Positions 1-64,000 of a stretch of 64,000 nucleotides of DNA are shown here, piece after piece (the stretch's first letter is position 1; every line of letters starts with the position of its first letter). The notes beneath the pieces are model-generated. The model searched no databases and was not told the origin of the DNA. It saw only the letters and a list, made by a program, of their open reading frames with translations. The DNA is taken from contig NZ_JACIDZ010000012.1 of NCBI RefSeq assembly GCF_014196625.1, positions 62,001-126,000 on the forward strand, read 5' to 3'. A program made the position numbers and the translations under genes. The stretch is from Martelella radicis. Lineage in GTDB: Bacteria > Pseudomonadota > Alphaproteobacteria > Rhizobiales > Rhizobiaceae.

Positions 1-1443
1 CGGGGTGATCAGGCGGGCAACCACCAGCGAGAAGAACACGGCAAAGGCCACCGTCAGACCGAACTGGATGAAGTACTGGCCCGGAATGCCCGGCATGAAG
101 GAGACGGGCGCGAACACGGCGATGATGGTGAACGAGGTGGCAATCACCGCAAGGCCGATCTCGTCGGCGGCATCGAGTGCCGCGCGGTAGGGCGTCTTGC
201 CCATGCCGATATGCCGCTCGATATTCTCCACCTCGACGATCGCGTCATCGACCAGAATACCGGTCGCCAGGGTCAGCGAGATCAGGCTCACAAGATTGAG
301 CGAGAAGCCGAGCATATCCATGATCCAGAAGGTCGGGATCACCGAGAAGGGAAGCGCCACGGCGGCAATCAGCGTTGCCCGCCAGTTATGCAGGAACAGG
401 AAGACGACGATGATGGCGAGGATCGCGCCCTCATAAAGCGTGTCGAGGGCTGCGGTGTAATTGCCCTTGGTGAAGTAGACGGCATCATCGATCAGGTCGA
501 TGGAGACGTCCGGGTGTTCGGCGCGGACTTCGTCCAGAGCTTCGGCCACCGCATCGGCCACCGTCACTTCGCTGGCGCCCTTGGAGCGGAACACGCCGAA
601 GGAGACCACCGGATTGCCTTCGTGGCGGGCGAAGGTGCGCGGCTCCTCATAGGTATCCGTTACCGTGCCGAGATCGGAAAGCCGCGCGAACCGGCCATTG
701 CCGAGCGCGATCATGGTGTTGGCGAGATCGGAAACGCTGCGGGCATCGCCCAGCGTGCGGATCGCCTGTTCGGCGCCTGCCACCTGGCCGCGGCCGGAAC
801 CGGTGTCGGCATTGGTCTGGCGCAGCTGCGCGTTCACATCGGAGGCGGTGATGCCATAGCTCGCCAGCTTGTTTTCATCGAGCGAGACCTGAATTTCCCG
901 ATCCGCGCCGCCATAGCGGTCGACCCGGCCGACGCCGCGAATGCCCTGAAGCGCCCGCTCGATCGTGTCATCGACGAACCACGACAGTTCTTCCAGCGAC
1001 ATGTTGGGCGAGGAGACGGCAAAGGTCTGGATCGCCTGGCCCTCGACATCGATCTTGCGCACCACCGGCTCGTCGGCATTGGCCGGCAGATCGGAGCGGA
1101 TATTGTCGATCGCGTCCTTGACGTCGCGCAGCGCCTCGTCGGGCTTCACTTCCATGCGGAACAGCACCGAGGTGGTGGAAACGCCGTCGGTCACCGTGGA
1201 GTTCAGTTCATCGACGCCGGAGACGCTGGCGATCGCGTCCTCGATCTTCTTCGTCACCTGCATTTCCAGTTCCGCAGGTGCCGCGCCGCTCTGGGTCACG
1301 GTCACGGCGACGACGGGAACGTCGATATTCGGGAAACGGGTGATCGGCATGTCGCGGAACGACTGCAGGCCCATGAACAGGAGCAGGCCCAAGAGCAGAA
1401 GCGGCGCAACCGGATTTCGAATGGCCCAGGCTGAGAAATTCAT
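1..1443 (-). CDS. RND efflux permease, AcrB/MexF type (5' part only)
   Basis: Inner-membrane proton-driven pump subunit of a tripartite efflux system. The reading frame starts with ATG at 1443 and stays open to position 1, so about 481 N-terminal residues are visible and the C-terminal half lies outside the window. A first membrane helix sits at about residues 8-30, followed by the periplasmic porter domain, then helices carrying the RND motif with two adjacent acidic residues (GILVDDAIVEVENIERH, Asp-Asp near residues 398-399) that form the proton relay in this family. It begins 11 nt after the adaptor gene, so the two are co-transcribed. Substrate cannot be deduced. It could be HAE1 (drug) or a related subfamily; heavy-metal CzcA type seems less likely. 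Confidence 0.93.
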   Translation of the reverse strand, partial: MNFSAWAIRNPVAPLLLLGLLLFMGLQSFRDMPITRFPNIDVPVVAVTVTQSGAAPAELEMQVTKKIEDAIASVSGVDELNSTVTDGVSTTSVLFRMEVKPDEALRDVKDAIDNIRSDLPANADEPVVRKIDVEGQAIQTFAVSSPNMSLEELSWFVDDTIERALQGIRGVGRVDRYGGADREIQVSLDENKLASYGITASDVNAQLRQTNADTGSGRGQVAGAEQAIRTLGDARSVSDLANTMIALGNGRFARLSDLGTVTDTYEEPRTFARHEGNPVVSFGVFRSKGASEVTVADAVAEALDEVRAEHPDVSIDLIDDAVYFTKGNYTAALDTLYEGAILAIIVVFLFLHNWRATLIAAVALPFSVIPTFWIMDMLGFSLNLVSLISLTLATGILVDDAIVEVENIERHIGMGKTPYRAALDAADEIGLAVIATSFTIIAVFAPVSFMPGIPGQYFIQFGLTVAFAVFFSLVVARLITP

Positions 1444-1454
1444 GTGTCCTGACC

Positions 1455-2642
1455 TCAGTTCAGCGGCGCTTCGGCGGCCGGTACGGGGTTGATCCGGTCA
1501 CCGGCGCGCACATAGGCGCCGGCCTTGGCCACCACCTGGTCGCCCTCGGCAAGACCGTCAACGATCTCGATCGCGTCGCCGTCCTGAATGCCGGTCTTGA
1601 CCGTCACGATCTCCACCGTGCCGTCCTTCACCCGGCGCACGGTGGAGCCCTGGCGGTCGATATTGACGGCGGTCATCGGCAAGGCCAGGTTCTCGGCTTC
1701 CTCGACGATGATCTCGGCGCTGGCATACATGCCGGGCCGGGCGCGTCCAGGTTCATCAATGGAGATGAAGACATCGCCGAGACGGGTGATGTTGTCGACG
1801 ACGGGCGAGACCAGCCGGACGGTGCCGCTGAGAGCGGGCGCATCGCCGACCAGCGAAATCGTGGCGCTCTGCCCCTCCGATACCTTCATCATGTTTTCCT
1901 CGGGAACCTCGGCAACCAGCTCGATCGCGCCGTCGCGGATCATGGTGAACATCGGCGTCGAGGCGCCGGTGGCAATCGCGCCGATGCGGGCATTCTTGCC
2001 GGAAACGATGCCGGAGACAGGCGCCTTGATGTTGGTGCGCTCAAGCCGCAGGTCGATATCGTCGATCTGCGCCTGCTGGACGTTGATATCGGCTTCCGCC
2101 ACGCTGACGGCCTCGCGCGCGGCGGCCGTCGAGGCATCGGCCCTCAGAGCCGCCGTTTCCGCCTGTTCCAGTGCGGAGGTGGAGACCGAGCCGTTGTCGG
2201 CGAGGCGTTTGGTGCGCTCGAATTGGCGGCGGGCATCCGTCTGCGCGGCTTCGCTTGCGGTCAGCTGGGCGTTGAGCTGGGCCAGACTGGCCTCGGCCTT
2301 CGCCTTGCTCGCCTGGAGGCTGCTCTTCTGCAGAAGGAGTGAATCAGTTCTGAGCGTCGCCAGCACGTCGCCTTCTTCGACCCTGTCGCCGATCTCCGCA
2401 TTGATCGTCTCGACCGAGAGGCCCTCGACCAGCGGCTGGACATAGACCTCCTCGACCGGTTCGATCGTGCCGGTTGCCCGAACGATCGCGGTCAGCGGCA
2501 TTACCTTCACATCGGTGACAATAATGGAGGGCAGGCTCGTTCCTGTCTCGGCGGGCGCGCTCGCTTCCGCGCCGAGTGCCGGCGAGAAAGCCATCGCGAG
2601 AAGCATCGGAGACAATACGGCGAGACGGACATGTTTCTGCAT
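1455..2642 (-). CDS. RND efflux periplasmic adaptor (membrane fusion protein)
   Basis: 395-residue HlyD/AcrA-family adaptor that bridges the RND permease to an outer-membrane channel. It has an N-terminal signal sequence (about residues 1-24, ending after an ALGA segment), a biotinyl-lipoyl-like segment beginning near residue 65 (IEPVEEVYVQPLVEG), a long alpha-helical hairpin rich in Ala, Gln and Glu (about residues 105-195), and beta-barrel and membrane-proximal domains after it. The second lipoyl half starts at the typical NIKAPVSGIVSG segment. First gene of a two-gene transcript with the permease. No outer-membrane factor gene is visible; it may lie beyond the left edge or elsewhere. Confidence 0.93.
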   Translation of the reverse strand: MQKHVRLAVLSPMLLAMAFSPALGAEASAPAETGTSLPSIIVTDVKVMPLTAIVRATGTIEPVEEVYVQPLVEGLSVETINAEIGDRVEEGDVLATLRTDSLLLQKSSLQASKAKAEASLAQLNAQLTASEAAQTDARRQFERTKRLADNGSVSTSALEQAETAALRADASTAAAREAVSVAEADINVQQAQIDDIDLRLERTNIKAPVSGIVSGKNARIGAIATGASTPMFTMIRDGAIELVAEVPEENMMKVSEGQSATISLVGDAPALSGTVRLVSPVVDNITRLGDVFISIDEPGRARPGMYASAEIIVEEAENLALPMTAVNIDRQGSTVRRVKDGTVEIVTVKTGIQDGDAIEIVDGLAEGDQVVAKAGAYVRAGDRINPVPAAEAPLN

Positions 2643-2850
2643 GACGGTTTTCCTCTATCGGCCGGGAGGAGGCCACAACTCTATTGCGGATCGTCTTGCG
2701 CAAAACTGAGCGCGCGGTGATCGACCGGTCTTGCACCGGGCACCTGCAGCCTGTTCTACGCGAACGGGCGAGTGCCGGATGATGTCGCTGGGCAGTTCGT
2801 CACAACCGGGCGCTATTTCAAGTCGGTCTGGTGCAAAAACATTCATAATT

Positions 2851-2895
2851 GAACCAAGTGGTTCGATTAATATCGGCACTGGTGCAAAAATGCAA
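2851..2895 (-). promoter_or_regulatory. Promoter and palindromic operator of the RND efflux operon
   Basis: On the minus strand a -35 TTGCAT (2890-2895) and a -10 TATTAA (2867-2872) are separated by 17 nt. Immediately downstream, over the expected start of transcription, is the inverted repeat GAACCA-AG-TGGTTC (2851-2864), with flanks extending the symmetry to AAT...ATT (2847-2868). A repressor bound here would block initiation, which fits the TetR-type control usual for RND pumps. No regulator gene is adjacent inside the window. The rest of the 309-nt gap (2643-2951) holds a long leader and no other gene I can support. Confidence 0.65.
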
Positions 2896-2951
2896 TACGC
2901 GCGGCTCCGAAGGGAACCGCGCGCAACAGGATTTAATCAAGTGTTTGAATT

Positions 2952-3947
2952 TTAGTTGGAAAGTGCCGCGTCGGTGATTTCCAGCGTATAGGCGCCTTCC
3001 GGCGTCTTGGTGATGACCGGGTCCGAACCGCCGCCGAGCAGAACCTCGACGGTGCGCTCGTAGTCGGCCGGATCAAGCGCGCCGTTGGAGCCGGCCGTCA
3101 GCTTGGCCACTTCGCCCATCATCCGCTTCTGGTGCTTTTCGGTCTGGGCGCCGGTATCGTCATATTCGAGCACGATTTCGGCGGCTTCGTCCGGGTTTTC
3201 CTCGGCCCATTTCCAGCCCTTCATCGAAGCGCGAACGAATTTGACCATGTCTTCCTTGAATTCCGGATTGGCCAGGTCGTCTTCGAGAACATAAAGGCCG
3301 TCCTCCAGCGTCGCCACGCCTTCATCCTCGTATTTGAAGGTGTTGAGCGCATCTTCCGGGATACCGGCGTCGACCACCTGCCAATACTCGTTATAGGTCA
3401 TGGTCGAGATACAGGCTGCCTGCTTCTGCAGGAGCGGATCGACGTTGAAGCCCTGTTTCAGCACGGTCACGCCATCTTCGCCGCCATCGGTCGGGATGCC
3501 AAGATGCGCCATCCATGACAGGAAGGGATATTCATTGCCGTAGAACCAGACGCCGAGCGTCTTGCCGGGGAAATCCTCGGGGCTCATGACATTGTTTTCC
3601 TTCAGGCAGGTCAGCATCATGCCGGAGGATTTGAACGGCTGGGCGATGTTGACGAGCGGCACGCCCTTTTCGCGCGTTGCAAGCGCGGACGGCATCCAAT
3701 CGACGATGACGTCTGCGCCGCCGCCGGCGAGCACCTGTGCCGGCGCGATATCCGGGCCGCCGGGCTTGATGGTGACGTCAAGGCCTTCTTCCTCGTAGAA
3801 GCCCTTTTCCAGCGCCACGTAATAGCCCGCGAACTGGGCCTGCGTCACCCATTTGAGCTGCAGGGTGATCTCGTCTGCGGAAAAGGCCTGACCTGCGCCG
3901 AGCGCCAGACCGCCAGCGGTCAATGCCGCGAGAAATGTCGATTTCAT
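2952..3947 (-). CDS. ABC transporter substrate-binding protein, NMT1/ThiY family (probable pyrimidine uptake)
   Basis: 331-residue periplasmic binding protein. The start at 3947 gives a clean signal peptide (MKSTFLAALTAGGLALGAG then a cleavage-like AFSA) and follows a GGGGAAC ribosome-binding site; a longer frame upstream lacks these. The mature N-terminus, LQLKWVTQAQFAGYYVA, is the hallmark of NMT1/THI5-like proteins that bind pyrimidines such as hydroxymethylpyrimidine. It is the last gene of the array with two permeases and, further upstream, the ATPase. Its place beside dihydropyrimidinase and the carbamoyl amidohydrolase argues for uracil, thymine or a reduced pyrimidine as ligand. The substrate is inferred from context. 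Confidence 0.88.
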   Translation of the reverse strand: MKSTFLAALTAGGLALGAGQAFSADEITLQLKWVTQAQFAGYYVALEKGFYEEEGLDVTIKPGGPDIAPAQVLAGGGADVIVDWMPSALATREKGVPLVNIAQPFKSSGMMLTCLKENNVMSPEDFPGKTLGVWFYGNEYPFLSWMAHLGIPTDGGEDGVTVLKQGFNVDPLLQKQAACISTMTYNEYWQVVDAGIPEDALNTFKYEDEGVATLEDGLYVLEDDLANPEFKEDMVKFVRASMKGWKWAEENPDEAAEIVLEYDDTGAQTEKHQKRMMGEVAKLTAGSNGALDPADYERTVEVLLGGGSDPVITKTPEGAYTLEITDAALSN

Positions 3948-3978
3948 GTTTTCGTTCCCCTTGGTTTCGATTGGTTCA

Positions 3979-4848
3979 TCACGACCGCCCGGACCGGACG
4001 GAGGGATGCCAGAACGTGACGACGCGCTGGATGAGCGCCACCACGCCATAAAAGGCGGAGCCGGCAACAGCCGCCACCGCTATTTCGGCCCAGACCATGT
4101 CGATATTGGCCCGGCCCACTTCCGTGGAGATCCGGAAACCCATGCCGACCGTGGGTGTGCCGAAAAACTCTGCCACAATGGCGCCGATCAGCGCCAGCGT
4201 GGAATTGATCTTCAACGCATTGAAAATGAACGGCCATGCCGCCGGAAGCCGGAGCTTGACCATGGTCTGGCCCCAGCTTGCCGCATAGGTGCGCATCAGG
4301 TCGCGCTCCATGCTGGAGGAGGCGGACAGGCCCTGAATGGTGTTGACCAGCATCGGGAAGAAGGTCGCGACCACGACAACGGCGGCCTTTGACGGCCAGT
4401 CGAAGCCGAACCACATCACCATGATCGGCGCGATGCCGACAATCGGCAGCGCCGAGACGAAATTTCCGAAGGGCAGCAGCCCGTTTTTCAGGAAAGGCGA
4501 GCGGTCGATGAGGATGGCAACGATGAAGCCCGAGCCGCAGCCGATCGCATAGCCGATCAGCACCGCCTTCAGAAAGGTCTGCTGGAAATCGGCCCACAGG
4601 ATCGGCAGCGAGTGTGTCAGCCGCACCCAGACATCGCTTGGGGCGGGCAGCAGGATCGGCGGGATGTCGAAGGCAATCACAACGCCTTCCCAGATGATGA
4701 TGATCGCGGCGCCGAAGATGACGGGCACGGCAAACCAGGCGAGGCGATTGAGCACGGGGTTGGAGAATTTCTGCCGCACCAGCCATTCATTGAAGGCCCA
4801 GCCGCCGAGCCAGAAGGCGATTGCGAACCAGACAAAACCGTCATTCAT
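3979..4848 (-). CDS. ABC transporter permease (SsuC/TauC-like), pyrimidine transporter component 2
   Basis: 289-residue inner-membrane permease with about six hydrophobic helices. The conserved cytoplasmic EAA-type loop that docks on the ATPase is visible around MRTYAASWGQTMVKLRLPA, followed by an ALIGAIVAEFFGT segment typical of the BPD_transp_1 family for NMT1-type systems. The start ATG at 4848 overlaps the stop of the preceding permease by 4 nt (ATGA), so translation is coupled. The binding-protein gene follows 31 nt downstream. A longer upstream frame is just the overlap with the neighbouring gene. Confidence 0.9.
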   Translation of the reverse strand: MNDGFVWFAIAFWLGGWAFNEWLVRQKFSNPVLNRLAWFAVPVIFGAAIIIIWEGVVIAFDIPPILLPAPSDVWVRLTHSLPILWADFQQTFLKAVLIGYAIGCGSGFIVAILIDRSPFLKNGLLPFGNFVSALPIVGIAPIMVMWFGFDWPSKAAVVVVATFFPMLVNTIQGLSASSSMERDLMRTYAASWGQTMVKLRLPAAWPFIFNALKINSTLALIGAIVAEFFGTPTVGMGFRISTEVGRANIDMVWAEIAVAAVAGSAFYGVVALIQRVVTFWHPSVRSGRS

Positions 4849-5714
4849 GGCTTGACCCCCATGCGTTTGAGGACCGCCGTTTGCGCAAGGCCGACAATGG
4901 CGACGAGAATGGAGGCAAGGATGGCCGCCATGAACAGCGCCGACCAGATCTGCACGGTCTGCCCATAATAGGAGCCCGACAGGAGCCGCGCGCCAAGTCC
5001 CGCCACCGCTCCCGTCGGCAGTTCGGCAATGATCGCGCCGACCAGCGAGATCGCAATGGCGATCTTCAGCGAGGTGAAGAGATAAGGCATGGCCGATGGC
5101 AGCCGCAGCTTCCACAGGATCTGCCGGTCATTGGCGTTATAGGTGCGCATCAAATCAAGCTGCAGCGCGTCGGGCGAGCGCAGCCCCGAGACCATGCCGA
5201 CGGCGACGGGGAAGAAGGACAGATAGGTCGAGATCAGCGCCTTGGGCAAAAGCCCGGTAATGCCGATGGCGTTCAGCACCACGATCAGCATCGGCGCTAT
5301 CGCGATGATGGGAATGGTCTGGCTAGCGATGATCCACGGCATCATCGAGCGCTCCATCGTGCGGTTATGAACGATGGCGATCGCCAGAATGATGCCGAAA
5401 CCGGAGCCGATGGCAAAGCCGAGCAGGGTGGAGGAAAGCGTGATCCAGGCGTGGTAGACGAGGCTGCGCTTGGAGGTGACCTTCTTCTCGATGGTCGTGC
5501 TCCACAGCTCCGCCGCGACCTGATGCGGCGAGGGCAGGACCGGCCTTTCCAGCGTGTAGGATTGCGAGACGACTTCGCCGAAGGTGATCTCCTGGCCTGC
5601 CCGCCTCGCCTGGTCCTCGACGAATTGCCGGTTCAGGACCACGACGAAGACACACCAGATGGCGAGGATGGCGAAGACGACGGTGGCAACGGGAAGGACG
5701 CGCTCACGCAGCAT
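4845..5714 (-). CDS. ABC transporter permease (SsuC/TauC-like), pyrimidine transporter component 1
   Basis: 289-residue inner-membrane permease, the same length as its downstream partner, suggesting a heterodimeric channel. The start at 5714 (MLRERVLPVATVVFAIL) opens directly into a membrane helix. The EAA-loop region is at MRTYNANDRQILWKLRLPS. A frame continuing upstream would read into the RIME repeat, so the internal start is preferred. The gene is separated from the upstream part of the array by about 395 nt of repeat DNA (RIME plus a second palindromic element), which may reduce or modulate expression of the transporter relative to the enzymes. Confidence 0.9.
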   Translation of the reverse strand: MLRERVLPVATVVFAILAIWCVFVVVLNRQFVEDQARRAGQEITFGEVVSQSYTLERPVLPSPHQVAAELWSTTIEKKVTSKRSLVYHAWITLSSTLLGFAIGSGFGIILAIAIVHNRTMERSMMPWIIASQTIPIIAIAPMLIVVLNAIGITGLLPKALISTYLSFFPVAVGMVSGLRSPDALQLDLMRTYNANDRQILWKLRLPSAMPYLFTSLKIAIAISLVGAIIAELPTGAVAGLGARLLSGSYYGQTVQIWSALFMAAILASILVAIVGLAQTAVLKRMGVKP

Positions 5715-5779
5715 GGCGGTGTCCTTTCCAACGGCTGGACGTCGATCGCGATGCCGCAGCGCCGGCCAAGCCCACCCCC

Positions 5780-5918
5780 CAATCTCCCCCCTTGAGGGGG
5801 AGATGTCGCGAAAGCGACAGAGAGGGGTACAGCGCACCCGATCTGCTCTGCGTGCGCGGCTTGCGGTTCACCCCCCTCTGCCCCTGTCGGGGCATCTCCC
5901 CCTCAAGGGGGGAGATTG
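5780..5918. repeat. RIME-type Rhizobium intergenic mosaic element, copy 1
   Basis: 139-nt element bounded by long inverted terminal arms: AATCTCCCCCCTTGAGGGGG at the left and its near-complement ending in GGGGGGAGATTG at the right. Each arm also forms its own hairpin. Inside the left arm is TCGCGAAAGCGA and inside the right arm is CCCCTGTCGGGG. The same architecture and length occur at 40550-40688, where the two inner hairpins are exchanged, so the copies are in opposite orientation. This matches the RIME class of short non-autonomous palindromic repeats found in Rhizobium intergenic regions. It lies inside the pyrimidine array between the acetyltransferase and the permease. Confidence 0.85.
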
Positions 5919-5960
5919 ATTGGAGGTTGCGGCCGCGTTCAGCCACTCCCCAACCTCTCC

Positions 5961-6087
5961 CGTCATCCCGGCCTTGAGCCGGGATCCAGGGCCACACAAC
6001 GGGAGGCAGCGATTGATGTCCGGCAGCAGAACCGGTTCGCGCGGTCATACCGTGCCGCCCTGGACTCCGGCTCAAGGCCGGGGTGAG
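5961..6087. repeat. REP-like palindromic element with GGCTCAAGGCC cores
   Basis: Two related palindromic units face each other here: TCCCGGCCTTGAGCCGGGA at 5966-5984 and CTCCGGCTCAAGGCCGGGG at about 6065-6083. They share the CCGGCTCAAGGCCGG core also seen in a perfect 13-bp-arm palindrome at 53446-53476. The spacer of about 80 nt has no coding signal. With copy 1 of the RIME this accounts for the 395-nt gene-free stretch from 5715 to 6109. Likely an extragenic palindromic repeat; transcript-stabilising or terminator-like action is possible but not shown. Confidence 0.7.
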
Positions 6088-6109
6088 GGTATGTGGGGGT
6101 AGCAGGCGC

Positions 6110-6586
6110 TTATTCATAACGATGCCCCTGAAGTTCGCTTTGTTCGGGCCAGCCGTACAGTATATCCGGAAGTCCTTCTTCATTATCGCCATCGGTGCGG
6201 CGAAGCTCGCCAAAGCCTTCCCGCTCATAGAAGCGTCGTGCTGCGGTATTGGCCTGAAAGGTCCAGAGCCTGAGCCCCGTGGGCCGGTTCGTCTTGGCTT
6301 GGTCGAGCAGTGCCTTGCCAACGCCGGCGCCGCGCGCGATGGCGGAAACGTAGAGCGCGGTGACATAGTCATCATCGGATAGGGCCAAAAAACCCAGAAC
6401 GCTCATGTCAACCGCTACGACGGACACGGCGCGCTCGTTGAATACAGACTCCCGATAGTGGTGTGTGACGTCGGCATGCGTGTGCACTCGCGGCATCCAG
6501 GGCGTTTCATCGATCCAGTCGTTGAGGATGGCGGCACAGGCTGTCATATCGCCGATTTCGGCAGGGCGAAGTGCGTATTCACTCAT
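6110..6586 (-). CDS. GNAT-family N-acetyltransferase
   Basis: 158 residues, the usual size of a single GNAT domain. The acetyl-CoA-binding motif A is visible as YVSAIARGAGVGKALLDQAK (about residues 78-97), followed by a motif-B-like NTAARRFYEREGF. The start ATG at 6586 overlaps the end of the ATPase gene by 8 nt, so it is translationally coupled to the pyrimidine transporter ATPase. Acceptor substrate unknown. Position within the array could mean modification of an amine product such as beta-alanine or beta-aminoisobutyrate, but this is conjecture; many GNAT genes sit in operons by chance. Confidence 0.85.
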   Translation of the reverse strand: MSEYALRPAEIGDMTACAAILNDWIDETPWMPRVHTHADVTHHYRESVFNERAVSVVAVDMSVLGFLALSDDDYVTALYVSAIARGAGVGKALLDQAKTNRPTGLRLWTFQANTAARRFYEREGFGELRRTDGDNEEGLPDILYGWPEQSELQGHRYE

Positions 6587-7370
6587 AACTATGCCCCGCC
6601 CTCAGTCCCTCGCGCACGCGATGGGCGATCTTCAGAAACTCGGGGCTTTCGCGAATGTCGAGCGGGCGCTCCTTCGGCAGCGTCGAATCGATCACGTCGG
6701 TCACCCGTCCGGGGCGCGGGCTCATCACCACGATCTTGGTCGAGAGATAGACGGCTTCCGGAATGGAGTGGGTGACGAAGCAGATGGTCTTGTTGGTCGC
6801 CGCCCAGAGCTTCAGGAGCTGTTCGTTCAGATGGTCGCGGACGATTTCGTCGAGCGCGCCGAAGGGCTCGTCCATCAACAGGAGATCGGCATCGAAGGCG
6901 AGCGCGCGGGCAATCGAGGCGCGCTGCTGCATGCCGCCGGAAAGCTGCCAGGGGAATTTCTTCCCGAAACCCGCAAGGTCCACCAGTTCCAGCACCCGCT
7001 CGATGCGGCGGTTCTGGTCGGCCCTGGTATAACCCATGATCTCGAGCGGCAGGGCGATGTTCTTCTCGATCGTGCGCCAGGGATAAAGGGCGGCGGCCTG
7101 AAACACATAGCCATAGGCGCGGTCGAGCCGGGCGTTTTCCGGCGTGGTGCCGTTGACGGTGATCTCGCCGGCGGTCTTTTTCTCCAGATCGGCGATGACG
7201 CGCAGAAAGGTGGTCTTGCCGCAGCCGGACGGGCCGATGAAGGAGACGAAATCGCCCTTCTTCACCTCCAGATTGACATCCTTCAGCGCGTGGACCGGAC
7301 CATCATTGGTCTCGAAGGTGAGACAGAGATCCTTCGCCGAGACGACGGAAAGGGGCGCCTTGTCATTCAT
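6579..7370 (-). CDS. ABC transporter ATP-binding protein (nitrate/sulfonate/taurine/pyrimidine type)
   Basis: 263-residue ATPase that energises the two permeases downstream. Motifs in order: Walker A GPSGCGKTT (about residues 43-51), Q-loop VFQAAALYPW, signature LSGGMQQRASIARAL, Walker B LLLMDEPFGALDE, switch histidine VTHSIPEA. The family is the one paired with NMT1-type binding proteins (TauB/SsuB/ThiZ). It overlaps the upstream Nudix gene by 4 nt (ATGA). Unusually, it is split from its permeases by a GNAT gene and about 400 nt of repeats, although all are on the same strand. Confidence 0.93.
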   Translation of the reverse strand: MNDKAPLSVVSAKDLCLTFETNDGPVHALKDVNLEVKKGDFVSFIGPSGCGKTTFLRVIADLEKKTAGEITVNGTTPENARLDRAYGYVFQAAALYPWRTIEKNIALPLEIMGYTRADQNRRIERVLELVDLAGFGKKFPWQLSGGMQQRASIARALAFDADLLLMDEPFGALDEIVRDHLNEQLLKLWAATNKTICFVTHSIPEAVYLSTKIVVMSPRPGRVTDVIDSTLPKERPLDIRESPEFLKIAHRVREGLRAGHSYE

Positions 7371-7795
7371 GCTGCGCTCTCCAGTTCAGAAAATCGTTTG
7401 CGCGCGATGGGAAACAGGTGGTGTTCGCTCAAACCCGCGCGCTTGACGTCGACCGGCCCGAACAGCGGAAGCCAGCGACATTCCGCGATTTCGGCCTGCG
7501 GGGCGACATTCGGCGCGGCGAAGGTGGAAAAGGCATGCGCCTCGACGATCATGCCGGGTTCGTTCGCCGCCTTTTCGCGATGGAGACCTTCCGGCCGGAA
7601 GGTTTCGGGCGAAAGCTTCAGCGCTAATTCTTCGTCCAGTTCACGAATAAGCGCGTCAATCGGGGTCTCTCCGTCATCAATCTTGCCGCCGGGCTGCATG
7701 AAGGCCTCAGTGCCGCGCTTGCGCACGGTCAGCATCTCGCCCTTGTCATTGATGATCAGCGCGACGGCGATGCGGATGGTGTTGTCGTCGCTCAT
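7367..7795 (-). CDS. Nudix hydrolase
   Basis: 142 residues from the ATG at 7795. The Nudix box is visible around residues 37-59: GGKIDDGETPIDALIRELDE followed by E and L, matching G-x5-E-x7-REUxEExGU with a substitution in the last positions. Such proteins hydrolyse nucleoside diphosphates linked to another moiety, but the substrate is not readable from sequence. It overlaps the ATPase gene by 4 nt and begins 4 nt after the LysE-family gene, firmly inside the array. A few extra codons upstream were rejected as start because they lie within the preceding gene. Confidence 0.85.
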   Translation of the reverse strand: MSDDNTIRIAVALIINDKGEMLTVRKRGTEAFMQPGGKIDDGETPIDALIRELDEELALKLSPETFRPEGLHREKAANEPGMIVEAHAFSTFAAPNVAPQAEIAECRWLPLFGPVDVKRAGLSEHHLFPIARKRFSELESAA

Positions 7796-7799
7796 CGGC

Positions 7800-8453
7800 T
7801 CAGGCCCTCTTCTGCAGGGCAAGCGCTGCCCCCAGCATCACCAGGAAGCCGCCGGCGGAAGCCTCGAGCCAGGCAACCACGCGCTCCGTCACCACCCGGG
7901 CAAGGGCGGAAAAGGCGAGCGCATAGATGATCAGGATCGGCAGTTCGAGCATCACCGAAATGCCGCCGAAGACCACCATCTGCATGGCCACATCACCCGT
8001 CGGATTGACGAATTGCGGCAGGATGGCAACGAAGAATGCGAGGTTTTTGGGGTTCGCCGCCTGCACGCTGAAGCCGCGGAAGAACAGCCGGAACGGGGCC
8101 TCGGGTGCCACGCGCTTGAGATTTGCCGCACCAGCCAGGGCCGAACCGCCTTCACCTTTCCGGCGAGACAACAGCGGGGCGATCATCTTGATGCCGAGAT
8201 AGCCGAGATAGACCGCGCCGACGATTTTCACCACATTGAACAGCGTCGCGCTCATCAGGATCAGCGAGGCGACGCCTGCGGCCGAAAGCGCGAAATAAAG
8301 CGCATTGGTCGCCAGAATGCCGGCCGCTGCAGCTTGCGAGCGCCAGAAGCCCTGCCGCATGGATAGCCCCACGACCAGCAACACGGCAGGCCCCGGCGAC
8401 AGGCACAGAAGAAACTCGGTCGCGGCAAAGGCCGCCACGCTTGACCAGTCCAT
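7800..8453 (-). CDS. LysE/RhtB-family amino-acid exporter
   Basis: 217-residue inner-membrane protein with five to six helices. The LysE/RhtB N-terminal signature is present (FLLCLSPGPAVLLVVGLSMRQG), as is the later NPKNLAFFVAILPQFV segment characteristic of this family. The start at 8453 lies only 3 nt beyond the dihydropyrimidinase stop. In this context a plausible role is export of beta-alanine or beta-aminoisobutyrate produced by pyrimidine breakdown; this substrate is inferred from position only. Confidence 0.9.
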   Translation of the reverse strand: MDWSSVAAFAATEFLLCLSPGPAVLLVVGLSMRQGFWRSQAAAAGILATNALYFALSAAGVASLILMSATLFNVVKIVGAVYLGYLGIKMIAPLLSRRKGEGGSALAGAANLKRVAPEAPFRLFFRGFSVQAANPKNLAFFVAILPQFVNPTGDVAMQMVVFGGISVMLELPILIIYALAFSALARVVTERVVAWLEASAGGFLVMLGAALALQKRA

Positions 8454-8456
8454 GCG

Positions 8457-9911
8457 TCAGACTCCTGACGGCGGAATGCCGGCGCGCTCGATCTTGCGCG
8501 GGGCAACGAGGTCCTTCCAGGTGGAGAGCGCCTTGTTGACGGCCGGGTAAGGCTCGCGCTTGACGTATTTGCCGTGTCCTTCCTCGGTCTTCAGCGTGGT
8601 CTCCTCGACCACGACCTTGCCGCGCGACAGCGTGAAGCGCGGCAGGCCCTTCACATGCTTGCCCTCGAACACGTTGTAATCGATGGCGGAAACCTGGGTC
8701 TCGGCGGTAATCGTCTTTTCCAGCGTCGGATCCCAGACGATGAGATCGGCATCAGCGCCCACCAGAACAGCGCCCTTCTTCGGATACATGTTGAGGATTT
8801 TTGCAATATTCGTGGAGGTGACGGCGACGAATTCGTTCATCGTCAGCCGGCCGGTCGAAACGCCATAGGTCCACAGAAGCGGCAGCCGGTCTTCGAGCCC
8901 GCCCGTGCCGTTCGGGATCTTGGTGAAGTCGTTGACGCCGTAGCGCTTCTGTTCGGTGGTGAAGGCGCAGTGGTCGGTCGCCACGCAGGACAGCGTGCCC
9001 GATTGCAGCCCGGCCCAGAGCGAGTCCTGATGCTGCTTGTTGCGGAAGGGCGGCGACATCACCCGGCGGGCGGAATGGTCCCAGTCCTTGTCGAAATATT
9101 CGCTTTCATCGAGCATCAGATGCTGGATCAGCGGCTCGCCATAGACCCGCATGCCCTTCTGCTTGGCGCGGCGGATCGCCTCGTGGCTTTGTTCGCAGGA
9201 GGTGTGAACCACGTAAAGCGGTACGCCAGCCATGTCGGCAATCATGATAGCGCGGTTGGTGGCCTCGCCCTCCACTTCCGGCGGGCGCGAATAGGCGTGG
9301 CCTTCCGGGCCGTTATTCCCCTCGGCCATCAGCTTGGCCTGCATGCTGGCAACGACATCGCCGTTTTCGGCATGCACCAGCGGCATGGCGCCGAGCTCGG
9401 CGCAGCGCTGGAAGGAGGCGAACATCTCGTCGTCATTCACCATCAGCGCGCCCTTATAGGCCATGAAATGCTTGAAGGTATTGATGCCGTGCTCCTTGAC
9501 GACCGCTTCCATCTCGTCAAACACCTGTTTGTCCCACCAGGTGATCGCCATGTGGAAGGAATAGTCGCAGGTCGCACTGGTCGACTTGTTGTCCCAGCGC
9601 TTGATCGCGTCGAACAGCGACTGGCCGGGATCCGGCAAGCAGAAATCGACGACCATGGTGGTTCCGCCGGCAACGGCCGCGCGCGTGCCGCTGGCAAAAT
9701 CATCCGAGGAATAGGTACCCATGAACGGCATCTGCAGATGCACATGCGGATCGATGCCGCCGGGCATGACGAAACAGCCGGTCGCGTCGAGTGTCTCGTC
9801 GCCGGAAAGATCATGGCCGATCTCGATGATCCGGCCGTCCTCGATCTTCACATCGGACTTGTAGGTGAGGTCGGCGGTGACAATGGTGCCGCCCTTGATA
9901 ACTGTGCTCAT
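8457..9911 (-). CDS. hydA: Dihydropyrimidinase / D-hydantoinase
   Basis: 484-residue cyclic amidohydrolase that opens 5,6-dihydrouracil or dihydrothymine to the N-carbamoyl beta-amino acid, step two of reductive pyrimidine degradation. All dinuclear-zinc ligands are present: HxH in GGIDPHVHLQ (H56, H58), the carboxylatable lysine in FMAYKG (K153), H180 (PLVHAEN), H236 (YVVHTSC) and D313 (VATDHCAF). Length is normal for the family. Start ATG at 9911 follows AAGGGAAC. It sits downstream of the carbamoyl amidohydrolase and three small genes, and upstream of an exporter and the transporter ATPase. Confidence 0.96.
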   Translation of the reverse strand: MSTVIKGGTIVTADLTYKSDVKIEDGRIIEIGHDLSGDETLDATGCFVMPGGIDPHVHLQMPFMGTYSSDDFASGTRAAVAGGTTMVVDFCLPDPGQSLFDAIKRWDNKSTSATCDYSFHMAITWWDKQVFDEMEAVVKEHGINTFKHFMAYKGALMVNDDEMFASFQRCAELGAMPLVHAENGDVVASMQAKLMAEGNNGPEGHAYSRPPEVEGEATNRAIMIADMAGVPLYVVHTSCEQSHEAIRRAKQKGMRVYGEPLIQHLMLDESEYFDKDWDHSARRVMSPPFRNKQHQDSLWAGLQSGTLSCVATDHCAFTTEQKRYGVNDFTKIPNGTGGLEDRLPLLWTYGVSTGRLTMNEFVAVTSTNIAKILNMYPKKGAVLVGADADLIVWDPTLEKTITAETQVSAIDYNVFEGKHVKGLPRFTLSRGKVVVEETTLKTEEGHGKYVKREPYPAVNKALSTWKDLVAPRKIERAGIPPSGV

Positions 9912-9968
9912 TATGCTGTTCCCTTGATTTTCAAACGGGCGGTTTTCCGCTTCTCGTTTTCATGATGT

Positions 9969-10181
9969 CTATTTCAGCCGGTATTTTCCCCGCGGATAGG
10001 TGTTCTGGTTCATGTCCGAAGGTGCGGCGCCGACGCTGGGGCTGATGCTGCCCCGGCTTCTGGCGGCTTCGCCTGCTTGCGGCGCGACCGCCGCCCCGCC
10101 GCTGACGGTCGAGGCCGGTTTCGCGCCGATGAAGCCGCGCGATCGGAGAGCCGGTGTTGCGTCCTTCGGTTTGCTTTTCAT
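9969..10181 (-). CDS. Small basic hypothetical protein in the pyrimidine array
   Basis: 70-residue frame with many Lys, Arg, Ala and Pro residues and a C-terminus PRGKYRLK; no hydrophobic segment and no domain I recognise. It occupies the space just before hydA (57 nt gap) in the same direction. The ribosome-binding site is poor. It may be a short disordered protein of the operon or a spurious frame in high-GC DNA; the orientation and fit between neighbours slightly favour a real gene. Confidence 0.4.
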   Translation of the reverse strand: MKSKPKDATPALRSRGFIGAKPASTVSGGAAVAPQAGEAARSRGSISPSVGAAPSDMNQNTYPRGKYRLK

Positions 10182-10214
10182 GCTGTGTTGCCAGTGGTGA
10201 AAAAGGAGCGGCGG

Positions 10215-10439
10215 CTATCCGTCGACCAGGTCGAGCCGCTTCTCGATGCGTGAAATGCGCTCGTCCACCCGATCAAGGCGATTCGAGAGACTTGCATATT
10301 GCGCAGTAAGAATGCCGATTTGGCTTTCGATAATGCCAAGCCTGCCCTTGATCTCAAGCAATTCTTCCGTGTGCCGATCTTGCGTGGCGCGGATCGCTCG
10401 GAGATGCTCAAGAACAAGATTCTCTGTTGCAGGTGACAT
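10215..10439 (-). CDS. Small coiled-coil hypothetical protein
   Basis: 74 residues from ATG 10439. Nearly the whole protein is a heptad-like amphipathic helix (LEIKGRLGIIESQIGILTAQ then LSNRLDRVDERISRIEKRLD), so it should form a coiled coil and probably an oligomer. An in-frame ATG ten codons further upstream gives a less natural start. No catalytic motif. Located in the pyrimidine array between the secreted small protein and the basic protein; function unknown. Confidence 0.6.
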   Translation of the reverse strand: MSPATENLVLEHLRAIRATQDRHTEELLEIKGRLGIIESQIGILTAQYASLSNRLDRVDERISRIEKRLDLVDG

Positions 10440-10515
10440 GTGCGTTTTTCCATCGCGTTGAGACAGCAATATAGCGCCAAACCATTGGCCTCACAATCTG
10501 CCCGGTTTTGTCCGC

Positions 10516-10863
10516 CTAGAGGCATCGCTTTAGCTCCTCGATCCCGCTATTTGTGAGCATGAATGCCGTCTGGTTGCTATCCGGGCCGCCAATCTCAATA
10601 AACAGAACGCGTTCAGTGTTTGCTCCCCAATCGCCTTTGCAAGTCCTGTCGAACAATGTTGCATTCATACCGACCACCTCAACCGGCGCGCCGAGCCTGC
10701 ATGTGCCTTCACAATCGTCATAGCCAAAATCGGAAATCGGTTTCATGCTTCCCATGCATGCATCTGCCGGAAGACACCAGCCGTTCGGATCGAACGCTAG
10801 AGCGGGTGCCGACCAGAAGCTGAGGCAGACAAGGCTTAACGTAACTGAGTTGGCGAGGTGCAT
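10516..10863 (-). CDS. Small secreted hypothetical protein, Cys-containing
   Basis: 115 residues with a clear signal peptide (MHLANSVTLSLVCLSFWSA then cleavage near PALA-FD). The mature part has several cysteines (WCLPADACMG, DDCEGTCRLG, RTCKGDW, KRCL) consistent with disulphide bonding in the periplasm. No family recognised. It begins 6 nt after the stop of the carbamoyl amidohydrolase gene on the same strand, so it is likely co-transcribed with the pyrimidine genes, although its composition is less GC-rich than theirs. Confidence 0.65.
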   Translation of the reverse strand: MHLANSVTLSLVCLSFWSAPALAFDPNGWCLPADACMGSMKPISDFGYDDCEGTCRLGAPVEVVGMNATLFDRTCKGDWGANTERVLFIEIGGPDSNQTAFMLTNSGIEELKRCL

Positions 10864-10869
10864 TGGAAA

Positions 10870-12123
10870 TTACTCCACAATCTCCGCCGTCTTCAACACC
10901 GCCCTCAGCAGCACGTCTGCGCCGGCGGTGGCCCATTCCTTGGAAATATCCTCGGCCTCGTTGTGCGACAGCCCGTCGACGCAGGGGCACATGACCATGG
11001 TGGCAGGCGCGACCTTGGCGGCCCAGCAGGCATCGTGCCCTGCGCCGGAGACGATGTCCATGTGGCTGTAGCCGAGTTCGACGGCGGCATCGCGGACATT
11101 CTTCACAAGCTCCGGATCGAAGGTCACCGGGTCGAAATGGCCGACCGGCTCGACCGAACAGCCGACGCCGAGGTCATCGCAGATTTGCGCCGCCTGCTTC
11201 TCGATCGCCGCGCGCATGCCGTCGAGCTTGTCCTGGTCAACGGTGCGGATATCGACGGTGAAGGTGACGGTGCCGGGCAGAACATTGCGGGAGTTCGGCT
11301 TGAAGAACATCTGGCCGACGCCGCCGACGGCGTTCGGCTGCGCGTCCATGGCCACCTTCTGCACCATTTCCAGAATGCGGGCCATGGCAAGGCCTGCATT
11401 GACGCGCATGGCCATCGGCGTGGAGCCGGTATGGGCTTCCTTGCCGGTCAGCGTAAATTCCAGCCACCACAGCCCCTGACAGTGGGTGACGACGCCGATT
11501 TCCTTCTTCTCCGCTTCCAGGATAGGGCCCTGTTCGATGTGGTATTCGTAATAGGCGTGCATCTTGCGCGCGCCCACCTCTTCCTCGCCCAGCCAGCCGA
11601 TGCGCTTCAGCTCGTCACCATAGGCCTTGCCTTCGGGATCCTTGCGGTCATAGGCATAGTCGAGCGTGTGGACGCCGGCGAAAACGCCGGAAGCGAGCAT
11701 GGCGGGGGCGAAGCGCGCGCCTTCCTCATTCGCCCAGTTGGTGACCACGATCGGATGCTTGGTCTTGATATTGAGGTCGTTCAGTGTGCGCACCAGTTCG
11801 AGCGCGGACAGCACGCCGAGCACGCCGTCATATTTGCCGCCGGTCGGCTGGGTGTCGAGATGGCTGCCGACATAGACGGGCAGGGCGTCGGGATCGGTGC
11901 CGGGCCGGGTCATGAACATCGAACCCATCTTGTCGACGCCCATGGTGAGGCCGGCATCGTCACACCATTTCTGGAAGAGCGCGCGACCTTCCGCGTCCTC
12001 GTCGGTCAAGGTCTGGCGGTTGTTGCCGCCGGCGATGCCGGGTCCGATCCTGGCCATTTCCATGATCGCGTCCCAGAGGCGGTCGCCGTTGATACGCATG
12101 TTCTCGCCTGCAAAGGCTGCCAT
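10870..12123 (-). CDS. N-carbamoyl-beta-alanine amidohydrolase (beta-ureidopropionase), M20 family
   Basis: 417-residue zinc-dependent amidohydrolase that would release beta-alanine or beta-aminoisobutyrate, CO2 and NH3 from the ring-opened pyrimidine, step three of the reductive pathway. M20/amaB-type metal motifs are visible: YVGSHLDTQPTGGKYDG (H88, D99), NWANEEGARF (E133/E134) and HIEQGP; a dimerisation domain lies in the middle (LTGKEAHTGSTPM). The start follows GGGGAACAGTC. Close relatives include allantoate amidohydrolase and L-carbamoylase; the hydA/preTA/rutR context favours the pyrimidine substrate. First gene of the long minus-strand array, divergent from rutR. Confidence 0.88.
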   Translation of the reverse strand: MAAFAGENMRINGDRLWDAIMEMARIGPGIAGGNNRQTLTDEDAEGRALFQKWCDDAGLTMGVDKMGSMFMTRPGTDPDALPVYVGSHLDTQPTGGKYDGVLGVLSALELVRTLNDLNIKTKHPIVVTNWANEEGARFAPAMLASGVFAGVHTLDYAYDRKDPEGKAYGDELKRIGWLGEEEVGARKMHAYYEYHIEQGPILEAEKKEIGVVTHCQGLWWLEFTLTGKEAHTGSTPMAMRVNAGLAMARILEMVQKVAMDAQPNAVGGVGQMFFKPNSRNVLPGTVTFTVDIRTVDQDKLDGMRAAIEKQAAQICDDLGVGCSVEPVGHFDPVTFDPELVKNVRDAAVELGYSHMDIVSGAGHDACWAAKVAPATMVMCPCVDGLSHNEAEDISKEWATAGADVLLRAVLKTAEIVE

Positions 12124-12219
12124 GACTGTTCCCCGTTTCTGTTCCCGAGGCTTTGCCCAGGCCGATCTTGTTACCGGCGAAAAAGGGCATTGCCTTTCTT
12201 GTTTGGATCGGTCACGTTT

Positions 12220-12235
12220 TTGACCGCTTGGTAAA
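12220..12235. promoter_or_regulatory. RutR-like operator between the pyrimidine operon and rutR
   Basis: TTGACCGCTTGGTAAA matches the RutR consensus TTGACCANNTGGTCAA at 12 of 14 defined positions. It lies in the 260-nt divergent region between the carbamoyl amidohydrolase gene and the TetR-family gene identified as rutR, about 97 nt upstream of the former's start codon and 149 nt upstream of the latter's. One dimer bound here could control both transcripts. In E. coli RutR is released by uracil or thymine. Confidence 0.75.
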
Positions 12236-12383
12236 CTTTACAACTTCCGCGCCAAGGCTCAAGTGATCAACATCAAAATCCGCCATCATTTTTCGGAAAA
12301 ATGGCCTAAAGTTTAGGCTAGATTCGAAATTGTGCAAAATAGCTGCGGGTGGCAGCGCAGGACGAGAGGCGACAGGAGTGGAA

Positions 12384-13019
12384 ATGACACCACGGGCGGG
12401 GCGGACGCAAAGGCGGACGCGGATACAGGAGGCCAAGGAAGAACTGATCCTTGAGGCCGCTCTGGATGTGTTCTCCGCAAACGGTTTCAGGGGGGCGACC
12501 GTCGATCAGATCGCCGAGGCGGCGGGTATGTCCAAGCCGAACGTCCTCTATTATTTCCGCTCGAAAGAGGCCGTGTTTACAGCGCTCGTCGCCCGGGTGA
12601 TGGACATCTGGCTCGATCCGTTGCGCGTCTTCGATGTCGACAAGGACCCGGCCTCGGAGATCCGCTCCTATATTCGCCGCAAGCTGGAAATGGCGCGGGA
12701 CTATCCGCGCGAAAGCCGGCTTTTCGCCAATGAAGTGCTGCAGGGCGCGCCCAATACCGAGGCCTTTCTCAAGGGCGAGCTGAAGGATCTGGTGGACGAG
12801 AAGGCCAAGGTGATTCGTGCCTGGCAGGACGCCGGCAAGCTGCGAAGGGTCGATCCCTATCACCTGATCTTTTCCATCTGGGCGACGACGCAGCACTATG
12901 CGGATTTCGACGTGCAGGTGCGCGCGGTGCTGGGCGAGGGACTTTCGGGCGAGGGCAGGTTCGAGGATGCCGCGCGCTATCTTGAGACCCTGTTTATCAA
13001 CGGTCTTGGTATGCGCTGA
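12384..13019 (+). CDS. rutR: TetR-family regulator RutR
   Basis: 211 residues. The N-terminal TetR helix-turn-helix is clear (DVFSANGFRGATVDQIAEAAG then MSKPNVLYYFRSKE, about residues 27-60) and the C-terminal half has the RutR-like pattern (ESRLFANEVLQGAP, LIFSIWATTQHYADF) of the pyrimidine-responsive repressor. The ATG at 12384 follows AGGAG; an 18-codon upstream extension lacks a site. It is divergent from the pyrimidine catabolic genes with a RutR-like box between them. Expected to repress the catabolic and transport genes until uracil or thymine binds. Confidence 0.88.
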   Translation: MTPRAGRTQRRTRIQEAKEELILEAALDVFSANGFRGATVDQIAEAAGMSKPNVLYYFRSKEAVFTALVARVMDIWLDPLRVFDVDKDPASEIRSYIRRKLEMARDYPRESRLFANEVLQGAPNTEAFLKGELKDLVDEKAKVIRAWQDAGKLRRVDPYHLIFSIWATTQHYADFDVQVRAVLGEGLSGEGRFEDAARYLETLFINGLGMR

Positions 13020-13087
13020 GCATCAAAGGCCGTGGCATTTTTCGTCAGAGCACGCTATGGTTGATATCTGTTGGTGCTTTGGTGGTC

Positions 13088-14011
13088 ATGCCTATGCCGA
13101 AGGTCTCTGTCGTCATGCCGGTCTATAATGGCGAGGCGTTTCTCTTCGATAGCATTTCATCGATGCTCTGCCAGACCTACGCCGATTTCGAACTGGTCAT
13201 CATCGATGATGCCTCGCATGACGGCTCCGGCGAAATGGTCTCGCGGTTTTCGGACCGGCGGATTGTCTACCGTCGCCTGGCCGAAAACGGCGGCTCTGCG
13301 ATTGCTACGAATGAAGGGCATCGGCTTGCGGGCGGAACATATATCGCGCACATGGACCAGGACGACGTCGCGCCCCCGGACCGCCTGCAAAAACAGGCGG
13401 AGTTCCTGGAAAGACATCGGACGGTGACCGTGCTGGGCGGGATGATGTCTCTCTTCGGGCAAGGGGCCGGCGAAGCGAGGGTTCCGCTTCGAGACGGCGA
13501 GATCAAGGCGGGTTTGCTGGCCGGCATTGGTCATGTCTACAACCCGACCGTGATGTTCCGTCGCGGGTTCTCCCAAAGACACGGCCTTCATTTCCGTCCC
13601 GCTTTGAAACAGGCGGCAGACTGGGGCTATTTCGCGGAGGTCTTGCTGTGCGGCGGTCGGTTCGCGAATATCGATGCGGTGCTGCTGAGGCACCGCATTC
13701 ACGCCCGGCAGCAAAGTCAGTCCGTCCCGGCCGTCGACGCGGAATTGTCGGTTATGCGGGCTCGCATCCTTGCCCTGTTCTATCCCTGCCTCAGCGGACG
13801 GGAATGCGCCGCGCTTGCGCCTCTGCTGCAGTGGATCGCGCCGTCGCCGCTGACGCGCGATGCGCTGACGGACGGGCTTGAGGTTCTGGCAAAGGCCTAC
13901 GCCTGGAAAAAGCGATCTGCGGCAGGTGAGGACCGGAAGGCTCTTGACCGATATCTTGGAGCATGCAGGCGAAGGGCTGAAGCGGCGTTGGCGCAAACCC
14001 GCACGGTCTGA
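13088..14011 (+). CDS. Glycosyltransferase family 2 protein
   Basis: About 307 residues, GT-A fold. The N-terminal motif KVSVVMPVYNGEAFLFDSIS and the DDASHDGS nucleotide-sugar motif are typical of GT2, with the metal-binding acidic cluster HMDQDDVAPPDRL near residue 90. No membrane helix, so probably a cytosolic enzyme acting on a polysaccharide or lipid acceptor. The start is uncertain: ATG at 13088 and 13094 are both possible and an ATG at 13061 also lies in frame; no strong ribosome-binding site. It ends 4 nt before the convergent GGDEF-EAL gene. It interrupts the pyrimidine region without an evident link to it. Confidence 0.88.
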   Translation: MPMPKVSVVMPVYNGEAFLFDSISSMLCQTYADFELVIIDDASHDGSGEMVSRFSDRRIVYRRLAENGGSAIATNEGHRLAGGTYIAHMDQDDVAPPDRLQKQAEFLERHRTVTVLGGMMSLFGQGAGEARVPLRDGEIKAGLLAGIGHVYNPTVMFRRGFSQRHGLHFRPALKQAADWGYFAEVLLCGGRFANIDAVLLRHRIHARQQSQSVPAVDAELSVMRARILALFYPCLSGRECAALAPLLQWIAPSPLTRDALTDGLEVLAKAYAWKKRSAAGEDRKALDRYLGACRRRAEAALAQTRTV

Positions 14012-14015
14012 ACCT

Positions 14016-16742
14016 TCATTCCGACGCATCCTCGAACCGTTCCGGTCCCTCGCCCAGGCACCGAAACCACCCGCGCTCTCGCACGAAACTCTCCAGCGCG
14101 TTGCCGCTTAGTGGCGGAGCGAAAAAATACCCCTGGAAGCTGTCAACGCCGAGTTCGCGCAGGATGCGAACGTGCTCTGCCGTTTCGACTCCCTCGGCAA
14201 TGACCTCGATACCCAGCGCCTTGCCGATTTCGACGATCGATGCCACGAGACGCCGCTGGCTCTGGCCGGTCGTGATCGGAAGCACCAGTTGCCGGTCGAT
14301 CTTGAGCCTCTTGGGCGACAGGGACAGCAGGCTGAGGATCGATGCATAACCGGTGCCGAAATCGTCGATTTCGACGTCCACGCCCAACGATTTTATGGCG
14401 CTGACGGCGGTTTCCAGACTGGTGTCCTGATCGTCGAAGGAAATCGATTCCAGCAGCTCTATGCAAAGCTGGCCCGGATCGAGTTGGCTTTCGGCGATGC
14501 TTTGAAGCAGGGCCGGGTCGATCAGTCGCTGGGCGGAGATGTTGACCGAGATATGAGGGAGCGCGATCCCATCCTGCCGCCAGGCCTGGAACTGTGCGCT
14601 GGCCTTTTTAAGCACGACCGCATCGATGCGCGCGATCGAGCCTGTTGTCTCGGCGGTGCCGATGAAATGACTTGGGGCAAGTTGGCCGCGTGTCGGGTGG
14701 CGCCAGCGCACAAGCGCCTCGACCCCCTGGATTTCCAGTGTGCGCGCGGATATCTGCGGCTGGTAGAAAACCTCGAACTGATCGTCTTCAAGGGCGGCAA
14801 GCAGTTCATCCGCCACCTTTTTGTTGGTGATCGCGATATTGCGCAGCGTGGCGTCGAAGATCACGAACTGGTTGCGCCCCATGCGCTTGGCCTCGTAAAG
14901 CGCGATGCCCGCATTGACCAGAGCGTCGCGCATGTTGACGGTGTCCTCGTCCATCCAGGCAATGCCGACACTGGCGCTGACGCGCACCTGATGTTCGCCA
15001 TAGTTCAGCGGTCTGCCAAGCGCCCGGATGATCTCTTGCGCCAGACGCGTCAGCCGCTCGACATCGCCGTTCCAGTGGGTGACGAGTGTGAACTCATCGC
15101 CGCCGATCCGCGCCAGAAAGTCCCTGGAGCCGGCGATGCTGCGCAGCATGTTGGCGCTATGACGCAGCATGGCATCTCCGGCGGCGTGCCCCAGCGTGTC
15201 GTTGATCTCCTTGAAGCGGTCGATATCGATATGAAGAACGGCATAGGGCGGTTCGGTCAGTTCGGGGCTTTGGCCTTTTTTCCTGTCGGAAAAGGCTTCC
15301 GCGAGATAGCGGCGGTTGGCGAGCCCGGTCAGCGCGTCGTGGAGTGCATTGTGACGCAGCACCTTCTGGGCCTCCTCCAACGCCTGGTTTTTCTGGCGAG
15401 CCTCGACATTGGCCCGTTTCAGGTCTTCATGAAGCCTGACGTCTTCGGTGATGTCCCAGTTGACGCCGACCACCTGTTCATTGCCGCCGGGATCCCTGAA
15501 AAAGGCCCCGAAAGCCTGCATGTGGCGGATATCGCCGTCATCCATCACAATGCGGAAGGTGTTGCGGAACTCCTTTCCTTCCGCAACGGTGATCTCCATT
15601 CTCGCTCTTTCCTTCTGCCGGTCGTCGGGATGGAGACGGTCGAACCAGATCTGCATCGGGGCCTCTGCGCAATCGGGCGTCCTGCCGTAGAGCGTGTACA
15701 TCCTTTGGTCCCAGATCGCCTCGCCGCTTGCCACGTCCATCTCCCACACACCGATTTTCGATGTGTCGAGCGCAAGCTGCATGCGCCTCGACAGGCGTCC
15801 GAGTTTGGTCAGTGTGTGCAGGCGCAGGCGCAGGAGATGGGCGATGCCGGCGACGGCCGCGATGATGACAAAGCCGATCGTGCCGATCAGAACCTGTCGA
15901 GGCACAGCCATTCGGGCCGGTTGAGTCCAGCCGGTCCTTGGCGCGGCGGCGAGCGTCCATTGCGTATTGGCGAGATCGATCGGCTGGGTCACGGGATCCG
16001 CTTCGAATACCGATGGCGGACCAAAGAGCACCTCGACCGGAGAGCCGCCGGCATCGTTCTTGGCGAGGGCCAGTTCAAGGTCGGGATAGCGTTCGGTGAT
16101 CGTGCGATCGGCGAGCAGATCCTCAAGGTCGACGATGGCGGAGAGAAGCCCCCAGACCTGGCTCTCCTCGCCGTCGAAGAGAGGATAATAGGCGAGCAGC
16201 GCTGAGCCGCCCTGAACCAGCGGGATCGGACCGTCTACGACCGGGCCGCGCTGCAAAAGCGCCTTTTGTATTGCGGCGAGCTGCTCCGGCCGGTCGCGAT
16301 AGTCGAGGCCTATGGCTTCGCTGTTTTCCTCCAGCGGATAGACCATGGTGATCTTGAGGTCACGCGCCAGCGCTATGCTCGCGATCGCATTGTGACCCTC
16401 GATCAGCTTGTCGGCCAGCCGTCCGAAGCGGTTGGCGTCGATTTCCGGCTCAATCGAGAGGGCAAGGCCAAGTCCTTCGACGAGTTTGAGGTTCTCCTCA
16501 AGGTCAGCCTCAAGCTGCGACGTGGAAACCGCCATGCGTTCCGAGGTCTTCAGGCGAAGGTTCTGGGTGAAGTTGCGTTCGGCCTGGCGGTTGGCGAGAA
16601 GCATCGAGCCGAGCACCAGCGTGACCACGGCCAGAGCAAGGAGATCGCTCGGAATGAGCCAGAACCTTTTTTGGGGTCGCCGTTTCTCCGGCTTCAGCAT
16701 TCTCCCGCCTGCTCCCGTCTGCTGTCGCGTGCCGGTCGCCAT
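14016..16742 (-). CDS. CHASE-like/PAS/GGDEF/EAL membrane protein (cyclic-di-GMP turnover)
   Basis: 908 residues. Layout: helix at about 32-50, periplasmic sensor at 51-280 (CHASE-like), helix at 284-303, PAS at about 320-435, GGDEF domain with intact RIGGDEF (547-551), EAL domain with intact EAL at 675-677 and the later DDFGTGYASI and EGVETAEH motifs. The RxxD inhibitory site is missing (Gly nine residues before the GGDEF motif). ELLES replaces the common ELTES. Both domains look potentially active, so net synthesis or degradation cannot be predicted. It sits between a GT2 gene (convergent) and preA (same strand, 190-nt AT-rich gap). Confidence 0.92.
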   Translation of the reverse strand: MATGTRQQTGAGGRMLKPEKRRPQKRFWLIPSDLLALAVVTLVLGSMLLANRQAERNFTQNLRLKTSERMAVSTSQLEADLEENLKLVEGLGLALSIEPEIDANRFGRLADKLIEGHNAIASIALARDLKITMVYPLEENSEAIGLDYRDRPEQLAAIQKALLQRGPVVDGPIPLVQGGSALLAYYPLFDGEESQVWGLLSAIVDLEDLLADRTITERYPDLELALAKNDAGGSPVEVLFGPPSVFEADPVTQPIDLANTQWTLAAAPRTGWTQPARMAVPRQVLIGTIGFVIIAAVAGIAHLLRLRLHTLTKLGRLSRRMQLALDTSKIGVWEMDVASGEAIWDQRMYTLYGRTPDCAEAPMQIWFDRLHPDDRQKERARMEITVAEGKEFRNTFRIVMDDGDIRHMQAFGAFFRDPGGNEQVVGVNWDITEDVRLHEDLKRANVEARQKNQALEEAQKVLRHNALHDALTGLANRRYLAEAFSDRKKGQSPELTEPPYAVLHIDIDRFKEINDTLGHAAGDAMLRHSANMLRSIAGSRDFLARIGGDEFTLVTHWNGDVERLTRLAQEIIRALGRPLNYGEHQVRVSASVGIAWMDEDTVNMRDALVNAGIALYEAKRMGRNQFVIFDATLRNIAITNKKVADELLAALEDDQFEVFYQPQISARTLEIQGVEALVRWRHPTRGQLAPSHFIGTAETTGSIARIDAVVLKKASAQFQAWRQDGIALPHISVNISAQRLIDPALLQSIAESQLDPGQLCIELLESISFDDQDTSLETAVSAIKSLGVDVEIDDFGTGYASILSLLSLSPKRLKIDRQLVLPITTGQSQRRLVASIVEIGKALGIEVIAEGVETAEHVRILRELGVDSFQGYFFAPPLSGNALESFVRERGWFRCLGEGPERFEDASE

Positions 16743-16876
16743 GCTGCAGGAATTCGCGGTGTGAAATCAATGTAAAAACGAAATTCCCATTAATTTATAC
16801 ATAAGAATCACATGCTATATAAAGTATATTAAGAATTACTATTTAAGTAAATATGAAATTTGTAGAGAGGTTACAG

Positions 16877-16910
16877 AAAATCCGCGGGTCGGAATGACGC
16901 CGCGGCTTTC
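16877..16910 (-). terminator. Probable terminator of preT-preA
   Basis: On the minus strand, just past the preA stop, CCGCGG (16900-16905) pairs with CCGCGG (16882-16887) over a 12-nt loop and is followed by ATTTTCT. The surrounding 190-nt gap up to the GGDEF-EAL gene start is markedly AT-rich (16760-16870) and probably also carries the promoter of that gene. Confidence 0.5.
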
Positions 16911-16932
16911 TGATTTACTTGTGAACGCCTGC

Positions 16933-18246
16933 CTATTCGGCCGCCTTGATTGCCATCGGGTTGTTCGGGTGCGATGTCCAGTTGGCGTAGTCGGCGGAAA
17001 CCGTCTTGCCTGTGCGCTGGTCCGTTTCACCCGGCGCAAGCGTCACCATGTCGATGCAGTTCTCGACGGGACAAACATTGACGCAGAGATTGCAGCCCAC
17101 ACAGTCCTCTTCCTTCACCATGAAGTGGCGCTCGCCGTCGACGATCGCCGTGATCGCCTGGTGCGAGGTGTCCTCGCAGGCGATATGGCAGCGCCCGCAT
17201 TTGATACAGGCGTCCTGGTCGATCCGGGCCTTGGTGATGGAATTGAGGTTCAGGTACTGCCAGTCGGTGACATTGGGCACGGCGCGGCCGGAGATTTCGT
17301 CCAGCGTTCTGAAGCCCTTGGAATCCATCCATGCCTCAAGCCCGGAAATCATTTCCTTGACGATCTTGAAGCCGTAGGTCATCGCCGCGGTGCAGACCTG
17401 GACGTTGCCGGCACCAAGCACCATGAATTCGGCCGCGTCACGCCAGGTGGTGATGCCGCCGATGCCGGAGATCGGCAGGCCGGCGGTCTCCGGATCGCGG
17501 GCGATTTCCGCCACCATGTTGAGCGCAATCGGCTTGACCGCCGGGCCGCAATAGCCGCCATGCGTGCCCTTGCCGCCGACCGTCGGGTTGGGCGCGAAAG
17601 TGTCGAGGTCGACGGAGACGATGGAATTGATGGTGTTGATCAGCGACACGGCATCGGTGCCGCCGCGATGGGCCGCGCGGGCCGAGTGACGGATATCGGT
17701 GATGTTCGGCGTCAGCTTGGTGATCACGGGCATGCGCGTATACTGCTTGCACCAGCGCACCACCATCTCGACATATTCCGGCACCTGGCCGACGGCAGCG
17801 CCCATGCCGCGCTCGGACATGCCGTGGGGACAGCCGAAATTGAGCTCGATCCCGTCGGCTCCCGTTTCCTCCACCAGCGGCAGGATCGCCTTCCAGCTCT
17901 CCTCTTCACACGGCACCATGATCGAGACCACGATGGCGCGGTCCGGCCAGCGCATCTTCACTTCCTTGATCTCGCGGAGGTTCAGATAGAGATCGCGGTC
18001 GGTGATCAGCTCGATATTGTTGAGGCCTAGCAGCCGGCGGTCGGCGCCCCAGATCGCGCCGTAACGCGGTCCGTTGACGTTGACGACCGGCGGGCCTTCC
18101 TCGCCCAGCGTCTTCCACACGACGCCGCCCCAGCCTTCGCGGAAGGCGCGCTCGACATTATAGGCCTTGTCCGTCGGCGGAGCGGAGGCGAGCCAGAACG
18201 GGTTGGGCGACTTGATACCGACGAAATTGTTGGAAAGATCAGCCAT
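16933..18246 (-). CDS. preA: Dihydropyrimidine dehydrogenase (NAD+) subunit PreA
   Basis: 437 residues. The N-terminal part is the FMN-binding dihydroorotate-dehydrogenase-like barrel, with the catalytic segment ELNFGCPHGMSERGMG near residue 140 and GISGIGGITTWRDAAEF towards its end. The C-terminal region carries two 4Fe-4S clusters: CIKCGRCHIAC and CVGCNLCVNVCP. With PreT it reduces uracil and thymine to the 5,6-dihydro forms, step one of reductive pyrimidine degradation. It lies 13 nt downstream of preT, in the same order as E. coli preTA. Somewhat longer than E. coli PreA because of a C-terminal tail. Confidence 0.96.
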   Translation of the reverse strand: MADLSNNFVGIKSPNPFWLASAPPTDKAYNVERAFREGWGGVVWKTLGEEGPPVVNVNGPRYGAIWGADRRLLGLNNIELITDRDLYLNLREIKEVKMRWPDRAIVVSIMVPCEEESWKAILPLVEETGADGIELNFGCPHGMSERGMGAAVGQVPEYVEMVVRWCKQYTRMPVITKLTPNITDIRHSARAAHRGGTDAVSLINTINSIVSVDLDTFAPNPTVGGKGTHGGYCGPAVKPIALNMVAEIARDPETAGLPISGIGGITTWRDAAEFMVLGAGNVQVCTAAMTYGFKIVKEMISGLEAWMDSKGFRTLDEISGRAVPNVTDWQYLNLNSITKARIDQDACIKCGRCHIACEDTSHQAITAIVDGERHFMVKEEDCVGCNLCVNVCPVENCIDMVTLAPGETDQRTGKTVSADYANWTSHPNNPMAIKAAE

Positions 18247-18259
18247 GTCCTTGCTCTCC

Positions 18260-19621
18260 TTAAGCCACGGCGCTTGCCAGCGGCGCTTCGCCGGCGAGAA
18301 CGAGATTGATGGAAATGGCGGCGTCGCGGCCCTGCTGGACGGAGGTGACGGTCAGGTCCTCGCCGCGCTTGATGCAGTCGCCACCGGCCCAGACATCGGG
18401 AAGCGACGTCCGGCCCTCGGCGTCGACGGCGATGCGACCGTTCTCCAGTTTAAGCCCTTCAAGATGTTCGGTGACGAAGGTCTGGCCGATCGCCTTCAAT
18501 ACGTGGTCGGCGGCAATCACGCCGGTCTCGCCGGTGCCGACGAGCCTGCCGTCGCGGATTTCCGTATGCTCGAACAGCACGCCGGAGACGCGACCGTTCT
18601 CGCCGATGATTTCCTTCGGCGCGAGGTAGTGGCGGATGAAGACGCCGCGCGAGGCGGCAAGGTCCTGCTCGAACTGCGAAGCGCCCATGGCATCCGCGCC
18701 GCGGCGGTAGCAGAGCGTCACCTCGTCGGCGCCGAGGAGCTTCGACTGGACCGCGGCATCGATCGCCGTCATGCCGCCGCCGAGAACGACGACGTGAGAG
18801 CCGACGGAGACGGTCGAGAGGTCGTCTGCCTGGCGCAGGTTTTCGATGAAATCGACGGCGTTTTCGCAGGCGCCGAGGTCCTCACCGGGGATGCCGAGTT
18901 CGTTGACGCCGCCAAGGCCCATGCCGAGGAAGACCGCATCATAATCGCGGCGCAGCTCTTCGAGGGTAAAATCGCGCCCGAGCATCTGGCCGCCCCGGAT
19001 CTCGATCCCGCCGATTTCCAAGAGATAGGCGATTTCCTTCTGGGCGAAATCATCGACCGTCTTGTAGGCGGCAAGGCCGTATTCATTGAGGCCGCCGGCC
19101 TTGTCCCTGGCTTCCAGCACGATCACGTCATGGCCGGCCATGGCGAGGCGATGGGCGCTGGCAAGACCCGCTGGCCCGGCGCCGACCACGGCGACGCGTT
19201 TTCCGGTCTCGTGGGCGCGTGTATAGAACTGCGTGTTCTTTTCCATCGCCGTATCGGTGGCGTAGCGCTGGAGAAGGCCGATCTCGACGGGCTTTTCCTC
19301 CGCCGTGTTGCGCACGCAGGCTTCCTCGCACAGCGTTTCGGTGGGACAGACGCGGGCGCACATGCCGCCGAAAATATTCTGGTCGAAGATGGTCTTCGCA
19401 GCGCCCAGCGGATTGTCCGTGGAGATCTGGCGGATGAACAGCGGAATGTCGATCGCCGTCGGACAGGCCGTCATGCAGGGCGCGTCGTAGCAGAAATAGC
19501 AGCGATCGGCCTCAACCGCCGCCTCATGCCGGTCGAGCGGCGGGTGCAGGTCGGCAAAATTCTTGTGATAATCGTCGGGCGCAAGGCGCCCGCCTTTCAA
19601 GGCAGGTTCCGGATTTCGCAT
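18260..19621 (-). CDS. preT: Dihydropyrimidine dehydrogenase subunit PreT
   Basis: 453 residues from ATG 19621 (MRNPEPALKGGRL), preceded by GGGGAAC; a longer frame upstream would read through the promoter region. The N-terminus has the Fe-S-binding cysteines of the GltD-like family (RCYFCYDAPCMTACPTAIDI and CARVCPTETLCEEAC), followed by the FAD-binding GAGPAGLASAHRLA and the NAD(P)H-binding VVLGGGMTAIDAAV. It supplies electrons to PreA. A RutR-like box lies 56 nt upstream, tying preTA to the same control as the hydA operon 7 kb away. Confidence 0.95.
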   Translation of the reverse strand: MRNPEPALKGGRLAPDDYHKNFADLHPPLDRHEAAVEADRCYFCYDAPCMTACPTAIDIPLFIRQISTDNPLGAAKTIFDQNIFGGMCARVCPTETLCEEACVRNTAEEKPVEIGLLQRYATDTAMEKNTQFYTRAHETGKRVAVVGAGPAGLASAHRLAMAGHDVIVLEARDKAGGLNEYGLAAYKTVDDFAQKEIAYLLEIGGIEIRGGQMLGRDFTLEELRRDYDAVFLGMGLGGVNELGIPGEDLGACENAVDFIENLRQADDLSTVSVGSHVVVLGGGMTAIDAAVQSKLLGADEVTLCYRRGADAMGASQFEQDLAASRGVFIRHYLAPKEIIGENGRVSGVLFEHTEIRDGRLVGTGETGVIAADHVLKAIGQTFVTEHLEGLKLENGRIAVDAEGRTSLPDVWAGGDCIKRGEDLTVTSVQQGRDAAISINLVLAGEAPLASAVA

Positions 19622-19676
19622 CGCAATGTTCCCCGTTTTTAACGTTGTTGAGGAAATGCTACCGCGAAATAAAAAT

Positions 19677-19692
19677 TTTATCAAACGGTAAA
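19677..19692. promoter_or_regulatory. Weaker RutR-like box upstream of preT
   Basis: TTTATCAAACGGTAAA matches the RutR consensus TTGACCANNTGGTCAA at about 10 of 14 defined positions and is near-symmetrical. It lies 56 nt upstream of the preT start codon within AT-rich sequence expected to contain the promoter. Support comes from position and the stronger box beside rutR; alone the match is marginal. Confidence 0.5.
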
Positions 19693-19801
19693 AGTTTTGG
19701 CCGCCGATGCGCGCTGCATCCTGAAGGAAAAGGGAAGGCGGCTCGGCGTGGTCTGGCGCGTCCGGCATCAAGCCGAGCACGGCTGTCGGAAGCAGTCTTG
19801 A

Positions 19802-20188
19802 TCAGAAAATGTCGAGTGCGCCGCGTTTCTTGCGGTCGGCGTCTTCCCTCAGATGGTTGACGTTTTCCCGCCAAAGCAAGGACGCGCCGGCGACCATAGC
19901 GATTGCGATCGCCAGCATCGCGCCTATCAGGAGATCACGGGCAAGGGCGTGATTGATGATCTCCTGATAGGCGCTGCCGGAAGAACCCGAAAACGGCAGG
20001 TATTCGGAAAAGAAAGTCGATGCCGGGTCGGCTGCCGAAATCGGTGCGTTTTCGAAGCCGGTTCGAGCCGCTGCCTGCAGGGGAGCCATCGCCATCAGCG
20101 CTGGCATGCCCATGAACGCCATGGCCGCAAGCCAGCGCCTTGACGCCTTCGATCGAACCGTTTTCAACATTTGCGTTGTCGTCCACAT
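19802..20188 (-). CDS. Hypothetical membrane protein
   Basis: 128 residues starting at ATG 20188 after GAAGGAGAAGG, a good ribosome-binding site. An N-terminal hydrophobic segment (RWLAAMAFMGMPALMAMAP, then AAA) looks like a signal peptide, followed by an exported region (about 45-85), a transmembrane helix (LLIGAMLAIAIAMVAGASLL) and a basic cytosolic tail ending KKRGALDIF. No family recognised. Lies between preT and the divergent aatA region; no operon partner. Confidence 0.65.
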   Translation of the reverse strand: MWTTTQMLKTVRSKASRRWLAAMAFMGMPALMAMAPLQAAARTGFENAPISAADPASTFFSEYLPFSGSSGSAYQEIINHALARDLLIGAMLAIAIAMVAGASLLWRENVNHLREDADRKKRGALDIF

Positions 20189-21717
<1,529 letters not shown>

Positions 21718-21743
21718 GCAAGACGGTCGCTCAATGCATCAAG

Positions 21744-21769
21744 GGGCGCGCCGGCGGCGCGCCCTTTTT
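21744..21769 (+). terminator. Rho-independent terminator of aatA
   Basis: Perfect 9-bp stem GGGCGCGCC / GGCGCGCCC with a GGC loop followed by TTTTT, 26 nt after the aatA stop codon. Confidence 0.9.
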
Positions 21770-21842
21770 CGTGCCGGTCGCGCTTAACAGGCAATGTCAT
21801 TGGCGCTATAGCCGTGGTTGTTCACCATCGAGCCGGGATGTC

Positions 21843-22979
21843 ATGAAACTGAGCTTCTTCTCCGTATCCAGCCTGTCCGCCATGGCGGCGTTGCTCCGAC
21901 TGGTCAGTTTGCTGCTGCTTTTCTTGCCGGCCGGCGCCATCTGGGCGCAACAACCGGCGGACCAGACGGCGGCCGCCGAACAGGCTCCCGTGGCGGTCGG
22001 CGTGCATGCCGTGCCGCCCTTCGTGATGAAGGATCGCGACGGGTCCTGGTACGGGCTCGGCGTCGACATGATGAATGCTCTCGGGCGCAGCCTTGATATC
22101 GACTATCGCTTCGTCGAGACCGATCCGGCCGACATGGTCGCAAGGGTTGAGGACGGAACGCTTGGCGCGGCGATCGGCCCCGTTCCGATCAATGCGCGCG
22201 ACGAGGCGGTGATCGACTTTTCCCAGCCCTATTACAGCGGCAGCGTCGGCGTCGCGGTCCGGCTCGTCGACCGGCTCGGCCCGCGCTTCATGCTGGAACT
22301 GCTGACCTCGCCGGCCTTTCTCTACATGCTCGGCCTTTTGACCGGCCCCGTCTTCATCATCGGCGCGCTGATCTGGCTTCTGGAGCGACGGGCCAATCCC
22401 GAACAGTTCGAACCGCGGCCGGCACGCGGGGTGTTCTCCGGTTTCTGGTGGGCGACGGTGACGATGACCACGGTCGGCTATGGCGACAAGGCACCGGTGA
22501 CCTTTCTCGGTCGACTCCTTGCGATGTTCTGGATGTTTGCGGCCCTGATCCTGGCGGCGATCACGACCGCGCAGCTTGCCGCCGGCCTTACTTCGTCGAT
22601 CAACACCAGTGCGATGGAGACCGTCGGCGATCTCGGCGGCCTCGATGTTGGCACGGTCGCCGGCTCGTCGGCATCCGCTGAACTCGATATCCTGCATATC
22701 GACGCGCGCGACTTTGCGGATGTGAACGCCGGCCTCGACGCGCTGGCGCGCGACGAGATCGACGCCTTCGTCTATGACCGGGCGGCGCTGCAATGGGGCC
22801 TTCGCAATTATTCCGGCCTCTATCTGGCCGGGCTTTCCTTCTCTCAGCAGAATTACGGCCTAATCCTGCCGCAGAATGATCCGAAGCGCGATGCGATCAA
22901 CATCGCCATCCTGTCGACGCTGGCGAGCGAACAATGGCATCTGATCGTCGATCGCTACCTGCCGTCGGACGGACGCTGA
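21843..22979 (+). CDS. GluR0-like prokaryotic glutamate-receptor potassium channel
   Basis: 378 residues, close to the 397 of Synechocystis GluR0. A signal peptide (about 1-35) is followed by solute-binding lobe 1 (48-140), helix M1 (about 158-180), a re-entrant pore with the K+-selectivity filter TVGYGD (210-215), helix M2 (about 225-249) and binding lobe 2 (262-374). This split-lobe arrangement is that of ionotropic glutamate receptors. The amino-acid contacts of the binding fold are present: R119 in INARDEAVIDFSQPYY and D312 in DAFVYDR. Start ATG 21843 chosen for the signal peptide. It ends overlapping the convergent LysR gene by 25 nt. The ligand is inferred to be an amino acid; gating is not shown. 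Confidence 0.88.
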   Translation: MKLSFFSVSSLSAMAALLRLVSLLLLFLPAGAIWAQQPADQTAAAEQAPVAVGVHAVPPFVMKDRDGSWYGLGVDMMNALGRSLDIDYRFVETDPADMVARVEDGTLGAAIGPVPINARDEAVIDFSQPYYSGSVGVAVRLVDRLGPRFMLELLTSPAFLYMLGLLTGPVFIIGALIWLLERRANPEQFEPRPARGVFSGFWWATVTMTTVGYGDKAPVTFLGRLLAMFWMFAALILAAITTAQLAAGLTSSINTSAMETVGDLGGLDVGTVAGSSASAELDILHIDARDFADVNAGLDALARDEIDAFVYDRAALQWGLRNYSGLYLAGLSFSQQNYGLILPQNDPKRDAINIAILSTLASEQWHLIVDRYLPSDGR

Positions 22980-23866
22980 TCCCACGCAAGATAGGCCTTC
23001 AACCCGTTTGCCAACGCATCGAAGGTGACCCGGCAGCGCGGCGAATGGCGCAAGTCCTCGTGCATCACCACGAAGAGAGGCAGGCTGAGCGGCACCTGTC
23101 CCACAAGCACCTCGTCAAGACGCGGATCGCGGCGGCCGATCGGCGCTTGGCAAAAGCCGAAGCCGCATCCTGCGCGGATCGCCGCCAGTTGCGCCAGGTT
23201 GCTGTCGGAGCGGAAGTCGAAATCAGGGAGCGTCATGTCGCCGAAGGCGCTCAGCGCCTCGCGGATATAGACCAGTTCGTGATCGAAGCCGATGGTGGGA
23301 ACGTCGGCGACATCTGCGAGTTTGGCAGGCGCACCGTGACGCTCGATCACCTCCCGGCGGGCGAAGCAGCCGATCGGGATCACGCCGATACTGCGCACAA
23401 GAAGCGCGTCTTGCGTCGGTTCCACCATCCTGACGGCTATATCGGCCTTGCGCGCCAGAATGTCCTCCACCGCGTCGGAGACCGAGACTTCGATATCGAG
23501 CGCGGGATGGGCTGCCATCAGCGGGGCAAGAATTTCGGGCAGGACTTCGATCGCGATGACATCGGACGCGCTGATCCTGACGCTGCCTGCAACAGCGCTC
23601 CGGCTTTCCGATGCCGTCCGGCGGATCGCATCAGCCGAAGCGGCCATGGCCTCAGCAAGATGGCGCATGGCGCGCGCCGTGTCCGTCGGCTCCAGCCCGC
23701 GCTGCGATCGGGTAAACAATTGCTGGCCCGCTTCTGTCTCCAGCGCCTCGATATGGCGGCCGACGGTCGGCTGCGTCAGTCCGAGCCGGCGCGCCGCGCC
23801 GGAGAGCGTGCCGGTATCGAGCACGGCCAGCAAGGTTCGATAGTGATCCCAACTCATTCTTTCCAT
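22955..23866 (-). CDS. LysR-family transcriptional regulator
   Basis: 303 residues (300 if started at the ATG at 23857, MSWDHYRTLL, which I consider equally likely). N-terminal winged helix-turn-helix (TGTLSGAARRLGLTQPTVGRHIEALE, written in two parts: TGTLSGAARRLGL and TQPTVGRHIEALE), then a LysR substrate domain. Divergent from the NAD-dependent epimerase gene across a 99-nt region with palindromes, so the epimerase is its likely target. The 3' end overlaps the channel gene convergently by 25 nt. Confidence 0.92.
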   Translation of the reverse strand: MERMSWDHYRTLLAVLDTGTLSGAARRLGLTQPTVGRHIEALETEAGQQLFTRSQRGLEPTDTARAMRHLAEAMAASADAIRRTASESRSAVAGSVRISASDVIAIEVLPEILAPLMAAHPALDIEVSVSDAVEDILARKADIAVRMVEPTQDALLVRSIGVIPIGCFARREVIERHGAPAKLADVADVPTIGFDHELVYIREALSAFGDMTLPDFDFRSDSNLAQLAAIRAGCGFGFCQAPIGRRDPRLDEVLVGQVPLSLPLFVVMHEDLRHSPRCRVTFDALANGLKAYLAWDQRPSDGR

Positions 23867-23900
23867 ACAAATATGTATAGCATCGGTACATTTTTATACA
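23865..23900. promoter_or_regulatory. Palindromic sites in the LysR/epimerase divergent region
   Basis: ATACAAATATGTAT (23865-23878) is an inverted repeat with ATACA/TGTAT arms, and GTACATTTTTATAC (23886-23899) is a related imperfect one. Both fit the short dyads contacted by LysR proteins and lie directly upstream of the LysR gene. The first overlaps the 5'-most possible start codon of that gene, which supports autorepression or the later start. Confidence 0.5.
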
Positions 23901-23965
23901 ATTCCGTTTTGATAAGATTTCTCCGATCATGGCTTTGGTTTTTGACACGATAAAGGACTGGACCG

Positions 23966-24988
23966 ATGACTGAGACCAATTCCCCCAATGCGCTCGTGAC
24001 GCGCCCGCTCGCCCTTATCCTCGGCGCCAGCGGCGGCGTCGGCGGCGCGGTAGCCGCAGCGCTGCACCGGCGCGGCTATCGCATCCGCGCGATGAACCGC
24101 AATCACGAGAAGCAGACGCGCAAATTCCCGGCCTATGAATGGGTTGCCGGTGACGCCATGAAGCTTGAAGATGTCATGGCGGCGGCCGAAGGCGCGACCC
24201 TCATCTTCCACGGCGTCAACCCGCCGGGCTACCGCAACTGGCAGAAGCTCGTGCTCCCGATGCTGGACAACACCATCACCGCGGCCAAGGCCAATCGCGC
24301 GCGTATCCTGTTCCCCGGCACGGTTTACAATTTCGGGCCGGACGCTCTGCCTGGGCCGACGGAAGACAGCCCGCAGAACGCGACGACCCGCAAGGGCCGC
24401 ATCCGTATCGAGGTGGAGGCGCGGCTCAGGGAAGCGGCCTGGAACGGCACGCAGGTCATTCTCGTCAGGGCAGGGGACTTCTTCGGCGGATCAAGCGGGG
24501 CCAATAGCTGGTTCGGCCAGATGGTCAAGCCCGGAAAGCCGCTCCGTTCGGTCACGCGGCTGAGCGCGCCCGGAACCGGTCATCAATGGGCCTATCTGCC
24601 GGACCTCGGCGAGACCTTTGCCGCGTTGGATGCCCGTGCCCGCGAACTTCCGGCCTATGCGAATTTTCACTTCGAGGGCTATTGGGACGAAGACGGGACT
24701 GGGATGATCGAGGCGATCAGACGCGCAGCAAACAACCCCGACCTGCCTGCCCGCCCGTTTCCCTGGTTCCTCGTGCCCCTGCTCGCGCCCTTCATGCCGT
24801 TGATGCGTGAAGTCCTCGAGATCCGCTATCTCTGGCGTACGCCGATGCACATGAAGAATGACCGGTTGGTGAAGGTGCTCGGCCACGAGCCGCGTACGCC
24901 GCTCGACGAGGCGGTCAGGCGCGCGCTCGGTGATCTCGGCGCGATGACGCCGGAGGAGGATGGCGCAAGGCAGCCGAGCGCTGCCTGA
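23966..24988 (+). CDS. NAD(P)-dependent epimerase/dehydratase-like (extended SDR) protein
   Basis: 340 residues. Rossmann fold with a nucleotide-binding glycine motif near the N-terminus (LALILGASGGVGGAVAAAL) after a 15-residue leader, an SDR-like middle (ILFPGTVYNFGP, with a Tyr in the active-site region but no YxxxK seen) and a C-terminal substrate domain. Length fits an extended SDR. Probably an oxidoreductase or an atypical NmrA-like redox sensor. Divergent from, and probably controlled by, the LysR gene. The substrate is not deducible. Confidence 0.8.
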   Translation: MTETNSPNALVTRPLALILGASGGVGGAVAAALHRRGYRIRAMNRNHEKQTRKFPAYEWVAGDAMKLEDVMAAAEGATLIFHGVNPPGYRNWQKLVLPMLDNTITAAKANRARILFPGTVYNFGPDALPGPTEDSPQNATTRKGRIRIEVEARLREAAWNGTQVILVRAGDFFGGSSGANSWFGQMVKPGKPLRSVTRLSAPGTGHQWAYLPDLGETFAALDARARELPAYANFHFEGYWDEDGTGMIEAIRRAANNPDLPARPFPWFLVPLLAPFMPLMREVLEIRYLWRTPMHMKNDRLVKVLGHEPRTPLDEAVRRALGDLGAMTPEEDGARQPSAA

Positions 24989-24992
24989 AAGT

Positions 24993-26087
24993 TCAAAGCC
25001 CCAGGAAGGAGAGCATGATGAAGGTTGCGAACAGCACGAAATGCGTCATGCCTTCGATCGCATTGGTCTCGCCGTCGCTGACATTGATGGCGGCGGCGAC
25101 CAGCGTGATGGCGACCATGGTGATCTGAACCGGGGTCATGGCCATGGTGAAGGGCTGGCCGGTGAAAAGCGCGATCGCCTCGACCACCGGCACGGTCAGG
25201 ATCACGGTCGAAAGCGATGCGCCGAGCGCGATGTTGACGACCGCCTGCATTCGGTTCTTAAGCGCGGCCCGGAGCGCGGTCAGAATCTCCGGCCCTGCCG
25301 CGATCGATGCCACGAGGATCGCCGTCAGCGCCAGCGGCGCGCCGGTTCCCTCAAGGCCGTCGGAAAGAAGGGCGGACATGAACTCCGCCAGAAGGCCGAT
25401 CAGCGCCACGCCGGCCAGGATCACGCCGACCGAAAGCGCCGTCGGCCCGTGCTCCTCCTCATCGGCCGCGCTCTGCTCCGCGCCCGCCCGCATCTTTGGA
25501 TAGCGGTAGGAGAAGAAATAGCTGTGCTGGCCGACCTGCATCTTCAGGAATACGGCGTAGAGCGCCAGCATGGCGACGATGGTGAAGGCCGAATAGTAGT
25601 GCCAGCTTTCCGCAGGCACGAAATCCGGCACGATCATCGAGATGCCCATGGCGGTCAGGATCATCACCGAATAGGTGCGGCCGGAATCGTCATTATAGGG
25701 CTGCTCGCCGTGCTTCAGCCCGCCAATCAGCGCGGCGAGGCCGAGAATGCCGTTGATATCGAGCATGACGGCCGAGTAGATCGTGTCGCGGACGAGCGTC
25801 GGTTGCTGGGTTTGCTGCATCATGATCACCAGGATCAGCACCTCGACCAGCACGGCCGAGAGGGTCAGGATCATCGTGCCGTAGGGTTCGCCCGCCTTGG
25901 CGGCGAGGATCTCGGCGTGATGCGCGACGCGCATGGAGGCGCAGGCGATCGAGACGATCAGCACGGCGGCACCCATCAGGGCAAAGAGCTGGCCGGCCTC
26001 CATGACGGCATGCTCGAACAGATAGGCGAACAGGGCCATCGGAACCGCCTGCAGAAGCAGGATTTCACCACGCAGAAATTTCAACAT
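24993..26087 (-). CDS. chaA: ChaA-type Ca2+(Na+)/H+ antiporter
   Basis: 364-residue polytopic membrane protein of the CaCA superfamily, nearly the length of E. coli ChaA (366). Two alpha-repeat regions are visible: GEPYGTMILTLSAVLVEVLI in the first half with the catalytic glutamate, and ASIAAGPEILTALRAALKNR in the second half. An acidic cytosolic loop (SAADEEEHG) separates the halves. Exports Ca2+, Na+ or K+ in exchange for protons in other bacteria. It ends 4 nt from the convergent epimerase gene and starts 44 nt from the stop of the old yellow enzyme gene on the same strand, so may share its transcript. Confidence 0.88.
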   Translation of the reverse strand: MLKFLRGEILLLQAVPMALFAYLFEHAVMEAGQLFALMGAAVLIVSIACASMRVAHHAEILAAKAGEPYGTMILTLSAVLVEVLILVIMMQQTQQPTLVRDTIYSAVMLDINGILGLAALIGGLKHGEQPYNDDSGRTYSVMILTAMGISMIVPDFVPAESWHYYSAFTIVAMLALYAVFLKMQVGQHSYFFSYRYPKMRAGAEQSAADEEEHGPTALSVGVILAGVALIGLLAEFMSALLSDGLEGTGAPLALTAILVASIAAGPEILTALRAALKNRMQAVVNIALGASLSTVILTVPVVEAIALFTGQPFTMAMTPVQITMVAITLVAAAINVSDGETNAIEGMTHFVLFATFIMLSFLGL

Positions 26088-26131
26088 TGTTCGAGCGACC
26101 CTGTTCTGTCGCCCCGAAGGGCGTGCGATTT

Positions 26132-27247
26132 TCAGCCGCCCAGCACGGGATAGTCGGTGTAGCCCTTCTCATCACCGCCGAACAGCGTCCTCTGATCCAA
26201 CGCATTGAGCTGCGCATTGATCCGCAGGCGGCGCACAAGATCGGGATTGGCGACGAACGGGCGGCCGAAACAGATCAGGTCGGCACGCTCCTTTTCCAGT
26301 GCATCGATGGCGAGCTGCCGGTCGTAGCCATTATTGACCATCCAGGCCCCGGAGCCATCGGTCCGGTAGTAGGTCTCGCGCATTTCCTCGTAATTGAACG
26401 GTTCTGGCCCCTGCTGGTAGACGCGGTCGCCGCCGGTCGCGCCCTCGATGACATGAACATAAGCGAGATCATAGGCGCTGAGCTGGCTTGCCAGATAGTT
26501 GAAGAGCGCCTGGGGCTTGTCGTCGTGGATATCATTCGACGGCGCGACGGGCGACAGGCGGATGGCGGTGCGGCCGGGGCCGATCTCGCGCGAGATTGCG
26601 CCGACAACATCGAACATGAAGCGCGCGCGGTTTTCCAGTGGGCCGCCGTAGAGGTCGGTGCGTTGATTGGCGCCGGAGCGCAGGAACTGGTCGACGAGAT
26701 ATCCATTGGCGCCGTGAATTTCGACGCCGTCGAACCCGGCTTCCATGGCGCGGGCGGCGGCGCGCCGGAAATCCTCGATGATGCTGGAGATTTCATAGGG
26801 CTTGAGCTGACGCGGCATCGAGGTTTCGATGAAATCGCTGCTGCCGTCGGAATAGACGACGAAGGTCTTGGCTCGCGCCTGGATGGGCGATGGGGCGACT
26901 GGCGGGTCACCGAAAGGCTGCAGCGATTTGTGCGAGATACGCCCGACATGGACGAGCTGGCAGAAGATCTTTCCGCCCGATTCGTGCACTGCCGTCGTCA
27001 CATGCCGCCAGCCTTCGACGGCCTCATCGCTGTAAATGCCCGGCGCATGCGAATAGCCCTGGCCCTGTTCGGTGATTGCCGTTGCCTCGGAAATGATCAG
27101 GCCGGCGGAGGCGCGCTGCCGGTAATATTCGACGTTGAGCTCGTTCGGAACGGCATCGGGGGAACGGTTGCGCATCAGCGGACCCATGATGATGCGGTTT
27201 TCGAGAGTGACGTCGCCGATCGTGATGGGATCAAAAAGATTGGCCAT
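26132..27247 (-). CDS. Old yellow enzyme, N-ethylmaleimide reductase-like
   Basis: 371-residue FMN-dependent ene-reductase. FMN and substrate contacts are visible: GPLMRNRS, the H178/N181/Y183 group in EIHGANGYLVDQFL and the C-terminal GRPFVANPDL phosphate-binding segment. This is the NemA/PETN-reductase class that reduces activated alkenes, maleimides and nitro compounds using NADPH. Same strand as chaA downstream. Its upstream region (27248-27460) borders the terminator of the sRNA pair; no obvious operator found. Confidence 0.92.
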   Translation of the reverse strand: MANLFDPITIGDVTLENRIIMGPLMRNRSPDAVPNELNVEYYRQRASAGLIISEATAITEQGQGYSHAPGIYSDEAVEGWRHVTTAVHESGGKIFCQLVHVGRISHKSLQPFGDPPVAPSPIQARAKTFVVYSDGSSDFIETSMPRQLKPYEISSIIEDFRRAAARAMEAGFDGVEIHGANGYLVDQFLRSGANQRTDLYGGPLENRARFMFDVVGAISREIGPGRTAIRLSPVAPSNDIHDDKPQALFNYLASQLSAYDLAYVHVIEGATGGDRVYQQGPEPFNYEEMRETYYRTDGSGAWMVNNGYDRQLAIDALEKERADLICFGRPFVANPDLVRRLRINAQLNALDQRTLFGGDEKGYTDYPVLGG

Positions 27248-27463
27248 TCAATTCCTTTCCGTCTCGGGCCCTCGAAGCTTTGTCCTGTGTAGCCTACGCC
27301 AGACGTATGCGCAATTTTGCAATGGTCCCGAAAAGCCCTTCGAAAGCCATTGCGCCGCCGTCACCTCGAAAGGTCTTGTCGTTCTAGACCACAAAAAGAC
27401 AAGAAAGCGTATACGTATTGAAGTGCCGAAGGGTGCTGCCGGTTCCCGGCCTTGACGCGAGGC

Positions 27464-27573
27464 AAAAAAAAAGGGCCTCCAAACGGGGCCCTTGTTAGGT
27501 GTGAAGGTAAAACCTCCAGAGGGGAACAGCTGCTGCAGCGAGACTCAACGAGTCGTCGCCGTATGCATCAGCT
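27464..27573 (-). ncRNA. AbcR-type trans-acting sRNA (alpha-r15 family), downstream copy
   Basis: Predicted 110-nt transcript. Promoter: -35 TTGCAA (27604-27609), 17-nt spacer, -10 CATATG (27581-27586), start at about 27573. Terminator: GGGCC...GGGCCC-type stem at 27473-27491 (minus-strand GGGCCCCGTTTGGAGGCCC) then nine U residues (27464-27472). It shares with the neighbouring copy an identical 28-nt core at 27509-27536 containing UUCCCCUC, the anti-ribosome-binding-site type module of AbcR RNAs, and the first bases AGCUGAUGCA. It sits in tandem with the other copy next to lsrB, the known arrangement of AbcR1/AbcR2 in rhizobia. These RNAs repress ABC-transporter mRNAs with Hfq. Confidence 0.82.
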
Positions 27574-27656
27574 AACTCAGCATATGGTTCTTTTTTGTGC
27601 GCGTTGCAACAGTTTTCATCGCGAAATGCGAAAAAAAAGAACAGGGAATCGCGGGC

Positions 27657-27774
27657 AAAAAAAGAGGGCCGCCGAAAAACGGGGCCCTTTGAGTTAGAAG
27701 GTCTCTCAAAACCTCCAGAGGGGAACAGCTGCTGCGGTGCACCAGGGAGAAATTGGGCACCAACTGCATCAGCT
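27657..27774 (-). ncRNA. AbcR-type trans-acting sRNA (alpha-r15 family), upstream copy
   Basis: Predicted 118-nt transcript. Promoter: -35 TTGAAG (27804-27809), 17-nt spacer, -10 CATATC (27781-27786), start at about 27774. Terminator stem at 27665-27689 with a U-run at 27657-27664. It has two C-rich single-stranded candidates: CUCCC in UUUCUCCCUGGUG, absent from the other copy, and the shared UUCCCCUC in the 28-nt core (27708-27735). The two-module layout matches AbcR RNAs with separate target-binding regions. The core is identical to the downstream copy while the 5' part and terminator loop differ, as expected for a retained duplication. Confidence 0.83.
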
Positions 27775-27994
27775 ATGTGCGATATGCTCCCAAATTAGGC
27801 ATTCTTCAATGCGATTTTCTGCATGGCTGCCATGCAGGAAACGAAATTTGCAGCCAAAATTGACTAAAAGAAAGCAGATAGGAAAATTGCACAAAAAACA
27901 GTCTTTTTTGGCGTTGAAATGGTCTGTCCGCCACCGGTTGCCGCGCTGCGCGGATATTGCCACACCAAAATGCGGCTTGCCTTGAACAAACAAA

Positions 27995-28016
27995 GCCCTC
28001 GGCCGGCCTGCCGGGC
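27995..28016 (-). terminator. Possible terminator after lsrB
   Basis: On the minus strand downstream of the lsrB stop, GCCCGGC pairs with GCCGAGGGC (two-base bulge), followed by the T-rich TTTGTTTGTT. Would end the trxB-lsrB transcript before the sRNA promoters. The remaining sequence to 27810 is AT-rich and shows no gene. Confidence 0.45.
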
Positions 28017-28063
28017 CTGGTCGCAGAGCGCGAAAAACGAATCGTTTCAGGCGGTGAAGAGCT

Positions 28064-28975
28064 TCAGAAGCTCCAGTTCCTTGATTTCGCAACGATGAAA
28101 TCGCGGAATACCTTGAGCTTGGCCGAATTCTTCATTTCATCGGGATAGCAGAAATAGGTGTCGAAGCTCGGTACATCCGCGTGAGTAACGAGTTGCAGAA
28201 GGCCCGGGTCGCGCCCGACGATATAATCCGGTAGCATGACGATGCCGATGCCGAGCAGCGCCGCGCGCTTGATCGAGGTGAGCGAATTGATCTGCAGGTG
28301 CGCCGGGCGCGGATTGTCAGGCGAGCGCCCGGCGATCTCCAGCCAGTTCACATCGAGCAGATAGGCCGGCGCCGGCTCGCCGAATGTGATGATGCGGTGA
28401 TTGTCGAGATCCTCGATCGACTGCGGCTCGCCGTGACGGTTGATGTAGGACGGCGAGGCATAGACATGCATGTGCACGGTGAACAGCTTGCGCTGGATCA
28501 GGTCCGGCTGTTGCGGCTGGCGCAGGCGGATCGCGCAATCGGCATGGCGCATGTTCACGTCCAGCTCCTCATTGTCGAGGATGAGCTGGATCTGCATGTC
28601 GGGGTAGAGCTGAAGGAATTCCTGAACCTTGTCGGTGAGCCACCCCTGACCGAGACCCACCGTCGTCGTCACCCTCAGCTTGCCGGAAGGCTTTTCCTTG
28701 GTCTCCGTCAGCCGTGAGCGAACACCCTCGAGCTTCAGGAGAACGTCATGGGCGGTGCGATAAAGCAGCTCGCCCTGCTCGGTGAGAATCAGGCCGCGCG
28801 CATGGCGGTGGAACAGCTTGACGCCGACATCCTGTTCGAGGGCCGAGACCTGCCGGCTGATCGCCGATTGGGACAGATGCAGCTTGTCTGCCGCATGGGT
28901 GAACGAGCCCGCCTCCGCTGCCGCATGGAAGATGCGCAGCTTGTCCCAATCCAGAGGCATGCTCGTGCTTTTCAT
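28064..28975 (-). CDS. lsrB: LysR-family regulator LsrB/VtlR
   Basis: 303 residues with an N-terminal LysR helix-turn-helix (AGSFTHAADKLHLSQSAISR) and a regulatory domain. Identity rests on sequence type and neighbourhood: it lies 5 nt downstream of trxB and immediately upstream of the tandem AbcR-like sRNAs, as lsrB does in Sinorhizobium and vtlR in Brucella. Cysteines at 147 (MRHADCAIRL) and 275 (TYFCYPDE) fit the redox-sensitive cysteines described for LsrB, though numbering depends on the start (a second Met at residue 6). Known homologues activate abcR transcription and are needed for host interaction and oxidative-stress tolerance. Confidence 0.87.
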   Translation of the reverse strand: MKSTSMPLDWDKLRIFHAAAEAGSFTHAADKLHLSQSAISRQVSALEQDVGVKLFHRHARGLILTEQGELLYRTAHDVLLKLEGVRSRLTETKEKPSGKLRVTTTVGLGQGWLTDKVQEFLQLYPDMQIQLILDNEELDVNMRHADCAIRLRQPQQPDLIQRKLFTVHMHVYASPSYINRHGEPQSIEDLDNHRIITFGEPAPAYLLDVNWLEIAGRSPDNPRPAHLQINSLTSIKRAALLGIGIVMLPDYIVGRDPGLLQLVTHADVPSFDTYFCYPDEMKNSAKLKVFRDFIVAKSRNWSF

Positions 28976-28980
28976 AAATT

Positions 28981-29958
28981 CTACTCCGCGGCCGCCAGTG
29001 TACCGGTTTTCTGTTCGGTCAGGAAGCGCTCGGCCTCAAGTGCGGCCATACAACCCATGCCAGCCGCCGTTACCGCCTGACGATAATTGTCGTCGGTAAC
29101 GTCGCCGGCGCCGTAGACGCCTTCGATGCTGGTCTTCGTCGTGCCCGGTTCGGTCCACAGATAGCCATTCTGCTTCAACTCGAGCTGGTTTCTGATCAGG
29201 TCGACCTGCGGTGCGTGGCCGATGGCGATGAACACGCCGTCGGCATCGACCGTGGTCTTTTCGCCGCTCTTAACATCTTTCAGCCTGACGCCGGTGACGG
29301 AGGGCGGCAGCGGCGGAACTGCGGCAGTGCCGACGATTTCCTCGACCGCATGGTTCCAGATCACCTTGACGTTTTCGAGCGCAAACAGGCGTTGCTGCAG
29401 AATCTTTTCCGCGCGGAACTCGTCGCGCCGGTGCACGACCGTCACCGTCTTTGCGATATTGGCAAGATAGAGCGCTTCCTCGACGGCGGAATTGCCGCCG
29501 CCGACAACCACCACATCCTTGCCGCGGTAGAAGAAGCCGTCGCAGGTGGCGCAGGCCGAGACGCCGCCGCCGTTGAAGGTCTCCTCGCTTTCGAGGCCCA
29601 GCCACTTGGCCTTGGCGCCGGTGGCGAGAATCACGGTCTCTGCGGTGAAGACCTCACCGCTGTCGGTCGTGGCGGTGAAGGGACGCTTGGAAAGATCGAG
29701 CCTGGTGACGACATCGTTGACGATTTCGGTGCCGACATTTTCCGCCTGCGCGAGCATCTGCTCCATCAGCCAAGGTCCCTGGATGGGGTCGGCGAATCCC
29801 GGATAGTTCTCGACATCGGTGGTGATCGTCAGCTGTCCGCCCTGTTCCAGTCCGGCAATCAGGATCGGCTTCATCATCGCGCGCGCGGCGTAGATCGCAG
29901 CGGTATAGCCGGCCGGGCCGGAGCCGATGATCAGAACCTTTGTGTGATGGTCGGGCAT
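28981..29958 (-). CDS. trxB: Thioredoxin reductase
   Basis: 325 residues from ATG 29958 (MPDHHTKVLIIGSGPAG) after AAGGA; an upstream ATG adding 12 codons is less likely. FAD-binding GSGPAGYTAA, redox-active CATC (136-139 in SACATCDGF), NADPH-binding GGGNSAVEEALYL and the C-terminal GVYGAGDVTDDNYRQA motif are all present. Reduces thioredoxin with NADPH in the cytosol. Followed after 22 nt (start-to-stop 5 nt) by lsrB, so redox enzyme and LysR regulator form one operon. Confidence 0.96.
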   Translation of the reverse strand: MPDHHTKVLIIGSGPAGYTAAIYAARAMMKPILIAGLEQGGQLTITTDVENYPGFADPIQGPWLMEQMLAQAENVGTEIVNDVVTRLDLSKRPFTATTDSGEVFTAETVILATGAKAKWLGLESEETFNGGGVSACATCDGFFYRGKDVVVVGGGNSAVEEALYLANIAKTVTVVHRRDEFRAEKILQQRLFALENVKVIWNHAVEEIVGTAAVPPLPPSVTGVRLKDVKSGEKTTVDADGVFIAIGHAPQVDLIRNQLELKQNGYLWTEPGTTKTSIEGVYGAGDVTDDNYRQAVTAAGMGCMAALEAERFLTEQKTGTLAAAE

Positions 29959-30168
29959 TTCAAATCCTTTCAGCGCGGCCTTTGACGCGGGCACGCCCGC
30001 TCAATTCAGCGTCTCGGCTCATTTATGGCTGGACGGGCATCAGTTTCAAGGCCATGGAGGTGCTACCAACAGACCATTTCGGTCAGTTGAAAGAATCCTG
30101 CGGAGTGTTGTAATATTATTGCTCGCTCCATAGCCAAACGCGTCCCCGATCCGCCTCAGGAGAAATCA

Positions 30169-30633
30169 ATGCGCGCCGACCTCGATTCCGTCGATCTCAA
30201 GATCCTGCGCGAACTTCAGCGCGATGGTCGGATGACCAATGTCGAGCTTGCAGAAAGGGTCGGCATTTCCGCGCCGCCCTGTCTCAGGCGCGTACGCAGG
30301 CTCGAGGAGGCGGGCGTCATCGAGGGTTATAATGCAATGCTGAACGCGCCGCGTCTCGGATTCGACCTTGTCGCCTTCTGCATGGTCGGGCTCAAGCACC
30401 AGTCGGAGGCCGAGTTGAAGGCCTTTTCCAAGGCGACCGATGACTGGCCGATCGTGCGCCAAGCGTGGATGACTTCGGGCGAAACCGATTTCCTGCTTCA
30501 TTGCGTCGCCGAGAACCTGATGCAGTTTCAGGATTTCGTGATCGAGGTTTTGACCACCAACATGCATGTCGACACGGTGCGCACCATGCTGACCATCCGT
30601 CAGGTGAAGAAGGAAGGGCTTGTCGCGCTTTAG
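30169..30633 (+). CDS. Lrp/AsnC-family transcriptional regulator
   Basis: 154 residues. N-terminal helix-turn-helix (LDSVDLKILRELQRDGRMTN then VELAERVGISAPPCLRRVRR) and C-terminal RAM ligand-binding domain (GETDFLLHCVAEN). Start follows CAGGAGAAATCA. Divergent from trxB across about 210 nt and overlaps the glycosyltransferase gene end by 4 nt convergently. Ligand presumably an amino acid; target genes unknown. Confidence 0.93.
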   Translation: MRADLDSVDLKILRELQRDGRMTNVELAERVGISAPPCLRRVRRLEEAGVIEGYNAMLNAPRLGFDLVAFCMVGLKHQSEAELKAFSKATDDWPIVRQAWMTSGETDFLLHCVAENLMQFQDFVIEVLTTNMHVDTVRTMLTIRQVKKEGLVAL

Positions 30634-31790
30634 TCGCGCTCGGCCATCAGTCTCTCATAGGCCGAGAATTCCTTCTCCAGCATGGTTTCGACGGTGAAGT
30701 TTTCAAGCACGTGGGCGCGGGCCACTCGTCCCATTTCCTTCAGTCCTTCCGGATCGGCCAGCGCCGTGTCGATTGCGGCGGCAAAGGCCTTCGGGTTGGC
30801 CGGCGGCACAAGATAGCCGGTCTTGCCGTCAATTACCGTTTCGAGGCTGCCGCCGTGATTGGTGGCAATCACCGGGGTGCCCATCACCTGAGCCTCGATT
30901 GCGACCCGCCCGAACGCCTCGGGGCGGATCGAAGCGGAGACCGCGATGTCGGCGGCTGCCATGACGGCGGGAATGTCGCGCCGGCTGCCGGTCATCGTCA
31001 CGCGGCCGGATAGGTCCAGTTCGGCAATCAGCGTTTCCAGTTCGCCGATCACGCTGGCACTGCCTGAGCCGATGATGGCCAGGCGAAAATGCCGGTTTTC
31101 GGCAAAGCCGAGTGATTCGATCAGGTAACGATGTCCCTTCCAGTCGGTGATGCGCCCGACGATGACGATGAGCGGCTGATCTTCTCCCGCGCCGAGTTCG
31201 GCGCGCGCAAGCGCCTTGTCCTCTTCGCTGACCTTTTCTGGATCGAAAACGGACGTGTCGACCCCGCGCGGGGCGAGGATGATCCGCTCTTCCGGAAAGC
31301 CGTAGACCGACATGATATGATCACGGATAAAGGCCGAATTGGCGACGACCAGCGGTCCTTTCAGCATCACGCCGGCATAGGCCCGCTTGAAACGGTTGCC
31401 GTGGCTGTAGACGCCGTGAAAGGTGGTGAGGAAACGCGGCCTGCGGTTGGCCCGCCCCGCGGCGAGCCAGCCGACCCAGGCCGGCGCTCGACTTCGCGCG
31501 TGAACGATGTCGATCTCGTTCGCGTCGATCAGATTGGCCAACCTGTTCGCATTGGCATTGATGGCAAAGGGTGATTTCTTGCCGACCTTGAGGTTGAGAT
31601 GGTGCGCGCCCGTTTCCCGAAGCGGCGCCAGAAGCGCGCCGCCATCGCTCGCCACCCAGTTCTCGAAGCCCTTTCGCGCGAGGTAGGCTGCCATTTCGAG
31701 CGTGCCGCGCTCGACGCCGCCATCGCCCAGGGCCGGGAGAAGCTGGAGGATTCGGGGTGGGCGGTCCATCATCTGTACTCTTTCGCTCAT
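30630..31790 (-). CDS. Glycosyltransferase family 4 protein
   Basis: 386 residues, GT-B fold. N-terminal LQLLPALGDGGVERGTLEMA is the acceptor-domain motif of bacterial GT4 (GGVER type). The C-terminal donor domain has VIVGRITDWKGHRYLIESL and the EX7E region SIRPEAFGRVAIEAQVMGTP. Likely acts on lipopolysaccharide or exopolysaccharide. Start: ATG 31790 (MSERVQMMDRPPRI) or the ATG pair at 31767-31772, which has a slightly better upstream AAAGAG. A frame extending to 31997 is rejected as it lacks glycosyltransferase character. Confidence 0.9.
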   Translation of the reverse strand: MSERVQMMDRPPRILQLLPALGDGGVERGTLEMAAYLARKGFENWVASDGGALLAPLRETGAHHLNLKVGKKSPFAINANANRLANLIDANEIDIVHARSRAPAWVGWLAAGRANRRPRFLTTFHGVYSHGNRFKRAYAGVMLKGPLVVANSAFIRDHIMSVYGFPEERIILAPRGVDTSVFDPEKVSEEDKALARAELGAGEDQPLIVIVGRITDWKGHRYLIESLGFAENRHFRLAIIGSGSASVIGELETLIAELDLSGRVTMTGSRRDIPAVMAAADIAVSASIRPEAFGRVAIEAQVMGTPVIATNHGGSLETVIDGKTGYLVPPANPKAFAAAIDTALADPEGLKEMGRVARAHVLENFTVETMLEKEFSAYERLMAERD

Positions 31791-32145
31791 GCGCGTGCCG
31801 GAGGAAGAATGGTCCGGCACCCTCTGGACGTGGTGCGGCTTGTGGGTATAGTTTTGCCGAAGCGGCTGCAGACTGCCGCCGCATGGTTTGCGGCGGGCGT
31901 TCGAGGCGCCTCCTTCGCAATGATCTTGTTGTAACCGAAAAATCCTTTTTTCATAACTGGGTGTTTTAAGGGCCGGGTGGAAGCCATCGTTTTCCACATC
32001 ATGAGCGTGCCTGGGCAGTTGCCTTTGCCTTGGCTTTGTTCAAAGACAGAAACGAAAAAAGTCGTAACCAATTTTGGCGTCCACTTCCGGGCAGGCTTGC
32101 CGCCCTCGGGGTTGGAAACCGCCGATATTGATAGGATGATGCCCT
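31791..32145. other. Divergent intergenic region between two glycosyltransferase genes
   Basis: 355 nt with an AT-rich part (about 31920-31980 and 32030-32075) that probably holds both promoters. I see no repeat, small gene or clear operator. Confidence 0.4.
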
Positions 32146-32877
32146 TTGCAGACCGTCGTATGCATGAAATGGGGAACGCGCTATCCCGCTCTCTATGTCA
32201 ATCGCCTCTGGTCGATGATCAAGCGGCACACGACGCGCCCGACGCGACTGGTCTGCTTTACCGATGACGCCGAAGGCGTGGATGATGCGGTCGCGACCTT
32301 TCCGCTTCCCGAGATCAAGATTGCTGACGACATCGCCTATACGCCCTGGCGCAAGCTTTCGTTGTGGCAGGCGCCGCTTGCCGATCTTTCGGGCGACGTG
32401 CTGTTTCTCGATCTCGATATCGTCATCACTGGCCATCTTGATGCGATGTTCGATTTCAAGCCGGGCACTTTCTGCGCCTGCGAAAACTGGACGCAGATGG
32501 GGCAGGGTATCGGCAACACCTCGGTTTTTCGCTGGCACGTCGGAAAAAATACCCATATCTTCAACGAGTTCGAGAGCAAGGGCGAAGCGATCCGGAAAAA
32601 ATACGGGATCGAGCAGGTCTACATCTCGGATGTTGTCGACAAGATGGTGTTCTGGCCGCACGAATGGTGCGTGAGCTTCAAGCACACGCTTGTACCGACA
32701 TGGCCGCTCAACTTTTTCCGCACGCCGCCTCTGCCAGAGGGTACCAAGATCGTCGCGTTCACCGGCAAGCCAGATCCAGACGAGGCGGCGATCGGAAAAT
32801 GGCCGCTGTCTACGCCGTGGAAGCGCATCTACAAATATGCGCGACCGACCCCCTGGATTGACGAGCACTGGTGCTGA
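32146..32877 (+). CDS. Putative GT-A-fold glycosyltransferase
   Basis: 243 residues. Start is a TTG at 32146 preceded by AGGATGA; starting at the later ATG would delete the first strand (TVVCMKWGTRYP). The DxD-like metal motif LFLDLDIVITGHLD is near residue 90 and a C-terminal WPLNFFRTP...FTGKPDPD segment resembles GT8-like or capsular-type transferases. No membrane segment. Divergent from the GT4 gene, suggesting a small surface-polysaccharide locus. Acceptor and donor unknown. Confidence 0.75.
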   Translation: MQTVVCMKWGTRYPALYVNRLWSMIKRHTTRPTRLVCFTDDAEGVDDAVATFPLPEIKIADDIAYTPWRKLSLWQAPLADLSGDVLFLDLDIVITGHLDAMFDFKPGTFCACENWTQMGQGIGNTSVFRWHVGKNTHIFNEFESKGEAIRKKYGIEQVYISDVVDKMVFWPHEWCVSFKHTLVPTWPLNFFRTPPLPEGTKIVAFTGKPDPDEAAIGKWPLSTPWKRIYKYARPTPWIDEHWC

Positions 32878-33032
32878 CCGACAGAGACTTGCCTAAAGAC
32901 GCCGCGCGGGGCCTGAAGGGCGGGTGCGCCTTTGAGCATTTCGCTGTCATATGGAAACATCCGCCGCCCGCGAGAAAGCGTCAAAACAAATAGATAGAGC
33001 GGTTATGCGTTTCCATGAAAGGCTGAAGCGCT

Positions 33033-33347
33033 CTAGCGCCGCCGCCCGGAGAAGAAGGGGCTGCGGCCGCTATAGAGCGGCTTGCCGGGCCTTCGTCTTG
33101 TCCTGAACAGCCGCTTGCGCGGAACCGAGGCCTCGCCTCTGGCATTGCCGGCAAGGAAACCGAGACCAAATGCCACCAGCCCGACAAGAGCCAGCGCGGA
33201 GCCGCTTGCCGCTGGGTGTTCCCGTGCAGTGCGTCCCAAAGCGTCGACTTCGCCACGCACCATAGATCCCGCACGTTCCACCGGCGTCTTTTGAGAAGGG
33301 CGCAGGCGGTCGAGCAGATCACTCGGGGACGTCTTGTGTTCAAACAT
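33033..33347 (-). CDS. Small membrane protein of unknown function
   Basis: 104 residues from ATG 33347 after GGAGA. Polar N-terminus with a helical segment (residues 1-50), one transmembrane helix (GSALALVGLVAFGLGFLAGN, about 58-77), then a very basic C-terminus (RKRLFRTRRRPG...FFSGRRR). Architecture resembles small DUF883/DUF3618-like membrane-anchored stress proteins, but I cannot assign it. The basic tail would face the cytosol. The 155-nt gap to the upstream gene holds nothing recognisable. Confidence 0.7.
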   Translation of the reverse strand: MFEHKTSPSDLLDRLRPSQKTPVERAGSMVRGEVDALGRTAREHPAASGSALALVGLVAFGLGFLAGNARGEASVPRKRLFRTRRRPGKPLYSGRSPFFSGRRR

Positions 33348-33546
33348 TCTGTTCTCCGTGCCAATTGGTCCGCATGCGTCGTCCATCAAGAAGCGCACAT
33401 GCTGGCCGGCCGCGTTCGCCGGTCCCCGTCATGGTGAGCCGATCACACGCTGGCCGAATGTAGGACCATATCAACGCAAAACTATGGCGGCCGGTTCCAA
33501 CCGGCGTCGCCTTGGCAGGGAAGGCGCCGGAGCGCCCCGATCCGGT

Positions 33547-33624
33547 TCAGATGAAGAGCATCGCCGTTACGAAAACGAATGCGGCTCCGATCAGGATCGT
33601 ATGCAGGGACCGTGATAAACTCAT
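33547..33624 (-). CDS. 25-residue single-helix membrane microprotein
   Basis: Reads MSLSRSLHTILIGAAFVFVT then AMLFI and stop. A strong ribosome-binding site (TGGAGGAGACAAA) precedes the ATG at 33624. The sequence is a short basic, serine-rich head and one hydrophobic helix, the usual form of bacterial small membrane proteins. It lies between the previous small membrane protein (same strand, 199 nt downstream) and the antiporter gene. No function known; real translation is supported mainly by the ribosome-binding site and hydrophobic pattern. Confidence 0.55.
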   Translation of the reverse strand: MSLSRSLHTILIGAAFVFVTAMLFI

Positions 33625-33926
33625 TTTGTCTCCTCCATTTATGGTTACGAATATATGACGGTTTCCACGCTTGGCAAAGAAAAATCGTTGTTGCGTTGCG
33701 GAAGCGCCCTTGGTCCGGTCCGGCCTGAAAACCTCCCATTTTCCCAGACTGTCAGGCTTTGCGGTCCGTTTACATGCGCAATGTCAAACGCGCGATTTTT
33801 CTCGGAACGGGGCGCCTTGAGGCGGCTTCTAGCCTGTCGCGGTAGGGATTGCTTGAGCATTTTGTGCGATGGCTTCTATTCTGTGGACAAGCGAGCGGCT
33901 TTCGGGCCACCGGCAAGAGGTACGAG
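33625..33926. other. Divergent promoter region before the antiporter gene
   Basis: 302 nt between the microprotein and the CPA2 antiporter gene. It should hold divergent promoters. I see no convincing operator, repeat or structured RNA; open frames here do not look coding. Confidence 0.4.
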
Positions 33927-35393
33927 ATGGAGCAGGTAGTTCACGAGGCCGTCACCCACGGCGCGTCCCATGGCGGCAGTTTCGCCGCCGTCGCGCTCGT
34001 CATCGCGGTTGCCGCACTTGCCGGTCTCGGTTTTCTCTGGCTGCGCCAGCCGCCGCTGGTTGGCTTCATCCTCGCCGGCATCCTGCTCGGCCCGACGGGA
34101 ATGGGGCTGATCGCCAACAGCGACAGCGTCGCCTTTCTCGGCGAGATGGGCGTGGTCGTTCTGCTGTTCTTCATCGGCATGGAACTGTCGATCAGGGCCT
34201 TCGTCGTGTCACTCCGTCAGGCGCTGCTGGTGGTGGCCGGCCAACTGGCGAGCGCCGCGGTCCTCGCCCTCGTCATCGGCTTCCTGCTCGATGCCACCAC
34301 ACGGGAAATCGTGATCCTCAGCTTCGTCATCGCCATGTCCTCGACCGTGGTGGCGATGAAGATGCTGGACGAGATGGGGGTTCTGCGCGGCGATGCCGGC
34401 CGGATCGCCGTCGGCGTGCTGATTGCCCAGGACATCGCCGTGGTGCCGATGCTGATCTTCGTCTCGAGTTTTGGCGGCGAGGGCTTCGACGTGACGTCGA
34501 CGGCGGTCCGCGTGGTTGTCGCCGTCGGCATCATGGCGGGCCTGCTCTGGTATTTCGGCCGGTACGGCAAGCTGAAGATCCCCTATGCGGAGAAGGTGGA
34601 GGACAAGGTCGAGCTTCTGGCGCTCGGCGCGCTGGCGCTCTGCTTTTCGGCGGCTGCCCTTTCGGGCGTGGCCGGGCTTTCGCCGGCCTATGGCGCCTTT
34701 CTCGCCGGCATATGCGTCGGCAATTCCACGCTTCGCAGCCGCGTCATTCCGGTCGTCGAGCCGATCCAGAGCGTGCTTCTGGTGATCTTCTTCCTCTCCA
34801 TAGGCCTTCTGATCGATCTCGGCTTCATCTGGAACAATCTTCTGACCGTGCTCCTGGCCGCCGTCGGCGTGATCGCCGCCAAATCCGTGCTCAACGTGAT
34901 GTTCCTGCGCTGGACAGGCTCCTCGGCCCAGACGGCGCTGGTCGCCGGGCTTTCCATGGCCCAGGTCGGCGAATTCTCCTTCGTGCTGGCCGCAGCCGGC
35001 CTTGCCGCCGGCGCGCTCGGCGAGGACCTCTACCGCCTCGTCATCGCCATGACGGCGATCTCGCTTCTGGTCTCGCCCGTCTGGGTCTCGGTGATGCGCC
35101 GGCTCGAGGCGAGCTTCAGCGAGGGGCTGCAGAGCTATCGCAACGCTCTTGCCGTTGCCTATGCCCAGGAGCTGCGGGAGGTCGATCGCGGCCGCATCTT
35201 CGTCGGGCGGATGGCTGCGGGTGCGAGGGCAAGGCTTGTCGCGCTCAGCCATGCGCGGCGCGAGCGCCGCCGTAGAAAGGCCGAGCGCAAGGCGGAGATG
35301 GCGCGGGAAAAGCAGGCGGCAGCGGCAAAGGCCGGATCTGCCAGCGCAGAAAAGCCCGCGCCGCACGCACCCGAGGGCGACAAGGCGGAGTAA
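33927..35393 (+). CDS. CPA2-family cation/proton antiporter (KefB/RosB-like)
   Basis: 488 residues, about 12 membrane helices. The start ATG 33927 (MEQVVHEAVTHG) follows AGAGG. Typical CPA2 segments: GFILAGILLGPTGMGLI in the N-terminal half and SSTVVAMKMLDEMG. The unwound-helix area is VGVLIAQDIAVVPML, with an acidic residue at the transport site. There is no TrkA-N nucleotide-binding domain; instead the C-terminus is a long charged tail rich in Arg, Lys, Ala and Glu (about 430-488) of unknown role. Exchanges K+ or Na+ for H+; specificity cannot be read. Confidence 0.9.
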   Translation: MEQVVHEAVTHGASHGGSFAAVALVIAVAALAGLGFLWLRQPPLVGFILAGILLGPTGMGLIANSDSVAFLGEMGVVVLLFFIGMELSIRAFVVSLRQALLVVAGQLASAAVLALVIGFLLDATTREIVILSFVIAMSSTVVAMKMLDEMGVLRGDAGRIAVGVLIAQDIAVVPMLIFVSSFGGEGFDVTSTAVRVVVAVGIMAGLLWYFGRYGKLKIPYAEKVEDKVELLALGALALCFSAAALSGVAGLSPAYGAFLAGICVGNSTLRSRVIPVVEPIQSVLLVIFFLSIGLLIDLGFIWNNLLTVLLAAVGVIAAKSVLNVMFLRWTGSSAQTALVAGLSMAQVGEFSFVLAAAGLAAGALGEDLYRLVIAMTAISLLVSPVWVSVMRRLEASFSEGLQSYRNALAVAYAQELREVDRGRIFVGRMAAGARARLVALSHARRERRRRKAERKAEMAREKQAAAAKAGSASAEKPAPHAPEGDKAE

Positions 35394-35537
35394 CAGCCGC
35401 TTTACCTCGGACCCAAGCTCCGTTAACCTGACGCCTGTTCAGCTTACCGCCCTTCCGGCGGCGGGCCCCGGTATGCCAGGCCGGGAGGAAGGCGATGCCT
35501 TCGGTTCGGCCCGACCTTTCCATACCGGGATATCCTG

Positions 35538-36755
35538 ATGACCGTCCTTGCATTCCTGCGCGAAAACGCCCGCTGGGTGGGCGGCGCGTTCTTGATGAAC
35601 TACTTCACCGCCTTCGGCCAGACCTATTTCATCTCGCTTTCGGCCGGCGATATCCGCGCCGAATATGGCCTCAGTCACGGCGATTTCGGCCTCATCTACA
35701 TGGGCGCGACGCTTCTGAGCGCGGCAACGCTCACGCGTCTCGGCCGGATCGTCGACCATCGCAGCGTGGTGCAGGTGGTGTTCCTCGTCATGCCGCTTCT
35801 GGCGCTTGCCTGCCTGCTGATGGCCTTTTCCCAGTGGATTTTCCTGCTGTTCATTGCGCTCTACATGCTGCGGCTCTTCGGCCAGGGCATGATGAGCCAC
35901 ATCGCGGTGACCGCCATGGGCCGCTGGTTCAATGCCATGCGCGGACGTGCCGTCTCCTTCTCCTCGCTCGGCCTGCAGACGGCGGAGGCCAGCTTTCCGT
36001 TGATCTTCGTGGCGGTGTCCGGCCTGGTCGGCTGGCGCGGAAGCTGGGTTGCCGCTGCCGCCCTGACGCTCGCCGTCGGTCTGCCGCTGATCATCGCCCT
36101 GATGCGGGTGGAGCGCGAGCCGCAATCGGCAGCGACCGGCCACAAGGTGCAGATAGCGCCGCGCGACTGGACGCGTGGCGAGGTGCTGCGCGACCCCTTG
36201 TTCTGGGCAATCCTCGCCGTCTTCCTCGCGCCGCCCTTCATCGGCACCACGATCTTCTTCCACCAGGTCTATATGGTGGAACTGCGCGGCTGGACGCTGG
36301 AAATGTTCGCGGGCTCGTTCTTCCTGATGTCGATTTCGAGCCTGGCGGCGATGCTGGCAACCGGCGTCATGGTCGACCGGTTCTCATCGGTCGCGGTCAT
36401 GCCCTTCATGCTGCTGCCGATTGCCGCCGCCTGCCTGATCATCGGCGTTTCGGGCGCTGAATGGACGCCCTTCCTCTTCATGCCGCTGATCGGCTGCTCG
36501 ATGGGCGCGTCGGGCACGCTCAACGGCTCGCTCTGGCCGGAGCTCTACGGCGCGCGCCATCTCGGCAGCATCCGCGCCGTGGTGATCGCGGCGATCGTGT
36601 TTTCCACCGCCGTCGGCCCCGGGCTGACCGGCTATCTGATCGACGCCGGCGTCTTCTACCCTGGCCAGATCGCGGCGATGGGCCTCGTCAGCCTTGCCCT
36701 GGCTGTCCTGATGGCCGGCCTGCGCCGCCGTCTTCTGAAACGGGCCGGCGCATAG
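35538..36755 (+). CDS. MFS transporter
   Basis: 405 residues, 12 predicted helices. MFS motif A-like loops are present (MGATLLSAATLTRLGRIVDH and later GVMVDRFSSVAVMP), as are GMMSHIAVTAMGRWF and an RGRAVSFSSLGLQ segment typical of monocarboxylate/oxalate-formate-type MFS proteins. The frame begins MTVLAFLRENARWVGGAFLM. Stands alone; no associated enzyme. Ends at a bidirectional terminator shared with rpmG. Confidence 0.88.
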   Translation: MTVLAFLRENARWVGGAFLMNYFTAFGQTYFISLSAGDIRAEYGLSHGDFGLIYMGATLLSAATLTRLGRIVDHRSVVQVVFLVMPLLALACLLMAFSQWIFLLFIALYMLRLFGQGMMSHIAVTAMGRWFNAMRGRAVSFSSLGLQTAEASFPLIFVAVSGLVGWRGSWVAAAALTLAVGLPLIIALMRVEREPQSAATGHKVQIAPRDWTRGEVLRDPLFWAILAVFLAPPFIGTTIFFHQVYMVELRGWTLEMFAGSFFLMSISSLAAMLATGVMVDRFSSVAVMPFMLLPIAAACLIIGVSGAEWTPFLFMPLIGCSMGASGTLNGSLWPELYGARHLGSIRAVVIAAIVFSTAVGPGLTGYLIDAGVFYPGQIAAMGLVSLALAVLMAGLRRRLLKRAGA

Positions 36756-36785
36756 AAAAAGCCCGGTCCAGAAAGGCCGGGCTTT
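36756..36785. terminator. Bidirectional terminator between the MFS gene and rpmG
   Basis: Stem AAAGCCCGG / CCGGGCTTT (36758-36766 and 36777-36785) with a 10-nt loop. A-run on the left and T-run on the right make it functional for both the plus-strand MFS transcript and the minus-strand rpmG transcript, which converge here. Confidence 0.85.
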
Positions 36786-36810
36786 CACAAATCCAGAAAA
36801 AACTAAGATC

Positions 36811-36978
36811 TTACTTGATCTTGGCTTCCTTGAATTCGACGTGCTTGCGCGCGATCGGATCATATTTGGTCTTGACCATCTTTTCCGTCATCGTGCGGCT
36901 GTTCTTCTTGGTGACGTAGAAAAAGCCGGTGTCTGCCGTCGACAGCAGCTTGATCTTGATCGTTGTTGCTTTTGCCAT
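36811..36978 (-). CDS. rpmG: 50S ribosomal protein L33
   Basis: 55 residues, starting [20 protein letters not shown] and ending [11 protein letters not shown]. Matches bacterial L33, with [10 protein letters not shown] and the [11 protein letters not shown]-terminus. It lacks the four zinc-binding cysteines, so it is the Cys-free form that does not depend on zinc. Component of the large ribosomal subunit. Preceded by AAGGCAGAAGA. Convergent with the MFS gene and divergent from the spermidine-synthase-like gene. Confidence 0.97.
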
Positions 36979-37274
36979 GTTCTTCTGCCTTCAAGAGCAA
37001 TCCGCCCTCCATCCTGGAGAAAGCGGAACCGGTACGCCCGGACTGTTACCTAAAAAATCAAGAAGCGCCCGCATCGGACGCTTCGCTGGGCTCGCCGGGC
37101 CTTCGCCACGGCAAAATCTGGCGGGACACTACGAATCTTCGCGCAAAAGTCAAGGCTGAGTGGCCGCAAAACCGTTTGCCTTGCCCTTCCGGCCAAACTT
37201 TTGTTGCCGCAGGGGCGATTCTGCCCCTAAAACACGCCGGGCGCAACCACCGCATTCTGGAGAGGGAGCCGGCA

Positions 37275-37949
37275 ATGATTCCATGGGTCGAACTCGATGA
37301 GGCCGAAATTCCGGGCGAGGCGGGCACGCTGCGGCTGAAGCAGCGCGGAACCGAGTTCTCCATCATGCTCGGCGCGAACGAGCTGATGAACAGCCGGCTT
37401 TCGGGCTCCGAGGAGGCGCTTGCCGAACTTGCTGCCGAAAGGATCGCCGGTCGGGACCGGCCGTCTGTCCTGATCGGCGGTCTCGGCATGGGCTTCACGC
37501 TGCGCGCCGCCCTTGCGGTTCTGCCCAAGGATGCCCGTATCGTGGTCGCCGAACTGGTGCCGGCGGTCATCGCCTGGGCGCGCGGGCCGATGGCCGCCGT
37601 GTTTGAGGGGGCGCTCGATGATCCCCGCGTGGAGATTTACGAGGGCGACGTGACGCAGTTGATCGCGGCCTCGCGGAACAGCTTCGACGCGATCCTGCTG
37701 GATGTCGACAACGGGCCGGACGGGCTGACACGGGAAGACAATGACCGGCTCTACAGTCTTTCCGGTCTTGCCGCCTCGAAACGAGCCTTGAAAAAGGGCG
37801 GCGTGCTCGCCGTCTGGTCGGCGCATCCCGATGACCGCTTCACCGCGCGCCTGAAGAAGAGCGGGTTCGAGACCGAGGCGAAGACGGTGCGCGCCCATCG
37901 CAAGAAGCGCGGGCTGAAACATGTGATCTGGCTCGGTCTCGCGCGATAG
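37275..37949 (+). CDS. Spermidine-synthase-like methyltransferase-fold protein
   Basis: 224 residues from ATG 37275 after GAGAGGGAG. A Rossmann-like nucleotide-binding motif VLIGGLGMGFTLRAAL (about 69-84), an acidic strand end RIVVAELVPAVIAWARG, a DVTQLI segment and the SFDAILLDVDNGPDGLT motif match SpeE-type proteins. It is shorter than true spermidine synthases and lacks the full N-terminal domain, so polyamine synthesis is uncertain. The 296-nt upstream gap contains its promoter and that of rpmG. Confidence 0.78.
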   Translation: MIPWVELDEAEIPGEAGTLRLKQRGTEFSIMLGANELMNSRLSGSEEALAELAAERIAGRDRPSVLIGGLGMGFTLRAALAVLPKDARIVVAELVPAVIAWARGPMAAVFEGALDDPRVEIYEGDVTQLIAASRNSFDAILLDVDNGPDGLTREDNDRLYSLSGLAASKRALKKGGVLAVWSAHPDDRFTARLKKSGFETEAKTVRAHRKKRGLKHVIWLGLAR

Positions 37950-38081
37950 CTGCAAAAAGCCTTCTGGCGTGGCAAAACCGCCCGGAACTGTTGACCCGTC
38001 CGCCTGTCTTAACCATAGAGTTATCAGGCGTGCCATTGTCCGCAGCGTGCGCTGAGACAAGAAAGAGGACGCTTCCTTTTC

Positions 38082-38990
38082 ATGGAAAGCAAACTGAGAC
38101 GCATTCTTCGCTTCATGGAACTGACCGACGTGTTTTTCGCGGTGTTCGATGAAGAGGACAGGCTGATCTTCGCCAACCGGAAGTACCGGGAAACCTTCTA
38201 TCTTGCGGCGGAGGAATATCCGCTCTGGCCGGATCTGATGCGCCGCAATTTTCACGCACGGCGCGGAACGGTGATTTCCAATCCGGATTTCGAACTCTGG
38301 CTGAAGGGCACGCTGTCGCGGCGCGGCAAGGTGCCGTTCCGCGCCTTCGAGACCGATGTGCATGACGGCACCTGGCTGTGGATGACGGAGACGGTGGACG
38401 AGGACGGCTGGATGCTGTGCCTTGCAAGCGACATCACGCCGCTTCGCGCCCAGGGCCGGACGCTGAGGCAGGAGCGCGACATCGCGCTCAGGTCATCGCT
38501 GACGGACGAACTGACGGGCATCGCCAACCGCCGCTTTCTGATGGAGCGGCTTTCCGACATGGTCGAGCGCGAGCCGGAGACGGGCAGGAGCCCGGCGGGC
38601 TGTTTCGCGATCTTCGACGTCGACAATTTCAAGCAGGTGAACGACCGCTTCGGCCACGCCTTCGGCGACCGGTTGCTGATCGGCTTTGCCCAGAAGATTT
38701 CGACGCTGGTCCGGCGGGTCGACTGTTTCGGTCGGCTCGGCGGCGAGGAATTCGGCCTTGTTCTGCCGCGCATGACGCCGGCAGAGGCCGCTGGCGCCGT
38801 CGAGGCGATGCTTGAGGACGTGGGCGCGTTGCGGCCATTTTCCGAGCACCCGGAATTTGCCTATTCCTTTTCCGCCGGCATAGCCTCCGCGGCCCGCCGC
38901 GAGGATCAGGCCGATCTCTACGCCCGCGCCGATGCCGCGCTCTACAAGGCAAAACGCGCCGGCAAGAACAGGGTCTGCCTCGCCGATTGA
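38082..38990 (+). CDS. PAS-GGDEF diguanylate cyclase
   Basis: 302 residues, soluble. N-terminal PAS-like domain (about 12-120: FFAVFDEEDRLIFANRKYRE), a helical linker, then GGDEF domain with GGEEF at 220-224 and an intact inhibitory-site RRVD at 211-214. Conserved LTDELTGIANRRF and FDVDNFKQVND motifs are present. Predicted to be an active, product-inhibited synthase of cyclic di-GMP, in contrast to the two hybrid GGDEF-EAL proteins in the window. Confidence 0.93.
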   Translation: MESKLRRILRFMELTDVFFAVFDEEDRLIFANRKYRETFYLAAEEYPLWPDLMRRNFHARRGTVISNPDFELWLKGTLSRRGKVPFRAFETDVHDGTWLWMTETVDEDGWMLCLASDITPLRAQGRTLRQERDIALRSSLTDELTGIANRRFLMERLSDMVEREPETGRSPAGCFAIFDVDNFKQVNDRFGHAFGDRLLIGFAQKISTLVRRVDCFGRLGGEEFGLVLPRMTPAEAAGAVEAMLEDVGALRPFSEHPEFAYSFSAGIASAARREDQADLYARADAALYKAKRAGKNRVCLAD

Positions 38991-39021
38991 CCCCGGAGCG
39001 CGCAGCGGCTAGAGAAGTCCC

Positions 39022-39067
39022 GCGCGGGACGGCCCGCGCCAATCGATACCCATCCGGGACGGCCCGG
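39022..39067 (+). promoter_or_regulatory. Guanidine-II (mini-ykkC) riboswitch
   Basis: Two hairpins with identical ACGG loops: GCGCGGG-ACGG-CCCGCGC (39022-39039, 7 bp) and CCGGG-ACGG-CCCGG (39054-39067, 5 bp), separated by 14 nt. Twin short stems with ACGR loops are the defining features of the guanidine-II class. The ribosome-binding site AAAGGAGG (39081-39088) follows the second hairpin and precedes the SMR exporter start at 39097. Guanidinium binding is expected to favour loop-loop pairing and free the ribosome-binding site, switching on the exporter. Confidence 0.9.
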
Positions 39068-39096
39068 CCACTCTTGATCAAAAGGAGGGCCGCGTC

Positions 39097-39420
39097 ATGG
39101 CCTGGTTCATTCTCGCAATTGCCGGTGTTCTCGAGATCGTCTGGGCCTTTTCGATGAAAAAGTCCGCGGGCTTCACCCTTCTCACCCCCACGCTCGTCAC
39201 CATCATCGCCGCTGCCGCCAGCTTCGTGCTGTTGTCGATCTCCATGCGCACGCTGCCGCTCGGCACGGCCTACACGATCTGGACCGGCATCGGCGCCATC
39301 GGCGCCTTCGCCGTCGGCGTGGCCGTTCTCGGCGAGGCGGCAACGCCCGGAAGGCTGATTGCGGCGGCGCTGATTATTTCGGGGATCGTGCTGATGAAGC
39401 TTTCGGGCGGTCAGGGGTGA
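39097..39420 (+). CDS. gdx: SMR-family guanidinium exporter (Gdx/SugE)
   Basis: 107 residues with four membrane helices, the size of a small multidrug-resistance subunit. E13, the essential proton/substrate carboxylate, lies in GVLEIVWAFSMKKS, with W16 as in the Gdx (SugE) subtype rather than the EmrE drug exporters. GTAYTIWTGIGAIGA is the helix-3 signature. The single-gene format fits a dual-topology homodimer. The guanidine-II riboswitch upstream gives the substrate: guanidinium exchanged for protons. Ends 9 nt before the convergent AlkB gene. Confidence 0.93.
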   Translation: MAWFILAIAGVLEIVWAFSMKKSAGFTLLTPTLVTIIAAAASFVLLSISMRTLPLGTAYTIWTGIGAIGAFAVGVAVLGEAATPGRLIAAALIISGIVLMKLSGGQG

Positions 39421-39429
39421 TGCACGGCG

Positions 39430-40005
39430 TCAGGCGACGCGGATGGTCCTTCTGAACGTCAGCGAAATACGGCGCTGCCGGCTGATTTTCGCGCCTGCGA
39501 CACTGTCGCTCTTGCGTGCCGGGATTTCATGCGTCCAGTCATAGCGGGCCGATCCTTGCATGATCAGCGCGGAGCGTGGATCGAGAAGGACGGCGCGCTT
39601 TGCTTCACCGCGGCGAAAGATCATTTCGCAGGATGACAGAAGACTGAGAGACACGATCGTTTCGCCGAAGCAGGGCGGACAGTCGATATGGGCGCTGATG
39701 CCCTGTCCCGGAAGATATTCGTTTGCAATCACCTGGTCTGGCTTCTCGCCGAATACCACTTGAAGCTTCTCGGTAACATCGTCGAGCCAATCGGGCAGAG
39801 GTCCGATATAGGCATCGGGCGTCACCGCGCGGGCTTTGTAATCATAGCGATAGCCGAAGTGCTGGACCCGTCGCTTGAGTTCCGTGCTCCAGGCAAGAGC
39901 ATCAAGCGCTTGCGCCAGGGCGACCTCCTCCGAAGGCGCAACGAACTCCGGCAGAATGGCGGCGCCCGGTGGCAGGTCATCACCCATGTCGAAGAGCGTA
40001 TTCAT
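39430..40005 (-). CDS. AlkB-like 2-oxoglutarate/Fe(II) dioxygenase
   Basis: 191 residues from ATG 40005. The iron ligands fit AlkB: H106 and D108 in GISAHIDCPPCFG and H159 in RYDWTHEIP, with 2-oxoglutarate-binding arginines R179/R185 in RQRRISLTFR. Such proteins repair N-alkylated DNA or RNA; this belongs to the ALKBH-like group without an obvious nucleotide-recognition lid extension, so the substrate is open. Coupled to the DUF983 gene by a one-nucleotide TGATG overlap. An upstream in-frame extension lies inside the neighbouring gene and is rejected. Confidence 0.88.
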   Translation of the reverse strand: MNTLFDMGDDLPPGAAILPEFVAPSEEVALAQALDALAWSTELKRRVQHFGYRYDYKARAVTPDAYIGPLPDWLDDVTEKLQVVFGEKPDQVIANEYLPGQGISAHIDCPPCFGETIVSLSLLSSCEMIFRRGEAKRAVLLDPRSALIMQGSARYDWTHEIPARKSDSVAGAKISRQRRISLTFRRTIRVA

Positions 40006-40451
40006 CACCGCTCGGAATAATCCACCGCCTCTTCGCGTCCCTTGCCGTCGAATCCGTGCATCTTGAGCGCCCATTGCAGGCCGATGACTGCGCCTTTCAT
40101 GGGCTGGATGAGGGCGAAGGCGGTAAGCGCCGTGAGCGGGACCCAGACGGCGAGGTGCACCCAATCGGGCACGTCGAAGAGTTCCGCGCCGGTCATGTAG
40201 CCGCCGACCATGAAATGGCCGAGCACGAGGATAACGAGATAGGCCGGCAGGTCGTCGGCGCGGTGGTGATGGATTTCCGTGCCGCAGTTTTCGCAATGGT
40301 CCACGGTCTTCAGATATTTGTAGAACAGCTTTCCCTTGCCGCAGGCGGGGCAGCGGCCCTTCAGGCCCGTCAGCATGGCGGGCGCGAGCCGGCGCTCGTC
40401 ATCCGGCTTGTCGCCATAGCGGTGGTGATTGTCGTCGGCCTGTTCGGACAT
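40005..40451 (-). CDS. DUF983 membrane protein
   Basis: 148 residues from ATG 40451. A zinc-ribbon-like pair (CPACGKGKLF and CENCGTEIHHHRADD) precedes two membrane helices (LPAYLVILVLGHFMVGG and WVPLTALTAFALIQP). This is the DUF983 family, common next to rnr and topA in Rhizobiales; function unknown. A longer frame reading through the RIME upstream is not the real start. Confidence 0.9.
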   Translation of the reverse strand: MSEQADDNHHRYGDKPDDERRLAPAMLTGLKGRCPACGKGKLFYKYLKTVDHCENCGTEIHHHRADDLPAYLVILVLGHFMVGGYMTGAELFDVPDWVHLAVWVPLTALTAFALIQPMKGAVIGLQWALKMHGFDGKGREEAVDYSER

Positions 40452-40549
40452 GGTATCCTCCGTGAGGCCCGATTTATCCCGAAAGTCTGACGAAACGCAA
40501 TGGTGTGGGGGTGACTGTGGCGGGTATCGCGGCATGGGCAGTGTCCCCC

Positions 40550-40688
40550 GATCTCCCCCCTTGAGGGGGAGATGCCCCGACAGGGGCAGAGGGGGGGAAC
40601 CGATTGCTACACGGTCTTGCGCCAGAGGTTGGCTTCGATACCCCCCTCTGTCGCGTTCGCGACATCTCCCCCTCAAGGGGGGAGATTG
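40550..40688. repeat. RIME-type Rhizobium intergenic mosaic element, copy 2
   Basis: 139 nt, identical length to the copy at 5780-5918. Outer arms ATCTCCCCCCTTGAGGGGGA and its complement are nearly the same, but the CCCGACAGGGG and TCGCGTTCGCGA inner hairpins are swapped left to right, so this copy is inverted relative to copy 1. The central 40-50 nt differ between copies. It lies between the DUF983 gene and a secreted-protein gene, on whose transcript it would fold into two large hairpins. Confidence 0.85.
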
Positions 40689-40736
40689 TTGGCGGCGAGG
40701 CCGGTGCATGCCGTACAGCTACAGCCGAGACTGTCC

Positions 40737-41606
40737 TTACCGCGCGGCGCAGACCGTGGCGTTGCCGTTGGTCCAGCAGCCGCCGCCTGTCAGGCGGAAG
40801 CCTTCGCCGAGCGGGGCCTGGGCGTGGGTGGCGCCGGGCTCGGCATTCCAGTGCGCGCCTGCCGTTCCGTCGCCGAAGGGTGAAACCTCCGCAAAGTACT
40901 GGCCGAGATAGTTTTCCCGGTCGGTGTTGATCCAGAACGTGCCGGTGCCGTCATTGGCAAGCCAGATCGGGCAGCCGGCGGCCATGTCCACATAGGTCTT
41001 GCCGGCAACGATCAGCTTGCAGGAGCCGTAGATCACGTTCGGGCCGGAGGATTGCTGCTGCGGCTGTGCCGGCGGCGGGCTCGAGGCATTCTGGAAACAG
41101 GCGAAGGTTTCCTCCGAGGCCCGGCTGCTGCCGGAAAGCGCAAAGGCCACCTCGTTCCAGCCCGTGCCGGTGTCGTAGCCGAAATGGATGGAGGAGGCGT
41201 TGGCGAAGAGGTCGATCTCGCCCCAGGGCTCGTCATTCGGCAGAAGCAGCGTGCGCCACTCGAATGTGTACTGGTCGGGCACAAGCTGCATCGCATAGGT
41301 CATGCGCGAAGACCGATCGCCGTCGAACCACATCTCGACATCGACCGGAAAGGGTGAGGCGGCCGAAGCGTAGCTCGAAAAGCCGATGCCGGTGGTCGAC
41401 GCGTCATGGCGGAAGAAAAGGCCTTCTTCCGAGCCGGTGATGCGCATGGCCTCGCAGGCCGTCACCTGGCCATTATCCTTGATCTGGGTGATTTCCCAGC
41501 CATTGAACTGGGCATAGGGCACGGCTTGCTGCGCCTGCGCCATCGGCGCGAGAGAAAGAACGCCAGCGGCAAGCGCCGCCGCGAAGGCAGAGCTGATCGA
41601 GTTCAT
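40737..41606 (-). CDS. Secreted hypothetical protein
   Basis: 289 residues with a signal peptide (MNSISSAFAAALAAGVLSLA then PMAQAQQ; cleavage near AQA-QQ). The mature N-terminal half (about 24-155) resembles a periplasmic domain of the invasion-associated-locus-B type seen in Rhizobiales (GWEITQ...GQVTACEAMRI), but the resemblance is weak. A proline/glutamine linker (SPPPAQPQQQSS, about 175-186) is followed by a C-terminal domain with four cysteines (CKLIV, GCPIW, GCWTNG, VCAAR), probably disulphide-bonded. Monocistronic, 161 nt from rnr. Confidence 0.75.
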   Translation of the reverse strand: MNSISSAFAAALAAGVLSLAPMAQAQQAVPYAQFNGWEITQIKDNGQVTACEAMRITGSEEGLFFRHDASTTGIGFSSYASAASPFPVDVEMWFDGDRSSRMTYAMQLVPDQYTFEWRTLLLPNDEPWGEIDLFANASSIHFGYDTGTGWNEVAFALSGSSRASEETFACFQNASSPPPAQPQQQSSGPNVIYGSCKLIVAGKTYVDMAAGCPIWLANDGTGTFWINTDRENYLGQYFAEVSPFGDGTAGAHWNAEPGATHAQAPLGEGFRLTGGGCWTNGNATVCAAR

Positions 41607-41767
41607 TCGGATGTTCCCCTGTTCGCTCGGGCGGCATCCCCCTTAGACCCGCTCCGGCGATGATAGCGTTATCCGAAGCTTGCGATCAGTCAAGGTAGGC
41701 GGCCCGTCCGGCCGCCGTCTTTTATGCAATAGTTCTAATAAAAGTCCGAGAAAGCCTGTGGCCCGGT

Positions 41768-44083
41768 CTAGCGCCGCCCGCGTCCGCTGCGCCGTCCCGC
41801 GCCGCCGCCGCGCATCGGGCGGCCGGTCTTCGATTTGTGGAAGGAGCGGGTGGGGGCGGGGAGCTTGCGGCCGGACGACAGCATTTCGAAGCGCAGCGCG
41901 CCCGCAAGCGGGATCGCCTCCACAAGCTGAACCTCGACATTGTCGCCAAGCTGATAGCCGAGATTGGAGCGCTCGCCGACCAGCGCCTGACGCACCTCGT
42001 CATGCACATAATAATCGCCGCCAAGGGTGGAGACCGGCACGAAGCCATCAGCCCCATATTCCGGCAGGGCGATGAACAGGCCGGAGCGGGTGACGCCGGC
42101 AACGCGGCCGTCGAAACTCTCGCCGATGCGGCCGGCCAGATGATGGGCAATCAGCCGGTCGACGGTCTCGCGTTCGGCGGCCATGGCGCGGCGCTCGAAG
42201 GTGGAGATTTCGGCGGCGATATCGTCGAGCTGCTCTTCCTCCTCGCGCTCCAGACCGCCCTCGCCAAGGTGCAGGGCGGCCACCAGCGCGCGATGGACGA
42301 TCAGGTCGGCATAGCGGCGGATCGGCGAGGTGAAATGCGCGTACTTCATCAGGTTCAGACCGAAATGTCCGCCATTTTCCGGCGAATAGACGGCCTGGCT
42401 CTGCGAACGCAGCACCATTTCGTTGATCAAGTCCTTCTGCGGCGATTGCTCGGCCTTCGACAGGATGCCGTTGTAGGAATTGGCCCTGAGATTGCCGCCC
42501 TTGGCGAGCGGAATGGAAAGCGTCGCCAGGAATTCGCGCAGGCTCTCCTGCTTGGAAAGCGACGGCGCGTCATGGGTGCGGTAGATCAGCGCCTGGCGCT
42601 TCTTCTCCAGCGTTTCGGCAGCCGCCACATTCGCCTGGATCATCATTTCCTCGATGAGCTTGTGCGCATCGAGACGCGGCGGCACCACAACCTTGTCCAC
42701 CGTGCCGTCATCCTTCAGCAGGATGCGGCGCTCGGGCATGTCGAGTTCCAGCGGCTGGCGGCGGTCGCGCCCGCGCTTCATCGTCTCGTAGGCGGCCCAG
42801 AGCGGCTTCAGCACGGGTTCCAGCAGCGGACCGGTCTTGTCGTCGGTCTTGCCGTCGATGGCGGCCTGCGCCTGTTGATAGGAAAGCTTCGCCGCGCTCT
42901 TCATCATGATGCGATGGAAGGTATGGGAGGCCTTGCGGCCATCCTTCGAGAAAACCATGCGCACGGCCATGGCGGGCCGATCCTCGCCCTCGCGCAGCGA
43001 GCAGAGGTCGTTGGAGATGCGTTCCGGCAGCATCGGCACGACGCGGTCGGGAAAATAGACCGAATTGCCGCGCTTCAGCGCCTCCCGATCAAGCGCCGAC
43101 TTGTGGCGGACGTAATAGGAAACATCGGCAATCGCGACGGTGACGATAACGCCGCCCTCGTTTTCAGGCCGCTCGTCGGGTTCGGCGAAGACCGCGTCGT
43201 CATGGTCCTTGGCATCAGCCGGGTCGATGGTGACGAGCGGCACGTCGCGCCAGTCCTCGCGGTTCTTCATCGTCGCGGGCTTGGCCGCTTCGGCCTCGTC
43301 GATCACTTCTTTCGGGAAGATATGCGGAATGCCGTGCGAATGGATGGCGATCATCGACACGGCTTTTTCCGACGCCAGCGAACCGACAATGGTCAGCACC
43401 TCGCCGCGCGGCAGGCCGTAGCGGCCCGAGCGCTTGACATCGGCCTCCACAAGGTCTCCGTCCTTCGCGCCGTTGAGCGCGGTCTCGTCGATGGCGATCT
43501 CGTTGTCGCGGCGGTCGATCGGCATTAGCCGGGCCGAACCATCGTCGAACATGCGGATAACGCCCAGCGCTGCCGCGCGCCGCTTGTCGATCACCTTGAT
43601 GATGCGGGCGGTATAGGCCGGGCCGGTTTCCGATTTCGACGGGAAGATCTTGGCGACGATCCTGTCGTTGAGGCCGGCGGTCGGCACCTTGCGCTTGCCG
43701 TTCTTGCCGCCGCCGGACTGGCGGATGAGGACGGCAGGGGCTGCCCCTTCCTCCTCCGGCCATTCGGCTGGCCGGCCGATCAGCTCGCCATCCTTGTCGC
43801 GGGTGGTGATGTCGAGCACGGTAACGGGCGGCAGCGCGCCGGGACGGACCAAGCTCTTGCGCTTCTTCTGCAGCATGCCCTCGTCCTCGAGGTCGCGCAG
43901 CAGGTCCTTCAGTTCGACGCGGGCCGCGCCCTTGATGCCGAAGGCCTTGGCGATCTCGCGCTTTGACGCGCGGTCGGGATTGTCGGCGATGAACTTCAAC
44001 AGCACATCGCGCGGCGGCACATCGCCGTGAATGATTGCGTCGGGCTTATTGGAAGCCGGGCCGGTTTTCGGTTTTGCGCTCAA
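41768..44083 (-). CDS. rnr: Ribonuclease R
   Basis: 771-residue 3'-5' exoribonuclease. Order: N-terminal helix-turn-helix and cold-shock-like domains, RNB catalytic domain with the acidic cluster VTIDPADAKDHDDAVF (about residues 275-290), HFTSPIRRYADLIVHR towards its end, S1 domain (IGESFDGRVAGVTRSGLF) and a basic tail (KSKTGRPMRGGGAGRRSGRG). Degrades structured RNA including rRNA fragments. Overlaps the upstream topA by 4 nt, so the pair is co-translated. Confidence 0.96.
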   Translation of the reverse strand: MSAKPKTGPASNKPDAIIHGDVPPRDVLLKFIADNPDRASKREIAKAFGIKGAARVELKDLLRDLEDEGMLQKKRKSLVRPGALPPVTVLDITTRDKDGELIGRPAEWPEEEGAAPAVLIRQSGGGKNGKRKVPTAGLNDRIVAKIFPSKSETGPAYTARIIKVIDKRRAAALGVIRMFDDGSARLMPIDRRDNEIAIDETALNGAKDGDLVEADVKRSGRYGLPRGEVLTIVGSLASEKAVSMIAIHSHGIPHIFPKEVIDEAEAAKPATMKNREDWRDVPLVTIDPADAKDHDDAVFAEPDERPENEGGVIVTVAIADVSYYVRHKSALDREALKRGNSVYFPDRVVPMLPERISNDLCSLREGEDRPAMAVRMVFSKDGRKASHTFHRIMMKSAAKLSYQQAQAAIDGKTDDKTGPLLEPVLKPLWAAYETMKRGRDRRQPLELDMPERRILLKDDGTVDKVVVPPRLDAHKLIEEMMIQANVAAAETLEKKRQALIYRTHDAPSLSKQESLREFLATLSIPLAKGGNLRANSYNGILSKAEQSPQKDLINEMVLRSQSQAVYSPENGGHFGLNLMKYAHFTSPIRRYADLIVHRALVAALHLGEGGLEREEEEQLDDIAAEISTFERRAMAAERETVDRLIAHHLAGRIGESFDGRVAGVTRSGLFIALPEYGADGFVPVSTLGGDYYVHDEVRQALVGERSNLGYQLGDNVEVQLVEAIPLAGALRFEMLSSGRKLPAPTRSFHKSKTGRPMRGGGAGRRSGRGRR

Positions 44084-46752
44084 CTGTCGCTCTTTTCGGC
44101 CTCGGCCTCATCGGTCTTCTTCTTTTTCGAAGCCGATGCCTTCTTGGTTGCCGAAGCGGTTTTGGATGTTGTCTTCTTGGCTGCGGGCTTCTTGGCCGGA
44201 GCCTTCTTCTTGGCAGGCTTTTTTGCGCCGGTCTTTTCCATGCGCGCCGTCAGAAGCGGAATCGCCTCTTCCATGGTCACTGACTGCGGGTCCTTGCCCT
44301 TCGGCAGCGTGGCGTTGATCTTGCCCCATTTCACGTAAGGACCGTAGCGGCCGTCATTGACGGTCACTTCGCCGCCGCCATCGGGATGTTCGCCGAGCGA
44401 CTTCAGCGCGGCCGGCGCGGAGCGGCGGCGTCCGCCATTGGCGCGCTTGTCGGCGATGATCGAGACGGCGCGGTTGACGCCGACGGAGAACACATCCTCG
44501 ATGCTCTCCACATTGGCATAGGTGCCGTCATGAAGCACGAAGGGACCATAGCGCCCGAGGCCGGCGGAAATCATCTTGCCGTCTTCCGGATGCGGTCCGA
44601 CCTCCCTCGGCAGCGACAGAAGCTGCAGCGCCTTTTCGAGATCGATGTCTTCCGGCTTCCAGCCCTTGGGCAGAGACGTCCGTTTGGCTTCCTTGCCTTC
44701 GCCGCGCTGAACGTAGGGACCGAAACGACCGGTCCTCAGCGTCACGGTCTCGCCGGTTTCGGGGTCAACGCCGAGTTCGTTCGGCTCGTTCGGATTGATG
44801 CCATTGGCCTCGGCATCGGCGTCCGCGCCGAGCTGGCGGGTGAAGTTGCATTCCGGATAGTTCGAGCAGCCGACGAAGGCGCCGTATTTGCCGAGCTTCA
44901 GCGAAAGCTTGCCGGTGCCGCAAACCTGGCAGGTGCGCGGATCGGAACCGTCCTCCCGCTTGGGGAAGACGAGCGGCGCCAGCGCCTCGTTAAGCGCGTC
45001 AAGAACATTGGTGACGCGCAGTTCCTTGGTGTCCTCGATCTGGGCGAAAAAATCCTTCCAGAAATCGCGCAGGACCTGCTTCCACTCCAGCGAACCGTCG
45101 GAAATCTTGTCGAGCTTTTCCTCAAGGTCGGCGGTGAAATCATATTCCACATAGCGATTGAAGAAGTTTTCAAGGAAGGCCGTCACCAGCCGGCCCTTGG
45201 CCTCCGGCGTCAGCTTGCGGTTTTCGATGGCGATATATTCGCGGTCGCGCAGCGTCGCCAGCGTCGAGGCATAGGTCGACGGGCGGCCGATGCCGAGCTC
45301 TTCCAGCTTCTTGATCAGCGAGGCTTCCGAATAGCGCGGCGGCGGCTCGGTGAAATGCTGGGTGGCGCGGATCTTGTCCTTGTCGACGCTTTCCTGGGCG
45401 TTGATCTCGGGCAGGCGACCATCATCCTCGTCATCGTCGGACGGCTGCTTTTCCTCACGATTGTCGGCATAGGCCTTGAGGAAGCCGTCGAACTTTACGA
45501 CCGTGCCGACGGCGCGCAGGCCGGCGGTCTCGCCGCCCTTGGCTGCGGTGATCTCGGCCGTGGTGCGTTCCATCTCGGCGGATGCCATCTGGCTGGCGAT
45601 GCCGCGCTTCCAGACGAGATCGTAGAGGCGGAACTGGTCGGCATCGAGATATTTCTTCACCGATTGCGGCGTGCGGGTGAAGTCTGTCGGGCGGATGGCC
45701 TCGTGGGCTTCCTGCGCGTTCTTGGCCTTCACCGAATAATGCCGGGGGCTTTCCGGCAGGTAACGCTGGCCGAACTGATCGCCGATCGCATCACGGGCGC
45801 CGGTGATGGCCTCGGGCGCCATGGAAACGCCGTCGGTACGCATATAGGTGATGAGGCCGGCGGTTTCGCCGCCGATATCCACGCCTTCGTAAAGCCGCTG
45901 GGCGACCTGCATCGTCCGCGAGGCAGAAAAGCTGAGGCGGGAGGAGGCTGCCTGCTGCAGGGTCGAGGTGGTAAAGGGCGGGCCGGGATTGCGGCGCACG
46001 GGCTTTGCCTCGACGCTTGCCACCGAATAGGTCGCGCCTTCGAGCAGTTCCTTGATGCGGCCGGCATGCTCGCCGTCCTTGATCGAGTTCTTCTGGACGC
46101 GCTTGCCATCAGCCTGCACGAGGCGGGCCTCGAAGGCATCACCGCGCACCGTCTTCAGGTCGGCGACGATGTTCCAGTATTCTTCCGGAATGAAGCGTTC
46201 GATCTCGCTTTCGCGGTCGCAGACGAGGCGGAGCGCCACCGACTGAACGCGGCCGGCCGAGCGGGCGCCCGGCAGCTTGCGCCATAGCACAGGCGACAGG
46301 TTGAAGCCGACGAGGTAATCGAGCGCGCGGCGGGCGAGATAGGCATTCACCAGCGCCTCGTCGATGTCGCGCGGATTGGCCATGGCATCGAGCACGGCCT
46401 TCTTGGTGATGGCGTTGAAGACGACGCGCTTGACCGGCTTGTCCTTCAGCACCTTCTTCTTCTTCAGCAGGTCGAGCACATGCCAGGAGATCGCTTCGCC
46501 TTCCCTGTCCGGGTCGGTTGCGAGAATGAGGCCGTCGGCGTCCTTGACCGCGTCGGCGATATCCTTCACCCGCTTGGCAGAGGCGGTGTCGACCTTCCAG
46601 GACATGGCGAAGTCCTCGTCCGGCAGCACCGAGCCATCCTTCGGCGGCAGGTCGCGCACATGTCCGAAAGACGCCAGAACCTTGTAGTCCTTGCCCAGAT
46701 ATTTGTTGATGGTCTTCGCCTTGGCGGGGGACTCTACAACGACTACGTCCAT
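44080..46752 (-). CDS. topA: DNA topoisomerase I
   Basis: 890 residues, type IA. Toprim start MDVVVVESPAKAKTINKYLG and the acidic DxDxxGE region ATDPDREGEAISWH; active-site tyrosine in GLITYMRTDG (near residue 305). One C4 zinc finger (CQVCGTGKL...CSNYPEC) is followed by several Toprim C-terminal repeats (VTLRTGRFGPYVQRG, MISAGLGRYGPFVLHDG, VTVNDGRYGPYVKWG). The lysine-rich C-terminal tail (AKKPAAKKTTSKTASATKKA) resembles histone H1-like repeats and likely aids DNA binding. Relaxes negative supercoils. Confidence 0.97.
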   Translation of the reverse strand: MDVVVVESPAKAKTINKYLGKDYKVLASFGHVRDLPPKDGSVLPDEDFAMSWKVDTASAKRVKDIADAVKDADGLILATDPDREGEAISWHVLDLLKKKKVLKDKPVKRVVFNAITKKAVLDAMANPRDIDEALVNAYLARRALDYLVGFNLSPVLWRKLPGARSAGRVQSVALRLVCDRESEIERFIPEEYWNIVADLKTVRGDAFEARLVQADGKRVQKNSIKDGEHAGRIKELLEGATYSVASVEAKPVRRNPGPPFTTSTLQQAASSRLSFSASRTMQVAQRLYEGVDIGGETAGLITYMRTDGVSMAPEAITGARDAIGDQFGQRYLPESPRHYSVKAKNAQEAHEAIRPTDFTRTPQSVKKYLDADQFRLYDLVWKRGIASQMASAEMERTTAEITAAKGGETAGLRAVGTVVKFDGFLKAYADNREEKQPSDDDEDDGRLPEINAQESVDKDKIRATQHFTEPPPRYSEASLIKKLEELGIGRPSTYASTLATLRDREYIAIENRKLTPEAKGRLVTAFLENFFNRYVEYDFTADLEEKLDKISDGSLEWKQVLRDFWKDFFAQIEDTKELRVTNVLDALNEALAPLVFPKREDGSDPRTCQVCGTGKLSLKLGKYGAFVGCSNYPECNFTRQLGADADAEANGINPNEPNELGVDPETGETVTLRTGRFGPYVQRGEGKEAKRTSLPKGWKPEDIDLEKALQLLSLPREVGPHPEDGKMISAGLGRYGPFVLHDGTYANVESIEDVFSVGVNRAVSIIADKRANGGRRRSAPAALKSLGEHPDGGGEVTVNDGRYGPYVKWGKINATLPKGKDPQSVTMEEAIPLLTARMEKTGAKKPAKKKAPAKKPAAKKTTSKTASATKKASASKKKKTDEAEAEKSDS

Positions 46753-47237
46753 GTCTTCCGTCTCAATTCTGTCTGTGCCTTCTCGCGCGCATCTTCGGCT
46801 GCCTCCCCGGCGCGGTCAACAGACGGGGGAAGCCGAGTGGCCTCCGCCGATCTTTTCAGCGCGGATATGAAGGCCGAAACCGGAGCGCGGTCGGCATATT
46901 CCGTCAGCGTTTGCCGGGATGGCGCTGATGCGAGGAGGCGTGTTCAAAGTTCACATCCCTGCCATCGCATGCGTTCTCGCTGGCTCTTTCGGCACTGCCT
47001 TTACCTCGAAACAGGGGAACAGTGCAAACCCGACGTTTGTGTCGGCTTTCATGCTGGCCGAAATGGACAGGCTTGGGCTTCCGGTCAAGTCCCGTCATCG
47101 AATTTCGGATAAATACAACCAGGCACAACCGGCAGGCAATACTTTTAGTAATTGCAATCCCCATCTGGAACGGTATTGTTTGGTAACGACAAGAGCTAGG
47201 GCGATGCGGTGGACATGCAAGGCTGATGGGTGAGTAA
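46753..47237. other. Gene-poor stretch between topA and a small ORF
   Basis: 485 nt whose GC content falls towards the right (about 47100-47240). It carries the topA promoter. A plus-strand frame from a GTG near 46937 (after GAGGAGGC) would encode a short protein with a hydrophobic start, but its composition does not look coding. No RNA gene or repeat recognised. Confidence 0.4.
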
Positions 47238-47438
47238 ATGCCAGCGAATATTTCCGGAAACGACAATGAGAGAAGGCTGACGGAGGATGAAATTATTTAT
47301 ATAAGGCAGATACTTGGTCAGTTACGCCGTCTCTCTGACAAGGAAGGTACGGAAATTCTCTGCTATCTGATCGATATGGCTTATCTTGAGGCTGGGGAAG
47401 TGCAGTCGCAGCTCATTACAAATCTCCGAAAAGAGTAG
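47238..47438 (+). CDS. Small hypothetical acidic protein
   Basis: 66 residues (MPANISGNDNERRLTEDEII ... ITNLRKE). Predicted all-helical, acidic, with a regular leucine pattern (YIRQILGQLRRL and GTEILCYLIDMAYLEAG) that suggests a compact helical bundle or dimer. DNA here is notably less GC-rich than the neighbours and the ribosome-binding site is weak. No family recognised. Lies alone between dprA and topA, on the opposite strand to both. Confidence 0.55.
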   Translation: MPANISGNDNERRLTEDEIIYIRQILGQLRRLSDKEGTEILCYLIDMAYLEAGEVQSQLITNLRKE

Positions 47439-47507
47439 AAACCAATCTTTTTGTTTCAATATATAGTTGTGTAGGCGATACCTATTTGATCGGAAATGCA
47501 CAGCCGA

Positions 47508-48665
47508 TCAGGTGAGCGATATCCGGCCGCCGGGATGACGGACAAGCCGGCCGGCAAGATCAAGCTCCAGCAGGATCAGCTGTACCTTGGCCGCGTTCAC
47601 CCCGGTAAACCGGATCAGATCGTCGATCTCGCAGGGGCTTGGCCCCAGCGCCTCGGCGACGCGAAGGCGATCGTCCTCGCGGGGCTCGACTTGCGCCTGC
47701 CCTTCCGGTTCGCTCTCTTCGCCCGCATCGCCGGACAACGGCAACTCCAGATCAGAAAGCGGCGCCAACGCCTCCAGGACGTCCTCGGGCGAACAGACGA
47801 TCATCGCTCCCTGCTTGATCAGGCCATTGCTTCCCTGAGCTCGCGGATCGAGCGGCGAGCCCGGCACGGCAAGGACAAGCCGGCCGGCCTCGTTCGCCAG
47901 CCTGGCCGTGATCAACGAGCCTGAGCGCATGGCGGCCTCGACGACGACAACCGCAAGCGCGCAGCCGGCAATCAATCGGTTGCGCCGGGGGAAGTCCCGT
48001 GCGCGCGGCTCCCAGCCATAAGGCATTTCGCTGATTGCGACCCCGCCTTCCGCACAGATCCTGCGATAGAGCTCGGCATTTTCCGGCGGATAGATCCGGT
48101 CGAGGCCGCCGGCAAGGGCGGCGAGAGTGCCGTGTTTCAGGCTTGCATGGTGGGCGGCGGCGTCAATGCCCCGGGCAAGCCCGGAGGCGGCCGTATAGCC
48201 GGCGCCGGAGGCTGCGGCGGCGATCATGGCGGCGAATTTGGCGCCGGCGACCGAGGCGTTGCGCGCGCCGACAATGCCGAGCGTCGGCCGCGTCGCGGTC
48301 TCGCCGCTGCCACACATGGCGAGAAGCGGCGGCGCGCCGTCGATCGCGCGCAGAGCCGGCGGATAGTCGGGCTCGCCGATGGCGACGAAGCGGCCGTCAT
48401 GGCGGGCGGCCATCTCCATCTCGCGTTCGGCATCGGCAATGCTGGCAACGCGGATCCGCTTCATCGCGCCGCCGCGTTTTGCCAGTTCCGGCAGCATTTC
48501 GAGCGCCTTTTCGGCGCTGCCGCAATGATTGATGAGTTCGCGGAAGGTTGCTGGCCCGACATTGTCGCTCCTGATCAGCCGGAGCCAGGCGATGCGCTGG
48601 CTCTCGGACAGCGAGATGCCGGAGGGGCTCACCGTATGGCTTCCATGTCCTGACGCAGCGCGCAC
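47508..48665 (-). CDS. dprA: DNA-processing protein DprA
   Basis: 385 residues. N-terminal SAM-like helical region (RIAWLRLIRSDNVGPATFRE), central Rossmann-like DprA/Smf domain (LGIVGARNASVAGAKFAAMI, ASGLARGIDAAAHHASL, FPRRNRLIAGCALAVVVVEA, SGSLITARLANEAGR, ending PGSPLDPRAQGSNGLIKQGA) and a C-terminal winged-helix DML1-like domain (about 330-385) found in many proteobacterial versions. Loads RecA on incoming single-stranded DNA in competent bacteria. Lies 28 nt downstream of plsY, in one transcript with pyrB-pyrC'-plsY. Confidence 0.95.
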   Translation of the reverse strand: MRAASGHGSHTVSPSGISLSESQRIAWLRLIRSDNVGPATFRELINHCGSAEKALEMLPELAKRGGAMKRIRVASIADAEREMEMAARHDGRFVAIGEPDYPPALRAIDGAPPLLAMCGSGETATRPTLGIVGARNASVAGAKFAAMIAAAASGAGYTAASGLARGIDAAAHHASLKHGTLAALAGGLDRIYPPENAELYRRICAEGGVAISEMPYGWEPRARDFPRRNRLIAGCALAVVVVEAAMRSGSLITARLANEAGRLVLAVPGSPLDPRAQGSNGLIKQGAMIVCSPEDVLEALAPLSDLELPLSGDAGEESEPEGQAQVEPREDDRLRVAEALGPSPCEIDDLIRFTGVNAAKVQLILLELDLAGRLVRHPGGRISLT

Positions 48666-48693
48666 GCTTTGCCGCGAGAAGCCAAACCGTTCG

Positions 48694-49320
48694 TCACCCT
48701 TTTTCTCCGATCCTGCTTTCCTTGCCCGATATCAGGCGCTCGATATTGGTCTTGTGCCGCCACCAGGAAATGATAGTGAGGACGGCCATGACCATTGAAG
48801 CCTGCGGTTGATCCATTATCCACAAGGCAACCGGGATGACAAGAGTGGCGACGAGAGCCGACAGCGAAGAGTAGCGCGACAACCGGGCGACCAGAAGCCA
48901 GACGAAGGCAAAGATCAGCACCGCTGCGGGGGCGACGCCGAGAAGCACGCCGATATAGGTTGCCACGCCCTTGCCGCCCTTGAAGCCGAGCCAGACCGGG
49001 AAGAGGTGGCCAATGAAAGCCGCCGCGCCCGCTATCAGGCCGGCGTGAGGACCATAGAGCTTGGCGCAGATGATGACGGCGAAGGTCGCCTTCAGCGCGT
49101 CGAGCAGCAAAGTGAGGGCGGCGAGATGCCGCTTGCCGGTGCGCAGGACATTGGTGGCGCCGATATTGCCGGAGCCCATCTTGCGGATGTCGCCGAGGCC
49201 GGCCATGCGGGTGATGAGATAGCCGAAGGGCAGGGACCCCAGAAGATAGCCGATCGCGATGACGATCAGCGCGTCAACAGGCGTCAGGTCGAAAGCGAAT
49301 AATTCCCCCACGATGCTCAT
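48694..49320 (-). CDS. plsY: Glycerol-3-phosphate acyltransferase PlsY
   Basis: 208 residues with five membrane helices. The three conserved cytosolic motifs are present: GSGNIGATNVLR, the G-rich segment GHLFPVWLGFKGGKGVATY, and a C-terminal SWWRHKTNIERLISGKE. Transfers acyl from acyl-phosphate to glycerol-3-phosphate, the first step of phospholipid synthesis with PlsX. Starts 6 nt after the pyrC' stop, with AGGAGAGG ribosome-binding site. Confidence 0.95.
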   Translation of the reverse strand: MSIVGELFAFDLTPVDALIVIAIGYLLGSLPFGYLITRMAGLGDIRKMGSGNIGATNVLRTGKRHLAALTLLLDALKATFAVIICAKLYGPHAGLIAGAAAFIGHLFPVWLGFKGGKGVATYIGVLLGVAPAAVLIFAFVWLLVARLSRYSSLSALVATLVIPVALWIMDQPQASMVMAVLTIISWWRHKTNIERLISGKESRIGEKG

Positions 49321-49326
49321 CCTCTC

Positions 49327-50616
49327 CTAGCTTGCCTGATAAACGCATTTGCCGCCGACATAGGTGCGCACGGCGCGACCGGAGAAGCGGGCATTTTCAA
49401 ACGTTGTGTTCTTCGAAAGCGAGACGAGGCGGTCGGGCGTGACGATCCATGGCTCTTCCGGATCAATCAGCGTGATATCCGCACGGGCGCCGGGCTGAAG
49501 CGTACCGGCATCGAGATCGAAGACTTTCGCCGGTCGGGTCGACATCGCATCGATCAGCCGCATCAGCGGCACTTCACCGGAATGATGCAGGCGGAGCGCG
49601 GCGGACAACATGGTCTCAAGCCCGATCGCACCGTCCTCGGCATCGGAAAAGGGCAGGCGCTTGGTGTCGACATCCTGCGGATCATGCGAGGAGACGATGA
49701 TGTCGATCAGCCCGTTCTTCAGCGCCTCGACCATCTGCAGCCGGTCCTCTTCGTGGCGCAGCGGCGGCGTCAGCTTGAAGAAGGTGCGGTATTCGCCGAT
49801 GTCGTTTTCATTCAGCGTCAGATTGTTGATCGAGATGCCGCTGGAAACAAAGGCCCCGCGTTCTCGGGCGACGCGGATCGCCTCGACCGATTCGGGCACC
49901 GAGATCAGGGCTGCGTGGTAGCGGGCGCCGGTCAGGGCTGCGAGCCGCAGGTCGCGTTCTAGCGGAATGATCTCGGCCTCGCGCGGAATGCCGGAAAGGC
50001 CGAGCCAGCTGGCGAACAGCCCCTCGTTCATCACGCCGGTTTCGCTGAGGTAACGGTCGCGCGGCTCCAGCGAGACCACGGCGTCGAAGGCGCGGGCATA
50101 AGTCATCGCCCGGCGCAGAACCCGGTTGTCGGAGAGCGAATAGCGGCCATTGGTGAAGGCCACCGCGCCTTCGCCCTTGAGCAGGCCCACTTCCGTCATC
50201 TCGAGGCCGGCAAGCCCCTTGGTCAGCGCCGCAGCGGGGAAGATGTTGACCACAGCATTGTCGCGCGCGGTCTTCAGCACGAATTCCAGCAGCGCGACAT
50301 CATCGATCGGCGGATGGGTGTCGGGCATCATCACGAAGGAGGTGATGCCGCCGGCGGCAGCCGCAAGACTTGCCGAATGGATGGTCTCGGTGTGCTCTGC
50401 GCCGGGCTCTCCGACGAAGACATGGGCATCGACGAGACCGGGGGCGGCGACAAGGCCGCGGCAATCGACGACCTCCGCGCCGTCCGGCGCGCCCTGGTTA
50501 GCCGCATCGCGGCCGGCAGCAAGAATGCGGCCGTCCTCGATGATGATCGTGCCGGTCTCGTCAAGATCGCGGGACGGGTCGATGATGCGGGCGTTGTTCA
50601 GAACCAGCGGTTTCAT
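49327..50616 (-). CDS. pyrC: Dihydroorotase-like protein, non-catalytic PyrC' (ATCase-associated)
   Basis: 429-residue amidohydrolase-fold protein with the length and layout of class I dihydroorotase, but metal ligands are missing. The HxH motif has become [10 protein letters not shown] (H65-V-F67); the TPHHL segment has become SINNLTL; and the SDHAPH region reads [11 protein letters not shown]. It overlaps pyrB by 4 nt. This is the pattern of PyrC' (PyrX) proteins that have no enzyme activity but are needed to assemble aspartate transcarbamoylase. An active dihydroorotase is then expected elsewhere in the genome. It is often annotated as an active pyrC, which the residues argue against. Confidence 0.88.
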
Positions 50617-51569
50617 ACCCGTGCGCCTCCATTGTCCGAGAGCATCAGCGTTTCCATCACGGCCATGCGCACGGCGACGCCCATTTCCACCTGTTTCTCG
50701 ATCACGCTTTGCGGCCCGTCGGCGACATCGGTGGCGATTTCCACGCCGCGATTCATCGGGCCGGGATGCATCACCAGCGCATCTTCCTTGGCGGCCTTCA
50801 GCTTTTCGGCATCGAGCCCCCAGAAGCGGAAATATTCTCGGATCGAGGGGACGAAGGCGCCGGACATGCGCTCGCGCTGCAATCTCAGCATCATCACCAC
50901 GTCGGCGTCCCTCAGCCCGTCTTCCATGTTGTCGAACACCTCGACGCTCATGTCGCGGATCCCGGCGGGCAGAAGCGTTGCCGGGCCGACAACGCGCACC
51001 CTGGCGCCCATCGTGTTCAACAGAATGATGTTGGAGCGGGCGACGCGCGAATGCAGGATGTCGCCGCAGATGGCAACCACGATATTGTCGAGCCGGCCCT
51101 TGGCCTGTCGGATGGTCAGCGCATCGAGCAGCGCCTGTGTCGGGTGTTCATGCGCGCCGTCTCCGGCATTGATGACCGAGCACGCGACCTTTTGCGAAAG
51201 CAGTGCTGCCGCGCCTGCCGAAACATGGCGGATCACCAGCACGTCGGGGTGCATGGCATTCAGCGTCATCGCCGTGTCGATCAGCGTTTCGCCTTTTTTC
51301 ACCGATGAATTGCCGACCGACATATTCATCACGTCGGCGCCCAGCCGCTTGCCGGCCAGCTCGAAGGAAGCTTGCGTGCGGGTCGAGGCTTCGAAGAACA
51401 GGTTGATCTGGGTGAGCCCGCGCAGAACGCTGTTTTTCTTTTCGCGGGAACGATTGAATGCTATGGCCTCTTCGGCCTTGTCGAGAAGTGTCCCGATATC
51501 AATGGGCGAAAGGCCCTTGATGCCGATCAGGTGGCGGTGGGGAAAGAAGACCATGAAGCTTTCCTCCAT
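50613..51569 (-). CDS. pyrB: Aspartate carbamoyltransferase catalytic subunit
   Basis: 318 residues. Carbamoyl-phosphate-binding [19 protein letters not shown] (STRT) and the later [21 protein letters not shown] motifs are present. Catalyses carbamoyl phosphate plus aspartate to carbamoyl-aspartate, the committed step of pyrimidine biosynthesis. No pyrI nearby; regulation would be through the PyrB-PyrC' complex. First gene of the pyrB-pyrC'-plsY-dprA transcript. Confidence 0.97.
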
Positions 51570-51703
51570 ATGAGGCCGTGCGGTCTATCGCTTGAAGTCC
51601 TGGCGTCTATAATGGCTCGCCGGCTCGGCTGCAAGCTTTGACAGATTATATCGAAGCATGCCAACTCTGTGATCTGTCTTCAAAAAGAAGTGCGTAAACG
51701 GCG

Positions 51704-53350
51704 ATGCCCGATAATGATGTATTCAAGACGCTGAACCAGCCCAGGCCCTGGAGCGGGTACAACGCCTTTCATTCCGATCCGCTTCTTGGTGATCTGACGC
51801 GCAATCTGGCGCGTCCGTTGCGTGATGAGTTCGACACGATCGGGCGCTATGTGACTTCGCCGGAAGCGCAGGAACTGGCGCAAATGGCCAATACCAGCCT
51901 GCCGCAACTGAAGACCCACGGTCCCGCGGGCGAGCGGCTGGACACGGTCGCCTTCCACCCGGCCTGGCACGCGCTGCTGCGACGCTCGATGTCCTCCGGC
52001 CTGCATTCCTCCCTCTGGGAGCCGCCGCGCGACGCCGATTCGAAATCGAAGGCGCACAAGCTGAGAGCCGTTCGGCTGTTCCTGACGGCACAGCTTGAGT
52101 GCGGCCACCTGGAACCCTTGTCCTCCACCTCCGCCTCGCTTGCCGTTCTGGCGGCCACGCCGCAACTGCGTTCGGAATGGGCGCCGAAAATCCTGTCGCG
52201 TAAATATGATTCCACAAACCGTCCGCAGGCGCAGAAGACGGCGGCGACGATCGGGCTCGCGATCACGGAAAAACAGGCCGGCAGCGATATGCGCGGGCTT
52301 ACCACGAAAGCCGCGCGCGTCAGCGAGGGCGTCTATCGCCTCACAGGCCACAAATGGTTCGTTTCCGCGCCGATGAGCGACGCTTTCATCATGCTCGCCG
52401 ATGTCGACGGCAAGCCGGGCTGCTTCCTGGTGCCGCGCCTTCTCGACGAAGGACGGACCAATGCGCTTCGCTATCAGCGGCTGAAGGACAAGCTCGGCCT
52501 GCGCTCGAATGCGGCGGCCGAGATCGAGTTTTCCGATGCCTTCGGCTTTCTGCTCGGCGCGCCGGATGGCGGTCTCAGGACCATTCTCGACATGCTGACC
52601 CTGATGCGGCTCGACAGCGCGGTGATGGCATCCGGCCTGATGCGCGCCGCCCTTGCCGAGGCGACCCATGCCGCGCGCGGGCGCAGTGTGCAGGGCCACG
52701 CGCTGGTCGGCCGGCCGCTGATGATGCGGGTCCTGGCCGATCTGGCGCTCGATGTGGCGGCCGCAGGCGCGCTTTCCTTCCGTCTTGCCGAGAGCTTCGA
52801 CCGCGCCCGCGACAGCGCCGAGGAAGCGGCCTACGCCCGGGTGATGACGCCGGTGACCAAATACTGGACGACCAAGATCGCGCCTGCCGTGGTGGCCGAG
52901 GCCATGGAGGTGATGGGCGGCAACGGCTTCATCGAGGACCGGCCGATCACCCGTCACTATCGCGACGCGCCGGGGCTTGCGATGCATGACGGCGCAGGCA
53001 ACATGATGGCGCTTGATCTGAGGCGCGTCGTCGAGCACGGCAGCGACCTGTTCGAGGCCGTTTTCCAGGTGATCGCGCGGGATCTCGGGGCCTCCGGCGC
53101 CAAGATCGTCGAATTGCTCAGGGCCGCCATGGCGCTGTGCAAGAGCCATGAAAGTGCCGCCCGTATCTTCATCGAACAGTTGGCGCTTGCGGCAGGGGCC
53201 GCCGAACTCTACCGGCTGGGCGCCGGCCGCATCGCCGACGCCTTCCTCGAAACCCGGCTGGCGGCGGGCTGGCGCTCGACCTATGGCATGCTCGATACGC
53301 GGTTCGACGCGAGCTATGTCGTGGAGCTGCTGTTTCCGGAGATGGACTGA
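51704..53350 (+). CDS. AidB-like acyl-CoA dehydrogenase
   Basis: 548 residues, near the length of E. coli AidB (541). Acyl-CoA dehydrogenase fold with FAD contacts (GLAITEKQAGSDMRG and GHKWFVSAPMSD) and the C-terminal EAMEVMGGNGFIEDRPITRH. AidB family members have a C-terminal helical DNA-binding domain and are induced during adaptation to DNA alkylation, but here regulation is unknown. Start ATG 51704 follows AACGGCG without a strong site. Stands alone. An AlkB-like gene is 11 kb away. Confidence 0.87.
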   Translation: MPDNDVFKTLNQPRPWSGYNAFHSDPLLGDLTRNLARPLRDEFDTIGRYVTSPEAQELAQMANTSLPQLKTHGPAGERLDTVAFHPAWHALLRRSMSSGLHSSLWEPPRDADSKSKAHKLRAVRLFLTAQLECGHLEPLSSTSASLAVLAATPQLRSEWAPKILSRKYDSTNRPQAQKTAATIGLAITEKQAGSDMRGLTTKAARVSEGVYRLTGHKWFVSAPMSDAFIMLADVDGKPGCFLVPRLLDEGRTNALRYQRLKDKLGLRSNAAAEIEFSDAFGFLLGAPDGGLRTILDMLTLMRLDSAVMASGLMRAALAEATHAARGRSVQGHALVGRPLMMRVLADLALDVAAAGALSFRLAESFDRARDSAEEAAYARVMTPVTKYWTTKIAPAVVAEAMEVMGGNGFIEDRPITRHYRDAPGLAMHDGAGNMMALDLRRVVEHGSDLFEAVFQVIARDLGASGAKIVELLRAAMALCKSHESAARIFIEQLALAAGAAELYRLGAGRIADAFLETRLAAGWRSTYGMLDTRFDASYVVELLFPEMD

Positions 53351-53365
53351 GGCCGACCATGAGGA

Positions 53366-53393
53366 AAGGGCCGTACCTTGCAGTACGGCCCTT
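53366..53393. terminator. Hairpin downstream of the AidB-like gene
   Basis: Perfect 11-bp stem AAGGGCCGTAC / GTACGGCCCTT with a 6-nt loop, 16 nt after the stop codon. It has only a short T run on the plus strand, so it may act as an RNA 3'-end stabiliser or weak terminator. Part of a 279-nt gene-free stretch (53351-53629) with two more palindromes. Confidence 0.6.
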
Positions 53394-53445
53394 CAGACTG
53401 CCGACAAGGCCTGTTGCAGACAGAAGCAGCTTACACACCCACTGT

Positions 53446-53476
53446 CCGTCATGCCGGCTCAAGGCCGGCATGACGG
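53446..53476. repeat. REP-like palindrome with CCGGCTCAAGGCCGG core
   Basis: Perfect 13-bp arms (CCGTCATGCCGGC / GCCGGCATGACGG) with a 5-nt centre TCAAG. It shares its core with the palindromic units at 5961-6087, so it is one member of a dispersed family in this genome. Confidence 0.7.
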
Positions 53477-53506
53477 ATGCGAGAGGTGAAAACATTTGCC
53501 AAAAGA

Positions 53507-53534
53507 AAGGGCCATGCCTTGCGGCACGGCCCTT
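53507..53534 (-). terminator. Terminator of the DUF1127 gene
   Basis: On the minus strand AAGGGCCGTGCC pairs with GGCATGGCCCTT (12 bp, one A-C mismatch), followed by TCTTTT. Lies 96 nt past the stop of the DUF1127 gene. Its arms resemble the hairpin at 53366-53393. Confidence 0.65.
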
Positions 53535-53629
53535 GTTTTGCTGACCTGCGGCGCTCCGCGAGCGGGGAGGACGCTCAAGCAGATTGCGGGGTCTGCACGA
53601 CGCTATTCTGGCGCCGGAACTCGGCTCGA

Positions 53630-53797
53630 TTAGAACAACATCGAGCTGTTGGCGTTGCGGCGCAGTTCTGCGCGGGACTTGCCGATCTTCTTCAGGGACT
53701 CATCGTCGAGCTTCAGCAGTTCGGCATTGACGAAGCGGTTGGCCTGGCTCTGACGGGCATTGGCAATGTTCTTGTAAGCGCTACGGAAGAAACCCAT
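53630..53797 (-). CDS. DUF1127 small protein
   Basis: 55 residues (MGFFRSAYKNIANARQSQAN ... RNANSSMLF) from ATG 53797 after AAGGAGAACTGA. The core AELLKLDDESLKKIGKSRAEL is the DUF1127 signature. In Agrobacterium, Rhizobium and Brucella relatives such short Arg-rich proteins affect phosphate, carbon or RNA-linked regulation, but the precise role is open. Monocistronic with its own terminator. Confidence 0.9.
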   Translation of the reverse strand: MGFFRSAYKNIANARQSQANRFVNAELLKLDDESLKKIGKSRAELRRNANSSMLF

Positions 53798-54165
53798 TTC
53801 AGTTCTCCTTTTCCTGCGGATCGCACCGGACGGCCCTTCCGTCCTTCGATCCATTTTGCTTCGCGGCTATCAGTCCTGATCCTTTTGATCACCACCGGCG
53901 CGAAGCCTTCATCAATCAACTGTCTGGAATATAGATCGTCCCTTCCGCCTCTGGCAGGTGGGAAGCCGAATGGGAGCCATGCAGAAAACGCATGCACTTT
54001 TCGGGAACTGGCAAATCCCCTGTCATGATGCACGAATATTGTGCACCACTGCCTGAGCCGGATGCAGCCCCCGCCAAAAGCGCGGCGAGCCATTGCAAAG
54101 CCGATTGTTGTGATGCCGCCGCAAAGGCTCTATCGTCGCGCCGATCGAATTGATTGGTGATTTTC
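53798..54165. other. Intergenic region between DUF1127 and pepP genes
   Basis: 368 nt with the divergent promoters of both genes. No repeat or structured element stands out; a minus-strand frame (53916-54167) overlaps the pepP start and shows no coding character. Confidence 0.4.
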
Positions 54166-55995
54166 ATGTTTCAGTCCTATGACGTTTCCGCCCGCCCGGA
54201 GCAGGCCGCCCCGCGCATCAAGGCCCTGCGCGCCTTGTTCCCATCCCTCGGCATCAACGCCTTTCTCGTGCCGCGCACGGATGAATATCAGGGCGAGTAC
54301 GTGCCGCCGTCCGCCGAGCGGCTCGCCTTCCTCACCGGCTTTACCGGGTCCGCCGGCGTGGCGCTGGTGATGGCGGAGACCGCGATTGTCTTCGTTGATG
54401 GCCGCTACACTTCGCAGCTGAGGATCCAGACCGACCCGGCGCTGATTGCCGGCGGCGATCTCGTCGGCTGCCCGCCTGCTGCATGGCTCACCGAAAATCG
54501 CCCGGAAGGGATACGGCTCGGCATCGATCCCTGGCTGCATACGCCAAGCGAGGTCGAGCGGCTGAAGTCTGCGCTTGCCGAGATCGGCGGCGAGCTTGTT
54601 CTGCTTGCCGAAAACCCGATCGACCGGATCTGGCAGGACCGCCCGGCGCCGCCCGCAGCGCCGGTGACCGTGCAGCCGCAGCAATTTGCCGGAAAGCCTG
54701 CAAAGGAGAAGCTGGCCGAGATTGCGAAAGCGGCGCGCGGCAAGCGAGCAGACGCGGTGCTGATCGCCGATTCGACCTCGGTCGCCTGGGCATTCAACAT
54801 TCGCGGCAATGACGTCGCCCATACGCCGGCGCCGCTCTCGCGCGCGATCGTGAAGGCGGACGGCAGCGCCGTGCTGTTCCTGTCCCCCGACAAGGTCTCC
54901 GGCGAGGCCAGGGCACATATCGATGATCTTGCCGAACTCGAAGCGCCCGAGGCCGTTTCGGCCCGTCTCGCGGCGCTTGCGGGCGAGGCGATCATGCTCG
55001 ATCGGTCCGCCGTGCCTTATGCCTGTGTGCAGATCATCGAGACGGCCGGGGGCAGGGTGATCGACGCTGCCGATCCTGTCGTCGCCGCCCGTGCGATCAA
55101 GAATGAGGGCGAACAGGCCGGCACGCGCAAGGCGCATCTGCAGGATGGCGCGGCGATGGTCTCCTTCCTGAGTTGGCTTGACGGAGAGGCCCCCGGAACC
55201 GTCAGCGAAATTGCGGCCGCGACCAGGCTCGAGGCCGCGCGGGCTTCCGTCGGCGAGCGGATGCAGAACCCGCTGCGCGACATTTCCTTCGACACGATCT
55301 CCGGCGCCGGCCCGAACGCGGCGATCATTCATTACCGGGTAACGACCGAGACCGACCGCAAGCTTCAGGACGGGGAGATGTATCTCGTCGATTCCGGCGC
55401 GCAGTATCAAAACGGCACGACCGATATCACCCGCACGCTCGCCATCGGGGCGGTGGACGAGGAGAAGCGGCGGTTCTTCACGCTGGTGCTGAAGGGTGTG
55501 ATCGCGCTCTCGACCGCGCGCTTTCCCGCCGGCACGCGTGGCATGGACCTCGATCCGCTGGCCCGCATCGCGCTGTGGAAGGCCGGCGTCGACTATGCCC
55601 ATGGCACGGGCCACGGCGTCGGGTCCTATCTTTCCGTGCACGAGGGTCCGCAGCGGTTCTCGAGGCTTGGAAGCCCGGAACTGAAGCCCGGCATGATCCT
55701 GTCGAACGAGCCCGGCTATTATCGTCCCGGCGCATTCGGCATCCGCATCGAGAACCTGCTTCTGGTGAAGGAGGCGGAGGCGGTCGAGGGTGGCGAAATT
55801 CCGATGCTCTCCTTCGAGACGCTGACCTGGTGCCCGATCGACCTGCGCCTCGTCATGGCCGAACTGCTGACAGAGGAGGAGCGCGACTGGCTCGACGCCT
55901 ACCACACTGAGACGCGCGAGAAGCTGATGCCGCTCGTTGCCGACGACAGGGAGCGGGCCTGGCTTGAAGCGGGGACCCGGCCGCTCAACCTATGA
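54166..55995 (+). CDS. Aminopeptidase P family protein (M24B Xaa-Pro aminopeptidase)
   Basis: 609 residues, the long three-domain form with two creatinase-like N-terminal domains and a pita-bread catalytic domain. Metal ligands visible: D in MYLVDSGAQYQNGTTDITRT (two Asp), H in DYAHGTGHGVGSYLSVHEGP, E in LSNEPGYY and E in GIRIENLLLVKE. Removes N-terminal residues preceding proline, using Mn2+ in relatives. Start ATG 54166 (MFQSYDVSARPEQ); a TTG 4 codons upstream is less likely. Its end overlaps azlD convergently by 11 nt. Confidence 0.93.
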   Translation: MFQSYDVSARPEQAAPRIKALRALFPSLGINAFLVPRTDEYQGEYVPPSAERLAFLTGFTGSAGVALVMAETAIVFVDGRYTSQLRIQTDPALIAGGDLVGCPPAAWLTENRPEGIRLGIDPWLHTPSEVERLKSALAEIGGELVLLAENPIDRIWQDRPAPPAAPVTVQPQQFAGKPAKEKLAEIAKAARGKRADAVLIADSTSVAWAFNIRGNDVAHTPAPLSRAIVKADGSAVLFLSPDKVSGEARAHIDDLAELEAPEAVSARLAALAGEAIMLDRSAVPYACVQIIETAGGRVIDAADPVVAARAIKNEGEQAGTRKAHLQDGAAMVSFLSWLDGEAPGTVSEIAAATRLEAARASVGERMQNPLRDISFDTISGAGPNAAIIHYRVTTETDRKLQDGEMYLVDSGAQYQNGTTDITRTLAIGAVDEEKRRFFTLVLKGVIALSTARFPAGTRGMDLDPLARIALWKAGVDYAHGTGHGVGSYLSVHEGPQRFSRLGSPELKPGMILSNEPGYYRPGAFGIRIENLLLVKEAEAVEGGEIPMLSFETLTWCPIDLRLVMAELLTEEERDWLDAYHTETREKLMPLVADDRERAWLEAGTRPLNL

Positions 55996-56302
55996 TGAAA
56001 TAGCGGCAGACCATGACCACCGACCAGCCGACCGCGATCATCGGCAATGGCGACTTGAAGCGCAGCCCCGTCAAGAGGGCTGCCCCGATCGCCAGCTTGC
56101 TCTCCCAGCCGCCGGCATAAAAGGCAGGCGCCACCAGCGTCGTCAGCACCGCCGCCGGAATGGCATTGAGCGCCGCTTCCGCGCGCGGCGGAATGTCCGA
56201 GACCACCGAGAGCAGGACATAGCCGGCAATGCGCGTCATGTAGGTGGCGACCGCCGCGCCGAGAATGACGAGGATCATGTGGTCATTGGTGAAATCGCTC
56301 AT
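55985..56302 (-). CDS. azlD: Branched-chain amino-acid exporter subunit AzlD
   Basis: 105 residues, four short hydrophobic segments (ILGAAVATYMTRIAGYVLLS, AALNAIPAAVLTTLVAPAFY, and two more), the typical small AzlD/BrnE partner. Overlaps azlC by 4 nt. With AzlC it exports branched-chain amino acids (and other substrates) in other bacteria. Confidence 0.9.
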   Translation of the reverse strand: MSDFTNDHMILVILGAAVATYMTRIAGYVLLSVVSDIPPRAEAALNAIPAAVLTTLVAPAFYAGGWESKLAIGAALLTGLRFKSPLPMIAVGWSVVMVCRYFIIG

Positions 56303-57000
56303 TGCGCCGCCTCCTTGGTCTTGCCGGGCGGCAGGAGGGCTGCGAGCAGGATGCCGGCGAGCGCGCCGATGCTGACATGCCAGGGCGAGCCGACCGTGGC
56401 ATAGGCGAGGATCGATCCGAGCGCGCTTGCGGCGACGATCGGCAGATAGTTCGGCCGTTTCCTGAAGCCCATGACCAGGCTAAGGAAATAGATCGGCAGC
56501 AGGATGTCGAGGCCGAGCGCCTCCGGGTTCTTGATGAAACCGCCAAGCGTTGCGCCGATCAGCGTCATGATGTTCCAGAGGACATAGAGGACGAGACCCG
56601 CGCCGAGATACCAGGAGAAGGTGACGCGCTCCTCCTCTTCGTGGCGCTTAAGGGCTTCGGCAAATTGCGGATCGGTCATCAGGAAGAAGGCGATCAGCTT
56701 TTTCGGCAGCGAGAAATGCGCGATGACCGGCGTCAGCGCAGCGGAATAGAGCACGTGGCGGAAGTTCACGGCCACGATCGAGGCAATGATCAGCCAGGGC
56801 GCGACCCGTTGGCCGAAGAGTTCGACGCCGACGAGCTGGCTGGCGCCGGCAAAGATCGTCAGGCTCATCATCGCCGTTTCGAACACGCTCTGGCCTTGGG
56901 TGACGGACACCGCGCCGAACAACATGCCGAAGGGAGCGGCCGAAAGAGCCGGCACAATGCCGGAGCGAAGGCCGCTTGAAAATTCTGAACTCTCTGGCAA
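56299..57000 (-). CDS. azlC: Branched-chain amino-acid exporter subunit AzlC
   Basis: 233-residue membrane protein. It begins at a TTG at 57000 with AGGAG nine bases upstream; the second residue onwards reads PESSEFSSGLRSGIVPALSA. AzlC features: GMLFGAVSVTQGQS, FAGASQLVGVELFG and MTDPQFAEALKRHEEEE. Coupled to azlD. A role in exporting amino acids released by the adjacent convergent peptidase is possible but only positional. Confidence 0.92.
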   Translation of the reverse strand: MPESSEFSSGLRSGIVPALSAAPFGMLFGAVSVTQGQSVFETAMMSLTIFAGASQLVGVELFGQRVAPWLIIASIVAVNFRHVLYSAALTPVIAHFSLPKKLIAFFLMTDPQFAEALKRHEEEERVTFSWYLGAGLVLYVLWNIMTLIGATLGGFIKNPEALGLDILLPIYFLSLVMGFRKRPNYLPIVAASALGSILAYATVGSPWHVSIGALAGILLAALLPPGKTKEAAQ

Positions 57001-57155
57001 GGAAGGCGACTCCTGATCAATTCGGGCTGGTTCCCCATGGGAAGCGGCGGACAGGCTGCAGGAGGGGATGGGAGGTTGTCCACCCGTTTACCGTCTTTGC
57101 GTTGCGTGTACAAATGAGAAGAATTGATAATGCGATCAAACCGGAGGACCGCGTC

Positions 57156-57401
57156 ATGATCAAACTCAGCGCCCGCGAAAAGGCCGCCCTATCGGAACGG
57201 CTCAGGGACTATTGCGCCGAGGAACTCGACTGCGAGATCGGCACGCTTCAGGCCGAGCTGTTTGCCGAAGTGATCGCGCGCGAATTCGCGCCGGTCTTCT
57301 ACAACGCCGGCCTGCGCGACGCCGAGGCCCTGCTGATGAAGCGGATGGAAAGTTTCGGCGACGAGATCGCCGCTCTGGAAATGCCTGAGGCGAACCGCTA
57401 G
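57156..57401 (+). CDS. DUF2164 protein
   Basis: 81 residues from ATG 57156 after GGAGG; an earlier frame start is not supported. The family core is visible: LRDYCAEELDCEIGTLQAEL and FAPVFYNAGLRDAEALLMKR. A small cytosolic protein of unknown function found mainly in proteobacteria. The gap to azlC is its promoter region. Confidence 0.85.
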   Translation: MIKLSAREKAALSERLRDYCAEELDCEIGTLQAELFAEVIAREFAPVFYNAGLRDAEALLMKRMESFGDEIAALEMPEANR

Positions 57402-57424
57402 GGCGGAACCGCCTCTTCAGGGGG

Positions 57425-58045
57425 TCAGGCAACGCCGTCAGCCGGCGATCGGGCGATTGCGGGGCCTGCCAACAGTGCCCGCTCCGCAAGGCCTTTTGTT
57501 GTGTCCATGTATTGTGATTGCGACCAGCCGCAGGCGCGCACCAGGCATTCCCAGTTTTCCACCGACAGCAGCATCCACAACAGATCGGTCGCTTCCTCTT
57601 CCGTCAGTTCGGCCGTCAGCCGGCCTTCCGCGGCGAGCGCCCGCACGGCGGCCGCGCATCCGTGGCGAACCGCCCGCATCCGGTCGTCCCAGGCATTGGC
57701 TGCCTCCTGGTCATTGTCGCGCATGGAACGCAGCGCGACCGATATGCCGTGAATTTCGGGGATATAGCCGGTCCATGCCTCGATGAAGGCATTGAGGCGC
57801 TCCAGCCCCGAGCCTGCCGAGCGGCTGGGCGCGAGCCGCTCGTCGACATTCTTCACGCGGTCGATGTGGCGTGTTGTTGCCACCAGGAGATCCGCCCGAT
57901 TGGGAAAATGCAGATAAAGCGCCTGGCGGCTGATGCCGACCGCCTTGGCGATATCGGACATGCGCACGGCCTTGTCTCCGGATTCCAGCAGCTGCCAGGT
58001 GGTTTCGAGGATTCGTGATTTGGTATCGTTTTGATGACTTGACAT
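57425..58045 (-). CDS. TetR-family transcriptional regulator
   Basis: 206 residues. Helix-turn-helix AVRMSDIAKAVGISRQALYL then HFPNRADLLVA. C-terminal ligand domain without a recognised signature. Divergent from an NAD(P)-binding reductase and DUF1772 pair. Three copies of a TTGACA..TGTCAA operator lie between, one overlapping its own start codon (58043-58045), which implies autorepression as well as repression of the pair. Confidence 0.93.
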   Translation of the reverse strand: MSSHQNDTKSRILETTWQLLESGDKAVRMSDIAKAVGISRQALYLHFPNRADLLVATTRHIDRVKNVDERLAPSRSAGSGLERLNAFIEAWTGYIPEIHGISVALRSMRDNDQEAANAWDDRMRAVRHGCAAAVRALAAEGRLTAELTEEEATDLLWMLLSVENWECLVRACGWSQSQYMDTTKGLAERALLAGPAIARSPADGVA

Positions 58046-58095
58046 GACGTCAAGATATCGCTTATTGACACCATGTCAACTTTACACGGTGTCAA
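58039..58095. promoter_or_regulatory. Three operator copies for the TetR regulator
   Basis: Three 15-nt sites of one type: TTGACATGACGTCAA (58039-58053), TTGACACCATGTCAA (58065-58079) and TTTACACGGTGTCAA (58081-58095). The middle one is a perfect TTGACA-N3-TGTCAA palindrome and the others carry one or two mismatches. Two sites are 16 nt apart (one and a half helical turns) and the first is 26 nt away. They lie between the divergent start codons, so the regulator probably binds cooperatively and controls both directions. Confidence 0.8.
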
Positions 58096-58131
58096 GTTAT
58101 CGGTTTGCACCCATCACGAAGGAGAATCGCA

Positions 58132-58761
58132 ATGAAAGTCATCATATTCGGAGCCACCGGCAGCATCGGGCGTCTCGCCGTAGAAGAAATGCTCAAGGCC
58201 GGCCACGCGGTCACGGCCTTTGCCCGCCACCCGGAAAAGCTGAAGCTCGCCCACCCAGACCTCAAGCGTGTGGCGGGCGATGCGCTCAAGGCCGAAGATG
58301 TGCTCGAGGCGGTGGCCGGCCATGACGCGGTCGTCATTACGCTGGGCGCTGGTACGGCGCGCAAGGGCGTCATCCGCTCGCAAGGCACATTGAATGTCAT
58401 CCGCGCCATGCAGGCCCACGGCGTGCGGCGCCTGATCTGCCAGTCGACGCTGGGCGCGCGCGAGAGCTGGCCGAACCTGAATTTCTGGTGGAAGCGGGTG
58501 ATGTTCGGGGCGTTCCTGACGGAGGTGTTCCGCGATCATGAATTGCAGGAACAACTGGTGGAGGCGAGCGGACTCGACTGGACGATCGTGCGCCCCGCCG
58601 CCTTCACCGACAGGAAGACGCGCCGTCCGGTGATCGAGGACGTGTCGCCGGCGGCGCGCGGGCTGGACCTCAAGATCGCCCGGGCTGATCTTGCGCGTTT
58701 CCTCTCCCGCCAGGTCAGCGAGCGCACCTATCTGGGCCGCGCCGTCGGTCTGTCGAGCTGA
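58132..58761 (+). CDS. NAD(P)H-binding (NmrA-like/atypical SDR) protein
   Basis: 209 residues from ATG 58132 after AAGGAGAATCGCA. N-terminal VIIFGATGSIGRLAVEEML nucleotide-binding motif, then VAGDALKAEDVLEAVAGHDA and a DWTIVRPAAFTD substrate segment, as in atypical SDR proteins of the biliverdin-reductase/NmrA group. First gene of a two-gene transcript with the DUF1772 protein and under the TetR operators. Possibly a quinone or flavin reductase; substrate not deducible. Confidence 0.87.
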   Translation: MKVIIFGATGSIGRLAVEEMLKAGHAVTAFARHPEKLKLAHPDLKRVAGDALKAEDVLEAVAGHDAVVITLGAGTARKGVIRSQGTLNVIRAMQAHGVRRLICQSTLGARESWPNLNFWWKRVMFGAFLTEVFRDHELQEQLVEASGLDWTIVRPAAFTDRKTRRPVIEDVSPAARGLDLKIARADLARFLSRQVSERTYLGRAVGLSS

Positions 58762-58775
58762 AGGAGGCGCAAACA

Positions 58776-59246
58776 ATGACGTTACTGCTTCTGACGGCCG
58801 GCCTTGCGATGGCGCTTCTGGCCGGTGTTCTTCTCAGCTTCTCCGATTTCGTCATGCGCGGGCTTGCCGAGGCGCCGGGAAATGCCGGCGCGGCCGGTAT
58901 GGTCGGGCTGAACCGCACAGTCTATCGATCGGTCTTCATGGTTCTGTTCATCGGCTTCCTGCCGGGCGCGGCAGTGCTTGTCCTGCTGTCTGTCCTGCTG
59001 ATCGAGGGGCCGGCGCTCATTCTGGTCCTGGCCGGCGCGCTCGTCTTCTATCTCGGCGTCTTCGCGGTCACCGGATTTGGCAATGTGCCGATGAACAAGC
59101 GGCTTGGGCGAATGTCTTCCCGGGCGGATCAGACAGCCGTCTACTGGCCGCATTATGTCCGGCGCTGGACCCGGCTGAACCATGTGAGAACACTCGCCGC
59201 AACCCTCACCGCAATGGCCTGGCTGATCGCGGCCAACACGCTCTGA
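58776..59246 (+). CDS. DUF1772 (anthrone-oxygenase-like) membrane protein
   Basis: 156 residues, four membrane helices. Conserved FGNVPMNKRLG motif and WPHYVRRWTRLNHVRT near the C-terminus identify DUF1772. Fungal relatives oxidise anthrones; the bacterial role is unknown. Follows the reductase by 14 nt, so co-transcribed; the pair plus TetR resembles a xenobiotic (aromatic or quinone) response unit. Confidence 0.87.
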   Translation: MTLLLLTAGLAMALLAGVLLSFSDFVMRGLAEAPGNAGAAGMVGLNRTVYRSVFMVLFIGFLPGAAVLVLLSVLLIEGPALILVLAGALVFYLGVFAVTGFGNVPMNKRLGRMSSRADQTAVYWPHYVRRWTRLNHVRTLAATLTAMAWLIAANTL

Positions 59247-59357
59247 ATGGCAGGCGGGGCCAGTCGGTGCTTGTGCAAAAGACGGGCATTGGCGGGTCTT
59301 GCCGATCGCCGATGCCCGAGCTTGCCTGATGATTGTGATCTTCCGGTTGCTGCCGGT

Positions 59358-59978
59358 TCAGGAAGCGGGGCGAACCGCCGCGGCCTTTCTTGCAGCCCGG
59401 AGACCCGCTCCGCGCAACGGAGAGACGGCGAGGCGATAGCCGAGCAGAAAGGCAAGCGGGGAGAGGAGCGCGAACAGGAACTTCTGCAGCGCGATCGGCG
59501 GGCCCGCAATGTAGAGATGGTCGCGATAGGCATTGAGCTTGAGCGCGGTCGTCAAAAGCTTTGGATCGCCGTTTTTCGAGAAATAATGGGGCTTTTCCGC
59601 CGTCAGCCTTGCGAGGTCGATGAAGAAGCGCTGGTGCTGCTGCGCATTGGTGAAGGTTACGGTCGCTTCGGTTTCTCCGTCATGGGCGTTTCTGAAGAAA
59701 TGCGCCTGTCCCGCGTGCACGGTCGCGCTTTGCCCGGCGTCAACGAAATGCTCTTCGCCGTCGATCGAGACCATCAGCCGGCCGCGCCGGACGGTGAAGA
59801 TTTCGTCGGTCTTGGGGTGAATATGCGGGATGGCATTGCCGCCGCCCGAGCCGCCTGCGCCGAGAATGACATCGAAGCGCGTCGATGCGCCCCCATCATG
59901 GGGGTGGGTGAAAATGAAGGTCTCGCTGTCGAAGGGATTTGTGATGCGCGTTTGCGCCGGCACGATCTGGCCGCTCAT
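59358..59978 (-). CDS. Cupin-domain protein
   Basis: 206 residues from ATG 59978. A conserved beta-barrel cupin domain (residues about 35-110) has the metal motif region IPHIHPKTDEIFTVRRG and the second half HAGQAHFFRNAHDGE. The C-terminal part (about 130-206) has a hydrophobic segment (FLFALLSPLAFLLGYRLA), so it may be membrane-tethered. Divergent from a LysR gene across 139 nt, its likely regulator. Function unknown. Confidence 0.8.
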   Translation of the reverse strand: MSGQIVPAQTRITNPFDSETFIFTHPHDGGASTRFDVILGAGGSGGGNAIPHIHPKTDEIFTVRRGRLMVSIDGEEHFVDAGQSATVHAGQAHFFRNAHDGETEATVTFTNAQQHQRFFIDLARLTAEKPHYFSKNGDPKLLTTALKLNAYRDHLYIAGPPIALQKFLFALLSPLAFLLGYRLAVSPLRGAGLRAARKAAAVRPAS

Positions 59979-60117
59979 GGTGTTCGCTCCGGATAAGGTT
60001 GAAAATGTCGAATGCTCAGCTTCAGATTGCCGCAGCCTCCTGAAAAGGCGTATAGAACTGGCGAAGGCACGGTTCAAACACCGTTCCTGCAATGTCGTTC
60101 ACCGTTTTTGCAGAACC

Positions 60118-61020
60118 ATGGCCGCTTCTATCGATTTTGACGATCTGCGCTTCTTGCTCGCCGTTGCCGAGAGCGGGTCGACGCTCGCCGCCGCGCGCCG
60201 TCTCGGAGTCAGCCAGAGCACGGTCGCCCGCCGGATCGCCGCGCTCGAGGCTTCGCTCGGGCGGCAGCTTTTCGACAAGCGTCGCGACGGCTACCGGCTG
60301 ACCGCCGACGGCGAGAGCCTTCGCCCGGAGGCGGAGGCCGTCGAGACGGCGATGCGCGCCTTCGCGCTCGCGGCCGACGGGCTTTCGCGGGCTGTCGGCG
60401 GGACAGTACGCTTCACCACCAACGAGGTCATGGCCGGTCTCTTCGTGCCGGAGCTTGTAAGCCGGCTCAAGGCCCGGCATCCGGGCATCGGACTTGAGGT
60501 CGATGTGACGCCTGTGCTGCGGGATCTTGGCGCCGGGGAGGCCGATATTGCCTTGCGCGCGGCCCCGCCGCCGCAACAGGCGGGGTTGGTCGGCGTCAGG
60601 CTTGCCGAGGATCACTGGAGCCTCTATTGCGCCAGGACTTATGCAGAACGGCATGGAGCGCCCTCAAATGTGGAGGAACTCTCCCGTCACTGCCTGATCG
60701 GTCTTGTGCCGGACGGAAGGCACGACGTCGCGGTTGCCTGGGCGGAGCGGCATTTTCCGCCGGGCAATGTCGTCGTTCGCCAGAACTCCATTCCCTCGGC
60801 TTTCGCTTCCATCGCAAGCGGCATCGGAGTCGGATTCTATTCGGACATTCTGGCGCTCGGGCGCGACGACATCGTATTGTGCTTTCGCCCGGACATCCCG
60901 CCATCGGCCGAAGTCTGGCTTCTCACTCACGAGCGTCTCAGGCACGCGCCGCGCATTCGTGCGGTCATGGAGGAGACGAAGGCTTTGGTGGCGGGGCGGA
61001 TACGCGCAAACGGGCAGTAG
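60118..61020 (+). CDS. LysR-family transcriptional regulator
   Basis: 300 residues from ATG 60118. Helix-turn-helix at the N-terminus (SGSTLAAARRLGVSQSTVAR) and a LysR effector domain. A longer frame upstream runs through the cupin promoter and is rejected. Divergent from the cupin gene, which is its likely target. Confidence 0.92.
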   Translation: MAASIDFDDLRFLLAVAESGSTLAAARRLGVSQSTVARRIAALEASLGRQLFDKRRDGYRLTADGESLRPEAEAVETAMRAFALAADGLSRAVGGTVRFTTNEVMAGLFVPELVSRLKARHPGIGLEVDVTPVLRDLGAGEADIALRAAPPPQQAGLVGVRLAEDHWSLYCARTYAERHGAPSNVEELSRHCLIGLVPDGRHDVAVAWAERHFPPGNVVVRQNSIPSAFASIASGIGVGFYSDILALGRDDIVLCFRPDIPPSAEVWLLTHERLRHAPRIRAVMEETKALVAGRIRANGQ

Positions 61021-61102
61021 TTGCAGCCGGCGGGGGGCAAACGGAGAGCATTCGCCCTTGCCTGCGCCCTTCGTCTCCGGTCGCCGATGCTTCAGCCTGC
61101 CG

Positions 61103-61729
61103 TCAGGCTTCGATCGCGGTGCGCAGATCGATGAGCTCGACGCCGGCCTCGCTCATTTCGGCAAGCGCCTCTTCGACGCCGTCCTCGCTGATGCCGCGGC
61201 AGCCTTCGAGAATCACGCGGACGGTCACGCCGGGCAGCATTTCGCGCGCGTCGAGCGCGGTAAACCGGACGCAGAAGTCGAGCGCAAGCCCCGCAATGTC
61301 GAGCGTCGTGACGCCCTTCTGCTTCAGATAGTCGGCAAGCCCGGTGACGGCATGATGTTCATTGTCGCGGAAAGCCGAATAGGAATCGATCTGCGGATCC
61401 TGCCCCTTGCGCTGAATGTAATCGACGGCGGCGATGTCGAGATCGGGGTGGAATTCGGCGTCCTGCGTTTCCTGCACGCAGTGGTCCGGCCACATCACTT
61501 GCGGTTTGCCGTCAAGCTCGCCCATATCGAAGGGATCCTTGCCGGGATGGACCGAGGCAAACGAGCCATGACCTTCCGGGTGCCAGTCCTGTGATGCGGC
61601 AATGACGTCGTAGTCACCTTCGGCAATCAGCCTGTTGGCGATCGGCACGACCGCATCGCCATCGGCGACGGCAAGGTTGCCGCCGGGGCAAAACCCATTC
61701 TGGATGTCGACAAGCAGGAGGGCTTTCAT
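61103..61729 (-). CDS. pncA: Nicotinamidase / pyrazinamidase
   Basis: 208 residues from ATG 61729. The catalytic triad is visible: D8 (LLLVDIQNGF), K108 (QRKGQDP) and C153 (GLALDFCVRFTA); metal ligands in DWHPEGHGSF (D48, H50, H54). Converts nicotinamide to nicotinate in the NAD salvage pathway. Separated by 53 nt from the upstream GGDEF-EAL gene on the same strand, so possibly co-transcribed. Confidence 0.94.
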   Translation of the reverse strand: MKALLLVDIQNGFCPGGNLAVADGDAVVPIANRLIAEGDYDVIAASQDWHPEGHGSFASVHPGKDPFDMGELDGKPQVMWPDHCVQETQDAEFHPDLDIAAVDYIQRKGQDPQIDSYSAFRDNEHHAVTGLADYLKQKGVTTLDIAGLALDFCVRFTALDAREMLPGVTVRVILEGCRGISEDGVEEALAEMSEAGVELIDLRTAIEA

Positions 61730-61782
61730 GTTTTTGCTCCGAGTTCGAGCAATCGCAAAGGCGGGAGGTGCCCGCGACCGGC

Positions 61783-64000
61783 TCAGGGGTTCAGGTAGTA
61801 GGAAGCCGGCTGCGGAGGGCTGAAAAGGAAACCTTGAAGGCCTTCGCAGCCCTGATTGCGCAACCATGCTTCCTGTTCGCGCGTCTCGACGCCTTCAGCT
61901 ATGATCGATATGCCGAGATGGTGGGCCATGGTGATGATCAACTCCACCAGCGATGTATCGCTGCTGTCATGCGGCACACCGGCAATGAAGGTCTTGTCAA
62001 TCTTGAGTTCGTTCAACGGAAACTGCTTGAGATAGACAAGGGCCGAATAGCCGGTGCCGAAATCATCGATCGACAAACGGATGTTGAGCGCCCTGATTTT
62101 CCTGAGCTGCGAAAGCGCCAGGTCGAAATTGGCGATCATGAGGCTTTCCGTCATTTCCAGCGTCAGCCGTTCGGGCTCGAATTGGTATTGATCGAGCAGC
62201 AGCGCAAGGTCGTCGACGAATTTTTCGCGCAGGAACTGGCGAACCGATACGTTCACGGCCAGATGCAGGTCGGGGTTGCGGGCAAGCATCCTGCAGGCCT
62301 CCTCCAGAACCCAGGCGCCGATGGGCACGATCAGTCCCGTTGCCTCGGCGACATGGATGAAGCTGCCGGGACCGATGATGCCGCGCTCGGGATGATCAAG
62401 CCGCAGCAGCGCCTCGAAATGCCGTCCCGGCGCGCCCTCGATGATCTTTGGCTGGAGAAACAGCCTGAGGCCGCCGTTCTGCAGGGCCTTCTCCAGCGCG
62501 GTCTCGACATCGAACCGGGCAACGAGATCCTCCACCATTTCGGCGTGAAACCAGGTGATGCTGCCGCGACCGCGCGATTTGGCGTTGTGCATGGCCAGAT
62601 CGGCGCGGCGCAATTCCTCATCCGCGCCTTCCGAGGAGGGGCTGACCAGAACCGCTCCGGCGCTGGCGCTTGGCGTGAGCTGGTTGCCGTTGATGAAGGC
62701 CTGGCGCGAAAGGCAGGCGTGCAGGTCCTCGATTTTCGCGTGCGCGGCGGCGCGTGCCTTGTCTTCCTCGCCTCCAAGCGCCGTCAGGAACACGACGAAT
62801 TCGTCGCTGGACAGGCGTGCCGTGAAGGATCCGGCATCGATGTTGTCGCTCAGCCGGCGGCTGGTGGTTTTCAGCAGCGCGTCGCCGATATTGTGCCCGA
62901 AAATCGAGTTCACGGCGGCGAAACTGTCGAGGTCGAAGATCGCGATCGCCATATGTTGGCGGTTGACCCTGTGGGTCGCGAGGAAGCCGAGAAGCACTTC
63001 CTGTGCCTTGGCCCGATTGGCCAGCTTCGTCAGAGGATCGTAATAGGCAAGCGCCTCGATCCTGGCTTCCGTGCGCCTTCGCTCGGTGACGTCGCGCCAG
63101 ACGCTGACCGAGCCGAGACGTTCGCCGCGCGCGTCGATCACCGGCGCCTTGATCATTTCCAGCGTGTACTTGCGTCCCGCGGGATTTGTGACCTCACCCT
63201 GATTGATTAGCTTGCCCTGGTTGTTCACGTCGGAGAAGACCTGCTGCATCAACAGCGCGTCTGTGCTCTTGCCAAAAATCTCCCGATCCGTCTTGCCGAC
63301 GATCAGCTCGGCCGGCATGCCGACAAACTCGGCGGCGGCCTGGTTGCAGGCCTCCAGCGTGCCGTCAGGTCGCTTGAAATAGATCTGGTCGGGAATCGCA
63401 TCGATCACGACGCGCAGGAGAAGGTGCTGTCGGCCGAGCGCGCGCACCAGCTTGCGCCCGCGAATGAGGACAATGGCGAGAATGATGACGATGCTCAGCA
63501 GAACCGCAATCGCGGAAATGAGCGTCAGGTTCAAGAGACCGTCGGTCGCCTTGAGTTCGGCCGATGTCTGACGAACGGCGTCTTCCAGATTGGATGAATA
63601 GGCGGCCAGCGGCTCGTCGCCCATGTGCAGGTTTTCGGCCTCCGCGATTACCGAGAAAAGCCTGGTCTTCTGCTGGAAAATGATAGGCCAGGAGAATATC
63701 CGGACCGTGTGGATGGACCCGTCCTTGAAGCGGTGGGGGAACAGGAAATAGCGCTGTTCGCCGTCGCGCGCATTCTCCATCTGTCGCTTGATCTTGTCTT
63801 CGGACATCTGGTTGAGATCGTGCACGAACAGTTCCCTGAACTCGGTGGAAGTCCAGCCGTAAAGGGATTGCGCGGCGTGATTGGCAGCAAGGATCTTGCC
63901 GTCGGCCGGCTCGATCAGCAGCATTGCGACGGGGCTGCCCTCGAAAAAGTCGGGAAGGCGGATGAGCGGGACCTGAGCCCTGAGTTGCGCGGTAGCGACG
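61783..64000 (-). CDS. PAS-PAS-GGDEF-EAL protein, degenerate GGDEF (5' end outside window)
   Basis: The frame is open past the right edge. From 63999 it reads a PAS-like segment ending LIRLPDFFEGSPVAMLLIEP, so the ATG at 63924 is internal and the true N-terminus lies outside. The visible part has a PAS domain (MLLIEPADGKILAANHAAQS), a membrane helix (AIAVLLSIVIILAIVLI), a second PAS, a GGDEF domain with the motif changed to SSDEF (62797-62811), which argues against cyclase activity, and an EAL domain with intact EAL (62407-62415), EMTESL, DDFGTGYSAL and EGVETREQ. Predicted cyclic-di-GMP phosphodiesterase whose GGDEF domain may bind GTP as a regulator. Confidence 0.9.
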   Translation of the reverse strand, partial: VATAQLRAQVPLIRLPDFFEGSPVAMLLIEPADGKILAANHAAQSLYGWTSTEFRELFVHDLNQMSEDKIKRQMENARDGEQRYFLFPHRFKDGSIHTVRIFSWPIIFQQKTRLFSVIAEAENLHMGDEPLAAYSSNLEDAVRQTSAELKATDGLLNLTLISAIAVLLSIVIILAIVLIRGRKLVRALGRQHLLLRVVIDAIPDQIYFKRPDGTLEACNQAAAEFVGMPAELIVGKTDREIFGKSTDALLMQQVFSDVNNQGKLINQGEVTNPAGRKYTLEMIKAPVIDARGERLGSVSVWRDVTERRRTEARIEALAYYDPLTKLANRAKAQEVLLGFLATHRVNRQHMAIAIFDLDSFAAVNSIFGHNIGDALLKTTSRRLSDNIDAGSFTARLSSDEFVVFLTALGGEEDKARAAAHAKIEDLHACLSRQAFINGNQLTPSASAGAVLVSPSSEGADEELRRADLAMHNAKSRGRGSITWFHAEMVEDLVARFDVETALEKALQNGGLRLFLQPKIIEGAPGRHFEALLRLDHPERGIIGPGSFIHVAEATGLIVPIGAWVLEEACRMLARNPDLHLAVNVSVRQFLREKFVDDLALLLDQYQFEPERLTLEMTESLMIANFDLALSQLRKIRALNIRLSIDDFGTGYSALVYLKQFPLNELKIDKTFIAGVPHDSSDTSLVELIITMAHHLGISIIAEGVETREQEAWLRNQGCEGLQGFLFSPPQPASYYLNP

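Follow-up and report, generated by a model that had tools for sequence, protein, structure and literature searches.

Two tandem small RNAs of the AbcR (αr15) family lie beside lsrB on the minus strand of a 64,000-nt stretch of the Martelella radicis genome (positions 62,001 to 126,000 of contig NZ_JACIDZ010000012.1; referred to here as the window), an assignment that the covariance model, the RNA architecture, the seed motifs, and the gene order all support. The arrangement very probably represents an AbcR1/AbcR2 locus in which an LsrB-activated AbcR1 with two seed motifs and a separately controlled AbcR2 with the aSD2 motif alone would repress transporter mRNAs. As a member of a known family the locus is ordinary, and the refinement specific to its lineage is modest. 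What is new here is that, as judged from predicted folds, the former aSD1 loop of the second Martelella copy appears to be a closed stem, its sequence drifting and its pairing kept. Coordinates are collected in Table 1, in which copy 1 is the RNA nearer lsrB.

Table 1. Features of the AbcR locus of M. radicis, numbered from the first nucleotide of the window
Feature	Position	Strand	Basis
Copy 1, AbcR1-type sRNA (ar15)	27660..27774	-	RF02345, 92.6 bits, model 1-112; fold z -3.57
Copy 2, AbcR2-type sRNA (ar15)	27467..27573	-	RF02345, 85.9 bits, model 1-112; fold z -4.16
aSD1/M1 core CUCCC, 5' hairpin loop, copy 1 only	27745..27749	-	sequence; predicted unpaired
aSD2/M2 UUCCCCUC, copy 1, between stem-loops 1 and 2	27718..27725	-	sequence; predicted unpaired
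aSD2/M2 UUCCCCUC, copy 2, between stem-loops 1 and 2	27519..27526	-	sequence; predicted unpaired
Closed hairpin in place of aSD1 loop, copy 2	27537..27560	-	10 predicted pairs, 3-nt loop
Intrinsic terminator, copy 1	27658..27688	-	G+C-rich hairpin and T tract; called by generic scan
Intrinsic terminator, copy 2	27464..27493	-	G+C-rich hairpin and T tract; missed by generic scan
Copy 1 core promoter TTGAAG-N17-CATATC	27781..27809	-	sequence; TTG and CATAT each conserved in ≥13 of 14 Martelella-clade loci
Predicted LsrB/VtlR box, palindrome GCATGGCTGCCATGC, -47 to -61 of copy 1	27821..27835		fits published GCAT-N3-TG-N3-T
Copy 2 core promoter TTGCAA-N17-CATATG, without LsrB box	27581..27609	-	sequence; block conserved in 14 Martelella-clade loci
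lsrB/vtlR, LysR-type regulator	28064..28975	-	LysR-type models; all 25 shown score below curated cut-offs
trxB, thioredoxin reductase	28981..29994	-	TIGR01292, 405.9 bits (cut-off, 343.45)
Downstream neighbor, Old Yellow Enzyme (NemA-like)	26132..27247	-	NF007899, E value 4.8e-109, under curated cut-off

An earlier note had recognized the pair as AbcR-type RNAs from the letters alone and named a covariance search among the checks. In that search, the Rfam ar15 model (RF02345; gathering cut-off, 40 bits) matched both copies over their full length and above the cut-off (E values, 6.5e-18 for copy 1 and 3.2e-16 for copy 2), and no third match was found in the whole genome. The model starts, 27774 and 27573, agree with the 5' ends that the note had predicted near 27774 and 27574. 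Two matches apiece were identified in all 12 same-genus genomes searched. Higher numbers were seen in other genomes: Metarhizobium album (locus L084, positions 4115 to 4647) carries three ar15 copies in tandem 3' of lsrB, and same-family genome G026 has six matches over three contigs, two of them under the cut-off and three clustered on one contig.

The minus-strand order is trxB, lsrB/vtlR, copy 1, copy 2, and the Old Yellow Enzyme gene, as expected from the reported position of the pair next to lsrB-trxB. The lsrB product shares 90% identity with the Agrobacterium genomosp. 13 protein in the equivalent position, and its best segment is identical (100%) to a Martelella lutilitoris protein. 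A quick lsrB DNA tree placed the window with M. lutilitoris (SH-aLRT, 97), and both fell within a Martelella clade of nine rows (SH-aLRT, 100). Records L033 (titled Marinicella) and L047 (titled Arenimonas) grouped with Martelella and Ciceribacter, respectively; their titles look wrong or their bins mixed. Of 80 related loci, 79 had a TrxB match and the remaining one (L061) is truncated by a contig end; an Old Yellow Enzyme-like frame lies downstream at all 80, at varying distances. In the window, this gap is ∼220 nt (27247 to 27467), compared with ∼500 nt at several other loci, which leaves scant room for the arsR gene that S. meliloti and A. tumefaciens are reported to have at this place.

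Both RNAs are predicted to form three stem-loops, the last of which is a Rho-independent terminator, and both folds were more stable than those of dinucleotide shuffles (z scores in Table 1). The 28-nt identical core that had drawn attention to the pair is present at 27708 to 27735 in copy 1 and 27509 to 27536 in copy 2 on the minus strand, and aSD2 sits inside it in each. Terminators with U tracts had been proposed for both transcripts, and each indeed ends in a hairpin followed by a T tract. A generic scan of positions 27000 to 28200 called two terminator sites (shuffle mean, 2.2), only that of copy 1 belonging to the sRNA pair; it called neither sRNA promoter, and its sole promoter hit was on the opposite strand. 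Such a scan is no support by itself.

The names and tested roles of the aSD1/M1 and aSD2/M2 motifs come from PMC8844928 and PMC5461406. The CUCCC module was found in the copy nearer lsrB and is absent from copy 2, in agreement with the earlier reading. For comparison, 14 Martelella-clade loci were assembled (the window, 12 same-genus genomes, and L033). CTCCC was present in copy 1 of 13 of these, with CTCCT in L016, and in copy 2 of none (0/14). Among 48 other two-copy loci, copy-2 aSD1 was kept in 44 and missing in L081, L094, L098, and L111; L111 was counted as a loss because its CTCCC falls in the promoter, and a count by pattern that includes it gives 45. On the lsrB tree the trait requires three changes, one of them forced by starred branches. 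A. tumefaciens AbcR2 is also described as being without the C-rich module M1 (PMC5461406 and PMC7486931). That possession of CUCCC by one copy only gives the two RNAs different targets, as the note suggests, is plausible and repeats the explanation given for A. tumefaciens AbcR2 in those two papers.

Upstream of copy 1, the palindrome corresponds to the LsrB/VtlR box GCAT-N3-TG-N3-T (PMC8844928 and PMC7486931) and to its described position near -61 to -49 (PMC8844928). With the three-copy locus L084 left out of the counts, a strict box was present in the copy-1 promoter of 14/14 Martelella-clade, 40/48 other two-copy, and 23/23 single-copy loci; the remaining eight two-copy loci had a box with one mismatch. 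The palindromic form GCATNNCWGNNATGC was found at two places in the genome, about the number expected at random from simple base counting, and the backwards pattern at none. The second place, considered as a further LsrB target, lies inside a 197-aa coding frame and was treated as a chance occurrence. Reports on S. meliloti AbcR1 in strains without lsrB conflict, with no change in PMC7486931 and loss of AbcR1 in PMC8844928.

The two promoters had been described as matching. This holds for the 17-nt spacer, which both share, and fails for regulation: in contrast to copy 1, no copy-2 promoter of the Martelella clade carries an LsrB box (0/14), the best site having two to four mismatches. That LsrB would control both copies here, as matching promoters imply, is thus very improbable despite the shared spacing and despite a copy-2 box, by pattern, in 34 of the 48 two-copy loci of other Rhizobiaceae (a count that includes a probably fortuitous match at -71 in L109). 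In the box-bearing loci outside Martelella (part of L041 to L110), these sequences suggest joint LsrB control of both copies. The Martelella copy-2 promoters instead share a conserved block, TGAAAACT.TTGCA..GCGCACAAAAAAGAACCATAT, preceded by a T tract. At 27627 to 27638 (minus strand), a T tract followed by CGCA lies upstream of the promoter and is conserved across the Martelella set.

A different driver, the heat-shock sigma factor RpoH1, is reported for S. meliloti abcR2 (PMC8844928), and the spacing and -10 sequence (CCATAT) of the Martelella copy-2 promoter are compatible with it. The full RpoH1-type promoter (CTTGAA-N16-CCTATAT) is not matched by Martelella copy 2, with only the -10 compatible, and TTGAA occurs in none of the 14 Martelella-clade copy-2 promoters versus 8 of 13 alignable (of 14) box-less copy-2 promoters elsewhere; TTGAA is a weak mark, since 23 of 71 copy-1 promoters from other genera contain it as well. 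The core identity of the Martelella copy-2 promoter is 0.62 to other-genus copy-1, 0.61 to boxed copy-2, 0.47 to box-less copy-2, and 0.50 to its own copy-1 promoters, placing it nearer copy-1 than box-less copy-2 promoters of other genera, which also argues against RpoH1. In the genome itself, CTTGAAA was identified upstream of one hsp20 gene and CTTGACA upstream of groES; CTTGA was absent from the 500 nt inspected for the other hsp20 frame. Control by RpoH1 is therefore considered unlikely, though less so than joint LsrB control, and the promoter is tentatively read as σ70-like and LsrB independent.

In place of the aSD1 loop, copy 2 is predicted to form a hairpin, and only 0.5% of 2,000 shuffles of the M. 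radicis hairpin sequence folded equally well. The hairpin was predicted in all 12 distinct Martelella-clade sequences, with 8 to 10 pairs and a loop of 3 to 6 nt, and performed better than same-letter shuffles (P < 0.05) in nine; L016 (P = 0.080), L019 (P = 0.160), and L033 (P = 0.056) fell short. The stem shows covariation: its four basal levels are paired in 12/12 sequences, with two-sided exchanges at levels 2 (GC/AT), 3 (CG/TA), and 4 (GC/AT), and level 5 is paired in 11/12 with four standard pair types. Because levels were counted from the stem start of each predicted fold, this tally favors pairing, and sequences from close relatives are not independent of one another. No sequence common to the loops was apparent by eye, an observation that speaks against a new seed.

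The same region could be taken as the mark of a decaying duplicate whose aSD1 loop drifted after duplication and which has little function left. The 5' hairpin of copy 2 is far more divergent than that of copy 1 (mean identity, 0.64 versus 0.93), and in A. tumefaciens only eight genes were reported to change without abcR2 (PMC7486931). Simple decay nevertheless appears improbable, given a stem maintained via changes on both sides, a strongly conserved promoter block, intact aSD2 and terminator sequences in the window copy, and the paired ar15 matches in every same-genus genome searched. The copies differ in control region and in seed content, which is the published Agrobacterium pattern, with the addition of evidence that the copy-2 stem is retained. 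A more specific proposal, put forward tentatively and held at slightly less than even weight, is that Martelella AbcR2 is a rebuilt single-seed RNA, in which a pairing-only stem replacing the aSD1 loop would shield the 5' end and recognize no targets, expressed from an abcR1-like core promoter minus the LsrB box; abcR2 promoters of the Rhizobiaceae would then have at least three input types (LsrB-box, RpoH-like, and Martelella).

Loss of copy-2 aSD1 among the 48 other two-copy loci was seen in 4 of 14 box-less and 0 of 34 boxed loci (Fisher P = 0.005, with kinship ignored). An independent-pairs test of box loss against aSD1 loss had two starred pairs only and no power. Since every aSD1 loss in the sample belongs to a lineage with a box-less copy 2, specialization of input and output may coincide.

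Seed pairing was compared between 84 solute-binding-protein starts and 60 LysR or SDR starts (30 of 49 LysR rows and 30 of 60 SDR rows, those with loci). Start codons in both sets were picked by Shine-Dalgarno strength, a possible source of bias in each. The ABC transporter at 2952 to 5714, which the note had named for target prediction, was inspected as open reading frames. L138 and L139, second pieces of the L127 and L132 frames, were excluded from PF00496 (2 of 26 rows); these pieces sit upstream in the same frame, and the L127 and L132 starts are therefore probably internal. From PF00497, 4 of 11 rows were excluded (L176, which is a channel-like frame in the window, and L175, L178, and L180, which all belong to one 997-aa frame); from PF13407, the 24 of 47 rows after L203, many of which are presumably LacI-type regulators; and from PF13416, the 23 of 53 rows without loci. 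The aSD2 duplex energy was lower for solute-binding-protein starts (-15.58 versus -14.36 kcal/mol; P = 0.028), with none of 200 shuffled seeds equally low. For aSD1, 14 of 200 shuffled seeds were equally low, giving no clear preference, and for the copy-2 hairpin loop, 147 of 200, giving no preference for these starts. Without two doubtful starts (82 versus 60), the aSD2 P value was 0.026, and 2, 13, and 143 of 200 shuffles were equally low for aSD2, aSD1, and the copy-2 loop, respectively.

Perfect aSD2 matches of at least 7 nt were found at 17/84 versus 2/60 starts (P = 0.002), several within AAGGGGAAC-type ribosome-binding sites, and matches of at least 8 nt did not separate the sets (7/84 versus 2/60; P = 0.19). 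Genes whose leaders contain a GGGGAAC-type site include those of L165, L118, L201, and L171. The reversed aSD2 core gave 10/84 versus 2/60 (P = 0.059), and perfect aSD1 matches numbered 7/84 versus 3/60. Among permuted words, GGGGAAC ranked 4 of 105, AGGGGAA 4 of 35, GGGGAA 3 of 15, and GAGGGG, with zero occurrences, 5 of 6. Solute-binding-protein genes have stronger Shine-Dalgarno sites than the control starts, and Shine-Dalgarno words were enriched too, among them GGAGGA (34/84 versus 6/60). Once adjusted for Shine-Dalgarno strength, the aSD2 energy effect was gone (-0.59 ± 0.68 kcal/mol). The match between aSD2 and solute-binding-protein starts is suggestive; it agrees with the known mechanism and is inseparable from Shine-Dalgarno strength.

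Among the closest published parallels is A. tumefaciens, in which the tandem also follows vtlR, AbcR1 carries M1 and M2, AbcR2 carries M2 only, and VtlR activates abcR1 only (PMC7486931 and PMC5461406); it has arsR downstream of copy 2, where the window leaves ∼220 nt before the next gene, and the copy-2 hairpin of the single Agrobacterium genomosp. 13 locus examined (L111) has a sequence unrelated to that of Martelella. S. meliloti shares the tandem, an abcR1 promoter with the LsrB box (-61 to -49), and an AbcR1 with two aSD motifs (PMC8844928), but its AbcR2 keeps aSD1 with one flanking base different (PMC5461406), and its abcR2 promoter fits RpoH1 (PMC8844928), neither of which is seen in Martelella. 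In Brucella abortus, M1 and M2 motifs are likewise present and VtlR controls one copy (PMC5461406 and PMC7486931), but both copies keep M1; the Brucella copies, cited earlier as a tandem precedent, are reported to be on different chromosomes (PMC4211561). Among the papers searched, no title or abstract dealt with Martelella sRNAs or a copy-2 box; absence from print is not claimed.

Elsewhere in the window, a guanidine-II riboswitch was identified at 39021 to 39067 on the plus strand (38.6 bits), and ∼30 nt beyond it begins a 107-aa frame (39097 to 39420) that we take to encode a small multidrug-resistance-type transporter, SugE/Gdx-like.

By analogy with the studied relatives, both RNAs would be transcribed, with LsrB/VtlR from the adjacent gene binding the palindrome and activating AbcR1. 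The aSD1 and aSD2 motifs of AbcR1, one in the 5' hairpin loop and the other between the first two hairpins, could then pair with ribosome-binding sites of transporter mRNAs and, assisted by Hfq, for which the genome encodes a gene, block translation. AbcR2 would be expressed from its own promoter and, with a closed stem for aSD1, would rely solely on aSD2 and so reach a smaller range of targets.

These results add the genus Martelella to a regulatory family that is already well studied and provide what would be a natural single-seed AbcR2, which helps to ask whether it is expression or target range that separates the tasks of sibling sRNAs. Because many copy-2 promoters bear an LsrB-type box, the published rules for abcR2 control (RpoH1 in S. 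meliloti and VtlR independence in A. tumefaciens) may not generalize and may fail across the Rhizobiaceae.
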